A stretch of DNA of 43,474 nucleotides. Source: Oxalobacteraceae bacterium (GTDB taxonomy: Bacteria; Pseudomonadota; Gammaproteobacteria; Burkholderiales; Burkholderiaceae_D). Where the stretch lies: positions 1 to 43,474 of the forward strand of contig JAIXQK010000155.1 in assembly GCA_027485795.1 (NCBI GenBank), read 5' to 3'. A model generated the notes under the pieces. It saw only the letters and a list, made by a program, of their open reading frames with translations, was not told the DNA's origin and searched no databases. Below, piece after piece: positions 1 through 43,474 of the stretch. Position 1 is the stretch's first letter; the number at the start of each line of letters is the position of its first letter. Both the position numbers and the translations under genes were made by a program.

Positions 1-747
1 ATGGCGTCGATCAACGAGCGACGCCTGCTGCGTGAACAGCTGAATAACGAGCTGGCCAACGTCTCGACAGTCGGCTTCAAAAAAAGCTACGACAACGCGA
101 TGGTGGCGGTGAAAGCCAAGGGCGAGGGTTGGGATACCCGTATCCAGCCTTACATCGAAAAGATGAACGCGGTCTCGCTTGAGCAGGGTTCGCTGATGGC
201 GACGCTGAATCCCATGGATATCGCGCTCAAAGATAAAACCGTGATGGGTGTGCAGGCCAAAGACGGCACGCTAGCTTTCACCCGACGCGGTGATCTGAAG
301 ATTGGTTCAACCGGCGTACTGGAAAATGGCTCGGGTCATCCGGTGCTCTCGCAAGACGGCGCACCGATCACGATCCCCACCGGTTCAGTTTTGACCATTA
401 CCGAAGAGGGCGATATTTTTGCGCGAAACCCGGTACAGCCGCTGCTCGATCCCTCGGTACTGGTCGGTCGCATCATGATGCGCGATGCCAGCGGGATCAC
501 GCTGCAACGCAGACCCGACACTTTGTTCGCTCCATACCCCGAGTTTGCGACGGCCAATGGCGACTTTGCGACAGGGCCGATACCCACTCGGATTGTCCCG
601 GGTGCACTCGAGACCAGTAACGTCAATGTAGTCACCGCCATGGTGAAGCTGATTGATTTCTCACGCTCGTTCGAGACCCAGGTACGCACCATCAAAGAGG
701 CCAAGTCACTCGATGAATCGGGTGCCAGTATGTTGAAGGCACGCTAA
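1..747 (+). CDS. flgF: FlgF, proximal rod protein (5' end cut by window)
   Basis: Rod component of the flagellar basal body, in the periplasm. The N-terminal region has the rod-family motif (ELANVSTVGFKKS, about residues 17-29). The C-terminal region has the conserved helix with LETSNVNVVTAMVKLIDFSRSFE, shared by rod and hook proteins. The ATG at base 1 is probably an internal methionine: FlgF proteins normally carry about eight to ten more residues before this point, so the true start lies outside the window. It lies 39 bases before flgG in the same direction, the usual flgFGHIJKL order. Identity as FlgF rather than another rod protein rests on position before flgG and on length. Confidence 0.93.
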   Translation: MASINERRLLREQLNNELANVSTVGFKKSYDNAMVAVKAKGEGWDTRIQPYIEKMNAVSLEQGSLMATLNPMDIALKDKTVMGVQAKDGTLAFTRRGDLKIGSTGVLENGSGHPVLSQDGAPITIPTGSVLTITEEGDIFARNPVQPLLDPSVLVGRIMMRDASGITLQRRPDTLFAPYPEFATANGDFATGPIPTRIVPGALETSNVNVVTAMVKLIDFSRSFETQVRTIKEAKSLDESGASMLKAR

Positions 748-786
748 TTGCATAGGTAACGGAAAAGCGACACTCGAGAGGAAAGT

Positions 787-1572
787 ATGGACGCATCAAT
801 GTGGGTAGCGAAAACCGGTCTGGACGCGCAGCAAACGCGCCTGACGGTTATTTCAAACAACCTGGCCAACGTTAACACCACGGGCTTCAAGCGCGATCGC
901 GCCATGTTCGAAGATCTTCTGTACCAGAACGTACGGCAGGCGGGTGGCCAAACAGCGGCCGCGACGCAAGCACCGACCGGTTTGATGCTGGGTACCGGTA
1001 CCCGCATCATCGCCACAGAAAAAATTCACGCCCAGGGCAACATGATCAACACCCAGAACGCGCTCGATGTCGCGATTCAGGGTGAAGGTTTCTTTCAGAT
1101 TCAGCAGCCCGACGGCACCCTCGCTTATACGCGCGATGGCACCTTCAAACTCTCCAATACCGGGCAGCTGGTGACTAATCTGGGTCAGCCACTGGTACCA
1201 GCAATTGCGATTCCGGGTAACGCCGCATCGATCACGATTGGTTTGGATGGTGTGGTGTCGGCTGAATTGTTTGCCGGTGGTGGTGCGCAGCAGTTGGGTC
1301 AGATACAGATTTCGCGCTTTGTTAACCCGGCCGGTCTGACGCCACTCGGTGACAACCTCTACAAAGAAACCGTCGCGTCAGGTGCCGCAGTAGTACTGAA
1401 CCCGAACACGGCACCGGCAGGTCAGCTACGCCAAGGCATGCTCGAAGCATCTAACGTGAACGTGGTCGAAGAGATGGTCAACATGATCGAGACCCAGCGT
1501 GCTTACGAAGTGAACTCGAAAGCCATCTCCGCAGCGGACGGCATGCTGCGCTTCTTGAATAACAACCTGTAA
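787..1572 (+). CDS. flgG: FlgG, distal rod protein
   Basis: Distal rod subunit of the flagellar basal body, the shaft that crosses the P and L rings. Length 261 residues is the family norm. The start MDASMWVAKTGLDAQQ followed by ISNNLANVNTTGFKR is typical of FlgG. The C-terminus carries EASNVNVVEEMVNMIETQRAYE, the signature of rod and hook axial proteins. The start is supported by a purine-rich GAGAGGAAAGT just upstream. It is followed after 45 bases by flgH; that gap contains an 11-base sequence (CTGAAGACGGC) directly repeated. Confidence 0.97.
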   Translation: MDASMWVAKTGLDAQQTRLTVISNNLANVNTTGFKRDRAMFEDLLYQNVRQAGGQTAAATQAPTGLMLGTGTRIIATEKIHAQGNMINTQNALDVAIQGEGFFQIQQPDGTLAYTRDGTFKLSNTGQLVTNLGQPLVPAIAIPGNAASITIGLDGVVSAELFAGGGAQQLGQIQISRFVNPAGLTPLGDNLYKETVASGAAVVLNPNTAPAGQLRQGMLEASNVNVVEEMVNMIETQRAYEVNSKAISAADGMLRFLNNNL

Positions 1573-1617
1573 TCGCGCTGACCTGAAGACGGCCTGAAGA
1601 CGGCCTGGAGAACAACG

Positions 1618-2295
1618 ATGAAATTAATCAAGCCCGCAGCGATCATGATCGCAGTGCTCATGCTGGTAGCCTGTGCCAAGCCAATGCCGATGGCACATTC
1701 GCCCGATTTTGCGCCAGTACAGCCGCTGCCACGCGACACCACCACACCGGCGACAGGCGCTATTTTTGCCGCCGACAACACCGATCTATGGCAGGCCAAG
1801 CGCCGCAACTATCGTGTCGGCGACATCATCACCGTCTTACTCAGTGAATCGACACAAGCAGCCAGAACTTTAAACAATGAGACCAGTAGAGAGTCGAGCT
1901 CGGATGCAATACCGCAGGGTATGACCGATGCACTTACGCGGCCTACACCCATATTAAATGGGTTGAATACTGGCGGCGCGAAGACCTCTAACAAAGGAAC
2001 GGGTGTTGCTGACCAGCGCGCTTCACTAACTGGATCGATTGCCGTCACGGTGACAGAAGTACAAGCCAATGGCAACTTGGTGATTCGTGGTGAGAAGCAG
2101 CTATCACTGTCCGAAGGTGGCGAGGTGATCCAGGTGGCCGGCATCATCCGGCCGGACGATGTGAGTGCTATCAATACTGTGCAGTCACGTCGTTTGGCTA
2201 ATGGTCAAATTACCTACAAAGGTGTCGGTGATCTCGCCAATGCAACACGCGCTGGTTGGGGTATCAGTGCGCTCTACAAGTACTGGCCTTTCTAA
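1618..2295 (+). CDS. flgH: FlgH, L-ring lipoprotein
   Basis: Outer-membrane ring protein that, with FlgI, forms the bushing around the rod. The N-terminus is a lipoprotein signal: positively charged MKLIK, a hydrophobic stretch, then the lipobox LVAC with the acylated cysteine at residue 19. Later parts match the FlgH family (YRVGDIITVLLSESTQA, GSIAVTVTEVQANGNLVIRGEK, IRPDDVSAINTVQSRR, ending GWGISALYKYWPF). At 225 residues it has the normal length. It lies between flgG and flgI, 13 bases from the latter. Confidence 0.97.
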   Translation: MKLIKPAAIMIAVLMLVACAKPMPMAHSPDFAPVQPLPRDTTTPATGAIFAADNTDLWQAKRRNYRVGDIITVLLSESTQAARTLNNETSRESSSDAIPQGMTDALTRPTPILNGLNTGGAKTSNKGTGVADQRASLTGSIAVTVTEVQANGNLVIRGEKQLSLSEGGEVIQVAGIIRPDDVSAINTVQSRRLANGQITYKGVGDLANATRAGWGISALYKYWPF

Positions 2296-2308
2296 TAGAG
2301 GCAAGAAT

Positions 2309-3448
2309 ATGATCTCACGTTACCTGGTGATATTGGCTTCTGCGCTAGTGGCATTCTTGGTGGCGCCACCGGCGCACGCCGATCGCGTCAAAGACCTTGC
2401 CTCATTGGCTGCGGCTCGTAGCAACCAATTGGTTGGCTTCGGTATTGTGGTTGGTTTGCAAGGTACCGGTGATGGCGCTGCTGTGCCCATTACCACGCAA
2501 ACTGTACGCGCCATCATGAATAAACTGGGCGTCGGCCTGGATGGCCCACTGACCGACTTTGAACGTGCGGCCGCAGCTGCTGGTCGTCTGGATGTGAAGA
2601 ACGTCGCAGCGGTGATGGTGACTGCCGAGTTACCTGGTATGGCCAAGCCCGGTCAGCGTATCGATGTGAACATTGGCACGCTCGGACAAGCATCAAGTCT
2701 GCGCGGCGGTATTTTGATTCTGACTAGCTTGCGCGGCATTGATGGCGAGGTCTATGCCATTGCCCAAGGCTCGGTCAACACCACGGGTATTGACGCCAGT
2801 GCTGCTGGCTCCAAAGTAGCGATCGGTGTACCTACCTCAGCACGTATTCCGAATGGCGCCACCATCGAACGTCTGGTCGACAACCCATTTGACAAAACCG
2901 ATGCAGTGATGCTGAACCTGCGCGAGCCGGATTTCACGACCACCCGTGCCGTTGTCGATGCTATCAACACGACATTTGGTGCTGGCACTGCCAACGCGAT
3001 TGATGCCGTCTCCATCCGAGTGCGTGCACCGATGGATATGTCGCAGCGTGTCAGCTTTGTCAGTATGGTCGAGAACCTCGATGTCACGCCGGGTGAAGCA
3101 CCTGCGCGTGTCGTTGTGAACTCGCGTACCGGTACCGTCGTCATCAGCCGCAATGTCAAGGTGACACCTGCAGCGGTATCGCATGGCACGATTTCTGTTG
3201 CGATTGCGGCTACCAATGAAGTGAGTCAGCCGAATGCGTTTTCCAATGGCCAGACGCAGGCCGTACAGAACGCCAATATCGCTGTTAATGAACCCAACAA
3301 GCCAGCCTTCCTATTTCAGGCCGGTGTGGACTTGAGACAAGTAGTCGATGCGATCAACCAGGTCGGCGCATCGCCTTCGGCATTGATTGCGATTCTTGAA
3401 GCATTAAAGAGCTCGGGCAGTTTGCGAGCTGAATTGGTCGTGATCTGA
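2309..3448 (+). CDS. flgI: FlgI, P-ring protein
   Basis: Periplasmic P-ring protein assembled around the rod in the peptidoglycan layer. I place the start at the ATG at 2309, giving 379 residues. It is preceded by AGAGGCAAG, begins with a good Sec signal peptide (MISRYLVILASALVAFLV, cleavage after AHA near residue 24), and continues with the family hallmark DRVKDLASLAAARSNQLVGF. The open frame extends upstream to 2165 inside flgH, but that extension would bury the signal peptide. The C-terminus (DLRQVVDAINQVGASPSALIAILEALK) is typical. flgJ follows 12 bases later. Confidence 0.97.
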   Translation: MISRYLVILASALVAFLVAPPAHADRVKDLASLAAARSNQLVGFGIVVGLQGTGDGAAVPITTQTVRAIMNKLGVGLDGPLTDFERAAAAAGRLDVKNVAAVMVTAELPGMAKPGQRIDVNIGTLGQASSLRGGILILTSLRGIDGEVYAIAQGSVNTTGIDASAAGSKVAIGVPTSARIPNGATIERLVDNPFDKTDAVMLNLREPDFTTTRAVVDAINTTFGAGTANAIDAVSIRVRAPMDMSQRVSFVSMVENLDVTPGEAPARVVVNSRTGTVVISRNVKVTPAAVSHGTISVAIAATNEVSQPNAFSNGQTQAVQNANIAVNEPNKPAFLFQAGVDLRQVVDAINQVGASPSALIAILEALKSSGSLRAELVVI

Positions 3449-3460
3449 GGATGACCCCCC

Positions 3461-3952
3461 ATGGCTGACGCTCTCGACAATCTGGGCATGGCATCCCCGC
3501 AGTCCTCACTGGACTTCGCGGGGCTCGGTGCTTTGCGCAGCAAGGCGCAGCAGCATTCCGACAAGGCTCTGCAAGAGACTGCAACGCAGTTCGAGGCGAT
3601 GTTCATCCAAGAGATGCTGAAGTCCATGCGCGCCACCGTCGAAAAAAGTGATTTGATGGGCTCGGATGTCGAAGATCAGTTTACGCAGATGTATGACCGC
3701 GAGCTTTCAGTAGCACTCGCCAAGCGCAACACCATGGGTGTGGCCGACATGATCATCAAGGCGGTGCAGCGTAACAACGCGCCGCCGCCGGACTATGTCA
3801 CCAAAGCCACGCCAATGCCTATCAACATGCCGCAGCAAGGTATGCCGGTACCTGGTGCTAAAGCACCGCTACCTTTGCAACGGCCAGAACGTTTTAATCT
3901 CGACCGTCGCCTTGCGATTCCCGCAGCAAGTCCCAAGGGAGCCGCTGAATGA
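3461..3952 (+). CDS. flgJ: FlgJ, rod-binding domain only (no muramidase domain)
   Basis: Rod assembly factor. The 163 residues contain only the rod-binding domain (about residues 38-108: ATQFEAMFIQEMLKSMR, MYDRELSVALAKRNTMGVADMI) and a proline-rich tail. The C-terminal peptidoglycan hydrolase domain found in the two-domain FlgJ of enteric and many other gamma- and betaproteobacteria (about 300 residues) is absent. The stop codon overlaps the ATG of flgK (ATGA at 3949-3952), so there is no frameshifted hydrolase remnant downstream. Another, separate hydrolase would have to open the cell wall for the rod; none is seen in this window. Confidence 0.92.
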   Translation: MADALDNLGMASPQSSLDFAGLGALRSKAQQHSDKALQETATQFEAMFIQEMLKSMRATVEKSDLMGSDVEDQFTQMYDRELSVALAKRNTMGVADMIIKAVQRNNAPPPDYVTKATPMPINMPQQGMPVPGAKAPLPLQRPERFNLDRRLAIPAASPKGAAE

Positions 3953-6900
3953 GTGATCTGCTCAGCATCGGCAGCTCTGGCGTCGCCGCTTACCAGCGCG
4001 CGCTGACCACGGTATCCAACAATATTTCTAATGTTGGGACCGAGGGCTATGTTCGGCAAGAGACTGCACTGGCAGAGAACATGCCGCGCCAGCAGGGGCG
4101 GGTGTACCTGGGTACGGGTGTCAATGTGGCGGGTATCAACCGTGCCTATGACCAATTTTTAGAACAAAACCTCCGCAATAGCACCAGTGAACTGAACACC
4201 CAAGGCCCGATGGTGAACTACGCCAACCGCGTAGTGGACATCATGGGTAGTGATACGGTGGGTCTGAATAATTCGCTCGATAAGTTTTTTGCTACGGCGC
4301 GTTCTTTATCCGTCGATCCATCGTCGATCGTGCTGCGCCAGCAGTTTTTGCGTGATGCTGATGGCTTGGCTGCCGGTTTTCGTGAGCTGTCGAATCAAAT
4401 GACGACGGTTGATACCGAAACGCGTGATGCCATTAATGCGCGCGTTGCGGATATCAATACCCTGGCGGGACAGATTGCCACCGTCAATAAACAGATGGCC
4501 AAGCACCCGCTGGTCTCGCGCCAGCCGCCTGATCTTTTGGACCAGCGCGATTTGTTGCTGACTAAACTGTCGAAGCTAGTCAAGATTAACGTCACCACCG
4601 CAGTAAACGGTGCGGTGGATATTGGTATTGGCACGGTAGCCAGTGCCGGCAAGATTGTGGTCGGAGATCGATCAACAACCCTGATGGCGCGCTTTGATGA
4701 GAAAGATCTCTCGCGTGTTGCCATCGTTCTGGACCCCTATGCCAAATACCCGACCGAAGTCGCAGGCGTTAGCTCAGGCGAGCTCGGTGGTTTGATGGGT
4801 TTTCGTGAGCAAGTACTGCAACCTAGCTTCGAGGCACTCGATAATCTCGCAACTATGGTGGCCGGTGAGTTGAACCAGATTCACGCTAATGGTATCGACC
4901 TCGATGGCGAAGTGGGCAAGCCCATGTTCACCATCGATAAAATTACCCGTATGGATCCACTCGAGCGCACGACGATCCAGATCGATCGCGCCTCGGCAGG
5001 CATCCGTGTGGTGATTGATGACCCTAACAAGATTGCCGCGGGTGCTTTGTTCCGTGTGATCGAAAACCCGAATAACCTATCCGGTACCGATGCCGTACTA
5101 ACCTACGAACCCTCGTATGCCGACCCTACTCGCGTACGCTCGTTATCGCAGGTACTGAAGAACAATCCGAATCCGTCTGCGGGTATCAGCGCGCCAGCCG
5201 ATCAGTTGCTTGGCCAGATTCCGTTGGGCGCAGCGAACTGGTCGGTGTTTATTGATAACGCCACCGACAAACAAAATATTCAAGTACTCACGCGCGATGG
5301 TCGCCACCTGCTGGGTGCGCCGATCACTGACGAGGCAGCACGTCGCGCACTATTGACTACAAATAACGGCTTCATCCAAGGAACGACTTACTCGGATACC
5401 TATCTCAATGAGACGGATGAGACCGGGTACAAGCAGATGTCGATGTTCTACGGGCTGAAGTCTTTGACCGGTTCGCAGTACGACCAAGCCACGCAGTTTT
5501 CAACTGAGCACATGGTGGTACCCAGCACCATCGAGCGCAAGGTACTGATTGGTCAAGTCATTCCTGCTGATGTCCAAATGATCGAGGCAGACCGGCTGAC
5601 GATCAATGGACATTCATTGCCCGCGCTCTTCCCCACTGCACCTGCGCAGACCATACAGGCGAGCGATATTGCCGAGTGGATGAACAAGGCCGTCGAAAAC
5701 GATGACCCACCGGTTGCGGTGAATGCCATGACCACTACGTCGGATTTATCGATTGATCCGGAAGAAGGTTTGTATATCAATGGCGCTGCCATTCCCGCCG
5801 AGAGCGGTCGTACCCTGGCTGGCTTGGTACTACAGATTAATTCACAATACGCGAGCGACACGAATGTCTTCGCCACGCTGAATGACGCCGGCGACGCTTT
5901 GGTGCTGCGTAATTCCGAAGGCTATGGTGGTAACGATATTCGTATCGGCGGCATGGATGCTAACGGTGACATCACTACGCAAACGTCGTATCGCGGCAAA
6001 CTGAATTTCGGTCAGCTTAGCGATATCACCATCGGCTATGGCGTGCAGGGAAGGGCAGGCGATTTAGCGCCCCTCGGTCAGCCACTGGGTGAGTATTTCA
6101 CCGGGCTGATGCCGATCATTCCAACCGCTGCACGTATTGGTAGTGCCCGTATTCCAGCAGGTGTGGAATCGATCGCAGCGAATACCCTCACACTCAACGG
6201 TGTCACGTTGGGTGGTATTGATTACAACCGCCCACTCAAAGCGCCCGATCTTGCCGCATGGCTGAACGCCACCGGCTCGACTTTGGAGCCAGCAGTGGTG
6301 GTGCGTGGCGTTAACCAAATCAAGGCCAACGCCGCGCTGATTAAAGAAGGCTTGCAGGAAGATCGCCCGCTAGTGGTGAATGGTGTGACCATCCGCGGCA
6401 ACGGCCCAGCGGACACCTTCACCTCAACGCAAGAGATTGCGGCGGCGATCAATGGGGCTGATACCGGTCGCGTGGTTGCCAGTCTCGCCACACAAAACCT
6501 TTCGCGCAGCTTGTCGATTAATGGCACGGACATCACGGGCAGCGGTACCAATGGCGTGTTTACCAATCGCGCCGATATCGTCACTAAAATCAACTTGGCA
6601 AATGGCACTACCGGTGTGACCGCCACACTGAATAGCACAACTGGCGACATTACGTTATCGAATGCCAACGGTGAAGACATCATCCTCGGCCCGCTGGACG
6701 AAGGTAATGTATTGGGCGTGGCAAGCGGTACTTATTCCAAGGTGTATGCCGAGATGGATAAATTCGGCAACCTGTTAATCAGTAATGGCAGTGGTGCGGA
6801 TATCTCGATCTCAACACTGTCCGGTGGCGCCAATATTCTCGGTGTTGGTAACGGTACTTATCGTGGCACCATAGAAATTGGTTCAGACGAAGAAATCCGT

Positions 6901-7629
6901 TTCGGCTTTACCGATGAGCACGTCGAATCCGGCCCGGCAGAATTAGCTAAGTTAGGTATGCGTACCGGCATCTACATGGATGGCGCGGTACAAGAAGATT
7001 TACTGGTATTCGTCTCAGCGGGCTCGGGCACCATTACCGGTAGCTACGATGCCAGCATGGCTGACCCGGCATCGCTCAACACCAAGCGTATCGATGCGCT
7101 GCGCGCAGAAAAATACGACGTTACTTTCACGTCAGAAAAACAATACCAGATCACCTGGCGTAATCCATCGACCGGCGTGAAGACGGTGCTGGCTGAGCGT
7201 GAGTACGATCCCAAGCAGGGCATTGAGTATCGCGGCGTGCATCTGATGCTGAATCGCCCGCCAGTGTCGGGCGACACCTTCCTGATCGACGGTAATCAAG
7301 ATGGCACCGGCAACAACCAGAACATGCTCGACATCGTCGCGCTACAGACCAAAGGCGTAGTCGGTGGCAACGGTGGGCGCACGATTTCACAAGCGTATGA
7401 AGAGCAGCTCGGCCGCGTGGGTAACTTCGCTAGTCAGGCCAAGATTGCACAAGACGCTTTAAAGGTAGTGAACGACCAAGCGATTGAGTCGCGCGACAAA
7501 GTTTCCGGCGTCTCACTCGATAGTGAAGCAGCGGATTTGATTCGGTTTCAGCAGGCGTATCAAGCCTCGGCCAAAGCCATGCAGGTATCGGGCGATTTGT
7601 TCGATGCCATCTTGCAAGCTGCACGCTAG
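3949..7629 (+). CDS. flgK: FlgK, hook-associated protein 1, greatly enlarged
   Basis: First hook-filament junction protein, secreted by the flagellar export apparatus. At 1226 residues it is about twice the usual 450-650. The ends are conventional: N-terminal LLSIGSSGVAAYQRAL and SNNISNVGTEGYVRQ, C-terminal EAADLIRFQQAYQASAKAMQVSGDLFDAIL. The middle is expanded by repeated elements of the flagellin hook IN type, each with an L-x-(I/L/V)-N-G core, at about residues 550 (LTINGHSLP), 608 (LYINGAAIP), 747 (LTLNGVTLGG), 808 (LVVNGVTIRG) and 855 (LSINGTDITG), several followed by helical AAAIN-type segments. Its start overlaps the flgJ stop. The insert should form extra surface domains on the junction ring. 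Confidence 0.95.
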   Translation: MSDLLSIGSSGVAAYQRALTTVSNNISNVGTEGYVRQETALAENMPRQQGRVYLGTGVNVAGINRAYDQFLEQNLRNSTSELNTQGPMVNYANRVVDIMGSDTVGLNNSLDKFFATARSLSVDPSSIVLRQQFLRDADGLAAGFRELSNQMTTVDTETRDAINARVADINTLAGQIATVNKQMAKHPLVSRQPPDLLDQRDLLLTKLSKLVKINVTTAVNGAVDIGIGTVASAGKIVVGDRSTTLMARFDEKDLSRVAIVLDPYAKYPTEVAGVSSGELGGLMGFREQVLQPSFEALDNLATMVAGELNQIHANGIDLDGEVGKPMFTIDKITRMDPLERTTIQIDRASAGIRVVIDDPNKIAAGALFRVIENPNNLSGTDAVLTYEPSYADPTRVRSLSQVLKNNPNPSAGISAPADQLLGQIPLGAANWSVFIDNATDKQNIQVLTRDGRHLLGAPITDEAARRALLTTNNGFIQGTTYSDTYLNETDETGYKQMSMFYGLKSLTGSQYDQATQFSTEHMVVPSTIERKVLIGQVIPADVQMIEADRLTINGHSLPALFPTAPAQTIQASDIAEWMNKAVENDDPPVAVNAMTTTSDLSIDPEEGLYINGAAIPAESGRTLAGLVLQINSQYASDTNVFATLNDAGDALVLRNSEGYGGNDIRIGGMDANGDITTQTSYRGKLNFGQLSDITIGYGVQGRAGDLAPLGQPLGEYFTGLMPIIPTAARIGSARIPAGVESIAANTLTLNGVTLGGIDYNRPLKAPDLAAWLNATGSTLEPAVVVRGVNQIKANAALIKEGLQEDRPLVVNGVTIRGNGPADTFTSTQEIAAAINGADTGRVVASLATQNLSRSLSINGTDITGSGTNGVFTNRADIVTKINLANGTTGVTATLNSTTGDITLSNANGEDIILGPLDEGNVLGVASGTYSKVYAEMDKFGNLLISNGSGADISISTLSGGANILGVGNGTYRGTIEIGSDEEIRFGFTDEHVESGPAELAKLGMRTGIYMDGAVQEDLLVFVSAGSGTITGSYDASMADPASLNTKRIDALRAEKYDVTFTSEKQYQITWRNPSTGVKTVLAEREYDPKQGIEYRGVHLMLNRPPVSGDTFLIDGNQDGTGNNQNMLDIVALQTKGVVGGNGGRTISQAYEEQLGRVGNFASQAKIAQDALKVVNDQAIESRDKVSGVSLDSEAADLIRFQQAYQASAKAMQVSGDLFDAILQAAR

Positions 7630-7656
7630 TAGAAAAGTGAAGAGGGACGGTAAACC

Positions 7657-8583
7657 ATGACACAGATGTCGACTACTCTGAAGTTTGATCGGGCGATTAG
7701 CCAGATCGGCGTGACGCAAGATCGCGTGTCAAAAGCTCAGATGCAAATGACCGAGGGTAAGCAGGTCCTGAAGCCCAGTGACGCGCCCGACAAGTCTTCA
7801 CAAATCACTCGCCTCAGATCGGCCATCGATCGTCAGGAAAGCTACGTTTCTACCATCAAGCAGGTGCGCGACAAGCTTTCGCAGCAGGAATCTGCATTGA
7901 AGGGCGCCACCGAAGTGATGTACCGTCTGAAAGAACTCAGCGTTCAAGCGGCCAACGACACCTACTCTGCAGCCGATCGTAAATCGATTGCGATTGAGGT
8001 CAAAGAATTACGTAATCAAATGCTGTCTTTGGCCAATACCCAAGACGTTAATGGCAATTTTATTTTTTCTGGTACGCGAGTCGGTAGTTTGGCCTTTGCT
8101 GCCAACGAGCAGGGTAGAGTGGTGTACCAGGGTGACCAATCGGTTGCTTCGGCCGATATTGCCGATCAGAACGTGGCTGACACCAACCGCCCCGGTACCC
8201 GTCCATTCGACAAGATTGTGCGCACCGATGACAGCGGCAAACCCTACGGCGTTGGGTTCTTTGAGGCAGTGGATGACCTGATTACTGGGCTCAACACCAA
8301 CAACATCAAAACCGTGCAGCGCTCGGTCGGTGAAATGGCAACCATGCAGCAGGGGCTGTCCGACAGCCTCGCTTCGATTGGCGCCACCGATAACAAGCTG
8401 GAGAACCAGCAAGCCATCGCTGACGAGAACCTGCTGCGTATGAAGACGCTGTTGTCAAACGAAGAAGATGTCGACTTCACCGAGACCATTACGCAGATGA
8501 ACAAAGACATGCTCGCGCTACAAGCCGGCCAGACTGCGTTCGGCAAAATCGCCGAGCTGAGCTTGTTTAATTACATCCGTTAA
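7657..8583 (+). CDS. flgL: FlgL, hook-associated protein 3
   Basis: Second hook-filament junction protein, linking FlgK to the flagellin filament. At 308 residues it is of ordinary size, unlike its partners FlgK, FliD and the flagellins. The N-terminus (FDRAISQIGVTQDRVSKAQMQMTEGKQVLKPSDAP) and the C-terminal helix (MLALQAGQTAFGKIAELSLFNYIR) are the flagellin-like coiled-coil segments that pack in the D0/D1 core. The ATG at 7657 has GAGGGACGG upstream. It lies 27 bases after flgK and ends the flg operon; the next gene, fliD, has its own promoter. Confidence 0.95.
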   Translation: MTQMSTTLKFDRAISQIGVTQDRVSKAQMQMTEGKQVLKPSDAPDKSSQITRLRSAIDRQESYVSTIKQVRDKLSQQESALKGATEVMYRLKELSVQAANDTYSAADRKSIAIEVKELRNQMLSLANTQDVNGNFIFSGTRVGSLAFAANEQGRVVYQGDQSVASADIADQNVADTNRPGTRPFDKIVRTDDSGKPYGVGFFEAVDDLITGLNTNNIKTVQRSVGEMATMQQGLSDSLASIGATDNKLENQQAIADENLLRMKTLLSNEEDVDFTETITQMNKDMLALQAGQTAFGKIAELSLFNYIR

Positions 8584-8596
8584 TCGATAGAAGTAC

Positions 8597-8623
8597 TCAA
8601 GATTTTTTACCGCGCGCCGATTC
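8597..8623 (+). promoter_or_regulatory. Sigma-28 (FliA) promoter of fliD
   Basis: TCAAGATT (8597-8604), an 11-base spacer, then GCCGATTC (8616-8623). The established FliA consensus is TAAAGTTT-N11-GCCGATAA; each half matches 6 of 8 and the spacer is exact. Transcription would begin near 8630, only about 30 bases before the fliD ATG, in a leader with no clear Shine-Dalgarno sequence. Confidence 0.7.
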
Positions 8624-8660
8624 AATCGAATGATACGGCGGCAAAGCGCCGAAAACTGCC

Positions 8661-11048
8661 ATGGCCACTAGCTCTGTAAGCAGCACCAGCGGTACCTCAA
8701 CCGCCGCCGACATACAGGCGGCGAACAAGGCGGCTGCACAACGACTTCTCACATCGCTGAGCGCAGGCTCAGGTGTCGATGTGGCCTCGCTCGCGCAAAA
8801 CCTGGTCGATGCCGAGCGCATCCCCAAAGAAAACGCGATCAACGCCAAGATCTCCAAGAACGATAACAAGATCAGCGGCTTGGCCGCGGTCAAGTTCATG
8901 CTGGATGAGTTCAAGGCGCGGCTATCTGAAATCAAAGACAAGTCCAGCTACAACGCGCTTACCGCTTCCAACAGCAACACCAGCGCACTCAATATTACGG
9001 CCAACAATACGGCCACCGCAGGTAGCTACAACGTCAGCATTAGCTCACTGGCCAAGCCACAGCGTAGCCTTTCGAGTACCGGTTTTGCCTCGGCCACCAC
9101 GCCGATCAATGGCGGCTTGCCGTTTGATCTGACCCTGGGCTCGAGCCGGGCAGGCGTGTCGACCGGTACTACGAGCAATCTGCCGGTACACATTGCGCGT
9201 ATCACCGCGCCCAGCTTTGGTGCAAGCCCAGCCGTTACTGACTTCACCCAGTTCAACGTAACGGTGGCGGGTGTTGCACAAACTTTTACGCCCAACCCGG
9301 CGAATGCCACGCTGACGGATCTTGCAGCAGACTTGAGCAGCCAACTGAATGCCTATGACAGCACGCTGAGCGTGACGGTCGATAGCGGCAATCTGGTGAT
9401 TACGAGTACGGACCTGAGTAAACGGATTTCTGCTGTTTCGCTGACGGCAGACCCCGCCGCCGCGGGTGTTGATGACGGCACACCCGTCAACCCGCCATTC
9501 CCTACCTTTATGGCGTCGCTGTCAGGGGTGAGCTTTGGTACCGCGGCTTCGGTCACCGACTTTAAAAACTTCTCACTGACGGTGGATGGCAAGGTGCTGA
9601 GTATCCGCCCACAGCCCGCCGATACCACTCTGACGGCATTGGCCGCAGATATTCAGGAGCAGCTGCGCGCCGCCGATGGCACAGATGAGCTGACGGTCTC
9701 GGTGTCTGGCACGACGCTGCAGTTTTCTTCGACAAACACTGTGCGTAAGCTGACTAACCCGGTGCTGTCGCAGACCACTACCATCAAAACCGATACCGGC
9801 GCCAGTGTTGGTACACCCTCGGGCACCGGCAATAGCATCAGTAATATTAAGTTTGGCTCGCCGCCACAAATTACCGATTTCAAGTCGTTTACGGTCAAGA
9901 TCGGCGAGACTACGCGTACCATTATTCCTGCGCCCGATGCACCCAACGTTGCGTCGCTGGCAGCCGATTTGCAGAAACGGCTACGCATCGTCGAGCGTAA
10001 TGACGATATCGTCGTGACAGCCAACGGCTCGGGTATCAGTATTAGCTCAACCAGCGGCAAACAGATCACGCAGGCGGCACTCACTCGAACCAACTACGGC
10101 GACAGCCCCGAGGGCATCATCGCCGCGATCAACGATGCCAATACGGGCGTGAAGGCCGAGCTGATTAATGACGGCTCGCCAGGTACGCCGTTCAAGATCA
10201 TGGTCACGGGCGCCACCGGAGCCTCCGAGACATTTTCGCTGAGCGCAGCGAACGGCTTGGTCAACTTTGCAACCGGCGCCGACAACCAGGCTAGCGATGC
10301 ACAACTTAGCGTCAACGGCATCAACTACACCCGTAAGTCAAATACGCTGTCGGATGTGATCAGCGGCGCCACGATCGAGCTACGGTCTACCACCACCACT
10401 GCGGCCAGCGTCGTGCTCACGCAAGACACCTCAGCCGTTAAAGAGAAACTCAAAGCACTGGTTGTGGCCTATAACGATGTCGATAACATCGTTAAAGAAA
10501 CCACCGACCCTGAGTCCACCCTCGAAACTTACGGCAAGACGCTAGTAGGCGATGGCACTGTCAAGCTGATCCGACAGCAACTGCGTAACATGTTCCTCGG
10601 CCAATCCACCACGCCGGGCACTGCAGTCACCAGCATGGCCGATCTGGGTTTTAAGACCGACCAAAAGGGCGTGCTGTCGGTCGACGAGGCTAAGCTCGAC
10701 GCTGCACTCAAAGATAACTACGGCGATGTGGTCAAGGCACTGACCGGCAACCAGAGTAACGTGAGTACGTTTAGCACCCAGCCCGCCGGTGTGATTGGTG
10801 ACACGGTGCGCCGCCTGAACAGCATCCTGGCGAACGATGGTCCACTACAGGCCAAGACCGGCAACGCCGAAACCGAGAACTCTAAATACAAAGCAGATAT
10901 GGAAAAGCTGCAGCGCCGGATGGAAACGCTGCTAAGGCGTTACAACCAGCAGTTTGCAGCCATGGAGAGCTTAGTCGGTAGCGTGAATGCGCAGAAGACC
11001 AGCTTGAAGTCGACCTTCGAAGGGATGATGGCGGCGTATACCAAATAA
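8661..11048 (+). CDS. fliD: FliD, filament cap protein with three tandem repeats
   Basis: Hook-associated protein 2, which caps the growing filament and folds flagellin at the tip. The N-terminal motif SLSAGSGVDVASLAQNLVDAERIP (about residues 33-56) and the coiled-coil C-terminus (YKADMEKLQRRMETLLRRYNQQFAAMESLVGSV) identify the family. Length 795 is far above the usual 450-500. The excess is largely three consecutive copies of a module of exactly 106 residues, beginning at F186, F292 and F398 (FGxxxxVTDFxxFxxTV... LxxLAADxxxxL... LxISST), equal to 318 bases per unit. The gene stands alone behind a sigma-28 type promoter. No fliS or fliT follows; flaG does. Confidence 0.96.
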   Translation: MATSSVSSTSGTSTAADIQAANKAAAQRLLTSLSAGSGVDVASLAQNLVDAERIPKENAINAKISKNDNKISGLAAVKFMLDEFKARLSEIKDKSSYNALTASNSNTSALNITANNTATAGSYNVSISSLAKPQRSLSSTGFASATTPINGGLPFDLTLGSSRAGVSTGTTSNLPVHIARITAPSFGASPAVTDFTQFNVTVAGVAQTFTPNPANATLTDLAADLSSQLNAYDSTLSVTVDSGNLVITSTDLSKRISAVSLTADPAAAGVDDGTPVNPPFPTFMASLSGVSFGTAASVTDFKNFSLTVDGKVLSIRPQPADTTLTALAADIQEQLRAADGTDELTVSVSGTTLQFSSTNTVRKLTNPVLSQTTTIKTDTGASVGTPSGTGNSISNIKFGSPPQITDFKSFTVKIGETTRTIIPAPDAPNVASLAADLQKRLRIVERNDDIVVTANGSGISISSTSGKQITQAALTRTNYGDSPEGIIAAINDANTGVKAELINDGSPGTPFKIMVTGATGASETFSLSAANGLVNFATGADNQASDAQLSVNGINYTRKSNTLSDVISGATIELRSTTTTAASVVLTQDTSAVKEKLKALVVAYNDVDNIVKETTDPESTLETYGKTLVGDGTVKLIRQQLRNMFLGQSTTPGTAVTSMADLGFKTDQKGVLSVDEAKLDAALKDNYGDVVKALTGNQSNVSTFSTQPAGVIGDTVRRLNSILANDGPLQAKTGNAETENSKYKADMEKLQRRMETLLRRYNQQFAAMESLVGSVNAQKTSLKSTFEGMMAAYTK
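9216..10169 (+). repeat. Three tandem 318-bp (106-residue) modules inside fliD
   Basis: Units begin at 9216, 9534 and 9852, exactly 318 bases apart. At protein level each has FG(A/T/S)-x3-(V/I)TDF-x2-F-x-(V/L)-x-(V/I), then a LxxLAADL helix and an IS/SSTx strand. The units differ clearly at DNA level, so the duplication is old. The end of the third unit is approximate, set by the period. Confidence 0.85.
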
Positions 11049-11143
11049 ATAAACGAGTCCCTAATAAATAAATGAGCGTCAACCGCATCATTACCAACTA
11101 CCTAAGATCGTAACAGCGTAATACCCACGTTACGCATGGCGGC

Positions 11144-11170
11144 TAAAGTTTGCCGCCCCTACGCCGATAC
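11144..11170 (+). promoter_or_regulatory. Sigma-28 promoter of flaG
   Basis: TAAAGTTT (11144-11151) is a perfect -35 element. After exactly 11 bases comes GCCGATAC (11163-11170), 7 of 8 with the FliA consensus GCCGATAA. It lies about 55 bases before the flaG ATG. The flanking GGCGGC...GCCGCC could pair but is not followed by a T-run, so I read the site as a promoter. Confidence 0.88.
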
Positions 11171-11225
11171 CCGTATATGAACGGGTGCATTTCGTCTCTT
11201 TTTCCCGTTCGGAGAGGATGAAACC

Positions 11226-11621
11226 ATGGCGCTAACCATACAACCAGGTACCCCTACTACTGTTCAGCCAGTCGCGGCTAGGCCGGTAGGCGAGGTCGCG
11301 CAGGCTCCACAGCCCGCACCCACCCAAGCTGCGCAAGCAGAACGCCCGGTCGTCGCGCAGCCTAAAAAAGCGGAGATTCAAATCGACCCCGAGGTGACGC
11401 GCAAAAACCTACAGGAAGCGATCGAACGCATCAACAAAATGGTGAGCGACGGCGGGCGGGCGCTGCACTTCAGTTTTGACGACACGATAGGCACTCCGGT
11501 CATTCTGGTCAAAAACCGCGAATCGGGTGAAGTGATCCGCCAAATCCCTAATGAGGTCGTGCTCAAAGTCGCCCATAGCATCGACGATCTGAAGGGAATG
11601 TTGCATAACCAGGCGGTTTGA
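11226..11621 (+). CDS. flaG: FlaG family protein
   Basis: Small flagellar protein of 131 residues. In other polar flagellates FlaG proteins affect filament length; the mechanism is not settled. The first 50 residues are Pro/Ala/Gln-rich and probably disordered. The FlaG domain follows (about residues 55-131: LQEAIERINKMVSDGGRALHFSFDD, then VILVKNRESGEVIRQIPNEVVLKVA). GGAGAGGATGAAACC precedes the ATG. It sits between fliD and a flagellin gene, as flaG commonly does, and has its own sigma-28 promoter, so it should be expressed late with the filament genes. Confidence 0.92.
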   Translation: MALTIQPGTPTTVQPVAARPVGEVAQAPQPAPTQAAQAERPVVAQPKKAEIQIDPEVTRKNLQEAIERINKMVSDGGRALHFSFDDTIGTPVILVKNRESGEVIRQIPNEVVLKVAHSIDDLKGMLHNQAV

Positions 11622-11633
11622 CCACGAAAGCTC

Positions 11634-11660
11634 TCAAGTTTAAAAAACTGCTACCGATTA
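11634..11660 (+). promoter_or_regulatory. Sigma-28 promoter of fliC1
   Basis: TCAAGTTT (11634-11641), exactly 11 bases, then ACCGATTA (11653-11660). This is 7 of 8 and 6 of 8 to the FliA consensus. Transcription would start near 11668, giving a leader of about 60 bases that ends in AAAGGAGAACCACC before the fliC1 ATG. Confidence 0.82.
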
Positions 11661-11729
11661 TTGAATCCGTGAGGGCTGAGTACCTCAGGTTTTGAATAGA
11701 ACGCATTGGACCCTTAAAGGAGAACCACC

Positions 11730-13880
11730 ATGTCCGTGATTAACACCAACCTTAACGCGCTGGTTTCGCAAGAGTCCTCGCGTGCTTCCAACCTGAAACT
11801 GTCGCGCTCGATGGAGCGCTTGTCGACTGGCCAGCGTATCAATTCGGCTAAAGACGACGCAGCAGGCCTGGCCATCACTAACCGCATGACTGCACAAGTC
11901 CGCGGTATTCAGATGGCGATCAAGAACTCGAACGACGCAATCTCCATGAGCCAAACCGCCGAAGGCGCGTATGGCCAAGTCGGCAACGTTCTGCAGCGTA
12001 TGCGTGAACTGGCTGTCCAGTCTGCTAGCGGCACCATGAGCGCCAGCGACCGTTCGTCGATCCAGCTCGAAGTGGATCAGCTGAAAGAAGAAATCAACCA
12101 CATTGCAGATACCACCAACTTCAACAACATCAAGCTTCTTGATGGCACTGCCAAGGATGTGGTGATCCAGACTGGTGCAAACCAGGAAGACAAGATCAAG
12201 ATGTCGTTTGACTCAGTACGCGCAAACCATATCGGTTCGGATATCCAGCCTTCGCTGACAAGCCTTTCCGGCTCGATCGGAGAGCGGGGAGCGCTGGTTG
12301 ATGGCGATTTGATGGTCAATGGTATCCAAATTGGCGCAAGCTACGCAGATGATGACCAGCTCTCTACAGCCTCCAATTCTGCGAGTGCGATCGCAAAGGT
12401 AGCCGCAATCAACCGTATGTCGGACTCCACGGGCGTCACTGCCAAAGTCGCAGAAAACGTCGTATCTGGTACGGCAATGGTTGGTGCTGGTGTTGCTGGT
12501 GCGATTACGATTAACGGCTATGCCACAGCGACTGTCACCACGACAACCGATACAGCATTGAGCCGTAAACTGACCGTTGATGCGATCAACGCCATCTCTG
12601 GCGCGACCGGGGTGACGGCTTCTGATACGCAGAGCGATAATGGCGGCGTGGTGTTGACCGCTAAAGATGGTAGAAATATCGAGCTAACTTTGGGCGGCAC
12701 CATGACGGCAGCGGCATCGGGTCTGGCGGCTCAGTCTACTTATGTAAGTAAGTTCCACCTCTACTCCGTGGATGGCTCCGCGATCAAACTTGACTCGAAA
12801 GAGGATACGCTGACGACCAGCCGCACGGACGGCATCACCAAGGCAGGCTTGCGGATTGGTACCTTTGAAGGTGGTACTGCGAGTGCAAGTACTGCGATGC
12901 GCGCAACTACTCAGGAAGGAACCGGTGGGGTCGGTACCAATACCGTGGCAGACGTTGCAGGCGTGTTGAACGGCGATACCTTGGTCATCAACGGTATTGC
13001 GATTGGTGGGGCTGTGGCAACTGATGATCAATTTTCTTATCAGTCCACCACAAACACCACAACTGGTAGCCAGCGAGCAGCGAGTGCGATTGCTATCGCC
13101 GCAGCGATCAATAAGCAGACTGATCGGACAGGCGTCAAAGCAACCGCCGAAGCTAACGTTATTCGTGGTAACGCGACCTGGTCAGCTGGTGGTACAACTG
13201 CTGCAACCGTAACTCTGAATGGCGCGACCCTGACGATCGACACTCGTGATATCGATACCGTCGTAGATTCGTTCAATGAAAAATCGGGTCAGACAGGCGT
13301 TACCGCTAGCCGTTACGGTACTGCACTGGAGCTGCGCGCAGCTGATGGCAGAAATATCACGATCGGCGCAAGTGATGCAGCGATCGCAAATCTGGGTCTA
13401 GCTGGCACAGGAATCCAAACTAATGGTTCAACTTCCCTAGTGACGTTCTACTCGTCTGTTAAGTTAGAGTCAGATGAGGCATTCACGGTTGAGAGTGGCT
13501 TCGAGGGTGTTCTAAACTTCGAACGCTTAGGCTTCCGCCGCGGTACCTTCGGCGGTGCAGTCGGCGACAAAGTTTCGGAAATCAACGTCACCACTCAGCA
13601 AGGTGCTAACGATGCAATTAGGGCGCTGGATGCGGCGATCAACCAGGTATCAGCAGCTCAAGCAATGTCGGGTGCGCTGAACAACCGCTTGGATGTGATT
13701 GTCAATAATCTGTCGGAAGGCTTGCAGAACATGTCAGCATCCCGTAGCCGTATCCTTGATACCGACTACGCGACGGAAACTACCGAGCTGGCGAAGCAGC
13801 AGATCATCCAGCAGGCTGCAACCGCGATGCTTGCTCAGGCAAACCAGCAGCCACAAGGCGTACTGGCCCTGCTCAGATAA
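11730..13880 (+). CDS. fliC: Flagellin FliC1 (716 residues)
   Basis: Filament subunit secreted through the flagellar export apparatus. The conserved D0/D1 ends are intact: N-terminal MSVINTNLNALVSQ, LSTGQRINSAKDDAAGLAI and QTAEGAYGQVGNVLQRMRELAVQ; C-terminal MSASRSRILDTDYATETTELAKQQI and AATAMLAQANQQPQGVLALL. The central variable region is about 200 residues longer than in an average 500-residue flagellin. It contains two related units, beginning LMVNGIQIGASYADDD (residue 194) and LVINGIAIGG (residue 418), each ending in DGRNI (residues 313 and 539). The strong ribosome site, sigma-28 promoter and terminator make it a self-contained unit. It is rich in exposed Ser/Thr, the usual O-glycosylation targets. 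Confidence 0.96.
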   Translation: MSVINTNLNALVSQESSRASNLKLSRSMERLSTGQRINSAKDDAAGLAITNRMTAQVRGIQMAIKNSNDAISMSQTAEGAYGQVGNVLQRMRELAVQSASGTMSASDRSSIQLEVDQLKEEINHIADTTNFNNIKLLDGTAKDVVIQTGANQEDKIKMSFDSVRANHIGSDIQPSLTSLSGSIGERGALVDGDLMVNGIQIGASYADDDQLSTASNSASAIAKVAAINRMSDSTGVTAKVAENVVSGTAMVGAGVAGAITINGYATATVTTTTDTALSRKLTVDAINAISGATGVTASDTQSDNGGVVLTAKDGRNIELTLGGTMTAAASGLAAQSTYVSKFHLYSVDGSAIKLDSKEDTLTTSRTDGITKAGLRIGTFEGGTASASTAMRATTQEGTGGVGTNTVADVAGVLNGDTLVINGIAIGGAVATDDQFSYQSTTNTTTGSQRAASAIAIAAAINKQTDRTGVKATAEANVIRGNATWSAGGTTAATVTLNGATLTIDTRDIDTVVDSFNEKSGQTGVTASRYGTALELRAADGRNITIGASDAAIANLGLAGTGIQTNGSTSLVTFYSSVKLESDEAFTVESGFEGVLNFERLGFRRGTFGGAVGDKVSEINVTTQQGANDAIRALDAAINQVSAAQAMSGALNNRLDVIVNNLSEGLQNMSASRSRILDTDYATETTELAKQQIIQQAATAMLAQANQQPQGVLALLR

Positions 13881-13902
13881 TCAGCAGCGTCTTTCAAAAA
13901 TT

Positions 13903-13932
13903 AGCCGGGGTAGCGATACCCCGGCTTTTTTT
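13903..13932 (+). terminator. Rho-independent terminator of fliC1
   Basis: A perfect 10-bp stem AGCCGGGGTA / TACCCCGGCT around a GCGA loop (13903-13926), followed by a run of T (13926-13932). It begins 22 bases after the fliC1 stop codon. Confidence 0.95.
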
Positions 13933-13960
13933 CGTCCAGAGTAGTCGAGAGGTAGAATCC

Positions 13961-13980
13961 AGTCAGAAACAGAACTGACT
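13961..13980. repeat. Short inverted repeat before the TPR-glycosyltransferase gene
   Basis: AGTCAG and CTGACT flank an 8-base centre, 19 bases before the ATG at 13999. It may be an operator or a leader hairpin. I find no sigma-28 or sigma-54 promoter in this 66-base gap, so how the downstream gene is transcribed is unclear. Confidence 0.35.
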
Positions 13981-13998
13981 CGAGGGTGAGTAATCGTT

Positions 13999-15588
13999 AT
14001 GACAATTTCTCCAGATTGGATGCGCGCGATTCTAACTGCTGAGCCATCGCACGCCGAGGAGATGCTTAGTGATTTACTGGCAGAGGATACTTGCCAGCTT
14101 GATGATCTTGCCCATCTTGGTGCAAGTCTTGCCCCACGCGGATTGTATGGCCTTGCCGAAAAAGTGTTTGCCAAATGGGCGTCGGTAACCCCGGATAACC
14201 CTGAGCCTTGGACTAATCTTGGCTTATGCCTCAGTCGTCAGAAAAAATTCAAAGAAGCTCGCGGCGTTCTTGAGTATGCATTAGAGCTCAATCCGGACTA
14301 CCTTCCTGCTATGAATAACTTGGGCGAGGTGTACCAAGAGCTCGGTGAGCATGATCTACAGATGAAGAACTGCCTTCAGGCAGTGAGTAAACATCCGAAC
14401 TCAGCGCTGGCTTTCAATAACCTTGGCTCTGCATTCGTCGAAAAGGGACTGTTTGAAGAAGCAAAGCATGCCTTTGAAACGAGTGTGATGTTGGATCCAT
14501 CTTCATTCCTAGCAAGATTCAATCTTGCTAAGGAAGCTTCTCAGGCCGGAAACGTTCAATCAGCGATTCAGCAGTTGGAAAACTTAAAGGCTGGAGATTT
14601 CGCTAAAAATCAGCGCCAATTCGATATGCTGGAGCTGCAGCTAGGTATCGAGTACCTGATCTGCGGGCGAATAAAGGAAGGTTGGGCGCTTTATGAAAAA
14701 GGCTTTTCATCTGCAATTCCAGCTTCGCTAGCGCGCGGGCCGCAACGACAGTTCTCGGTGCCCATGTGGGATGGACAGAGTCTTTCTCCAGGCGAGCGGC
14801 TGATGATCTGGCGGGAGCAGGGCGTTGGTGACGAAATCCGGTTCGCTACGCTCATACCCTTGTTACCGCAATCGGTTCGAAACAATCTGGTGCTTGAGTG
14901 CGACCACAGGCTGGTGAATCTATTTGCGAGGTCGATGCCGGAAGTTAGGGTCAGGGCAGAGTCACAAACGACGAACGACTTTAGTTATCACCTTCCAATC
15001 GGCTCGCTACCTCGACTGTTGATGAGCTCGGTGGATGTTCTTCGAGACGTACCACCCTTGCTTAACCCTAATTCTACTGACGTAGCAAAATTCGCTGGTA
15101 GGTTAGCCGAGTTCAAAGACCGAAAGCTGATAGGGATTTGCTGGCGCAGTCATAAGCTATCAGCTACGAGGAATAAAAAATACACGGCGCTTGAGGATTG
15201 GCGCAGTGTTTTGTCAATGCCTGGGGCACTTTTTGTGAATTTGCAGTATGGTGAGTGCGAGGAGGAGATTCAGCAGATCGAGCGTGAGCTTGGTATTCGT
15301 ATCCTGCGTTGGCCAGATCTCGATCTGATGAATGATTTCAGTAGTGTTGCTTCACTGATAAAAAACCTGGACCTAGTAGTATCGATATCCTCAGCCGTTG
15401 TGCCGTTAGCGGGAGCAGTAGGTACACAGACGATCTCCATGACTCGCCAAAACTGGGTTTTGCTGGGGGAGACAAATACCTACCCGTGGTTCCCGTCAGT
15501 GATGCCAGTTGTTGTACCGCATGGTGAGGCAATGGCGGCAGCATTGCCGGTGGTTGCAGAGCGGGTTCGAGGCTTGATTCAGGTCTAA
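13999..15588 (+). CDS. TPR protein with degenerate glycosyltransferase domain (FlmG-like)
   Basis: 529 residues. The first 200 or so are tetratricopeptide repeats (NPEPWTNLGLCLSRQKKFKEA, NPDYLPAMNNLGEVYQELG, SALAFNNLGSAFVEKGLFEEA). The rest is a GT-B-like domain related to the three paralogues at 26959-31572: EQGVGDEIRF (residue 273), ICWRSHK, FVNLQYGE and a C-terminal WFPS block. The layout matches FlmG of Caulobacter, whose TPR half binds flagellin and whose second half glycosylates it. Here the motif TAHLAAALG of the paralogues reads VVPLAGAVG, so the conserved His is replaced by Pro469; activity or substrate may differ. It sits directly downstream of fliC1. Role in flagellin glycosylation is inferred from architecture and place. 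Confidence 0.82.
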   Translation: MTISPDWMRAILTAEPSHAEEMLSDLLAEDTCQLDDLAHLGASLAPRGLYGLAEKVFAKWASVTPDNPEPWTNLGLCLSRQKKFKEARGVLEYALELNPDYLPAMNNLGEVYQELGEHDLQMKNCLQAVSKHPNSALAFNNLGSAFVEKGLFEEAKHAFETSVMLDPSSFLARFNLAKEASQAGNVQSAIQQLENLKAGDFAKNQRQFDMLELQLGIEYLICGRIKEGWALYEKGFSSAIPASLARGPQRQFSVPMWDGQSLSPGERLMIWREQGVGDEIRFATLIPLLPQSVRNNLVLECDHRLVNLFARSMPEVRVRAESQTTNDFSYHLPIGSLPRLLMSSVDVLRDVPPLLNPNSTDVAKFAGRLAEFKDRKLIGICWRSHKLSATRNKKYTALEDWRSVLSMPGALFVNLQYGECEEEIQQIERELGIRILRWPDLDLMNDFSSVASLIKNLDLVVSISSAVVPLAGAVGTQTISMTRQNWVLLGETNTYPWFPSVMPVVVPHGEAMAAALPVVAERVRGLIQV

Positions 15589-15604
15589 GGGTACGGCGCG
15601 AACA

Positions 15605-16318
15605 CTAATCTGTGCGAATGAGCACGCAGATGATTTCATGCAAATTTAGCTCGAAATGGGCCACGAAGCCTGGGAAGTTAATGAACTCAGTACCTAGAGC
15701 TAATGTACGCATTAGTGCTTTTGCATCCCAAGCATGATAGTGGATAGAGTAGTTAATCTGCTGTAAATGAGCCGCTCTCGCCTCAGCATCCTCTCCTTCC
15801 CGGCCCTCTACCTTTGTCGCCCATTCCAAATAGTGTGCTGCACGGTGCTTACCGTGCCCTTCCTTATAGTCCTGCACCAGATGCTCGAACGATGTAACTT
15901 GTCGGTGGCGATCGAAGGTGTAGTCGCGGTTAGGTACCGCATAAAATAGTCGCCCACCTTTACGTAACTTGCTAGCATGGACAGCTAATGTGCCTAGCAG
16001 ATCTTCGCAATGCTCAAGAAAATGATTTGCAACGATGAAATCCAAACTTCCTTCATCGAACTTATGAAGCATTTCACCGTCATCGATGACGTCGGGTGAC
16101 TGCAGCATTCGGTGTGCCATTTCTGGATATTCATTACGAAGATCTTCTAGGCTAAAGCGGTCAACGTATATCGCTTGGGCGTTTGGAGGCAGATCAAGCG
16201 GTGTGCCTAGTGCACCAATCTCAATGCCGGTACCACCGATATAGCGGCGAGCGATATGGGCGCGTAAGATGCGCTTGTCATTAACTACACTTGGAGCAGA
16301 TCTGGCTGGCTGGTTCAT
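15605..16318 (-). CDS. Class I SAM-dependent methyltransferase
   Basis: 237 residues of the Methyltransf_11 type. A SAM-binding glycine region occurs early (GTGIEIGALGTPLDL, about residues 29-43). The strand FIVANHFLEHCEDLLGTL and the KLRKGGRLFYAVPN segment correspond to later motifs of the fold. It is the last gene of the 13-gene sugar operon, 94 bases after the CmcI-like gene, and ends convergently with the TPR gene at 15588. It probably O- or N-methylates the flagellin glycan or its sugar precursor; the acceptor cannot be told from sequence. Confidence 0.8.
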   Translation of the reverse strand: MNQPARSAPSVVNDKRILRAHIARRYIGGTGIEIGALGTPLDLPPNAQAIYVDRFSLEDLRNEYPEMAHRMLQSPDVIDDGEMLHKFDEGSLDFIVANHFLEHCEDLLGTLAVHASKLRKGGRLFYAVPNRDYTFDRHRQVTSFEHLVQDYKEGHGKHRAAHYLEWATKVEGREGEDAEARAAHLQQINYSIHYHAWDAKALMRTLALGTEFINFPGFVAHFELNLHEIICVLIRTD

Positions 16319-16412
16319 GATTCTAGTGGTAAGTGAGTTAGGATGCTCTTTTTCTCAAAGCATTTTGCGTTTTCAGGATTATTTTGGAACACTTAACAGA
16401 GCGAGACTATGC

Positions 16413-17195
16413 TCACTCACTTATCCGTTTCAAATACCCATCAGGCGCAACAGTTATCAGCAACTTGTGCTGAATAGCCTTATCGATCTCAAATTCCGGG
16501 TGTGATTTAAGGTACTCCCAGACCGCAGTCTTCGGATTGTTGCCTGGCCCCCAAGGGCGGTCGGGAAACATCTCTTTTGGCATATCCTCAACGATCGTAT
16601 CGAACACGACGCAGTAGCTATCGACGCTAGCCAGTGAGGCATAGGCTTCCAACTCAGCTAATACATGCTCATGAGTATGGTTACTGTCTAAGCACACTAG
16701 GATTCGCTCATAGTCCTTGGCGATCGTTTGGACTTGATCGATGATCTCCGGACTAACACTAGAACCTTCGATCATTTGAATTCGGGATGCCATAGGGTGT
16801 CCCTCAATCGCCTCACGGTTGTGCGCGCGGATATCGATGTCGATCCCTAATACCTTTCGTTTGGATTCTTTTGGGTTGAGGGTTGTACCTGACTCAATCG
16901 CTTCACACATATCAAGCAATGCAAGCATAGAGGCGCTCATGATCAATGATCCGCCATGAGCAATCCCGGTTTCTATGATCAAGTCAGGTTTTATCTGCCA
17001 TATAAGTTCTTGCATTGCCCATGCATCATTCGGAAATTGAATTGCCGGCCGGCCTAGCCAAGAAAAGTTATACGCCCATTTATGTGCAGTGATTTCACGC
17101 ACCCAAATGCGGGATAGGGAATGCAGGTCTGTATCCTTGCTAAGCCCTTCTATATTGCTTTTAACCTCATCCCTGAATTTATCAATAGGGTTCAT
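16413..17195 (-). CDS. CmcI / cephalosporin hydroxylase family methyltransferase
   Basis: 260 residues matching the CmcI family (PF04989). The family has a SAM-methyltransferase fold and includes rhamnosyl O-methyltransferases. Visible landmarks are IIETGIAHGGS (about residues 91-101), VLGIDIDIRAHNR, VCLDSNHTHEHVLAELEAY and FPDRPWGPGNNPKTAV, which are characteristic. The start overlaps the end of the WbqC-like gene by 14 bases, so the two are translationally linked. In a glycan operon the most likely role is O-methylation of a sugar hydroxyl. Confidence 0.83.
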   Translation of the reverse strand: MNPIDKFRDEVKSNIEGLSKDTDLHSLSRIWVREITAHKWAYNFSWLGRPAIQFPNDAWAMQELIWQIKPDLIIETGIAHGGSLIMSASMLALLDMCEAIESGTTLNPKESKRKVLGIDIDIRAHNREAIEGHPMASRIQMIEGSSVSPEIIDQVQTIAKDYERILVCLDSNHTHEHVLAELEAYASLASVDSYCVVFDTIVEDMPKEMFPDRPWGPGNNPKTAVWEYLKSHPEFEIDKAIQHKLLITVAPDGYLKRISE

Positions 17196-17901
17196 TAAGA
17201 AAATCCTTCCAGCAAATAGAGTCAGAGCAAATTACATCCAAGCCAGAACGGCCACAGTTTGCAATGAGATCAAGACTAGTAACAAAAGGGGTGAAGTCGT
17301 CATGCAGCTGCGAATAAGGAATTTTTCGGTAATTCATATATCTGACTTTGATCCCTGATCGCTCAAACAATTCATGATCTAAATAATTCAATGCGCCATG
17401 ACCTGTAATGTAGATATTCGCATTGGTTACGGAACAAAAATCATATAAGCGCTGACTGCCAGAGCCGGATATCTGCATATCCGTAGAGTTGATGAATCTG
17501 GTTTTCTCTGTCAGGCCGAAATAGCGCGCAAGTGCCAGCACTGATTCCCGGGATACGTCTGATAAAGTGTCCGCAGTCTTTGAAAACACATCATCAACCA
17601 AGTCGAGCATTTCATCCCGGTACGGTGCTCTGAGATAAGCTTGCCGAAGAATATCTCGATGCTGACTCCTCCAGTCAGTAGTTTCATCTACTTTTATTTC
17701 ATTGATACACTGCCCGCGATGACGTTTACTCAAGGGGATTGTGAGCCACTTACAACCGTTCGCCGTCTTAACTTGCACTCGATTGTAAAATCCCCTGGCG
17801 AATTGGACGTCATCGTAATGAACAAAAACATCAGCTAGACGAATTTGCTCAAGCAGTCCTACCCACGGAAAATACATCGACTGGGAGATTACGATCTTCA
17901 A
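17182..17901 (-). CDS. WbqC-like family protein
   Basis: 239 residues of the WbqC family (PF08889), found in O-antigen and other surface-sugar clusters; its biochemical role is poorly defined. The family opening (KIVISQSMYFPWVGLLEQIRLADVFVHYDDVQFARGFYNRVQV) is clear and fixes the start at a TTG codon (17901-17899) that overlaps the preceding TGA. Other family landmarks are LTIPLSKRHRG near residues 53-63 and ITGHGALNYLD. Such genes often accompany aminotransferases and acyl or formyl transferases for amino sugars, as here. Confidence 0.88.
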   Translation of the reverse strand: MKIVISQSMYFPWVGLLEQIRLADVFVHYDDVQFARGFYNRVQVKTANGCKWLTIPLSKRHRGQCINEIKVDETTDWRSQHRDILRQAYLRAPYRDEMLDLVDDVFSKTADTLSDVSRESVLALARYFGLTEKTRFINSTDMQISGSGSQRLYDFCSVTNANIYITGHGALNYLDHELFERSGIKVRYMNYRKIPYSQLHDDFTPFVTSLDLIANCGRSGLDVICSDSICWKDFLNEPY

Positions 17902-18584
17902 TTAGATTCTGCCCTGAGCTTCGAGAGATTAGATAGCCAGCTAACATAGCTATCCCTAAGTCTTTTATCTGCAATACCAGGACAGCTAAGGACTATGCCG
18001 GGCTCACAGAAATCAAATGGTGGAACAAACGTCGGCGTCGCTAAATGATCGATCCAAAGCAAAGTTAGCCATACTTTTTGTTGGAAGCTAATATGGTCAG
18101 CTGCTGCCTGGGAAAAATTAGCAGGCAATGGAGCAGTCACTTGAGCCACAATCTCGCCTGTATCTAAGCCAGCATCAACGCGATGCAACGTCGCACCAAG
18201 CAGCCGAACACCTGCTGCTATGGCATCATCTACACCATTCAGTCCGGGAAATGCAGGCAATAATGCTGGATGAATATTCCAAACGCGCTTTTTCTCAATC
18301 AATGGAGATGCGACCCTACGTGTATAAAACAGCAGAATATCATCGCAATTTTCGGAATCAAAAGTCAAAAACGCTTTCCGAGAAAAGTCCTCTGCGCTTG
18401 AGTAGTCGATTATATGTACTGTATGCCCCATATCGCTCGCCCATGCTTCAATGCCGCAACTTCGGTCTGTAATCACGACCCATTCGATATGCTCACCTGC
18501 AGCCTCAAGACAGGCGCTCGCTGCCATCAAAGCGCTTCCACCACTTGATCCGATTATCCCCAAGCGTTTTTTACTAATCGACAT
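17898..18584 (-). CDS. Formyltransferase, probably for an amino sugar
   Basis: 228 residues with the formyl-transferase fold of PurN and sugar N-formyltransferases. The catalytic triad is visible: Asn103 and His105 in WNIHPALLPAFPG, and Asp141 in AGLDTGEIVAQ. The glycine-rich start is IGSSGGSA. I choose the ATG at 18584, which overlaps the aminotransferase by 11 bases; an upstream in-frame TTG at 18599 is less likely. It lies right after a sugar aminotransferase gene, so the substrate is probably the new amino group of an NDP-4-amino-4,6-dideoxysugar, with N10-formyltetrahydrofolate as donor. Triad spacing is as in PurN, so a purine role cannot be excluded on sequence alone. Confidence 0.82.
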   Translation of the reverse strand: MSISKKRLGIIGSSGGSALMAASACLEAAGEHIEWVVITDRSCGIEAWASDMGHTVHIIDYSSAEDFSRKAFLTFDSENCDDILLFYTRRVASPLIEKKRVWNIHPALLPAFPGLNGVDDAIAAGVRLLGATLHRVDAGLDTGEIVAQVTAPLPANFSQAAADHISFQQKVWLTLLWIDHLATPTFVPPFDFCEPGIVLSCPGIADKRLRDSYVSWLSNLSKLRAESN

Positions 18585-19695
18585 GATATGAGCTTGCAAA
18601 TTTTTTTAGGACGTCGCATACCCTATCAATTTCTGTGATTTTGATATCGTGGTAACTGGGTAGATTGATCGCCCTCGCTGGTATGTTCAAAGCATGGATA
18701 TTCTCTGTAACCGATTCGAACATCGCCAAGCTGGATAGCGGCCAAAAGAATACCCGCGCATCAGCATTTTCCGCGGCAAAGGCCCCTTGTAGTTTTTCGC
18801 GTGAGATGCCGGTTTCCGGTGCAAAGACGACGGTCGGCATCCATGCGCCATTTACCGTCCCGGCGGGCTCCGGGTTCATGCTGATGCCGTCTAATCCACA
18901 CAAGCGCTCGCGGTATATGGCTAAGATTTCTCGTTTTCTGCCGATTAGTTCTTCAATGCGCTCCATCTGGGCGCACCCGATGGCAGCCTGCAAGTTTGAC
19001 ATTTTGTATTTGAAGCCAACTTCATCTGGCCAGAACTGTTTCTTCTGGTCGCGTGCTCGACCATGGTTACTCAGCGTTAGAACGCGTTCAAACAATTCGG
19101 CATCATTGGATACGAACATGCCGCCTTCGCCAGTGGTCAGCGTTTTAGTGCCATGAAAGGAGAAAGCGCCGAACTTACCCATCGAGCCGGCGCGTTTGCC
19201 ATGCCAGACAGAGCCAATCGCCTCAGCGGCGTCCTCAATGATGGGAATGCCATACTTTTCGCCAATGGCAAGCAGGCGATCCATATCGCACAAATTGCCA
19301 TACAGGTGCACGGCGACAATAGCCTTAGTACGTGGGGTGATGGCCGCCTCGGCCTTCTCTGGATCGATACACCAAGAGTCAGGAAGGATATCTACAAACA
19401 CAGGCTTCGCACCTAAGTGGACGATGGGTGAGGCTGTCGCGATCCAGTTAGTGTCGGCCATAATGACCTCATCGCCGGGGCTAATGCCAAGCGCAGCCAT
19501 ACCCATGTGTAGGGCACCCGTGCAGCTAGATGTGGCAATGGCGTAGTTAACCCCGAGGTGCTCCTTGAATAGTTCTTCGAAACGATGGATGTAGGCATAG
19601 CATTGATCACCCCAGCCATTCGCCGCTGCGTCTGAAGCGTAACGAATCTCAAGCTCGGTAATTGAGGGCTTGGTGTAATGAATACGTGGTTTCAT
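18574..19695 (-). CDS. DegT/DnrJ/EryC1/StrS sugar aminotransferase
   Basis: 373 residues of the PLP-dependent sugar aminotransferase family, similar to perosamine synthetase. The lysine that binds PLP is Lys184 in SFHGTKTLTTGEGGM, and Asp155 in IIEDAAEAIG contacts the cofactor ring. The early motif SSCTGALHMGMAALGI and the DTNWIATASPI segment fit enzymes acting on NDP-4-keto-6-deoxyhexoses. It would use glutamate to aminate the keto sugar made by the upstream enzymes, producing the substrate for the formyltransferase next to it. It overlaps the C-methyltransferase stop by an ATGA junction at 19692-19695. Confidence 0.93.
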   Translation of the reverse strand: MKPRIHYTKPSITELEIRYASDAAANGWGDQCYAYIHRFEELFKEHLGVNYAIATSSCTGALHMGMAALGISPGDEVIMADTNWIATASPIVHLGAKPVFVDILPDSWCIDPEKAEAAITPRTKAIVAVHLYGNLCDMDRLLAIGEKYGIPIIEDAAEAIGSVWHGKRAGSMGKFGAFSFHGTKTLTTGEGGMFVSNDAELFERVLTLSNHGRARDQKKQFWPDEVGFKYKMSNLQAAIGCAQMERIEELIGRKREILAIYRERLCGLDGISMNPEPAGTVNGAWMPTVVFAPETGISREKLQGAFAAENADARVFFWPLSSLAMFESVTENIHALNIPARAINLPSYHDIKITEIDRVCDVLKKFASSYHVD

Positions 19696-20915
19696 TGAAT
19701 AGTAAGCTCTGGTACTGCGGTGACAGATCGCACACTGGTTTTCCCAAAAACCGCGTTCTGTTGCTGCACTTCAGCGGCAATATTCCATGGAAGTATTAGC
19801 ACGTAGTCAGGCTGGTAGTCAGCTAATGCCGTTGGTTCAAGGATTGGTATGTGGCTCCCTGGCATGAACTTTCCTTGCTTTGATTGTGCAGCATCGCAGA
19901 CGAAGGGTACTAAGTCCGGCTTGACGCCGGCGTAGTTCAGCAAGGTATTCCCTTTGGCAGCAGCACCGTAGGCTGCGACCTTTTTCCCATTGCGTTTTTG
20001 GTCGATCAAAAAAGTGAGCAAGTCATCCTTTATCTTGTCAGCCCGGGGCTGAAAATCCTGATAGGTTTGTAGACTCTGTAAACCGCGGTCGGCTTCTTCC
20101 TGCAGGAGATTTGTGACTGACGTCTGAGTTTGACGTATGTCATCCGAATGACATCCATATATACGCAGGCTCCCGCCATGAGTCGGTAATTCTTCAACAT
20201 TCCAGATGCGTAGACCGCAGGATGAAAAAATTCGATTGACGGTGTGCAAAGATAAATATGAGAAATGCTCGTGATAGATCGTATCAAACTGACATTGTGT
20301 GATCAGTTGCATCAGGTGGGGAAACTCGAGGGTAATGGTGCCGCCTGGTTTCAGCGCAGCTCTGAGGCCGTGGGTAAAGTCATTGATATCTGGCACATGG
20401 GCATAGACGTTATTCCCCACGATTAGATCAGCCTGCTTACCTTTTGCAGCTAATTTCTTACCGAGCGCCTCACCGAAGAATTCACGTAGGACGGGAATGC
20501 CCAAGTGCTCTGCCACAGTAGCAGTACTATCTGTAGGTTCAACTCCAAGACAAGGGATGCCCGCAGCGACAAAATTTTTAAGTAAATACCCATCATTCGA
20601 GGCGACTTCGATGACATGACTTTGACTATCTAGCGCCAATTCTTTAATCATCGTAGTTGCATAATGCTCTGCGTGCGCCAACCAGCTGGATGATGTGCTT
20701 GAAAAGTACGCGTAATCAGATGAAAACAGCTTATCTGCATCGGCGTAGTCCTCGGTTTGTACCAACCAACAGTGGTCGCAGACCTTGACTCTCAATGGGT
20801 AGTAGGTCTCCGGATGGTTCAATTCCTCTCGGGTCAGGTAGGCATTCGACGGCGGCGCATGCCCGAGGTCGAGAAAGGTATGTGTAAGCGGTATTCCGCA
20901 GTGACGGCAATTCAT
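19692..20915 (-). CDS. Deoxysugar C-methyltransferase (NovU/TylC3/TcaB9-like)
   Basis: 407 residues in the three-part layout of sugar C-methyltransferases. There is an N-terminal zinc site (CRHCG at residues 3-7 and CDHC near 46-49), then a SAM-binding Rossmann domain (VIEVASNDGYLLKNF, about residues 101-115), then a C-terminal domain (GKKVAAYGAAAKGNTLLNYAG). The conserved YHEHFSYLSLHTV segment with its catalytic His/Glu residues is present. Such enzymes add a methyl group at C-3 or C-5 next to a 4-keto group. With rfbF/rfbG, a 3,5-epimerase and an aminotransferase around it, it suggests a branched amino sugar. Confidence 0.9.
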   Translation of the reverse strand: MNCRHCGIPLTHTFLDLGHAPPSNAYLTREELNHPETYYPLRVKVCDHCWLVQTEDYADADKLFSSDYAYFSSTSSSWLAHAEHYATTMIKELALDSQSHVIEVASNDGYLLKNFVAAGIPCLGVEPTDSTATVAEHLGIPVLREFFGEALGKKLAAKGKQADLIVGNNVYAHVPDINDFTHGLRAALKPGGTITLEFPHLMQLITQCQFDTIYHEHFSYLSLHTVNRIFSSCGLRIWNVEELPTHGGSLRIYGCHSDDIRQTQTSVTNLLQEEADRGLQSLQTYQDFQPRADKIKDDLLTFLIDQKRNGKKVAAYGAAAKGNTLLNYAGVKPDLVPFVCDAAQSKQGKFMPGSHIPILEPTALADYQPDYVLILPWNIAAEVQQQNAVFGKTSVRSVTAVPELTIQ

Positions 20916-21463
20916 ACGCTCAACCCCTGAAAGCCTTCGTCAATGAGCGGATGGCCGGCATCGCGTTCCGAAAGATCGGTGACGTTTAGTGGCCAATGAA
21001 TACCAAGCTTTGGATCACTATGGAGCAAACCACCCTCGGCACTTGGCGTATGAGGTGCGGTGTGCAGGTAGAGTAATTCGCTGTCGGGCTCAAGCACCTG
21101 AAAGCCGTGCGCAAAACCCTCTGGTATCACCATCATGTGCCCATTTTTGGGTGTGAGTTCTTCAGCATGCCAATGCAGAAAAGTTGGTGATCCATGGCGT
21201 AAATCTACAGCAACATCCCAAACCCGACCTTTTAAGCAGCGAACCAGTTTCATTTCGGCGTGAGGGTGGAGCTGGAAGTGCATACCGCGAACTGCTCCAA
21301 TATTGACGGTACGCGAATGGTTGATCTGCATGATCTTACGGTGTCCGATAAGTGCGTTTAACTCTTGCTCGCAATACAGCCGGCCAAATACGCCGCGCGT
21401 ATCCACATTGGGCACCGTTTCGATCACCATCAACCCAAGAATCGGTGTCGGCAGAATGTTCAT
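20912..21463 (-). CDS. rfbC: dTDP-4-dehydrorhamnose 3,5-epimerase family protein (RfbC-like)
   Basis: 183 residues of the RmlC cupin family. Catalytic-site landmarks are the His in GAVRGMHFQLHPHAEMKLVR, the strand GRVWDVAVDLRHGSPTF, and IPEGFAHGFQVLEPDSELLY. It would epimerise C-3 and/or C-5 of the 4-keto-6-deoxy sugar; since no dTDP-sugar genes are near, the nucleotide is probably CDP. I prefer the ATG at 21463 to the one at 21475: it makes an ATGA overlap with the rfbG stop, the same junction used by four neighbouring genes, and gives the usual N-terminus (MNILPTPILGLMVIE). Confidence 0.9.
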   Translation of the reverse strand: MNILPTPILGLMVIETVPNVDTRGVFGRLYCEQELNALIGHRKIMQINHSRTVNIGAVRGMHFQLHPHAEMKLVRCLKGRVWDVAVDLRHGSPTFLHWHAEELTPKNGHMMVIPEGFAHGFQVLEPDSELLYLHTAPHTPSAEGGLLHSDPKLGIHWPLNVTDLSERDAGHPLIDEGFQGLSV

Positions 21464-22548
21464 CGGTTGGTCCATTCGATTCCGGCATCAGCGGCGGCCT
21501 CGAGATAATCGGCTAACTGTCTCCGACTGATGATGGCTTTGTCCAGAAGCCAAGCCCGGTACCATTCCGCAGTTTTTTCAAGCGTGACGTCAAGATTCCA
21601 GACAGGCTGCCAGCCAAGCTTGCTGCGCGCCTTTGCGCTATCGAGATAGAGCAAGTTCGCTTCATGCGGCTGCGGCTGGTCCGTGACATGCCAGCACAAG
21701 GTCTCCCACTGCCCCTTGAGTTTGGTTAGCACCTCGGATACCGATCGATTCCCCTCTCGCTCCGGGCCAAAGTTCCAGGCCTCTGCACATGACTTCTCCC
21801 CACCAAGGAGCTTTTGACCCAATAACAGATAACCACTCAAGGATTCGAGAACATGCTGCCAGGGACGTGTCGCTTGAGGTGCGCGGACTTCGAGTGATTG
21901 CCTTTTCTCGATTGCGCGGATAAGGTCGGGAATCAGGCGGTCTTCCGACCAGTCGCCTCCACCGATGACATTACCTGCTCGTGCGGTGGCTAACAAAGGC
22001 GACGAGTCAAAATGGAAAAAGGAACTGCGATAGCTGGCAGTAACATGCTCAGCTGCTGCTTTTGAAGCGCTATATGGATCATGCCCACCGAGGGGATCGT
22101 TCTCACGGTATCCCCACGCCCAGTCCTGGTTCTCGTAGCATTTGTCTGTGGTGACCACAATCACGGCCTTTACACTAGCTTGGTGCCGGCAGGCCTCCAA
22201 GACATTTGCCGTACCCATGACGTTCGTACTCCAGGTATCGATCGGATCACGATATGAACGTCTGACTAATGGCTGGGCAGCCAAATGAAAGACAACTTCA
22301 GGTTGGGTAGTGTCAAACACTCGCTGAAGTTCGACCAGATCGCGCACATCGATTCGCCGATCATCGATTGATAATCCTAGCGAGTCCCAATGATTCAATT
22401 CTGTTTCGGGCGATAGGGCAATGCCCGTGAGATTGGAGCCAAGTTCAGTCAACCAAAGCGAAAGCCAGCTTCCCTTGAAGCCAGTATGTCCGGTAAGCAG
22501 GACACGCTTACCGCGATAAACTCCGCCGAAATGAGTTAATCCCAACAT
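21460..22548 (-). CDS. rfbG: CDP-glucose 4,6-dehydratase
   Basis: Short-chain dehydrogenase of 362 residues that converts CDP-glucose into CDP-4-keto-6-deoxyglucose. The NAD-binding loop is VLLTGHTGFKGSWLSLWL; the active-site region has VVTTDKCYENQDWAWGYREND and PYSASKAAAEHV with the catalytic Tyr/Lys pair. Both match RfbG closely. I start at the ATG at 22548; an in-frame TTG lies two codons upstream. It overlaps the end of rfbF by 13 bases, the pairing always seen for the first two steps of CDP-deoxysugar synthesis. Confidence 0.95.
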   Translation of the reverse strand: MLGLTHFGGVYRGKRVLLTGHTGFKGSWLSLWLTELGSNLTGIALSPETELNHWDSLGLSIDDRRIDVRDLVELQRVFDTTQPEVVFHLAAQPLVRRSYRDPIDTWSTNVMGTANVLEACRHQASVKAVIVVTTDKCYENQDWAWGYRENDPLGGHDPYSASKAAAEHVTASYRSSFFHFDSSPLLATARAGNVIGGGDWSEDRLIPDLIRAIEKRQSLEVRAPQATRPWQHVLESLSGYLLLGQKLLGGEKSCAEAWNFGPEREGNRSVSEVLTKLKGQWETLCWHVTDQPQPHEANLLYLDSAKARSKLGWQPVWNLDVTLEKTAEWYRAWLLDKAIISRRQLADYLEAAADAGIEWTNR

Positions 22549-23309
22549 TTCCAAGGCGCTTCACCAGATGCCCATAGCTGCTCAAGGCTGTTTTTGTCAC
22601 GCAATGTATCCATCGGCTGCCAAAAGCCACGGTGCTCAAAAGCTTCTAGCTGTCCAATGCTTGCAATATGCTCGAGCGGTTGACCTTCCCAAGAGCTTTC
22701 ATCACCCTCGATATACTCAAGAACACGCGGACTGAGTACGAAGAATCCTCCATTGATCCAAGCGCCATCACCAGGCGGTTTTTCTTGAAAACCCAGAACG
22801 GAATCACCGCCTCGAACAAGCGCTCCATATCGACCCGGCGGTTGCACGGCGGTGATCGTCGCGAGTCTGCCGTGCTTCTTATGAAAAGCGAGCTGGGCAG
22901 CAACATTAATGTCTGCAACCCCATCTCCATAAGTGAAAAAGAAAGCGTCTTCATGGCGAACGTATTCGCCAACGCGCTTCAATCGGCCACCAGTCAGTGT
23001 CTGCTCTCCCGTATTGACTAAAGTGACGCGCCAAGGCTCAGCCTTTTGCTGATGAATCTCGATCTGACTCGAGCTCATATCAAAAGTGACGTCAGAGGAG
23101 TGAAGCAGATAGTTGGCAAAATACTCTTTAATAATATATCCCTTGTACCCACAGCAAATAATGAAGTCGTTCACGCCATGCGCTGAATAGATCTTCATAA
23201 TGTGCCAAAGAATCGGCCGCCCGCCAATTTCAATCATTGGCTTGGGTTTTAGATGGGTTTCTTCGGAGATTCGGGTTCCCAAGCCGCCGGCGAGAATCAC
23301 TGCTTTCAT
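22536..23309 (-). CDS. rfbF: Glucose-1-phosphate cytidylyltransferase
   Basis: Makes CDP-glucose from CTP and glucose-1-phosphate. The nucleotidyltransferase signature AGGLGTRISEETHLKPKPM is at residues 7-25, followed by IGGRPILWHIMKIYSAHG and FIICCGYKGYIIKEYF, both typical of RfbF. FFFTYGDGVADIN supplies the metal-binding Asp. 257 residues is the family length. It opens the sugar-synthesis half of the operon and overlaps the glycosyltransferase gene upstream by ATGA (23306-23309). Confidence 0.96.
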   Translation of the reverse strand: MKAVILAGGLGTRISEETHLKPKPMIEIGGRPILWHIMKIYSAHGVNDFIICCGYKGYIIKEYFANYLLHSSDVTFDMSSSQIEIHQQKAEPWRVTLVNTGEQTLTGGRLKRVGEYVRHEDAFFFTYGDGVADINVAAQLAFHKKHGRLATITAVQPPGRYGALVRGGDSVLGFQEKPPGDGAWINGGFFVLSPRVLEYIEGDESSWEGQPLEHIASIGQLEAFEHRGFWQPMDTLRDKNSLEQLWASGEAPWKCWD

Positions 23310-24070
23310 GCGTTGGTAACCAAGTTAGTGTTATTCGCTTTCGCGATGGTTTCTATAGCGAGTTTAGAAGTACCGTCAGAGCGCCATTCACAATGACCAA
23401 AATAGGAAAATGGGATTGGCGCTATTTGATCGAACTTGTAGCCCAAGCCCATAATTTTCCTAGAGACACCTATCTCTGCGGCGATACACTCTCCGCGATT
23501 ACGGCCAATGGGGAAGCCTCCAAGTTGCCTCATAATTTTGCCGGGCAACGCCCAAACTAGCGACCGCAGGTGCTCACCCGTGTCGCCGGGATTAATGTTC
23601 CAGCCCAGCATTGCATTGGTGTAGCACTGAACTCTGGGGCTACTATGCCCATCCACGTAATGATCGTTCTCCAGAGAATTCAAGGGACTTCTTGATAAAG
23701 TGTTCCAAGAATGTGCCCACTTTTTGTTTATTGTCTCTCCAAGCATTGCAAGTGCATAATCGCTTTCGAACTTTTTGATAACGGCATTCAAAAAATCATG
23801 GTTTTTTAAAAAACATTCGTCTTGTAAGAAAATATAAAGATCATCGGATGTGTCATGTTTATATCCATGGTGCCAAGCTCCAATATTCATACCAACATTT
23901 TTGTTAAAAATGTGCGGAACATTCAAATTTAGATTTTTAAACTGGCAATCAGCATCATGATTAATGGAGACTAGAATATTTTTTTGATAGCGAGACAGGT
24001 CATTGAGAAGCTGATTCAAGCTATCTGGCTCTCTTGCAGAATAGTAGGAAATAATGATTTTTAATTTCAT
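23306..24070 (-). CDS. Putative GT-A type glycosyltransferase
   Basis: 254 residues with features of a GT-A fold transferase. The N-terminal strand is KIIISYYSAR. FNKNVGMNIGAWHHGYKH resembles the segment before the metal site in family 2-like and rhamnan-type enzymes. LYIFLQDECFL offers acidic residues in place of a DxD. It lacks the standard family 2 opening, so the family is uncertain. It directly precedes rfbF in the operon. The DNA is visibly richer in A+T than the flagellar genes. Probably transfers a sugar of the flagellin glycan. Confidence 0.65.
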   Translation of the reverse strand: MKLKIIISYYSAREPDSLNQLLNDLSRYQKNILVSINHDADCQFKNLNLNVPHIFNKNVGMNIGAWHHGYKHDTSDDLYIFLQDECFLKNHDFLNAVIKKFESDYALAMLGETINKKWAHSWNTLSRSPLNSLENDHYVDGHSSPRVQCYTNAMLGWNINPGDTGEHLRSLVWALPGKIMRQLGGFPIGRNRGECIAAEIGVSRKIMGLGYKFDQIAPIPFSYFGHCEWRSDGTSKLAIETIAKANNTNLVTNA

Positions 24071-24090
24071 GATGCAGATCGGCTTACAAT

Positions 24091-24987
24091 TTATGCGTGA
24101 CCATGTACATACACTGCAGCGCTATTCTTTTCTGCGGTGAAATTGATACAAAATCCGAATTCCTTCGCCGAAAGGCTAATGGAATTTTCTTCGCTGCTTT
24201 TAAAAACCGATTGTTGATTATCAACGTTGCTCAAAAACAGAAATGACAGTAGTCGCTCAATGAAAAATGATCTGGCTCTTGATTGGTACGGATCACCAGA
24301 GAATTCTGGTTGAAATTCAAGACTGTCAGTGCATTCTATGAATCTACAGATCGGCTCAAGCAGTCCCAAAATTGTATCTTTAGGGATTAGGCCCAGAACA
24401 AGTCCTGGGAAAAACATTTTTGTAGCTGCAAAGTCGTTTACCTGTGTTGTGCTTAGGGTGCCGCATTGAATAGCTAACTCAAGTAAATTGAAAAAGTCTT
24501 TTTCGGAATGCTTTCTTGCGTACTGCCCAAATATTCCATCAGGAAAAATCATCGGGCGCATGATCAAAAATCGGCTCTTTTTGTCCGACAATAAATCTCT
24601 TTCGTTCAATTCGTCGCCGTGCGCGATGGACATTCCTGGGTAGTTACTGGCCGATGATCCTATCGGATTTCTGACGACCACTTTTCTATGGCAGGAGATG
24701 TAGACCTGCCCTATGTCTTGCTCGCTTGACTTCAGTAGATCATGTATCACGTACAGGGCATGATCAGCCAAATAGCTACTAGTCGGATTTAAATTGGGAT
24801 TACCTTCAATATGATTTCGTACGCTAAATTTTGGACCGGTATGATTAAATTTATAATCTGACGTGGCTATTAAATTGAAAAAATTAGGTAACTGAAAAAG
24901 TGGCTCACAGTGAGAAATGTTAAAGTATGCAACTCCGTCTTTCACTGACAGTTTTTTGTTATCGACCATGTTCTCGGAGTAAATCAT
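24091..24987 (-). CDS. Protein of unknown function in glycan operon
   Basis: 298 residues; I do not recognise the family. There is no signal peptide or clear membrane helix. The segment SYLADHALYVIHDLL, the strand VYISCHRKVVVRNP and the later SRARSFFIERLLSFLFLSN faintly recall DUF4422-type glycosyltransferase-like proteins, but the match is weak. Its DNA is the most A+T-rich of the operon, suggesting recent acquisition. Tight placement (20 bases before the next gene, 47 after the previous) shows it belongs to the glycan operon. An ATG at residue 7 (MVDNKK) is an alternative start. Confidence 0.6.
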   Translation of the reverse strand: MIYSENMVDNKKLSVKDGVAYFNISHCEPLFQLPNFFNLIATSDYKFNHTGPKFSVRNHIEGNPNLNPTSSYLADHALYVIHDLLKSSEQDIGQVYISCHRKVVVRNPIGSSASNYPGMSIAHGDELNERDLLSDKKSRFLIMRPMIFPDGIFGQYARKHSEKDFFNLLELAIQCGTLSTTQVNDFAATKMFFPGLVLGLIPKDTILGLLEPICRFIECTDSLEFQPEFSGDPYQSRARSFFIERLLSFLFLSNVDNQQSVFKSSEENSISLSAKEFGFCINFTAEKNSAAVYVHGHA

Positions 24988-25034
24988 TCTAATTTTTTCT
25001 TATCTAAATTCGCTGAATAGATTTTTTCGAAGTG

Positions 25035-26045
25035 CTATTGCGCTTCGAGTGGTAACGCGAATTGCTCTTCTTCAATCATTGATGCCCATTTTTGGCGAAT
25101 TTTTTCATCCGTGTAGTTTTTGGAAATCACGTTCTGTGCGATTTTCACTTTTTCAAAAAGCGGCTCTGGATTCTTAATCGCATTCATAATTTCGTTACTC
25201 CGCAGATTCATATAGATATTGCTAAACGATAAGTACGAATCTAAAGGGTCAGCGGCAGTCGGTAAGCCTAGTGCGAGGGCTGTGAGTAGCCGGTTCGAAC
25301 TTGCTCCACTTTTCAGCGGGTCGGTCACTCCGGCTGGAATCCAACACATGTCAGCCAGATGCGCGGCTTGAATCATGTCGTCGATTGACCAAGGCACGAC
25401 ATTGATTTCTAAATTATCCAGATTTGGCCTGTCCAATATCGTTGTTAGATCTTCTGGTAGCGGATATAGATTTGTCATCGCGATTAAGCGGGCGGGGTCT
25501 GAATAGTTGTACCCATTGCAAAGAAAGTCGATCAAGTACGGTAGATTAGATCCGTGGCCAAACCAAAGTGCCGTTGGCACAGTATTCTTCTTTAATTTCG
25601 GCGCTAAAATCGGGACCTCAATGGGGTCCTCAATAATCGAAGTTGGACCGTTATAGTGCGATGCTAGATTTTGAACAAGCATTCGCGATGAGCACACAAC
25701 GTGATCACATAGATCAAGCGCAGCCCTGTAGAAACGCGCGTTTTTTGTGTTTCTAGCCAGATGATGATCGGTGTAGTCGATGATTATCTTTGCGTTGGAT
25801 TTTAGGCTTGTTAGCCGATTTATCCATCGCTCTGCTCGACTTGTATCGGAGATATTGTCAATTTTCCCCACGATGATGACCTGGGGAGATTGTGCTGCGT
25901 AGCCATCGGGAAATTGATTGATGTAGCCTGATTCATCGGCTGCAGTAGCGCCGACAGCGGCTCTCAGCCGAATTGACGCTACATTGCATGTTTTCAGCGT
26001 CGATATATCGTCAGTGATCAACGGTACAAGCCACTCGATCAGCAT
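25035..26045 (-). CDS. Putative GT-B type glycosyltransferase
   Basis: 336 residues in GT-B style. The N-terminal half has alternating strands and helices (VIIVGKIDNI, KIIIDYTDHHLA, DHVVCSSRMLVQNLASHY), a pattern common in family 4 enzymes before the domain linker. The C-terminal half has ALWFGHGSN, a TNLYPLP loop, and GASSNRLLTALALGLPTAADPLDSYL, resembling the donor-binding region where family 4 proteins usually carry an acidic residue. Family assignment is tentative. It lies 30 bases after the first gene of the operon. Confidence 0.7.
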   Translation of the reverse strand: MLIEWLVPLITDDISTLKTCNVASIRLRAAVGATAADESGYINQFPDGYAAQSPQVIIVGKIDNISDTSRAERWINRLTSLKSNAKIIIDYTDHHLARNTKNARFYRAALDLCDHVVCSSRMLVQNLASHYNGPTSIIEDPIEVPILAPKLKKNTVPTALWFGHGSNLPYLIDFLCNGYNYSDPARLIAMTNLYPLPEDLTTILDRPNLDNLEINVVPWSIDDMIQAAHLADMCWIPAGVTDPLKSGASSNRLLTALALGLPTAADPLDSYLSFSNIYMNLRSNEIMNAIKNPEPLFEKVKIAQNVISKNYTDEKIRQKWASMIEEEQFALPLEAQ

Positions 26046-26075
26046 GTTGCAGTCCCTCTGTATGGTACGAATGGG

Positions 26076-26780
26076 TTATGCCGCTTCTCTCTCTTTTGAA
26101 ACGCCAGCTAGCGCGGCCATTTCATCGAGCCACAGATCTGCAAAGTCACAGTTCAGCTTATGCTCAAACCACGGCCCGCCCAGCGTGTAATGAATTGCTT
26201 TTAGCTTGTCGTACTTCGGTGCATACCATCCTTCGAGATAATTCCAACCTTTATCCAGCTCGCCGATTTCCGAATCATTCAACCACTGCAAGCGATGTAA
26301 GTAAGCAGGCTCGGCTGCATTGACAACATCAGGTGTGAGTGCCCGTACGGCGGGGTGAGCGCAGTTGAACACCATGAACGAAGACCAGTTTTTTCTAGGG
26401 TAGGGGTGTTGAGCACAGCCATCCATCTTGGATGTCTCTCGTGGTTGATAGTCGTGCTTGACGACAGAAACCGCTTTGGTAGCGTCTATTTCATCGATAA
26501 CACTGCGGATATCAGTCAGGAATAAGAAGTCGCAATCGACAAATACAGCGTATCCCTGTTCGCCAGCGAGATGAGGCGTTAGAAATCGAGTCAGGCTGAA
26601 TTCGGTTGCTGCAAGCGTATCTACGGGGCGTGTATACAAGCCTTTGGCGCGCAGTTCCGATTGAACCAGCGGGTGGACTTCGACCTGAGCGGGGTCAGTG
26701 CGCCGTAATATCGAGTGGCGACAAACCTCCCAGGCGATGTCTTCGCGAGGATCCCAGCCCACATAGATTTTCAGCTTCAT
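26076..26780 (-). CDS. Glycosyltransferase with DxD motif (family 8-like)
   Basis: 234 residues, first gene of the 13-gene glycan operon. It begins KLKIYVGWDPREDIAWEVCRHSI and has a DxD metal-binding motif, VFVDCDFLF with Asp82 and Asp84, as in family 8 and related retaining transferases. Later segments KNWSSFMVFNCAHP and HYTLGGPWFE resemble the acceptor and diphosphate-binding parts of the same group. A GGGG-containing ribosome site precedes the ATG, and a near-perfect sigma-54 promoter lies about 35 bases upstream. Likely adds a sugar during flagellin glycan assembly. Confidence 0.8.
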   Translation of the reverse strand: MKLKIYVGWDPREDIAWEVCRHSILRRTDPAQVEVHPLVQSELRAKGLYTRPVDTLAATEFSLTRFLTPHLAGEQGYAVFVDCDFLFLTDIRSVIDEIDATKAVSVVKHDYQPRETSKMDGCAQHPYPRKNWSSFMVFNCAHPAVRALTPDVVNAAEPAYLHRLQWLNDSEIGELDKGWNYLEGWYAPKYDKLKAIHYTLGGPWFEHKLNCDFADLWLDEMAALAGVSKEREAA

Positions 26781-26813
26781 TGCATTCCCCGTCAGGATTG
26801 ATAACGAGGAAGC

Positions 26814-26829
26814 AGCAAGTCGCGTGCCA
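26814..26829 (-). promoter_or_regulatory. Sigma-54 promoter of the glycan operon
   Basis: Read on the minus strand: TGGCACG-CGAC-TTGCT. GG and GC are separated by exactly 10 bases, and all conserved positions of the sigma-54 consensus (TGGCACG-N4-TTGCW) match. It sits upstream of the ATG at 26780, so the sugar operon should need sigma-54 and an enhancer-binding activator. Confidence 0.92.
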
Positions 26830-26902
26830 GATGGTTTGGTTATCTTCGAATGATCATGTTGAAGTGTTGTGGCGACATGATTTGCCGCATTGACCTAGAC
26901 CT

Positions 26903-26918
26903 CGGCAATACTTTGCCG
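26903..26918. promoter_or_regulatory. Enhancer-like palindrome CGGCAA-N4-TTGCCG
   Basis: Perfect inverted repeat CGGCAA-TACT-TTGCCG about 75 bases upstream of the sigma-54 promoter at 26814-26829, with an extra TTGCCG half-site at 26882-26887. The same 16-base pattern lies at comparable distances before the other sigma-54 promoters in this window. Inferred binding site for the sigma-54 activator. Confidence 0.8.
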
Positions 26919-26958
26919 CGTGGCGGAAATTGCCTTGCCATACTCAGAAACTTTGGCC

Positions 26959-28386
26959 TTACTTGGAGCCGTTTGTAAGGCCATCGATGATTTCTGCGGC
27001 CTGCGCAACCGGCCCAGTCCAGTTACCGGCAGTGTCTTGCCGCAGAAGAACGGTGCTGGGGTACCAAGGGGAATCCGTCGAATTAAGGTGCCAGTACCAG
27101 AGCGGCGTGTGCCACGGTAATAATACCAGTGTCGGTTTTCCGAGGGCGGCGGCGAGGTGAGCCGTCGTGTTGGAAACAGTGACCACGATATCGCAAGCGC
27201 CGATGAGCGCGGCAAGCCCATCAATATCGAGCTTGTTATCAATATGAGCAATGCGCCGGATATCAATACCGGTTTTTTCTTTCAGTTGCGTTCTTTCTTT
27301 TGTAGTGTCGCCATATTGCAGGTCGATAAAGTCAGCGTTTGGCGTTTGCAGAATGGGTAGCAAATCGCCCAGACCGCAGGATTTGCTGCTCCCGTGATTC
27401 GCATTAAAACTTTGCCACGACACGCCAACTAGCAGGCGATTGGGCTGTTTCAATGCTGAACGTAAGTCCGTGCCTTGGGCTCGGTCAAACTTCAGAAAAG
27501 GGCTTTTGACCTTTTTAAAGTCCGCGGCCTCTTTTCTTAGCCAGCGGCCCAGGCTTGCCATAGGAATTTGTGCAGAAAAAAGTGATGATCCGGGATCCAG
27601 TGATGCCACTTGCGCCGGTATTGCAAACATCAGCTTGGGAAAAGAACGACGAAATAGATCAATAAGTCTGTCCTCGACGCATACTAGGCATTCGATACCA
27701 GCCGACTCGAGATCAGCGAGCATCCCACCATAAAAAATCTGGTCTCCCAGGCCCTGTTCTGGAAGCACTAGAAGTGGCTTGGTAGGAATGCATCCATCCC
27801 ATTCGGGCGCCAACCTCGGAAGCTTTTCGAACATGCTGTGGCTGCTGCCTAGCTGTTGGTCTAGCCTGCTTTCGTAGAGCTCCCAGGCCTCTGATAGTCG
27901 ACCCTCGGTCAGCAGGGCGATCGCCTTGTTACTTCGGCCGATGGCATTCGCCGGGTCCAGCGCGAGTAGTTGATCATAGTATTCATGCGCCTTAGCAAAT
28001 TGGTTCAGTTCCTTCTGAATATTCCCAAGTTGCTCCAAGCAGGTAATGTTCGAGGGATCGAGTTCGAAAGACCTTGTAAAGGCATTAAGCGCATCCTCGA
28101 ATCGGCCGAGTTTTCTTAATGCATTACCGTAGTTGTAGTACGCCAGCGCTGACTTTGGGATTCGGCTAATGGCAGCCGCAAGCAGTCGTTCAGATTCTTC
28201 AAAGCGATCCTGCTGAAACGCAGCCACACCGAGCATGTGCAATGCATCTGGTTGCGTGGGAATTAGTCGAAGGACTTCTTTGTAGGCAGCTTCTGCCATG
28301 GCGAGATCGCCGGCTTTATGATGTGCTCGCCCCTGTAGGTAAAGTCGCTCGGCCTTACCAGATCCAGATTTTTGCGTAGGTCTCAC
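26959..28386 (-). CDS. TPR-glycosyltransferase, FlmG-like (paralogue 3)
   Basis: 475 residues: TPR repeats to about residue 190 (AYYNYGNALRKLGRFEDALNAF and neighbours), then a GT-B-like domain. The latter has LPEQGLGDQIFYGGML from about residue 206, VGVSWQSFNANHG, FIDLQYGDTTKER, VTVSNTTAHLAAALGKP and WYWHLNSTDSPWYPS. The start is GTG at 28386, overlapping the upstream stop (GTGA), so it is translationally coupled to paralogue 2. Similar in layout to Caulobacter FlmG, which glycosylates flagellin. The role here is inferred from architecture, neighbours and the shared sigma-54 promoter. Confidence 0.85.
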   Translation of the reverse strand: MRPTQKSGSGKAERLYLQGRAHHKAGDLAMAEAAYKEVLRLIPTQPDALHMLGVAAFQQDRFEESERLLAAAISRIPKSALAYYNYGNALRKLGRFEDALNAFTRSFELDPSNITCLEQLGNIQKELNQFAKAHEYYDQLLALDPANAIGRSNKAIALLTEGRLSEAWELYESRLDQQLGSSHSMFEKLPRLAPEWDGCIPTKPLLVLPEQGLGDQIFYGGMLADLESAGIECLVCVEDRLIDLFRRSFPKLMFAIPAQVASLDPGSSLFSAQIPMASLGRWLRKEAADFKKVKSPFLKFDRAQGTDLRSALKQPNRLLVGVSWQSFNANHGSSKSCGLGDLLPILQTPNADFIDLQYGDTTKERTQLKEKTGIDIRRIAHIDNKLDIDGLAALIGACDIVVTVSNTTAHLAAALGKPTLVLLPWHTPLWYWHLNSTDSPWYPSTVLLRQDTAGNWTGPVAQAAEIIDGLTNGSK

Positions 28387-29822
28387 CCGAAGCGCTCCGA
28401 CCTGAATTCATCCAGTGCTGCGCGCGCTATCTCGATAACCTCTTGCCATTCTCCGCGCTTTGTCTGGCGTATCAATACAGCGGATGGATACCAAGGCGAA
28501 TCAGTACGCTCACGGTGCCAGTACCAGAATAGCGAGGGCGAGTTAGGTAGCATGACAAGCGTAGGCTTACCAAGCGCGCTAGCGATATGTGCTGTGACGT
28601 TTGAAATGGTGATGACGATATCGCAAGCTGAAATCAAGGCCGCTAGGCTATCAATATCATTTTTGTTATCGATATCATTCAGTCGCCTTACACAGATACC
28701 ATTTGTTTGCTCAAATGCGCGGCGCTCGTCGGTGGTGTCGCCATACTGAAGATCGATAAAGTCGACCCCCGGCGCTTCGAGCAGCGGCGCGAGCCTCTCT
28801 AAGGTAATGCTTTTGTCTGCACCGAAGTCTGCGTTCTTGCTGCGCCAGGAAATGCCGCAAACAAGACGATCCTTTTGTGCGATTCGGGCACGAAGCTCCG
28901 TGGCTTTCACACAATCGGCTTTCAGGTAGGCTGTGCCTACATTATCTAGCCCTATAGCGCTGGACCTAAAGAACCTACCCAAACTACCCATATGGATTTG
29001 GGCGCTAAAGGCGCCATGTTTTAAGCATTCTTCAGTGTTAATGGCATCAGGTGATGCAAAGCGCAGATTGCCGAAAGATCTGGCGAATAAGGTTACTAAT
29101 CGCGGCTCAAGACACACGGTCGAGCCTGGTGCAACGCGCTGCAGGTCAGCCAGCATGCCACCGTAGAAAATCTGATCGCCTAGGCCGTGCTCTGGGATAA
29201 CGATGAGTGGCTTGTCTGTAGATTGTCCATCCCAATCAGGTGCAACACGCTCGATAGAGCGCGACTGACCAACGCGGATTGCCATATCCCAGCGCAAGCG
29301 CCAATCATAATGCTCCCAGGCATTACCGAACTCGCCTGCAGCGAGTAGTGCTAGTCCTTTGTTGAAGTGCGCATCAGCGGCATTTGGCTTGATTTTTAGC
29401 GCAGCATCATAATGCTGTAGCGCCCCCTGTATATCACCGAGAGCAAGCAGTACATTACCGGTCAGTGATAAAGCATCGGTGTATTTTGGCTGCAGCTTGA
29501 GCGCCCGTTTCAGACTTTGCAAAGCCTCGTCATAACGGCGTAAGCGATTTAAGGCATTTGCTCGGTTGTAATGCGCCACCGCTGCATTAGGAGCTAGCCG
29601 AACTACCTTTTCATAGCTGGCTAGCGCCTCGTCCAATCGGCCGAGTTGTAACAGCGCACTGCCGCGGTAAGAATGGGCATCTGGCAGCGCCGGTGCAAGT
29701 CCAAGTGCTGCTTCTTCAGCTGCAAGTGCATCCTCATATCGCCCCTGCAAAATCAGTTGTAGACCTTGCTGAACGAGCGCTGATGCACGGGCGGTTTTAC
29801 CGCCCTTTACAGCCGCGTGCAT
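28383..29822 (-). CDS. TPR-glycosyltransferase, FlmG-like (paralogue 2)
   Basis: 479 residues. About 170 residues of regular 34-residue TPR units (VAHYNRANALNRLRRYDEALQSL, DALSLTGNVLLALGDIQGAL) precede the transferase domain, with IPEHGLGDQIFYGGML near residue 204, CGISWRSKNADFGADKSI, FIDLQYGDTTDERRAFEQ, ITISNVTAHIASALGKP and WYWHRERTDSPWYPS. It starts 4 bases after the stop of paralogue 1 and overlaps paralogue 3. The three are clearly tandem duplicates that diverged. Expected to act in the cytoplasm on flagellin before export. Confidence 0.86.
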   Translation of the reverse strand: MHAAVKGGKTARASALVQQGLQLILQGRYEDALAAEEAALGLAPALPDAHSYRGSALLQLGRLDEALASYEKVVRLAPNAAVAHYNRANALNRLRRYDEALQSLKRALKLQPKYTDALSLTGNVLLALGDIQGALQHYDAALKIKPNAADAHFNKGLALLAAGEFGNAWEHYDWRLRWDMAIRVGQSRSIERVAPDWDGQSTDKPLIVIPEHGLGDQIFYGGMLADLQRVAPGSTVCLEPRLVTLFARSFGNLRFASPDAINTEECLKHGAFSAQIHMGSLGRFFRSSAIGLDNVGTAYLKADCVKATELRARIAQKDRLVCGISWRSKNADFGADKSITLERLAPLLEAPGVDFIDLQYGDTTDERRAFEQTNGICVRRLNDIDNKNDIDSLAALISACDIVITISNVTAHIASALGKPTLVMLPNSPSLFWYWHRERTDSPWYPSAVLIRQTKRGEWQEVIEIARAALDEFRSERFG

Positions 29823-29826
29823 AGTA

Positions 29827-31572
29827 TTACTGGATACCGGCCAGTGTCAGTGCTACGGCATCGATTACATCCTCCCAACGACCTGAATCCGAGCGTCTGA
29901 AAAGCCGTGCGCTTGGGTACCAAGGTGTGGTGTGTGAATCACGATGCCAATACCAGAACAAAGCATCATTATTCGGTAGCATGACGATCACTGGCTTGCC
30001 AAGGGCGGCGGCCAAGTGTGCTGTGGTATTCGATACCGTAACGACGATATCGCAGGCGCCGATTAATGCGGCAAGGCCATCCAGATCATTATGGTTATCG
30101 ATCTCATCGACATTGTGAATATTGACGCCATGTTGCTGAACAAATGCATCACGCTCTTCAGCGGTGTCGCCATACTGAAGATTCACGAAATCGAAGCCAG
30201 ATAACTGCAATACTGGATTTAATGCCTCTAAGCTTAGGCTCTTACCTTGGCCGTGATCGGCATTTTTACTGAGCCAAGAGATGCCACAGACAAGTTTTTC
30301 TGGGTTCTTTAGTTTGGTGCGTAATTCAGCAGTACGTGCAGCGTCCGCCACTAGGTAAGAGGACTGAATAGCTGATAGCGATTCGGTATTCTTTCTGTAA
30401 AGCTTACCTAGACTACCGAGGTAAATTTGCGCTTCAAACCGCTTACCTTCAAGTTGATCCGGGCTGATGAAATTGAGCGTGGGCATTGAGCGCTTGAATA
30501 GTGGAGCTAATCTCGGTTCAATACACACGGTAGCGCCAGGTACTTGGTTTGCAAGATCAGGCAGCATGCCGGCAAAAAAGATTTGATCGCCCAGACCCTG
30601 CTCATTAATGACGAGAAGTGAATTTGGTTGACTATATCCGTGCCATTCAGCTGCGAGCCGTAGGCGCTGACCACCTAAGAACTTGCCTACGCTAGTATCA
30701 CTATCAAGGCGGCGTTCATATAGACGCCAACCTTCTTCAAGTTTGAGATTATTCAGTAGCAGTAGTGCACGGTTGTAGTTAGCCTCAGCGTGGGTGGGGT
30801 CTAACATTAGTGCGCTATCGTAGAAAGCCATCGCCTCTGTCATAAGGCCTAGGTCTTTCAAGCAGCTTGCGCAGTTCGCGTAGGCTTCCAGATAATTTGG
30901 GTTCAGTGTGATGGCTGTACCGTAAGCGTCGATCGCACTATGGAAGTCCTTCACATCACGCAGTACATTCCCATAATAGAAATGCGACTCGGCGCGGCGA
31001 GGCTCGGCAATAATTGCATGCTCCAGCATGCCCAATGCGGCTTCATAATCGCCAAGCTCGCGATTGCATAGCCCAATACCAATCATTGCTTCTACGTCTT
31101 GCCCCAACAGCGCGAGTACGCTTTCGTGGGTTTGGCGTGCTGCTGCGTAATCTTCTATCTTGAACTGGGCTTTTGCCAGATTCTGCATGGTGTGAACAAC
31201 GCCCGGATTCATCTCCAGAGCCTGCTCAAACATAGAAACCGCATTGACGTACTCTTTTAGATCGAAGTAGCACAGGCCCAGGATAGACGTTGCCTGCGCA
31301 TCATCCGGCCGGACTTCTAAATACTTATTGATACGCTCAACCGCTTCTGTCGGTCTGCCTGTTTGGTTTGCCAGCAGGCCCAGCAAATAAGTCACTTCAA
31401 TATAGTCAGGCTCTTCGCGCAGGATCTGCCGGTACATAAATTCGGCCATTGCAAGATCGCCTTGCTGATGCAGCTTCACCGCGCGTTTGAACTGATCGCT
31501 CGGTGGTGTAGGTATAAACGCAGCGTGGTGCGCAGCAGCTTTCTGGGGTGTGATCGTGTCTAGTGTGTTCAT
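29827..31572 (-). CDS. TPR-glycosyltransferase, FlmG-like (paralogue 1)
   Basis: 581 residues, the longest of the four, with extra TPR units (about residues 30-310). The GT-B-like domain carries INEQGLGDQIFFAGML (near 322), CGISWLSKNADHGQGKSL, FVNLQYGDTAEERDAF, VTVSNTTAHLAAALGKP (about 510-526) and FWYWHRDSHTTPWYPS. First gene of the three-gene operon; its ATG lies about 60 bases downstream of a sigma-54 type promoter. The long TPR scaffold suggests a larger protein-binding surface, perhaps for the giant flagellin encoded across the divergent promoter region. Confidence 0.87.
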   Translation of the reverse strand: MNTLDTITPQKAAAHHAAFIPTPPSDQFKRAVKLHQQGDLAMAEFMYRQILREEPDYIEVTYLLGLLANQTGRPTEAVERINKYLEVRPDDAQATSILGLCYFDLKEYVNAVSMFEQALEMNPGVVHTMQNLAKAQFKIEDYAAARQTHESVLALLGQDVEAMIGIGLCNRELGDYEAALGMLEHAIIAEPRRAESHFYYGNVLRDVKDFHSAIDAYGTAITLNPNYLEAYANCASCLKDLGLMTEAMAFYDSALMLDPTHAEANYNRALLLLNNLKLEEGWRLYERRLDSDTSVGKFLGGQRLRLAAEWHGYSQPNSLLVINEQGLGDQIFFAGMLPDLANQVPGATVCIEPRLAPLFKRSMPTLNFISPDQLEGKRFEAQIYLGSLGKLYRKNTESLSAIQSSYLVADAARTAELRTKLKNPEKLVCGISWLSKNADHGQGKSLSLEALNPVLQLSGFDFVNLQYGDTAEERDAFVQQHGVNIHNVDEIDNHNDLDGLAALIGACDIVVTVSNTTAHLAAALGKPVIVMLPNNDALFWYWHRDSHTTPWYPSARLFRRSDSGRWEDVIDAVALTLAGIQ

Positions 31573-31631
31573 CCGTCGAGTCTCGCTGTTTGTTCGCGCA
31601 CATGCGCCTGGTTATTGTTTGGTACTGCTGC

Positions 31632-31650
31632 TTAGCATTAAGCGTGCCTA
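31632..31650 (-). promoter_or_regulatory. Sigma-54 promoter of the TPR-glycosyltransferase operon
   Basis: On the minus strand: TAGGCACG-CTTA-ATGCTAA, with GG and GC separated by exactly 10 bases. Two positions deviate from the consensus TGGCACG-N4-TTGCW (A for T before GG, A for T before TGC), so it may be weaker than the others. It lies about 60 bases before the ATG at 31572. Confidence 0.72.
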
Positions 31651-31732
31651 ACGATTTCTTGACGGGGCATTTCAGAAAGCGGCAATACGCGGCCAAACAA
31701 GTGGCCAAATCAGAGGTTATTTGCTGCCACTG

Positions 31733-31748
31733 CGGCAAACCGCTTCCG
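31733..31748. promoter_or_regulatory. Imperfect CGGCAA-N4-CTTCCG palindrome
   Basis: CGGCAA-ACCG-CTTCCG matches the palindrome seen at 26903, 32403 and 37966 except for one base in the right half. A separate CGGCAA half-site is at 31680-31685. Both lie between the two divergent sigma-54 promoters. Confidence 0.6.
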
Positions 31749-31801
31749 GTTTTATGGCAGTTTTTTGAATAAACAGTACTTTCAGGGTGTTCTTGATTCA
31801 A

Positions 31802-31818
31802 CTGGCATCGCTTTTGCT
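31802..31818 (+). promoter_or_regulatory. Sigma-54 promoter of the small TPR gene
   Basis: CTGGCATCGCTTTTGCT: GG and GC exactly 10 bases apart, with TGGCA and TTGCT matching consensus. About 90 bases before the ATG at 31909. Confidence 0.82.
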
Positions 31819-31908
31819 AAATGCCTTGCCAAACCGATCGGAGGTGTCGACTTGCTGGTATCGATGCCACCCCGAATTACTGCAACAACCCTGCACAGGA
31901 GCTGAACG

Positions 31909-32367
31909 ATGCAAAACCTCGCCCAAGTCATGATTGCTTACGCCGAAAAAGGCCAAGTCTTCAACATGTCTCAAATCTCTCGCTATTCGCCGGAAGAATT
32001 CCGTATGGCGATTCAAGCGTTGATGGGTGAGGGGCGTGATGAGCTGGCTTACGCGTTAGGTGATGCAGGTTTGGCACTCCATCCAGAGAGCGAAGATATT
32101 TTGGCGATCACTAGTTTGTTGGCGGTCGTGCGTGAGGATTGGCCGCAGGCCGTGGATTTATTGAAGCAGCTGATTGAGATGCAAGGCACGAATGCCACCG
32201 CATTCACGCACTCGATGCTGATTCGCTCACTGCGTTGCAATCTCGATTTAGCCGAGGCGTTTGAAGCCTGCGGTATCGCGTTGTCGCTCTACCCAGAGCA
32301 CCCGGAATTGCTAAAAGAATATGATGCATTGGCTGAGGCATTGGGCCTAGGCGCAGTTCAACGCTGA
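31909..32367 (+). CDS. Small TPR-like protein, possible flagellin chaperone or adaptor
   Basis: 152 residues, all-helical, with TPR-like helix pairs in the C-terminal two thirds (ELAYALGDAGLALHPESEDILAITSLLAVVREDWPQAVDLL and AEAFEACGIALSLYPEHPELL). No signal peptide or membrane helix. AGGAG precedes the ATG. It has its own sigma-54 promoter and lies immediately upstream of the giant flagellin gene. Small TPR proteins serve as chaperones for type III secretion substrates, so a role in handling FliC2 or in recruiting the TPR-glycosyltransferases is plausible. This is inference; I do not recognise a named family. Confidence 0.75.
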   Translation: MQNLAQVMIAYAEKGQVFNMSQISRYSPEEFRMAIQALMGEGRDELAYALGDAGLALHPESEDILAITSLLAVVREDWPQAVDLLKQLIEMQGTNATAFTHSMLIRSLRCNLDLAEAFEACGIALSLYPEHPELLKEYDALAEALGLGAVQR

Positions 32368-32384
32368 TTAAGCAATGTGTTTAG

Positions 32385-32439
32385 CGGCAAGCGGCAAATC
32401 GGCGGCAAATCGCTGCCGGAAAGTCGACATAACTTGCCG
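32385..32439. promoter_or_regulatory. Cluster of CGGCAA sites upstream of fliC2
   Basis: CGGCAA at 32385, 32392 and 32403; the last pairs with CTGCCG to give the palindrome CGGCAA-ATCG-CTGCCG (32403-32418). A TTGCCG half-site follows at 32434. The cluster lies about 75-130 bases before the sigma-54 promoter at 32511, the normal place for an activator enhancer. Confidence 0.82.
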
Positions 32440-32510
32440 CCAGCGCGAAGGTAAGTATTTAAGATAGCAATAAAATTTATTAAGTCATTGAATTGAAACA
32501 GGATTTTGTT

Positions 32511-32527
32511 CTGGCACGGCGATTGCT
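32511..32527 (+). promoter_or_regulatory. Sigma-54 promoter of fliC2
   Basis: CTGGCACG-GCGA-TTGCT: complete match to the sigma-54 consensus with a 10-base GG-GC spacing. Transcription would begin near 32538, about 64 bases before the fliC2 ATG. No sigma-28 element is seen in this gap. Confidence 0.95.
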
Positions 32528-32601
32528 TGGCTTGGTACAACCATAGGGCTATTTGCCCTTAACGAATTAGCAAGCTCAAGACGCCTCAAGGAGAAACGAG
32601 C

Positions 32602-35600
32602 ATGGCGGTCATAAACACAAACGTAAAAGCGCTGTTTTCGCAGTCGGCTTTGAAGCGCACTGAAGGTGCGATGTCAAATGCGATGGCACAGCTGTCAACC
32701 GGTAAGCGGATTAACACCGCTGGCGATGACGCGGCTGGCCTGGCGATCGCGACGCGCATGACCCACCAGATTCGTAGCTTGAATCAGGCAGTTCGAAATG
32801 CGAATGACGGTATCAACCTGATCCAGACCGCCGAAGGGGCGACCAACGAGATCACGGACATGATGCAACGGATGCGCGAACTCGCGATCCAGGCAGTCAA
32901 CGATACTAACGAAAACGCTCAGCGTAGCTACCTCGATCTCGAGTTTCAGCAGCTGAAGCAAGAAATTGTGCATATCGCCGAATCCACCCAGTGGAACGGC
33001 TTCCCGGTACTGAATGGTACGGCGGGTGAGCGTGTTGGTGAGATGCCGGTATATAAAACAACCTCAGTCGGGCAGTTTGGTGATGTATTCATTAGCCCGA
33101 CCACGATGCGTACCGTGGATGGTGGTGATGCAGGCGAAAGGCAAACGCTGACATTTACAGGTACACCTCTGACGGGTGTAATCAAGGTTGCTGGCGTCGA
33201 CGTAACTATTACTGCGGCCGATGCTGCTGCTGGTCTTTCAACTGTCGTAGCAAAGATCAAGACAACGCTTGAGTCAGACCCTACCTTTGATCCTACAACC
33301 TCGGGCCGCGTTATTGAGCAAGGTACAGGTGGCAATGTTGGCGTTCTAACCTTTACCTATGCCGCCAACGATGGCGATATGGCTGATATTGCAGTCGATG
33401 TTGGTGCTACGGGGCTGACTCGGGCGGTTGCAACCACACGCGATGCCATCACTGCTACTGGCGAGAGCTTTAGCAGCAATGGTGTGTTCCTGAAAAGTGG
33501 TGCGTTGAACTTTAGCGTGAGCTCATTAGGAGCGGTGACTGCTTCGTTTGAAACCGTCGACGGCAAGACGATCGCTATGACCGGATCGGCTACCGCAGCG
33601 TCTGGCACAGTTACTTTTAGTGCTAGTTCTGGTAACAACAGCCAAGTCATTTCACAAGATCTGACTTACACCTTCAGAGACTCTGTCGGCAATACTGAGG
33701 CCTTCACAAGTCGCGCAGTAGGTCTGGCTGTCTCTGTGGAGGGTAGCGTTCCTGCACTGCGTGCGGGTGATTTACGCATCAACGGTATCGACATCGGTGC
33801 CTCATATGCCGAGGATGATCCTTATTCTCCGGTGAATAATGCCTCCGGCTCGGCGATTGCCAAAGCTGCAGCGATTAACCGCATGGCATCCACCACCGGG
33901 GTAACAACCGGTGAATCACAGACGATCACGCTGACCGGTGTACCAAGCGCAGGAACCATCACGGTAGGTGGTGTCGCTATCCAGCTGACTTCGGCTGAAA
34001 ACACTTCAGTGCTTGCTGCTTCAAAGATTGCGCAAGCTCTACGAAATAGTACGGCGTATGGTGCTTCATCGGGTCGAGTGATTAACTACGCGCCGGGTGG
34101 TTCTACGCTTTCGATTGACTTCCCGGTGGTTGATCGTAATGTGCCAAAAACCGAGGTGTTGCCAGGTACGACTGGCATTTCGGCCATCGTCGACACCACG
34201 CAGGAATACACCACCATGCGCCCGGGTACGGGCGTGTACGCCAAGGTGAACGAAAACGTTTTCACCGGACAGGCGATGAGTGCAGAGTCTTCGGTAGAAG
34301 GCGTGGTATTCATCAATGGTTATGCTTCGGCAGATATCGCGTCGGTATTGAACAATACGCGTGCGACCCGCCAGCAGGTAGTCAGCGCGATCAACACGAT
34401 TTCAGCCAAGACGGGTGTCAAGGCGATTGATACGGGCTACGACTCCAAGGGTATTACGCTGGTGGCGGCTGATGGCCGAAACATCGAAGTGCGTTTCGAA
34501 ACCAGCGAGAATGCCGATGTCTTCGGCGAGCGTATCGGTTTGCGTCAGGGTGTACATAGCGCGACTTATTCGCTGGAATCCAAGATTCCAACGCCAGTAG
34601 TGATCTCGAGCGCGACCACCGGTGACATCACTCGCACTGGCCTGATTGAAGGTAATTTCACCAAGAACGAGTCGGTGTTCAATACCTTCCCACGTGATAC
34701 GGTCAATGGACCGGTAGCGCAGGTATCGTCAGTTGCTTTCACTGGAAGTGCGACGGCTAACACCGAGACTTACCAAGTTACCATCAACGGCACAAGCTTC
34801 TCCGTCACCGCTGCGGCTGCAGATACTGCGCAGACACTGCGTGGAAAAATGATCACCGCGATCACGACCGCAGCATCATATTCCACCTTAGGTGTGACGG
34901 TTGCTGAGGGTAGAACGATTGGCGAACTGCTGGTGACAGCGAGTACGGCAGGTACACCGTTTACCTTGTCAACGACAGCCTCCAGCGGCGCCACCTCGAC
35001 GATGTCGACTGCTACGGTTGAAGAGAATCAGGTATCGCAGGCTAAGCCAATGAATGTCGATGATCTGATGATCAATGGCATCAAGATTCGTGCAACGACC
35101 ACAGCAGATGACGATAAATCTAGCTCGGTAGCTGCAAGTAGCGACCCGAGTGCTTCGGCGATTGCCCTTGCAACCGCGATCAACTCACAAAGTCATGAAA
35201 CCGGTGTTCGTGCACTGGCGAACCCGGTAGTCACTAAGGGCCTGAGCACCGTTACCTCGGTGCCTACCACGTCAGCGAGTGGCACAACTTATAATTTATT
35301 CGTCAATGGCACCACGGTTCCCGTCGTCTTCTTGCAAGATGAAACGGGTACCGCTCGCCGCGAGAAAGTTGTTGCTGCAATCAATGCTCGTACCGGTCAG
35401 CACGGTGTAACGGCAGAAGATAATGGCAGTGGTGTGAGCTTGACCTCAGATGGAAGAAATTTCTCTGTCTGGTACGACTCGAACCAAAAGAATTTGTCAG
35501 CGGCCAGCTTTGGCTTGGATAAAGGCGGCTCGGTCGAGCAGGTGTCACGTATCACCATGTCGGCAGGTGCCAATGGTGACACGGTCACTGTCAATATCAA

Positions 35601-36564
35601 TGGCACGGCGGTTACCGCGACAGTGGGTGCGACCGGTAATGCGGCAACTGCGCTGAAAACAGCGATTGATGCCCTGATTACGGCTGGTACGCTGAATAAT
35701 ATTGAAACCGCGGTAACCAATACCACCAACCTTGAGATTACCTCGACAGTTGCTGGTTCACCGTTCACGCTAACCGGTGCAAAGAGCACGGGTACTACGC
35801 CACCAACGGTTTCGCTGGCTACCGTGACACCAAATAGTTTGGGTGATAACGACGTGACTGGCATTATCAATGGTGCCGCCACCTCTACCTCGGCTCGCAC
35901 GCTGTACAGCACCGTACGCTTGGTCTCTGACCCTGCGTTGCTGCCGAAACTGCCGTCGCCAGATGGCGCGCCGCCGTCTGATCAGCTTGAGAAACTCCGT
36001 GCGACTGGTAAACCATTCACGATTTCCGTGGGTGATAAAGGCTACAGTGACGACGGTAACTTCGCAGCGTTGGGCTTCCAGGAAGGTACCTTCGGTGGCC
36101 GTGCTAGTGAAGATATGGATCCACCTCGCGTTGGACGACTCGCTTTCCAGGTGGGCGCCTCGGCTTACGATTACATCACGATTGATTTGGCAGATTTTGG
36201 TAAGGCAGGCACGATCACGGGTGAGATTACCGGAGACGTTGACCTGAACGTCGAAGATCGTCGCGTTCGTATTAATACCCGCGACGGTGCTTCCTCGGTG
36301 CTGGCACTGCTCGATGACGCGATGGATAAGGTCAACGCCACCCGTGCGACCATGGGTGCGGTGATGAACCGGTTGGATCATGTCATCAACAACTTGTCGA
36401 ACGTGTCGATGAACTTGTCGGAATCGCGTAGCCATATCGAAGACGCGGATTACGCCAAGGCTTCAACCGAACTCGCGAAGACACAGATTATGCAACAGGC
36501 TGCAACTGCGGTACTCGCACAGGCCAACACCAGCCAGCAAACCGTGCTGAAGCTGCTCGGCTAA
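32602..36564 (+). CDS. fliC: Giant flagellin FliC2 (1320 residues)
   Basis: Flagellin more than twice the usual length. The D0/D1 ends are complete: MAVINTNVKALFSQ, LSTGKRINTAGDDAAGLAIATRM and QTAEGATNEITDMMQRMRELAIQ at the N-terminus; NNLSNVSMNLSESRSHIEDADYAKASTELAKTQI and AATAVLAQANTSQQTVLKLLG at the C-terminus. The central 1000 residues are mosaic. An A module appears at about residues 178-280 and 437-535, a B module at 708-810 and 980-1077, and units like those in FliC1 begin at residues 391 (LRINGIDIGASYAEDD) and 822 (LMINGIKI). AAGGAGAAACG precedes the ATG. The ends differ substantially from FliC1, so the two are not a recent duplication. Expected to form thick filaments and to carry glycans. 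Confidence 0.95.
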   Translation: MAVINTNVKALFSQSALKRTEGAMSNAMAQLSTGKRINTAGDDAAGLAIATRMTHQIRSLNQAVRNANDGINLIQTAEGATNEITDMMQRMRELAIQAVNDTNENAQRSYLDLEFQQLKQEIVHIAESTQWNGFPVLNGTAGERVGEMPVYKTTSVGQFGDVFISPTTMRTVDGGDAGERQTLTFTGTPLTGVIKVAGVDVTITAADAAAGLSTVVAKIKTTLESDPTFDPTTSGRVIEQGTGGNVGVLTFTYAANDGDMADIAVDVGATGLTRAVATTRDAITATGESFSSNGVFLKSGALNFSVSSLGAVTASFETVDGKTIAMTGSATAASGTVTFSASSGNNSQVISQDLTYTFRDSVGNTEAFTSRAVGLAVSVEGSVPALRAGDLRINGIDIGASYAEDDPYSPVNNASGSAIAKAAAINRMASTTGVTTGESQTITLTGVPSAGTITVGGVAIQLTSAENTSVLAASKIAQALRNSTAYGASSGRVINYAPGGSTLSIDFPVVDRNVPKTEVLPGTTGISAIVDTTQEYTTMRPGTGVYAKVNENVFTGQAMSAESSVEGVVFINGYASADIASVLNNTRATRQQVVSAINTISAKTGVKAIDTGYDSKGITLVAADGRNIEVRFETSENADVFGERIGLRQGVHSATYSLESKIPTPVVISSATTGDITRTGLIEGNFTKNESVFNTFPRDTVNGPVAQVSSVAFTGSATANTETYQVTINGTSFSVTAAAADTAQTLRGKMITAITTAASYSTLGVTVAEGRTIGELLVTASTAGTPFTLSTTASSGATSTMSTATVEENQVSQAKPMNVDDLMINGIKIRATTTADDDKSSSVAASSDPSASAIALATAINSQSHETGVRALANPVVTKGLSTVTSVPTTSASGTTYNLFVNGTTVPVVFLQDETGTARREKVVAAINARTGQHGVTAEDNGSGVSLTSDGRNFSVWYDSNQKNLSAASFGLDKGGSVEQVSRITMSAGANGDTVTVNINGTAVTATVGATGNAATALKTAIDALITAGTLNNIETAVTNTTNLEITSTVAGSPFTLTGAKSTGTTPPTVSLATVTPNSLGDNDVTGIINGAATSTSARTLYSTVRLVSDPALLPKLPSPDGAPPSDQLEKLRATGKPFTISVGDKGYSDDGNFAALGFQEGTFGGRASEDMDPPRVGRLAFQVGASAYDYITIDLADFGKAGTITGEITGDVDLNVEDRRVRINTRDGASSVLALLDDAMDKVNATRATMGAVMNRLDHVINNLSNVSMNLSESRSHIEDADYAKASTELAKTQIMQQAATAVLAQANTSQQTVLKLLG
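33133..34210 (+). repeat. A-module repeats in fliC2 (two copies)
   Basis: Copy 1 spans about 33133-33450 (starts GERQTLTFTGTP), copy 2 about 33910-34210 (starts GESQTITLTGVP). Both continue with a (V/A)GGV or VAGVDV turn, a helix rich in Ala, and SGRVI followed by a glycine turn. The second copy interrupts a FliC1-like unit, so it looks inserted. Ends are approximate. Confidence 0.75.
34722..35833 (+). repeat. B-module repeats in fliC2 (two copies)
   Basis: Copy 1 about 34722-35027, copy 2 about 35539-35833. Shared landmarks: a strand with (V)TINGT or VNINGT, TAxTL or TALK helix with A(I)T/AL, then (L)x(I/V)T(A)STxAGTPFTL or TSTVAGSPFTL. Protein similarity is clear, DNA similarity weaker. 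Boundaries are approximate. Confidence 0.72.
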
Positions 36565-36572
36565 CCTGCAGG

Positions 36573-36587
36573 CGGGCCATAAGCCCG
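36573..36587 (+). terminator. Weak hairpin after fliC2
   Basis: CGGGC-CATAA-GCCCG, 9 bases after the fliC2 stop. It has no T-run, so if it stops transcription it does so weakly; read-through into the next genes is likely. Confidence 0.3.
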
Positions 36588-36650
36588 TTCTGCGCGTTAC
36601 CGCAGGGCTGTGACAAAATATCCGCGTGATTTAAGCCACGTGGAGGGAAA

Positions 36651-36884
36651 ATGAATGACCGGGTCAAACGCCTGGTGTTCAGATTGGTGCGTATCGTACT
36701 GATCGTACTGCTGCTGATGCTGGGCTTGGTGGTAATGTATCCGGAGCGCTTTCTGCCACCGGGCATGACACTGGGCGAGTTTTTTCAGGGATTACTGGGC
36801 GCGATTTTTTTGGCGCTGGTGTTTGCTGCGGTAGGCACACGTGCATGGATCGATCACCAGAAACGGAACCGCGATAAGAAATGA
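36651..36884 (+). CDS. Small membrane protein of unknown function
   Basis: 77 residues with two predicted membrane helices: LVRIVLIVLLLMLGLVVMY (about residues 12-30) and LLGAIFLALVFAAVGTRAW (about 48-66), short positively charged ends, and no recognisable domain. GTGGAGGGAAA precedes the ATG. Its stop overlaps the ATG of the next gene (ATGA, 36881-36884), so the two are translated together. It heads a three-gene set between fliC2 and the flagellar activator. Confidence 0.72.
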   Translation: MNDRVKRLVFRLVRIVLIVLLLMLGLVVMYPERFLPPGMTLGEFFQGLLGAIFLALVFAAVGTRAWIDHQKRNRDKK

Positions 36885-37189
36885 ACGTTTCCCACGCCGA
36901 CAGCGAAGCACCGAACTGCTGGCAATGCCGGCATTTTTCGGTCAGTTGGGATCCGAATGTCCCCTATGCCTGTCGTCTGATGGGTTTCAAAAGTCGCATC
37001 ATGCCGGCGATTGAAGTGCTGCGCGCCGATGGCGTGCGCTGTCGCGGCTATATGCGCAAAACAACGAATGGTGTGAACGGTATTACCGACCCCTCTACGG
37101 TGGGTGATTCCACATCGATCAGTGCTACTGCTTCCGCAGCAAGCCCCAAGGCCGTTGGGCTTTACTCCACTTTTAGCAAACTCGCATGA
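36881..37189 (+). CDS. Four-cysteine small protein of unknown function
   Basis: 102 residues. The first half holds a conserved-looking cysteine pattern: CWQCRHFSVSWDP (two Cys), YACRLMGFKSR (third) and DGVRCRGYMRK (fourth). These could bind zinc. Similar small Cys4 proteins occur as uncharacterised proteins in other proteobacteria, from memory. The second half is Ser/Thr-rich and probably flexible. Both ends overlap neighbouring genes by ATGA, which marks it as a real member of the three-gene set. Confidence 0.75.
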   Translation: MNVSHADSEAPNCWQCRHFSVSWDPNVPYACRLMGFKSRIMPAIEVLRADGVRCRGYMRKTTNGVNGITDPSTVGDSTSISATASAASPKAVGLYSTFSKLA

Positions 37190-37881
37190 GCCGTCTGCTT
37201 CTCATCGTCTTGGTGTTTTTCGCGTCATGGTCAGCGCGGGCCGATTTGCCGGCAGCGATGAAAGCCATCGAGCGCGGTCATTACAGCACGGCGGTGCGTG
37301 CGCTGCGCAAGCCTGCCGAGTTGGGCGATGTGCATGCCCGCAATAATCTTGGCTACTTGTATGAATACGGCTTGGGCGTTAACCGTAATCCGGAAGAAGC
37401 CTTCAAGTGGTATCGGCTGGCCGCCGAGGGTGGCCTACCGGCAGCGCAGTACAACCTCGCCACGCTTTATCTGCAAGGGCGTGGCACACCCATTGATCCG
37501 CAAGCGGCGTTTCATTGGTACGAGGCCGCTGCCAAAGCTGGTTATTCCGACGCCGAGTACATGCTGGGCGAGTGCTATCGCACGGGCGCTGGTACCAAGC
37601 GCGATGGGGCCTTGGCCTTGTCCTGGTACTTGAAGGCTGCTCGTAACGGCAGTTCCGCTGCGCAGCTGATGGCTGCATCGATCTACTACACCGGTGAAGG
37701 CTGGCGGCGTGAGCTACCGAAGGCAATGGTGTGGGCGGAGTTAGCGCGCTTGAATGGCGAAGCTCAGGCGGTGGGGCTTGCCGTACAGATCAGCCGCGAT
37801 CTGAATGGTGCCCAGAAGGCACTGGCGGTTGAGAAGGCCAGACTGTGCCGGGATAGTAAGTATCAGGATTGCCCGGAGTAG
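37186..37881 (+). CDS. Sel1-repeat protein, secreted
   Basis: 231 residues. The start MSRLLLIVLVFFASWSARA is a Sec signal peptide with cleavage near residue 19. The rest is a chain of Sel1-like repeats (36-residue TPR relatives): ARNNLGYLYEYGLGVNRNPEEAFKWYRLAAEGG, AQYNLATLYLQGRGT and DAEYMLGECYRTGAGT. Such proteins are periplasmic scaffolds for protein contacts. Some Sel1/TPR periplasmic proteins in other bacteria support flagellar or motor assembly, but nothing specific is visible here. Confidence 0.85.
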   Translation: MSRLLLIVLVFFASWSARADLPAAMKAIERGHYSTAVRALRKPAELGDVHARNNLGYLYEYGLGVNRNPEEAFKWYRLAAEGGLPAAQYNLATLYLQGRGTPIDPQAAFHWYEAAAKAGYSDAEYMLGECYRTGAGTKRDGALALSWYLKAARNGSSAAQLMAASIYYTGEGWRRELPKAMVWAELARLNGEAQAVGLAVQISRDLNGAQKALAVEKARLCRDSKYQDCPE

Positions 37882-37965
37882 GGCCGTCCGACCCGACGAA
37901 ACCACCGCGTAGCGTAGCCCTGTCGACATTCCGTCGCCCGCCACCCGGTCGACTTTTTCCTCCCC

Positions 37966-37981
37966 CGGCAAAGGCCTGCCG
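37966..37981. promoter_or_regulatory. Enhancer-like palindrome before the activator gene
   Basis: CGGCAA-AGGC-CTGCCG, the same 16-base pattern as at 26903 and 32403, about 48 bases upstream of the sigma-54 promoter at 38028. Suggests that the activator controls its own gene. Confidence 0.8.
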
Positions 37982-38027
37982 ATCCGACACATGGCCTGAA
38001 AACCCGCATATTTCCTCAAGAAAATAC

Positions 38028-38044
38028 TTGGCACACTGATTGCT
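38028..38044 (+). promoter_or_regulatory. Sigma-54 promoter of the activator gene
   Basis: TTGGCACACTGATTGCT: GG and GC exactly 10 bases apart, with TTGGCAC and TTGCT matching consensus. The transcript would begin near 38055, which rules out translation starts upstream of that point. Confidence 0.9.
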
Positions 38045-38081
38045 ACAAGGGAACCATCCCTTGTTCCCAGAGGCAATCATC

Positions 38082-39557
38082 GTGACGGCTCAATTCGAAA
38101 ACTCTCATCCAGCGCTGTGGCTGGATCCCAAGGCTGCGGTCGGTAGCACGGAGCGCGAGCAGCTTGCTGCCGCTGGCTTGCAGCTGCTGCCCGTAACCAC
38201 GCTTGACGACCTACGCCAAGGCTTGGCGAAGGCACGTTTAGTGGTGATCCGGCTGATGGGCGATGTTGGCCTGCTGCAAGAGGTGAAGAAGCTCACCCAG
38301 TCGTTTGGTCATGATGTGCCGGTGCTGTGCCGCGTTGATCAGGGCGAACTCTCGCTCGGCGTTGAAGCGATGCGGCGTGGTGCGTATCACGTACTACCCA
38401 CCAACGATTGGTCGGTTGATAGCTGGCGCGAAGCCCTGGCGCTCACGCCTAAGCGTACTGAAGTCACCCAGCGCAATCCGCAAACCTTTGTATTTGTTGA
38501 CCCTAACAGCCAGCACTTGCTTGAGCTTGCGCGTCGTGTTGCGCAAACCGAGGTATCGGCCTTGGTAGTTGGCCCGACCGGTGCAGGTAAAGAAGTACTA
38601 GCTCGTGTGCTGCACGATGCTTCGCCGCGTCGTAACGGCCCGTTTGTAGCCTTGAACTGCGCTGCGCTACCAGAACACCTAATTGAAGATTTATTGTTTG
38701 GTCATGAGAAGGGCGCATTTACCGGTGCCTTAAAAGAACACCGTGGTTTGTTCGAGCAGGCGCATGGCGGCACCATCTTCCTCGATGAAATTGCCGAGAT
38801 GCCGTATCACCTGCAGACCAAGCTACTGCGCGTACTACAAGAGCGCAAGATCACTCGTCTGGGCGGTCATGGCTCGGTTGACCTGGATGTACGACTTGTT
38901 GCCGCGACCAATAAAGATCTGCGAGAAGCCATTGCCAATCGCGAGTTCCGTGAAGATCTGTATTTCCGAATCAGCGCTTTCAAGCTGACGATTTTGCCGC
39001 TACGCGAACGTCCGGGTGACGTACTACCGCTGGCGATGCAGTTCCTCGAAAAATTTGGCCCTGCTGATCGTCAGGTGCAGTTAACTGCAACCGCGATCGA
39101 GCGGCTGCAGCATTACAGCTGGCCCGGCAATGTGCGCGAATTACAAAACGTGATTCAACGTGCGCTGGTATTGAGTAACGACGATCTCATTACCGAAAAT
39201 GAATTGATGTTCGACGAGGTAGAGCAGCGCCACGTATCACAGACTTTGCCGACATCGACGCAGTCCCAGCTGATGCAGTACGGTCCGCGTGAAGTATCCG
39301 AGGCGCATCAATTGAATGCTAGTGCACTTGGCGATCTATCGACCGCCGTGAAGAGCAGTGAATACCAAGTAATTATGGCGGCGATTCAGTCGACCAGAAA
39401 TCGCAATGAGGCTGCGAAAAAACTCGGCATTAGTCCACGCTCGCTGCGCTACAAGATGGCGCAATTCCGCGAGCTGGGAATGACTGCGAATGCGGCTACG
39501 AACAGCATGAACAGCATGATCGGCATGAATGGCATGCACGGTATGGCAGCTGCTTAA
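38082..39557 (+). CDS. Sigma-54-dependent flagellar activator (FleQ/FlrC-type) with degenerate receiver
   Basis: Enhancer-binding protein of 491 residues. The N-terminal receiver-like domain (1-125) has lost key residues: the phospho-acceptor position reads VVIRLMGD with Arg57, and the conserved Lys before PF is missing (LPTNDW). The AAA+ domain is intact: Walker A GPTGAGK (164-170), the sigma-54 contact loop GAFTGA (211-216), Walker B IFLDE (232-236). A Fis-type helix-turn-helix (NEAAKKLGISPRSLRYKM) is near the end, followed by a Met-rich tail (SMIGMNGMHGM). GTG at 38082 has AGAGG upstream. No partner kinase is next to it, so, like FleQ, it may not be phosphorylated. fliE follows, suggesting flagellar control. 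FleQ versus FlrC/FleR identity is unsettled. Confidence 0.9.
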   Translation: MTAQFENSHPALWLDPKAAVGSTEREQLAAAGLQLLPVTTLDDLRQGLAKARLVVIRLMGDVGLLQEVKKLTQSFGHDVPVLCRVDQGELSLGVEAMRRGAYHVLPTNDWSVDSWREALALTPKRTEVTQRNPQTFVFVDPNSQHLLELARRVAQTEVSALVVGPTGAGKEVLARVLHDASPRRNGPFVALNCAALPEHLIEDLLFGHEKGAFTGALKEHRGLFEQAHGGTIFLDEIAEMPYHLQTKLLRVLQERKITRLGGHGSVDLDVRLVAATNKDLREAIANREFREDLYFRISAFKLTILPLRERPGDVLPLAMQFLEKFGPADRQVQLTATAIERLQHYSWPGNVRELQNVIQRALVLSNDDLITENELMFDEVEQRHVSQTLPTSTQSQLMQYGPREVSEAHQLNASALGDLSTAVKSSEYQVIMAAIQSTRNRNEAAKKLGISPRSLRYKMAQFRELGMTANAATNSMNSMIGMNGMHGMAAA

Positions 39558-39578
39558 TGATCCGAGGAGATAAGCGCC

Positions 39579-39926
39579 ATGATTAACAAAATCAATAGCC
39601 AAACCAATATCGACGCGATGCTGGCTACGCTGCGCCAGCATCAAGTCGACTCCACCGGTAACAACACACCACCGGTACTGACGCCGCCCACACCTGAAGT
39701 TGGCAAGCCCACATTTGGTGAGGCGATCAAGTCGGCGGTCGAGCATACCAATAACCTCAGTACGTACTCCGGTACGTTAGAAGATGCTTATGACCGTGGT
39801 GAGGATGTTCCGCTAACCGATGTCGTCCTCGCAATGCAGAAATCGTCGCTCGCATTTGAAGCAACGCTGCAGGTGCGAAACAAGGTTTTGAAAGCGTACG
39901 AAGACGTCCTGAACATGCCGGTCTGA
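39579..39926 (+). CDS. fliE: FliE, hook-basal body complex protein
   Basis: 115 residues. FliE joins the MS ring to the rod. The C-terminal family signature is present: DVVLAMQKSSLAFEATLQVRNKVLKAYEDVLNMPV. The N-terminal part (INKINSQTNIDAMLATLRQH, then a Pro-rich stretch) is typically variable. GAGGAGATAAGCGCC supports the ATG. It begins 21 bases after the activator gene and precedes fliF, the common proteobacterial order. Confidence 0.96.
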   Translation: MINKINSQTNIDAMLATLRQHQVDSTGNNTPPVLTPPTPEVGKPTFGEAIKSAVEHTNNLSTYSGTLEDAYDRGEDVPLTDVVLAMQKSSLAFEATLQVRNKVLKAYEDVLNMPV

Positions 39927-39927
39927 T

Positions 39928-39954
39928 GACCCGAACGACCCGAACGATCCGAAT
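39928..39954 (+). repeat. Three 9-bp direct repeats between fliE and fliF
   Basis: GACCCGAAC twice, then GATCCGAAT, immediately after the fliE stop. Probably replication slippage; no function suggested. Confidence 0.7.
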
Positions 39955-39973
39955 ATAAGCAGAGAGTAGAACC

Positions 39974-42031
39974 ATGGCCGAAGCGACAATCAACCCAGGC
40001 GGAACACAACCGCCCATGCCACCCGGTGTACCAACACTAGCGGGTGAACCCGGCGCAACCGGCGTTCCTGCAAACACTGGAGCGGGCCCTCGGCCTTTGC
40101 CAACAGCGGTGCAGGGCGTTGCCAGCGGATTCTCCTCATTCCGTGATTGGATGGATGGCGTCATCAAGCAGCCCGCCGTTCGTCGTGCGCTGTTACCGAT
40201 GACAGTCCTGCTGGTACTCGGGGTGACGGCGGTGGTGTTTCAGTCGACGCAATCGGTGCCCTATCGACCAATCATGCCCGGCATGACAGAGAACGACAAA
40301 ATGGCGGCGCTCGAGGCACTGAAAGCCGGTGATTTCAAGCCCAAGGTTGAGACGCAGAGTGGTCAAATTACTGTGCCTGAGGGGCGCTATCACGAAGCGC
40401 GAATTTTTCTGGCCGGGCAAGGTATCCCGAAAGAAGCCCAGCCGATCGGCATGGAGTCATTGAAAGACAAGTCGTCAATGACGACCAGTCAGTTCATGGA
40501 GCAAGTTCAGTACAACACTGCGATCGAGCAGGAGTTGTCACGCTCCATCATGCAGATTTCCACGATTAAAGCAGCACGAGTACATTTGGCTTTGCCAAAG
40601 CAATCTGTGTTTGTACGCGATCGCGCTACCCCGAAGGCTTCGGTGGTCGTCACACCGCATTCTGGCCGTGGTGTTTCAACGCCGCAGGTAAAAGCGATTG
40701 TGCATTTAGTGTCTTCGAGTGTGCCTTATCTCACCCCTGAAAACGTTTCAGTAGTAGATGATCAGGGCAATCTGCTGACTATGGATAACCCGGTCGATGC
40801 AGCGATGGGTCTGACCGTAGCGCAGATGCAGCACAAGCAGCGTACAGAAGAAACCTATAAGAATCGTGTCACCGAGTTGTTGGGTCCGGTAGTGGGTGAG
40901 GCTGCGGTACAGGCGCAGGTCAACCTGACCATGGACTACACCACGATTGAAACCACGACCGAAGATTTTGACGATAAAGACAAGGGCGTGAAGCCACGTT
41001 CCGAAGCGCTGACGACTGAGCGTAAGTTCAAGCTGGATCCAGAAGGTATCCCTGGCTCGCTGACGAACTCGCCGCCGCCAGATGCTGATCTGACCAAGAA
41101 CACCAATACCGACGAGAAGAAGCCGGCGACCAATGAAATCGTCACTACCCGGTCGACCCGTAACTTCGAAATGGATCGTCAGGTACGTCACACCAAGAAT
41201 TCGCCAGGCACGATCTCCCGTATCACGGTGGCTGTGGTGGTTGCTGAGCGTCCTGCGCCACCGCCGGCTGATGGTAAGCCGTTGCCGCCGGGTGCACCGA
41301 CCACGATTCCGTATACCCAGCAAGAACTGGATCGTATGTTGAACCTGGTACGTAGCTCGGTGGGTTACAACGAAGAGCGTGGTGATGTTGTCACGGTAGC
41401 ACCAGCACGTTTTGAGACCCTGGCACCTGAGCCTCCTAAGCCTTGGTATGCTGATCCGGACATCCAGAACGTGATTAAAATCGGTGTGGCGGCTTTCGTG
41501 ATCATCGTGTTCCTGCTCGCTGTGGTACGTCCGATGGTGAAAGGCCCGACGATTAACCAGCAGATCATGCCGCCCTACGGTCCGACGCCGGAAGAGGTCA
41601 AGCAACTCGAGGCCCAGGCGGCCGAAGAGGCCAAGGCCCAGCTCGAGAACAAGATGGCAGAAGAGGCCAAGATCGCCGAAGAGGAGCAAGCTGCGGCCTT
41701 GGCACTGGCTGCCGAAGAAGCCCGCATCGCGGAAGAGGCTGAGCAGTACGCTGCTGCCGAAGCTGCCGCGGTTGCCGAAGCGGCTGCTGCCGAGGGCGAG
41801 TATGGCGAGGATGGCGAATTGAACGAGGATGAGCTGGAGCTTGAAGACGGTGAGAGCCTGGATGAGCTGCGTGCACGGATGCAGGCGATGAAGCCGAAGA
41901 AACCTACCTTCTCCGCCGAGATGCTGGATACCGCCAACAGCTATGATGACAAGGTTGCGCTGATCCGGATGTTGGTGGCGCAAGAGTCTGGCCGGGTGGC
42001 GCTGGTCTTGAAGAACATGGTCCGTAATTAA
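39974..42031 (+). CDS. fliF: FliF, MS-ring protein with extended cytoplasmic linker
   Basis: Forms the MS ring in the inner membrane; its C-terminal tail binds the switch protein FliG. Two membrane helices flank the periplasmic part: LLPMTVLLVLGVTAVVFQ (about residues 74-91) and IKIGVAAFVIIVFLLAVVRP (about 500-519). Ring motifs include YRPIMPGMTENDKMAALEAL and ARVHLALPKQSVFVRDRATPKASVVV. At 685 residues it is over 100 longer than usual. The excess is an Ala/Glu-rich, probably coiled-coil and acidic stretch (about residues 535-630) before the FliG-binding tail (639-685: MKPKKPTFSAEML, SYDDKVALIRMLV, GRVALVLKNMVR). A proline/glycine-rich extension also precedes the first helix. Confidence 0.96.
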   Translation: MAEATINPGGTQPPMPPGVPTLAGEPGATGVPANTGAGPRPLPTAVQGVASGFSSFRDWMDGVIKQPAVRRALLPMTVLLVLGVTAVVFQSTQSVPYRPIMPGMTENDKMAALEALKAGDFKPKVETQSGQITVPEGRYHEARIFLAGQGIPKEAQPIGMESLKDKSSMTTSQFMEQVQYNTAIEQELSRSIMQISTIKAARVHLALPKQSVFVRDRATPKASVVVTPHSGRGVSTPQVKAIVHLVSSSVPYLTPENVSVVDDQGNLLTMDNPVDAAMGLTVAQMQHKQRTEETYKNRVTELLGPVVGEAAVQAQVNLTMDYTTIETTTEDFDDKDKGVKPRSEALTTERKFKLDPEGIPGSLTNSPPPDADLTKNTNTDEKKPATNEIVTTRSTRNFEMDRQVRHTKNSPGTISRITVAVVVAERPAPPPADGKPLPPGAPTTIPYTQQELDRMLNLVRSSVGYNEERGDVVTVAPARFETLAPEPPKPWYADPDIQNVIKIGVAAFVIIVFLLAVVRPMVKGPTINQQIMPPYGPTPEEVKQLEAQAAEEAKAQLENKMAEEAKIAEEEQAAALALAAEEARIAEEAEQYAAAEAAAVAEAAAAEGEYGEDGELNEDELELEDGESLDELRARMQAMKPKKPTFSAEMLDTANSYDDKVALIRMLVAQESGRVALVLKNMVRN

Positions 42032-42063
42032 GACGGCCTACTAACCCCGGTACTGGAACTATC

Positions 42064-42306
42064 ATGGCAGACGAACAGAAAGTCGCACCTAAAGCAGAGC
42101 AGACGCCCGAAGAACTCGAGGCGATGAAAAACAAAATGAAGCCGAAGAAAAAGAAGCCCACGCTTCCGGCTGACATGCTGTCAGATGCAAAAAGTTACGA
42201 CGACAAGCTGATGCTGGTGAAATTCCTCACTGAGAAAGAAAAGGGCCGCGTGGTCCTGATGGTGAAGAATATGCTGCGTGGTATTAGCGACCCAAAAAAG
42301 AAATAA
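42064..42306 (+). CDS. Free-standing FliF C-terminal-tail-like protein
   Basis: 80 residues. After a short charged lead (TPEELEAMKNK), residues 25-74 match the FliG-binding tail of FliF encoded just upstream (residues 639-685). MKPKKKKPTLPADML corresponds to MKPKKPTFSAEML, SYDDKLMLVKFLTE to SYDDKVALIRMLVA, and GRVVLMVKNMLR to GRVALVLKNMVR. It has no membrane segment, so it should be soluble, and it ends in a basic DPKKK. It begins 32 bases after fliF and ends 39 bases before fliG, in the same operon. By analogy it should bind the N-terminal domain of FliG, competing with or adding to the FliF-FliG contact. I know of no named gene of this kind. The DNA has diverged, so this is not a recent duplication. 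Confidence 0.85.
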   Translation: MADEQKVAPKAEQTPEELEAMKNKMKPKKKKPTLPADMLSDAKSYDDKLMLVKFLTEKEKGRVVLMVKNMLRGISDPKKK

Positions 42307-42345
42307 CAAGTAGGACCCAAAGGAAAGTAGTCATCGAGGTAGATC

Positions 42346-43392
42346 ATGGCAGATAACACAACAATTCCAGGAATGTCGGACGATCTCAAGCGCGAGCTGG
42401 GCGAGATCACCAATGTGCAGCGCGCTGCCGTCCTGATGCTCTTGCTGGGCGAAGACCTGGCATCTAACATCATCAGCTACCTGGATCCGAAAGAGGTGCA
42501 GGAACTTGGTGCTGCGATGGTGTCGGTGGCCGATATGTCGCAAGAAGCGGTGAACGTGGTGCTCGATGAGTTCGTTGATATGCTCAAGAAGCAGACCAGT
42601 CTCTCGCTCGGCACCACCGAATATGTAGAAACAGTACTCAAGCGCGCGCTGGGTCCGGATAAAGCGGCATCAGTGCTATCACGCATCATGCCCGGCCGAG
42701 CCAGTCGTGGTCTGGAAATTTTGCAGTGGATGGATGCACGCGCGATTGCTGAAATGATTCGTGGTGAGCACCCGCAGGTAACTGCGATTATTTTGTCGGT
42801 ACTTGAGTCCGAAGTGGCGGCTGATGTATTGGCCTTCTTACCGGAAGAGTCGCGTGCCGAGGTGGTACAGCGCGTTGCCAGTCTGGATACGGTGCAGCCT
42901 TCCGCGATGGAAGAGCTTGAAACCATTATGAAAAAGCAGTTCTCGAATAATGCATCCGCCTCATCGTCCAGCTTTGGTGGTATTAAAGCAGCCGCCAAGA
43001 TCATGAACTTCACCAAGGTGGAGTTGGAATCTTCCATCTTGCAAGGTGTGGGTCAGATCGACGAAGAGCTGGCACTGCGTATCCAGGACAATATGTTCAG
43101 CTTCGAGAATCTGGCCGCGGTGGACAACCGTGGTATCCAGGCGCTCATGCGTGCAGTCGAGCCCGATATGCTGATGATCGCCTTGAAGGGTGCGACCGAA
43201 GAGGTCAAGACCAAGTTCCTCGACAATATGTCGAGTCGTGCGCGTGGCATGTTCGTCGACGATATGGAAGGCAAAGGCCCACTGCGTATGACTGAAGTGG
43301 AAGATGCGCAGAAGAAGATCATGCGTCAGGCCAGAAAGCTGTCCGAGAAGGGCGAACTGATCCTGGCATCCGGCGGAGCAGACTTTGTCTGA
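42346..43392 (+). CDS. fliG: FliG, motor switch protein
   Basis: Rotor protein at the cytoplasmic face of the MS ring; it generates torque with the stator and reverses with FliM. 348 residues. The N-terminal FliF-binding domain includes ITNVQRAAVLMLLLGEDLASNIISYL. The middle domain has the conserved RGEHPQVTAIILSVL. The C-terminal torque helix region has SSRARGMFVDDMEGKGPLRMTEVEDAQKKIM with charged residues in place. GAGGTAGATC precedes the ATG. It ends at 43392, overlapping the probable fliH start. Confidence 0.97.
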   Translation: MADNTTIPGMSDDLKRELGEITNVQRAAVLMLLLGEDLASNIISYLDPKEVQELGAAMVSVADMSQEAVNVVLDEFVDMLKKQTSLSLGTTEYVETVLKRALGPDKAASVLSRIMPGRASRGLEILQWMDARAIAEMIRGEHPQVTAIILSVLESEVAADVLAFLPEESRAEVVQRVASLDTVQPSAMEELETIMKKQFSNNASASSSSFGGIKAAAKIMNFTKVELESSILQGVGQIDEELALRIQDNMFSFENLAAVDNRGIQALMRAVEPDMLMIALKGATEEVKTKFLDNMSSRARGMFVDDMEGKGPLRMTEVEDAQKKIMRQARKLSEKGELILASGGADFV

Positions 43393-43474
43393 GGTACGTA
43401 CCGCGCGCAAGCGCAACGAGTGGTTGCCGAATCGGATGTTCGATCCGACCACCAACCCGTTCGCCGTGCAAAAC
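43385..43474 (+). CDS. fliH: Probable start of fliH (cut by window end)
   Basis: An open frame runs to the window end, starting at a TTG that overlaps the last bases of fliG (predicted SEVRTARKRNEWLPNRM...). The only 30 codons visible show no family motif. The call rests on the usual fliFGHIJ order. The ATG at 43436 is an alternative start. Confidence 0.4.
   Translation, partial: MSEVRTARKRNEWLPNRMFDPTTNPFAVQN

What the first reader, a model, noticed from the sequence alone, without database searches (positions are those of the whole stretch)
42064..42306. A soluble copy of the FliF tail encoded between fliF and fliG
Residues 25-74 of this 80-residue protein align with the last 47 residues of FliF (MKPKK, PT, ML, SYDDK, GRV, KNM all shared). 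In known systems this tail is what FliG grips. A free version, made in the same operon, could occupy FliG subunits before assembly, set the FliG:FliF ratio, or fill spare FliG sites where ring symmetries differ. I know of no described protein of this kind. The matching is seen directly; the function is inference.
Basis: partly seen in the sequence, partly recalled or inferred. Interest (0 to 1): 0.87.

Follow-up and report, generated by a model that had tools for sequence, protein, structure and literature searches.

The report
Stand-alone second FliF tail
Some freshwater bacteria make, beside the flagellar ring protein FliF, a separate small protein that copies only the part of FliF that grips the rotor protein FliG; it may let the rotor hold FliG subunits that have no FliF partner.

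Summary
Confirmed. Window 42064-42306 encodes an 80-aa protein matching the FliF C-terminal tail (53% over 57 aa, E 2e-16). In its genus, 16 of the 17 genomes with a FliG carry it just before fliG; the other has a different fliF-fliG pair. Its core is under purifying selection (median omega 0.056). One copy has a stop at codon 3. Relatives elsewhere are membrane-anchored: G647, of another family, has a TM helix plus tail between fliF and fliG, and 14 genomes in or near Comamonadaceae have one between fliH and fliI, beside a full FliF. FliF in genomes with a second tail has a long cytoplasmic linker (90-187 residues, 32 of 32 rows); without one it is 36-75 in 25 of 27, but few events are independent. 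Best reading: an accessory FliG_N ligand at the MS/C-ring joint. Binding was not shown; AlphaFold was inconclusive. The boldest version, tails for FliG subunits without a FliF partner, is open and testable. The searches run found no described counterpart.

The parts
42064..42306 (+). accessory FliF-tail protein, 80 aa, soluble
   Evidence: ORF; BLASTP to FliF tail E 2e-16; found in 16 genomes of the genus; no hydrophobic segment (maximum Kyte-Doolittle mean 0.75)
42064..42135 (+). variable N-terminal spacer, residues 1-24; proteins of 70 to 238 aa in 13 relatives measured, mostly because this part differs in length; PAKT-type repeats in four genomes
42136..42279 (+). FliF-tail-like core, residues 25-72 (MKPKKKKPTLPADMLSDAKSYDDKLMLVKFLTEKEKGRVVLMVKNMLR)
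42280..42303 (+). C-terminal extension GISDPKKK, basic; absent or only GK in 4 of the 16 aligned proteins
39974..42031 (+). fliF, 685 aa, full length with two TM segments and its own tail
   Evidence: Pfam, hydropathy
41471..41527 (+). FliF second transmembrane segment, residues 500-518
   Evidence: hydropathy
41543..41887 (+). FliF cytoplasmic linker, 115 residues, net charge -25 (138 residues if counted from TM2 end to the tail tyrosine)
41888..42028 (+). FliF's own C-terminal tail (MKPKKPTF...KNMVRN)
   Evidence: the match to the Vibrio FliF C-terminus of PDB 8z5s is not significant by itself (score -4.1)
42346..43392 (+). fliG, 348 aa; the only FliG_M match and the only FliG_N-bearing frame found in this genome

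Best explanation
The ORF encodes an accessory, FliF-derived ligand of the FliG N-terminal domain. It arose by duplication of the 3' end of a fliF gene (in one relative TM2, linker and tail are still recognisable), and in this genus it has no transmembrane helix. Most likely it co-folds with FliG_N as the FliF tail does and becomes part of the MS-ring/C-ring joint, giving the C ring FliG-binding tails that do not belong to the FliF ring, so that FliG subunits without a FliF partner are still held. Shown: homology, conservation, selection, membrane-anchored relatives, and a second tail together with a long FliF linker. Inferred: origin by duplication in this genus, binding to FliG, and the structural role.
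For: Tail homology E 2e-16; 15 of 17 positions that FliF tails conserve by class are kept. 16 of 17 genus genomes with a FliG_N match carry the ORF just before fliG; the 17th, G014, has another fliF-fliG type. Purifying selection on the 35-residue core, median omega 0.056 over 29 unsaturated pairs. G647 has a TM-anchored version between fliF and fliG, 40% identical to its own FliF from TM2 to tail over 146 residues (E 2e-24). 14 genomes in or near Comamonadaceae have a TM-anchored version between fliH and fliI (FliH and FliI by Pfam in two of them); all 14 also show another tail match in a FliF frame. FliF linker length: 90-187 in 32 of 32 rows with a second tail, 36-75 in 25 of 27 without. 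In Salmonella one study proposes FliF33:FliG34, a ratio that need not be 1:1 (PMC11087270, passages).
Against: No binding evidence: AlphaFold2 of the tail joined to FliG_N by natural read-through gave mean pLDDT 53.5 and 55.2, pTM 0.40 and 0.41, contacts not readable, no positive control; the PDB search with the tail profile found no FliF tail. In Campylobacter jejuni the wider C ring is ascribed to a wider MS ring with 1:1 FliF:FliG, without extra tails (PMC12222027, passages). The linker association rests on 3 supported independent contrasts, 2 agreeing, 0 disagreeing, 1 not differing: too few for a test, and the comparison was made after seeing the data; five of the 32 rows count orphan membrane proteins outside the operon as the second tail. 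Two FliF with long linkers have no second tail found: G740 (118; genome 86% complete) and G1502 (150; FliF cut by the contig end). G015 has a stop at codon 3 of the ORF. In one search, 10 of the 15 tail-bearing genomes show only one tail (one of them cut by a contig end), so a second tail is dispensable.
Confidence: 0.45

Rival explanations
1. Assembly factor or titrator: the free tail binds newly made FliG in the cytosol, keeps it from polymerising early, or sets the FliG pool, and is displaced by the FliF tail at the MS ring.
For: No hydrophobic segment in the seven genus members measured, encoded directly before fliG with its own start codon; tail core kept.
Against: Relatives in flagellar operons of other families keep a TM helix, which a cytosolic titrator would not need; many genomes that share the FliF tail type do without it.
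Confidence: 0.25
2. The core still binds FliG but serves regulation of rotation or switching (a partial-occupancy modulator of the FliF-FliG joint), not assembly or filling.
For: Accessory tails differ from FliF tails where FliF hardly varies: at one position all 17 compared FliF tails have V, A or I, while the window protein and 14 other genus members have T (one S) and 6 of the 10 Comamonadaceae-type tails have T, 4 A.
Against: No direct evidence; the differences may be drift after duplication.
Confidence: 0.13
3. It binds another partner, not FliG; the fold was reused.
For: FliF-like tails also end membrane proteins outside flagellar loci in families f17 and f18; two such genomes (G714, G715; 85% and 81% complete) have no FliG_N match, and G1503 shows an orphan tail and no FliF tail.
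Against: Operon position next to fliG or between fliH and fliI, and retention of the FliF-conserved positions. The five orphan carriers of f17 with a FliF also have a FliG.
Confidence: 0.12
4. A remnant of a tandem duplication without a role.
For: G015 has a stop at codon 3; the N-terminal part varies freely in length.
Against: omega 0.056 with near-saturated synonymous change (mean pS 0.711); 16 genomes keep the ORF; the 14 distinct tails of the genus in the tree stand together behind one branch (100/100).
Confidence: 0.05

Closest known systems
FliF C-terminal tail (FliF_C) of the MS-ring protein, as in the FliF-FliG complexes PDB 5wuj and 5tdy
   Same: Sequence of the tail; conserved Y-D/E-x-K ... 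R-V ... V-K-N pattern
   Different: Separate gene; lacks ring-building domains and both TM helices; own residue preferences; variable N-terminal spacer
Membrane-anchored FliF-tail proteins of Comamonadaceae-type genomes (between fliH and fliI) and of G647 (between fliF and fliG), found here
   Same: Second tail in a flagellar operon of a genome that also has a FliF with its own tail; long FliF linker
   Different: They carry a FliF TM2-like helix; gene place differs in the Comamonadaceae type. Common origin with the window protein is neither shown nor rejected (AU p 0.231)
FlgV of Campylobacterota (PMC10655999, passages seen)
   Same: Small accessory protein near the junction of MS and C rings, which its authors link to building FliF rings of the right symmetry
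   Different: Two TM helices with a GFFxG motif; no FliF-like tail mentioned in the passages seen; different phylum
FlhX, stand-alone copy of the FlhB C-terminal domain in Helicobacter (recalled, no call)
   Same: Free copy of one cytoplasmic domain of a flagellar membrane protein
   Different: Different parent protein and process (export specificity)

Membership tests
FliF (MS-ring protein) | YscJ_FliF ring-building domain PF01514 and C-terminal domain PF08345 | tested here: not met
   No Pfam match up to E 1 in the 80-aa protein; both met in the neighbour FliF
FliF (MS-ring protein) | two transmembrane helices | tested here: not met
   No hydrophobic segment, maximum mean hydropathy 0.75
FliF (MS-ring protein) | C-terminal tail with the residues conserved among FliF tails | tested here: met
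   E 2e-16; 15 of 17 class-conserved positions
FliG_N ligand (works like the FliF tail) | binds the FliG N-terminal domain by co-folding | tested here: inconclusive
   AlphaFold2 mean pLDDT 53.5 / 55.2, pTM 0.40 / 0.41, tail helix blocks 62-72, no contacts readable, no positive control; Foldseek best match 5wuj_B, a FliG chain, E 6.9e-4
Accessory FliF-tail proteins (group described here) | FliF-like tail in an ORF other than fliF, inside a flagellar operon, beside a full FliF with its own tail | tested here: met
Accessory FliF-tail proteins, membrane-anchored branch | TM helix before the tail | tested here: not met
FlgV | two TM helices with a GFFxG motif | tested here: not met
   no TM segment; the sequence has no such motif

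The most novel reading that the evidence does not exclude
In several lineages of Burkholderiales the C ring holds more FliG than the MS ring has FliF, and the surplus FliG_N domains are completed by tails encoded on separate genes, soluble here and membrane-anchored elsewhere, together with FliF tails on unusually long linkers. This would be a two-gene answer to the MS/C-ring symmetry problem.
Probability: 0.3. Interest if true: 0.92.

Novelty: new variant of a known kind. Interest (0 to 1): 0.75.

Why it matters
The FliF tail to FliG_N contact is the link through which C-ring torque passes to the MS ring and rod, and whether FliF:FliG is 1:1 is still argued (PMC11087270 proposes 33:34; PMC12222027 works from 1:1; passages). 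A natural second tail, kept by selection and met in more than one lineage together with a long FliF linker, gives a genetic handle: delete it and count FliG per ring. It would also show how a rotor can change size or stiffness without redesigning the MS ring.

Tried and rejected
Tried without result: PDB search with the tail profile (only unrelated weak matches, best E 0.092); Pfam, NCBIfam and PHROGs for the accessory and orphan proteins given (nothing over a cut-off for them); AlphaFold2 twice (too low to read an interface); Foldseek against PDB (FliG chains lead the list, TM-score by query at most 0.31). A first fusion alignment (A3) put the small proteins onto FliG columns and was not used.

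Rejected: that the tail copy is chance (E 2e-16, found in 16 genomes); that it is private to this genome; that the class-level hit G818 (244-residue frame) is another accessory protein (it is a FliF broken by a run of N); that a second FliG in this genome explains it (one FliG; but G007, also a carrier, has a second FliG of another type). A split FliF in Comamonadaceae was considered and rejected: their FliF has its own TM2 and tail. Common origin of the soluble and membrane-anchored groups: not rejected (AU p 0.231); birth from the genus's own FliF tail: not rejected either (p 0.112). Two weak family hits, G230 (frame 302, E 0.0054) and G301 (frame 574, E 0.009), were not followed.

Literature: searches are listings (71, 83, 84 found no paper); passages were seen in PMC10655999, PMC12222027, PMC11528121 and PMC11087270; no whole paper was read; the library holds open-licence papers only.

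Rows dropped or not entered: L076 was entered but fell out (FliF fragment too short); L063, L090 and L160 (accessory carriers, or cut) and L140, L155 (class hits) were not entered; L089 was not entered and was measured afterwards, which adds a second exception. L124 was left out as it looks like the same genome as L166. In one search G017 has no FliF tail row. In one search identical tails were merged to 63. In one search, 13 relatives were measured (not L066 and L074).

Full report
What is there. The window ends in a flagellar operon: a sigma-54 activator (38040-39557, PF00158), fliE (39579-39926, PF02049), fliF (39974-42031), the 80-aa ORF (42064-42306) and fliG (42346-43392). The 80-aa protein matches the end of the same genome's FliF at 53% over 57 residues, E 2e-16. 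It has no other known domain and no hydrophobic segment. No sigma-70-like promoter was found in 41800-42500, so it is probably read with the operon (consensus scan only, other promoter types not covered).

Conservation in the genus. 21 genomes of the genus are held. 17 have a tail match; in 16 of these a separate ORF carries it, and in G011 the contig ends 129 nt after the fliF stop. Of the four without a match, G004, G012 and G018 have no FliG_N match, and G014 has only a different FliG, of the type of the second FliG of G007, whose fliF and fliG overlap with no ORF between. FliG follows the ORF in all 16; 15 show the FliF tail on the other side, while G017's contig starts inside the ORF. In 13 relatives measured the gaps are 18-48 nt after fliF and 22-86 nt before fliG. 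The single-protein search found nothing at E 0.001 in 35 genomes of other genera; the tail profile found, in 392 genomes of the family, 17 of the genus and two weak hits. The N-terminal part varies: proteins of 70 to 238 aa, with PAKT-type repeats in G002, G006, G013 and G017. The tail core does not. One counter-example: in G015 a TAA follows ATG-GAA. G007 has a second FliG of another type; the other 15 carriers show one FliG frame.

Selection. Nei-Gojobori on the 35-residue core of 16 small ORFs: mean pS 0.711, mean pN 0.146; median omega 0.056 in the 29 pairs with pS between 0.1 and 0.6. FliF tails (15): 0.017; FliG_N (16): 0.014. The protein changes faster than FliF but is clearly constrained. 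Of 17 positions conserved by residue class in 17 FliF tails (13 from the class-wide search), the window protein keeps 15, as do one Comamonadaceae-type accessory tail and the G647 tail.

Relatives elsewhere. One scan of named genomes with the 16-row alignment gave 29 loci: 13 are the small ORF in genomes of the genus, 4 are FliF (two of them, L074 and L081, with the small ORF next to it), 2 are orphan membrane proteins, and 10 are a 203-218 aa protein. Six of those ten records are labelled Comamonadaceae, one of them Limnohabitans; four are labelled only Burkholderiales or Betaproteobacteria. The protein begins with a helix like FliF TM2, has a long spacer and ends in a FliF-like tail. A search of 349 genomes of the family of the Limnohabitans genome found tails in 15; five have FliF and the separate protein (four of them new), ten only one tail, one of these cut by a contig end. 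In all 14 genomes the order is fliH-like frame, accessory protein (203-230 aa), fliI-like frame; FliH and FliI were confirmed by Pfam in L080 and L174. The ten of the first set each show two tails, and their FliF has its own TM2 and tail. In the order (399 genomes, 14 with a match) G647, of another family, has a 149-aa protein with a TM helix and tail between fliF and fliG; it aligns with its own FliF from TM2 through the linker to the tail, 40% over 146 residues, E 2e-24 (FliG by Pfam). This is the clearest picture of origin: a copy of the 3' end of fliF. The class search (369 genomes, 17 with a match) gave, besides the window's own pair, only FliF-sized frames and G818, a FliF broken by N; 14 of the other 15 were read as FliF tails, L155 was not.

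Tree. On 63 distinct tails (55 columns, weak resolution) the small proteins stand behind one branch (100/100), the ten Comamonadaceae-type proteins behind one (100/100), with the G647 protein beside them (95/85). Holding the small and the membrane-anchored groups together is not rejected (AU p 0.231), nor is the small group with its own FliF tails (p 0.112). So one or several origins remain open.

FliF linker. Measured from the TM2 end to the tail tyrosine, FliF in genomes with a second tail has 90-187 residues (32 of 32 rows). Without one found it has 36-75 in 25 of 27: 25 of the 26 rows, whose exception is G740 (118; 86% complete; its relatives in f17 have a second tail), and L089 (G1502), measured later, with 150, FliF cut by the contig end and one tail in the genome. 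The genome of L088, counted as without, was searched and has one tail. For f17 (5 of the 32 rows) the second tail is an orphan membrane protein outside the operon. On a tree of the FliF domain the second tail needs 4 changes and the long linker 3. Only 3 contrasts are independent on supported branches: 2 agree, none disagree, 1 does not differ. That is suggestive and no more; absence in the class genomes is also weaker, because the profile sees their own FliF tails only faintly.

Orphans. In f17 and in L083 and L086, membrane proteins of about 255-440 aa with two or more hydrophobic segments, outside flagellar loci, end in the same tail; G715 of f18 has one of 283 aa with one segment. Five f17 genomes with orphan and FliF have one FliG each, as has G740; G714 and G715, with an orphan and no FliF tail match, have no FliG match, at 85% and 81% completeness; G1503 (L083) also shows only the orphan. 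This is the best evidence that such tails might have other partners.

Mechanism. Shown: a stand-alone FliF tail, conserved, constrained, in the operon, with membrane-anchored counterparts. Inferred from the known FliF_C-FliG_N structures (PDB 5wuj, 5tdy; met here as FliG_N matches): it binds FliG_N. Inferred further: since anchored forms exist and long FliF linkers go with a second tail, it serves the MS/C-ring joint rather than a cytosolic pool. In Salmonella a 33-mer MS ring under a 34-mer C ring led its authors to propose FliF33:FliG34 (PMC11087270); in C. jejuni a wide C ring is ascribed to a wide MS ring at 1:1 (PMC12222027). A second tail is what a rotor with unpaired FliG would need. 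I put about 0.75 on FliG_N binding in some form, 0.45 on the structural role, 0.25 on the titrator or chaperone.

Structure prediction did not decide it. With 20 and 25 rows AlphaFold2 gave the tail as two helices (45-58 and 60-75, or 60-72; block means 62-72) and FliG_N at similar confidence; pTM 0.40 and 0.41; no coordinates were available to measure contacts, and no positive control was run.

Added: the second linker exception, the second FliG of G007, labels of the 14 carriers, gene-order and Pfam checks.

Noticed in passing
L076-L080, L082, L084, L085, L087, L090 and L174-L177 (accessory frames listed): Membrane-anchored FliF-tail protein of 203-230 aa between fliH and fliI in 14 genomes in or near Comamonadaceae. 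No family match in Pfam or PHROGs for the one tested (L084).
   Followed up: yes
L121 484-1680, L130 895-1674, L135 1498-2292 (-), L137 1495-2283 (-), L138 913-1680, L139 1498-2277 (-), L083 2643-3959, L086 2897-4159; L131 1498-2349 (-): Membrane proteins with a FliF-like tail outside flagellar loci, beside genes that look like mobA and fdhD or rmuC, several next to a secreted protein of about 150-173 aa (neighbours named from reading, not scanned). Two f17/f18 carriers have no FliG match.
   Followed up: partly
window 41543-41887 and FliF of related loci: FliF cytoplasmic linker is long and acidic (115 residues, net -25); its length goes with presence of a second tail.
   Followed up: partly
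L010, L012, L013 (G002, G013, G006) and L009 (G017, cut by the contig end): N-terminal spacer of the small protein expanded by Ala/Pro/Lys/Thr repeats (PAKTAAVPAKT); whole proteins 224-238 aa in the three complete ones.
   Followed up: no
G000:C178:44578-45072 (L157): A second YscJ_FliF match in this genome in a 295-residue frame, perhaps the SctJ ring protein of a non-flagellar type III system.
   Followed up: no
G007:C108 (L032) and G014:C40 (L033): A different flagellar fliF-fliG pair with overlapping genes and the usual DPRMVANVVKNWV tail; G007 has it besides the window type, G014 has only this one.
   Followed up: partly
L016 1450-1671 (G015): The small ORF has a TAA right after ATG-GAA, and its tail is among the most FliF-like of the set by eye. 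Could be an error, another start or decay.
   Followed up: no
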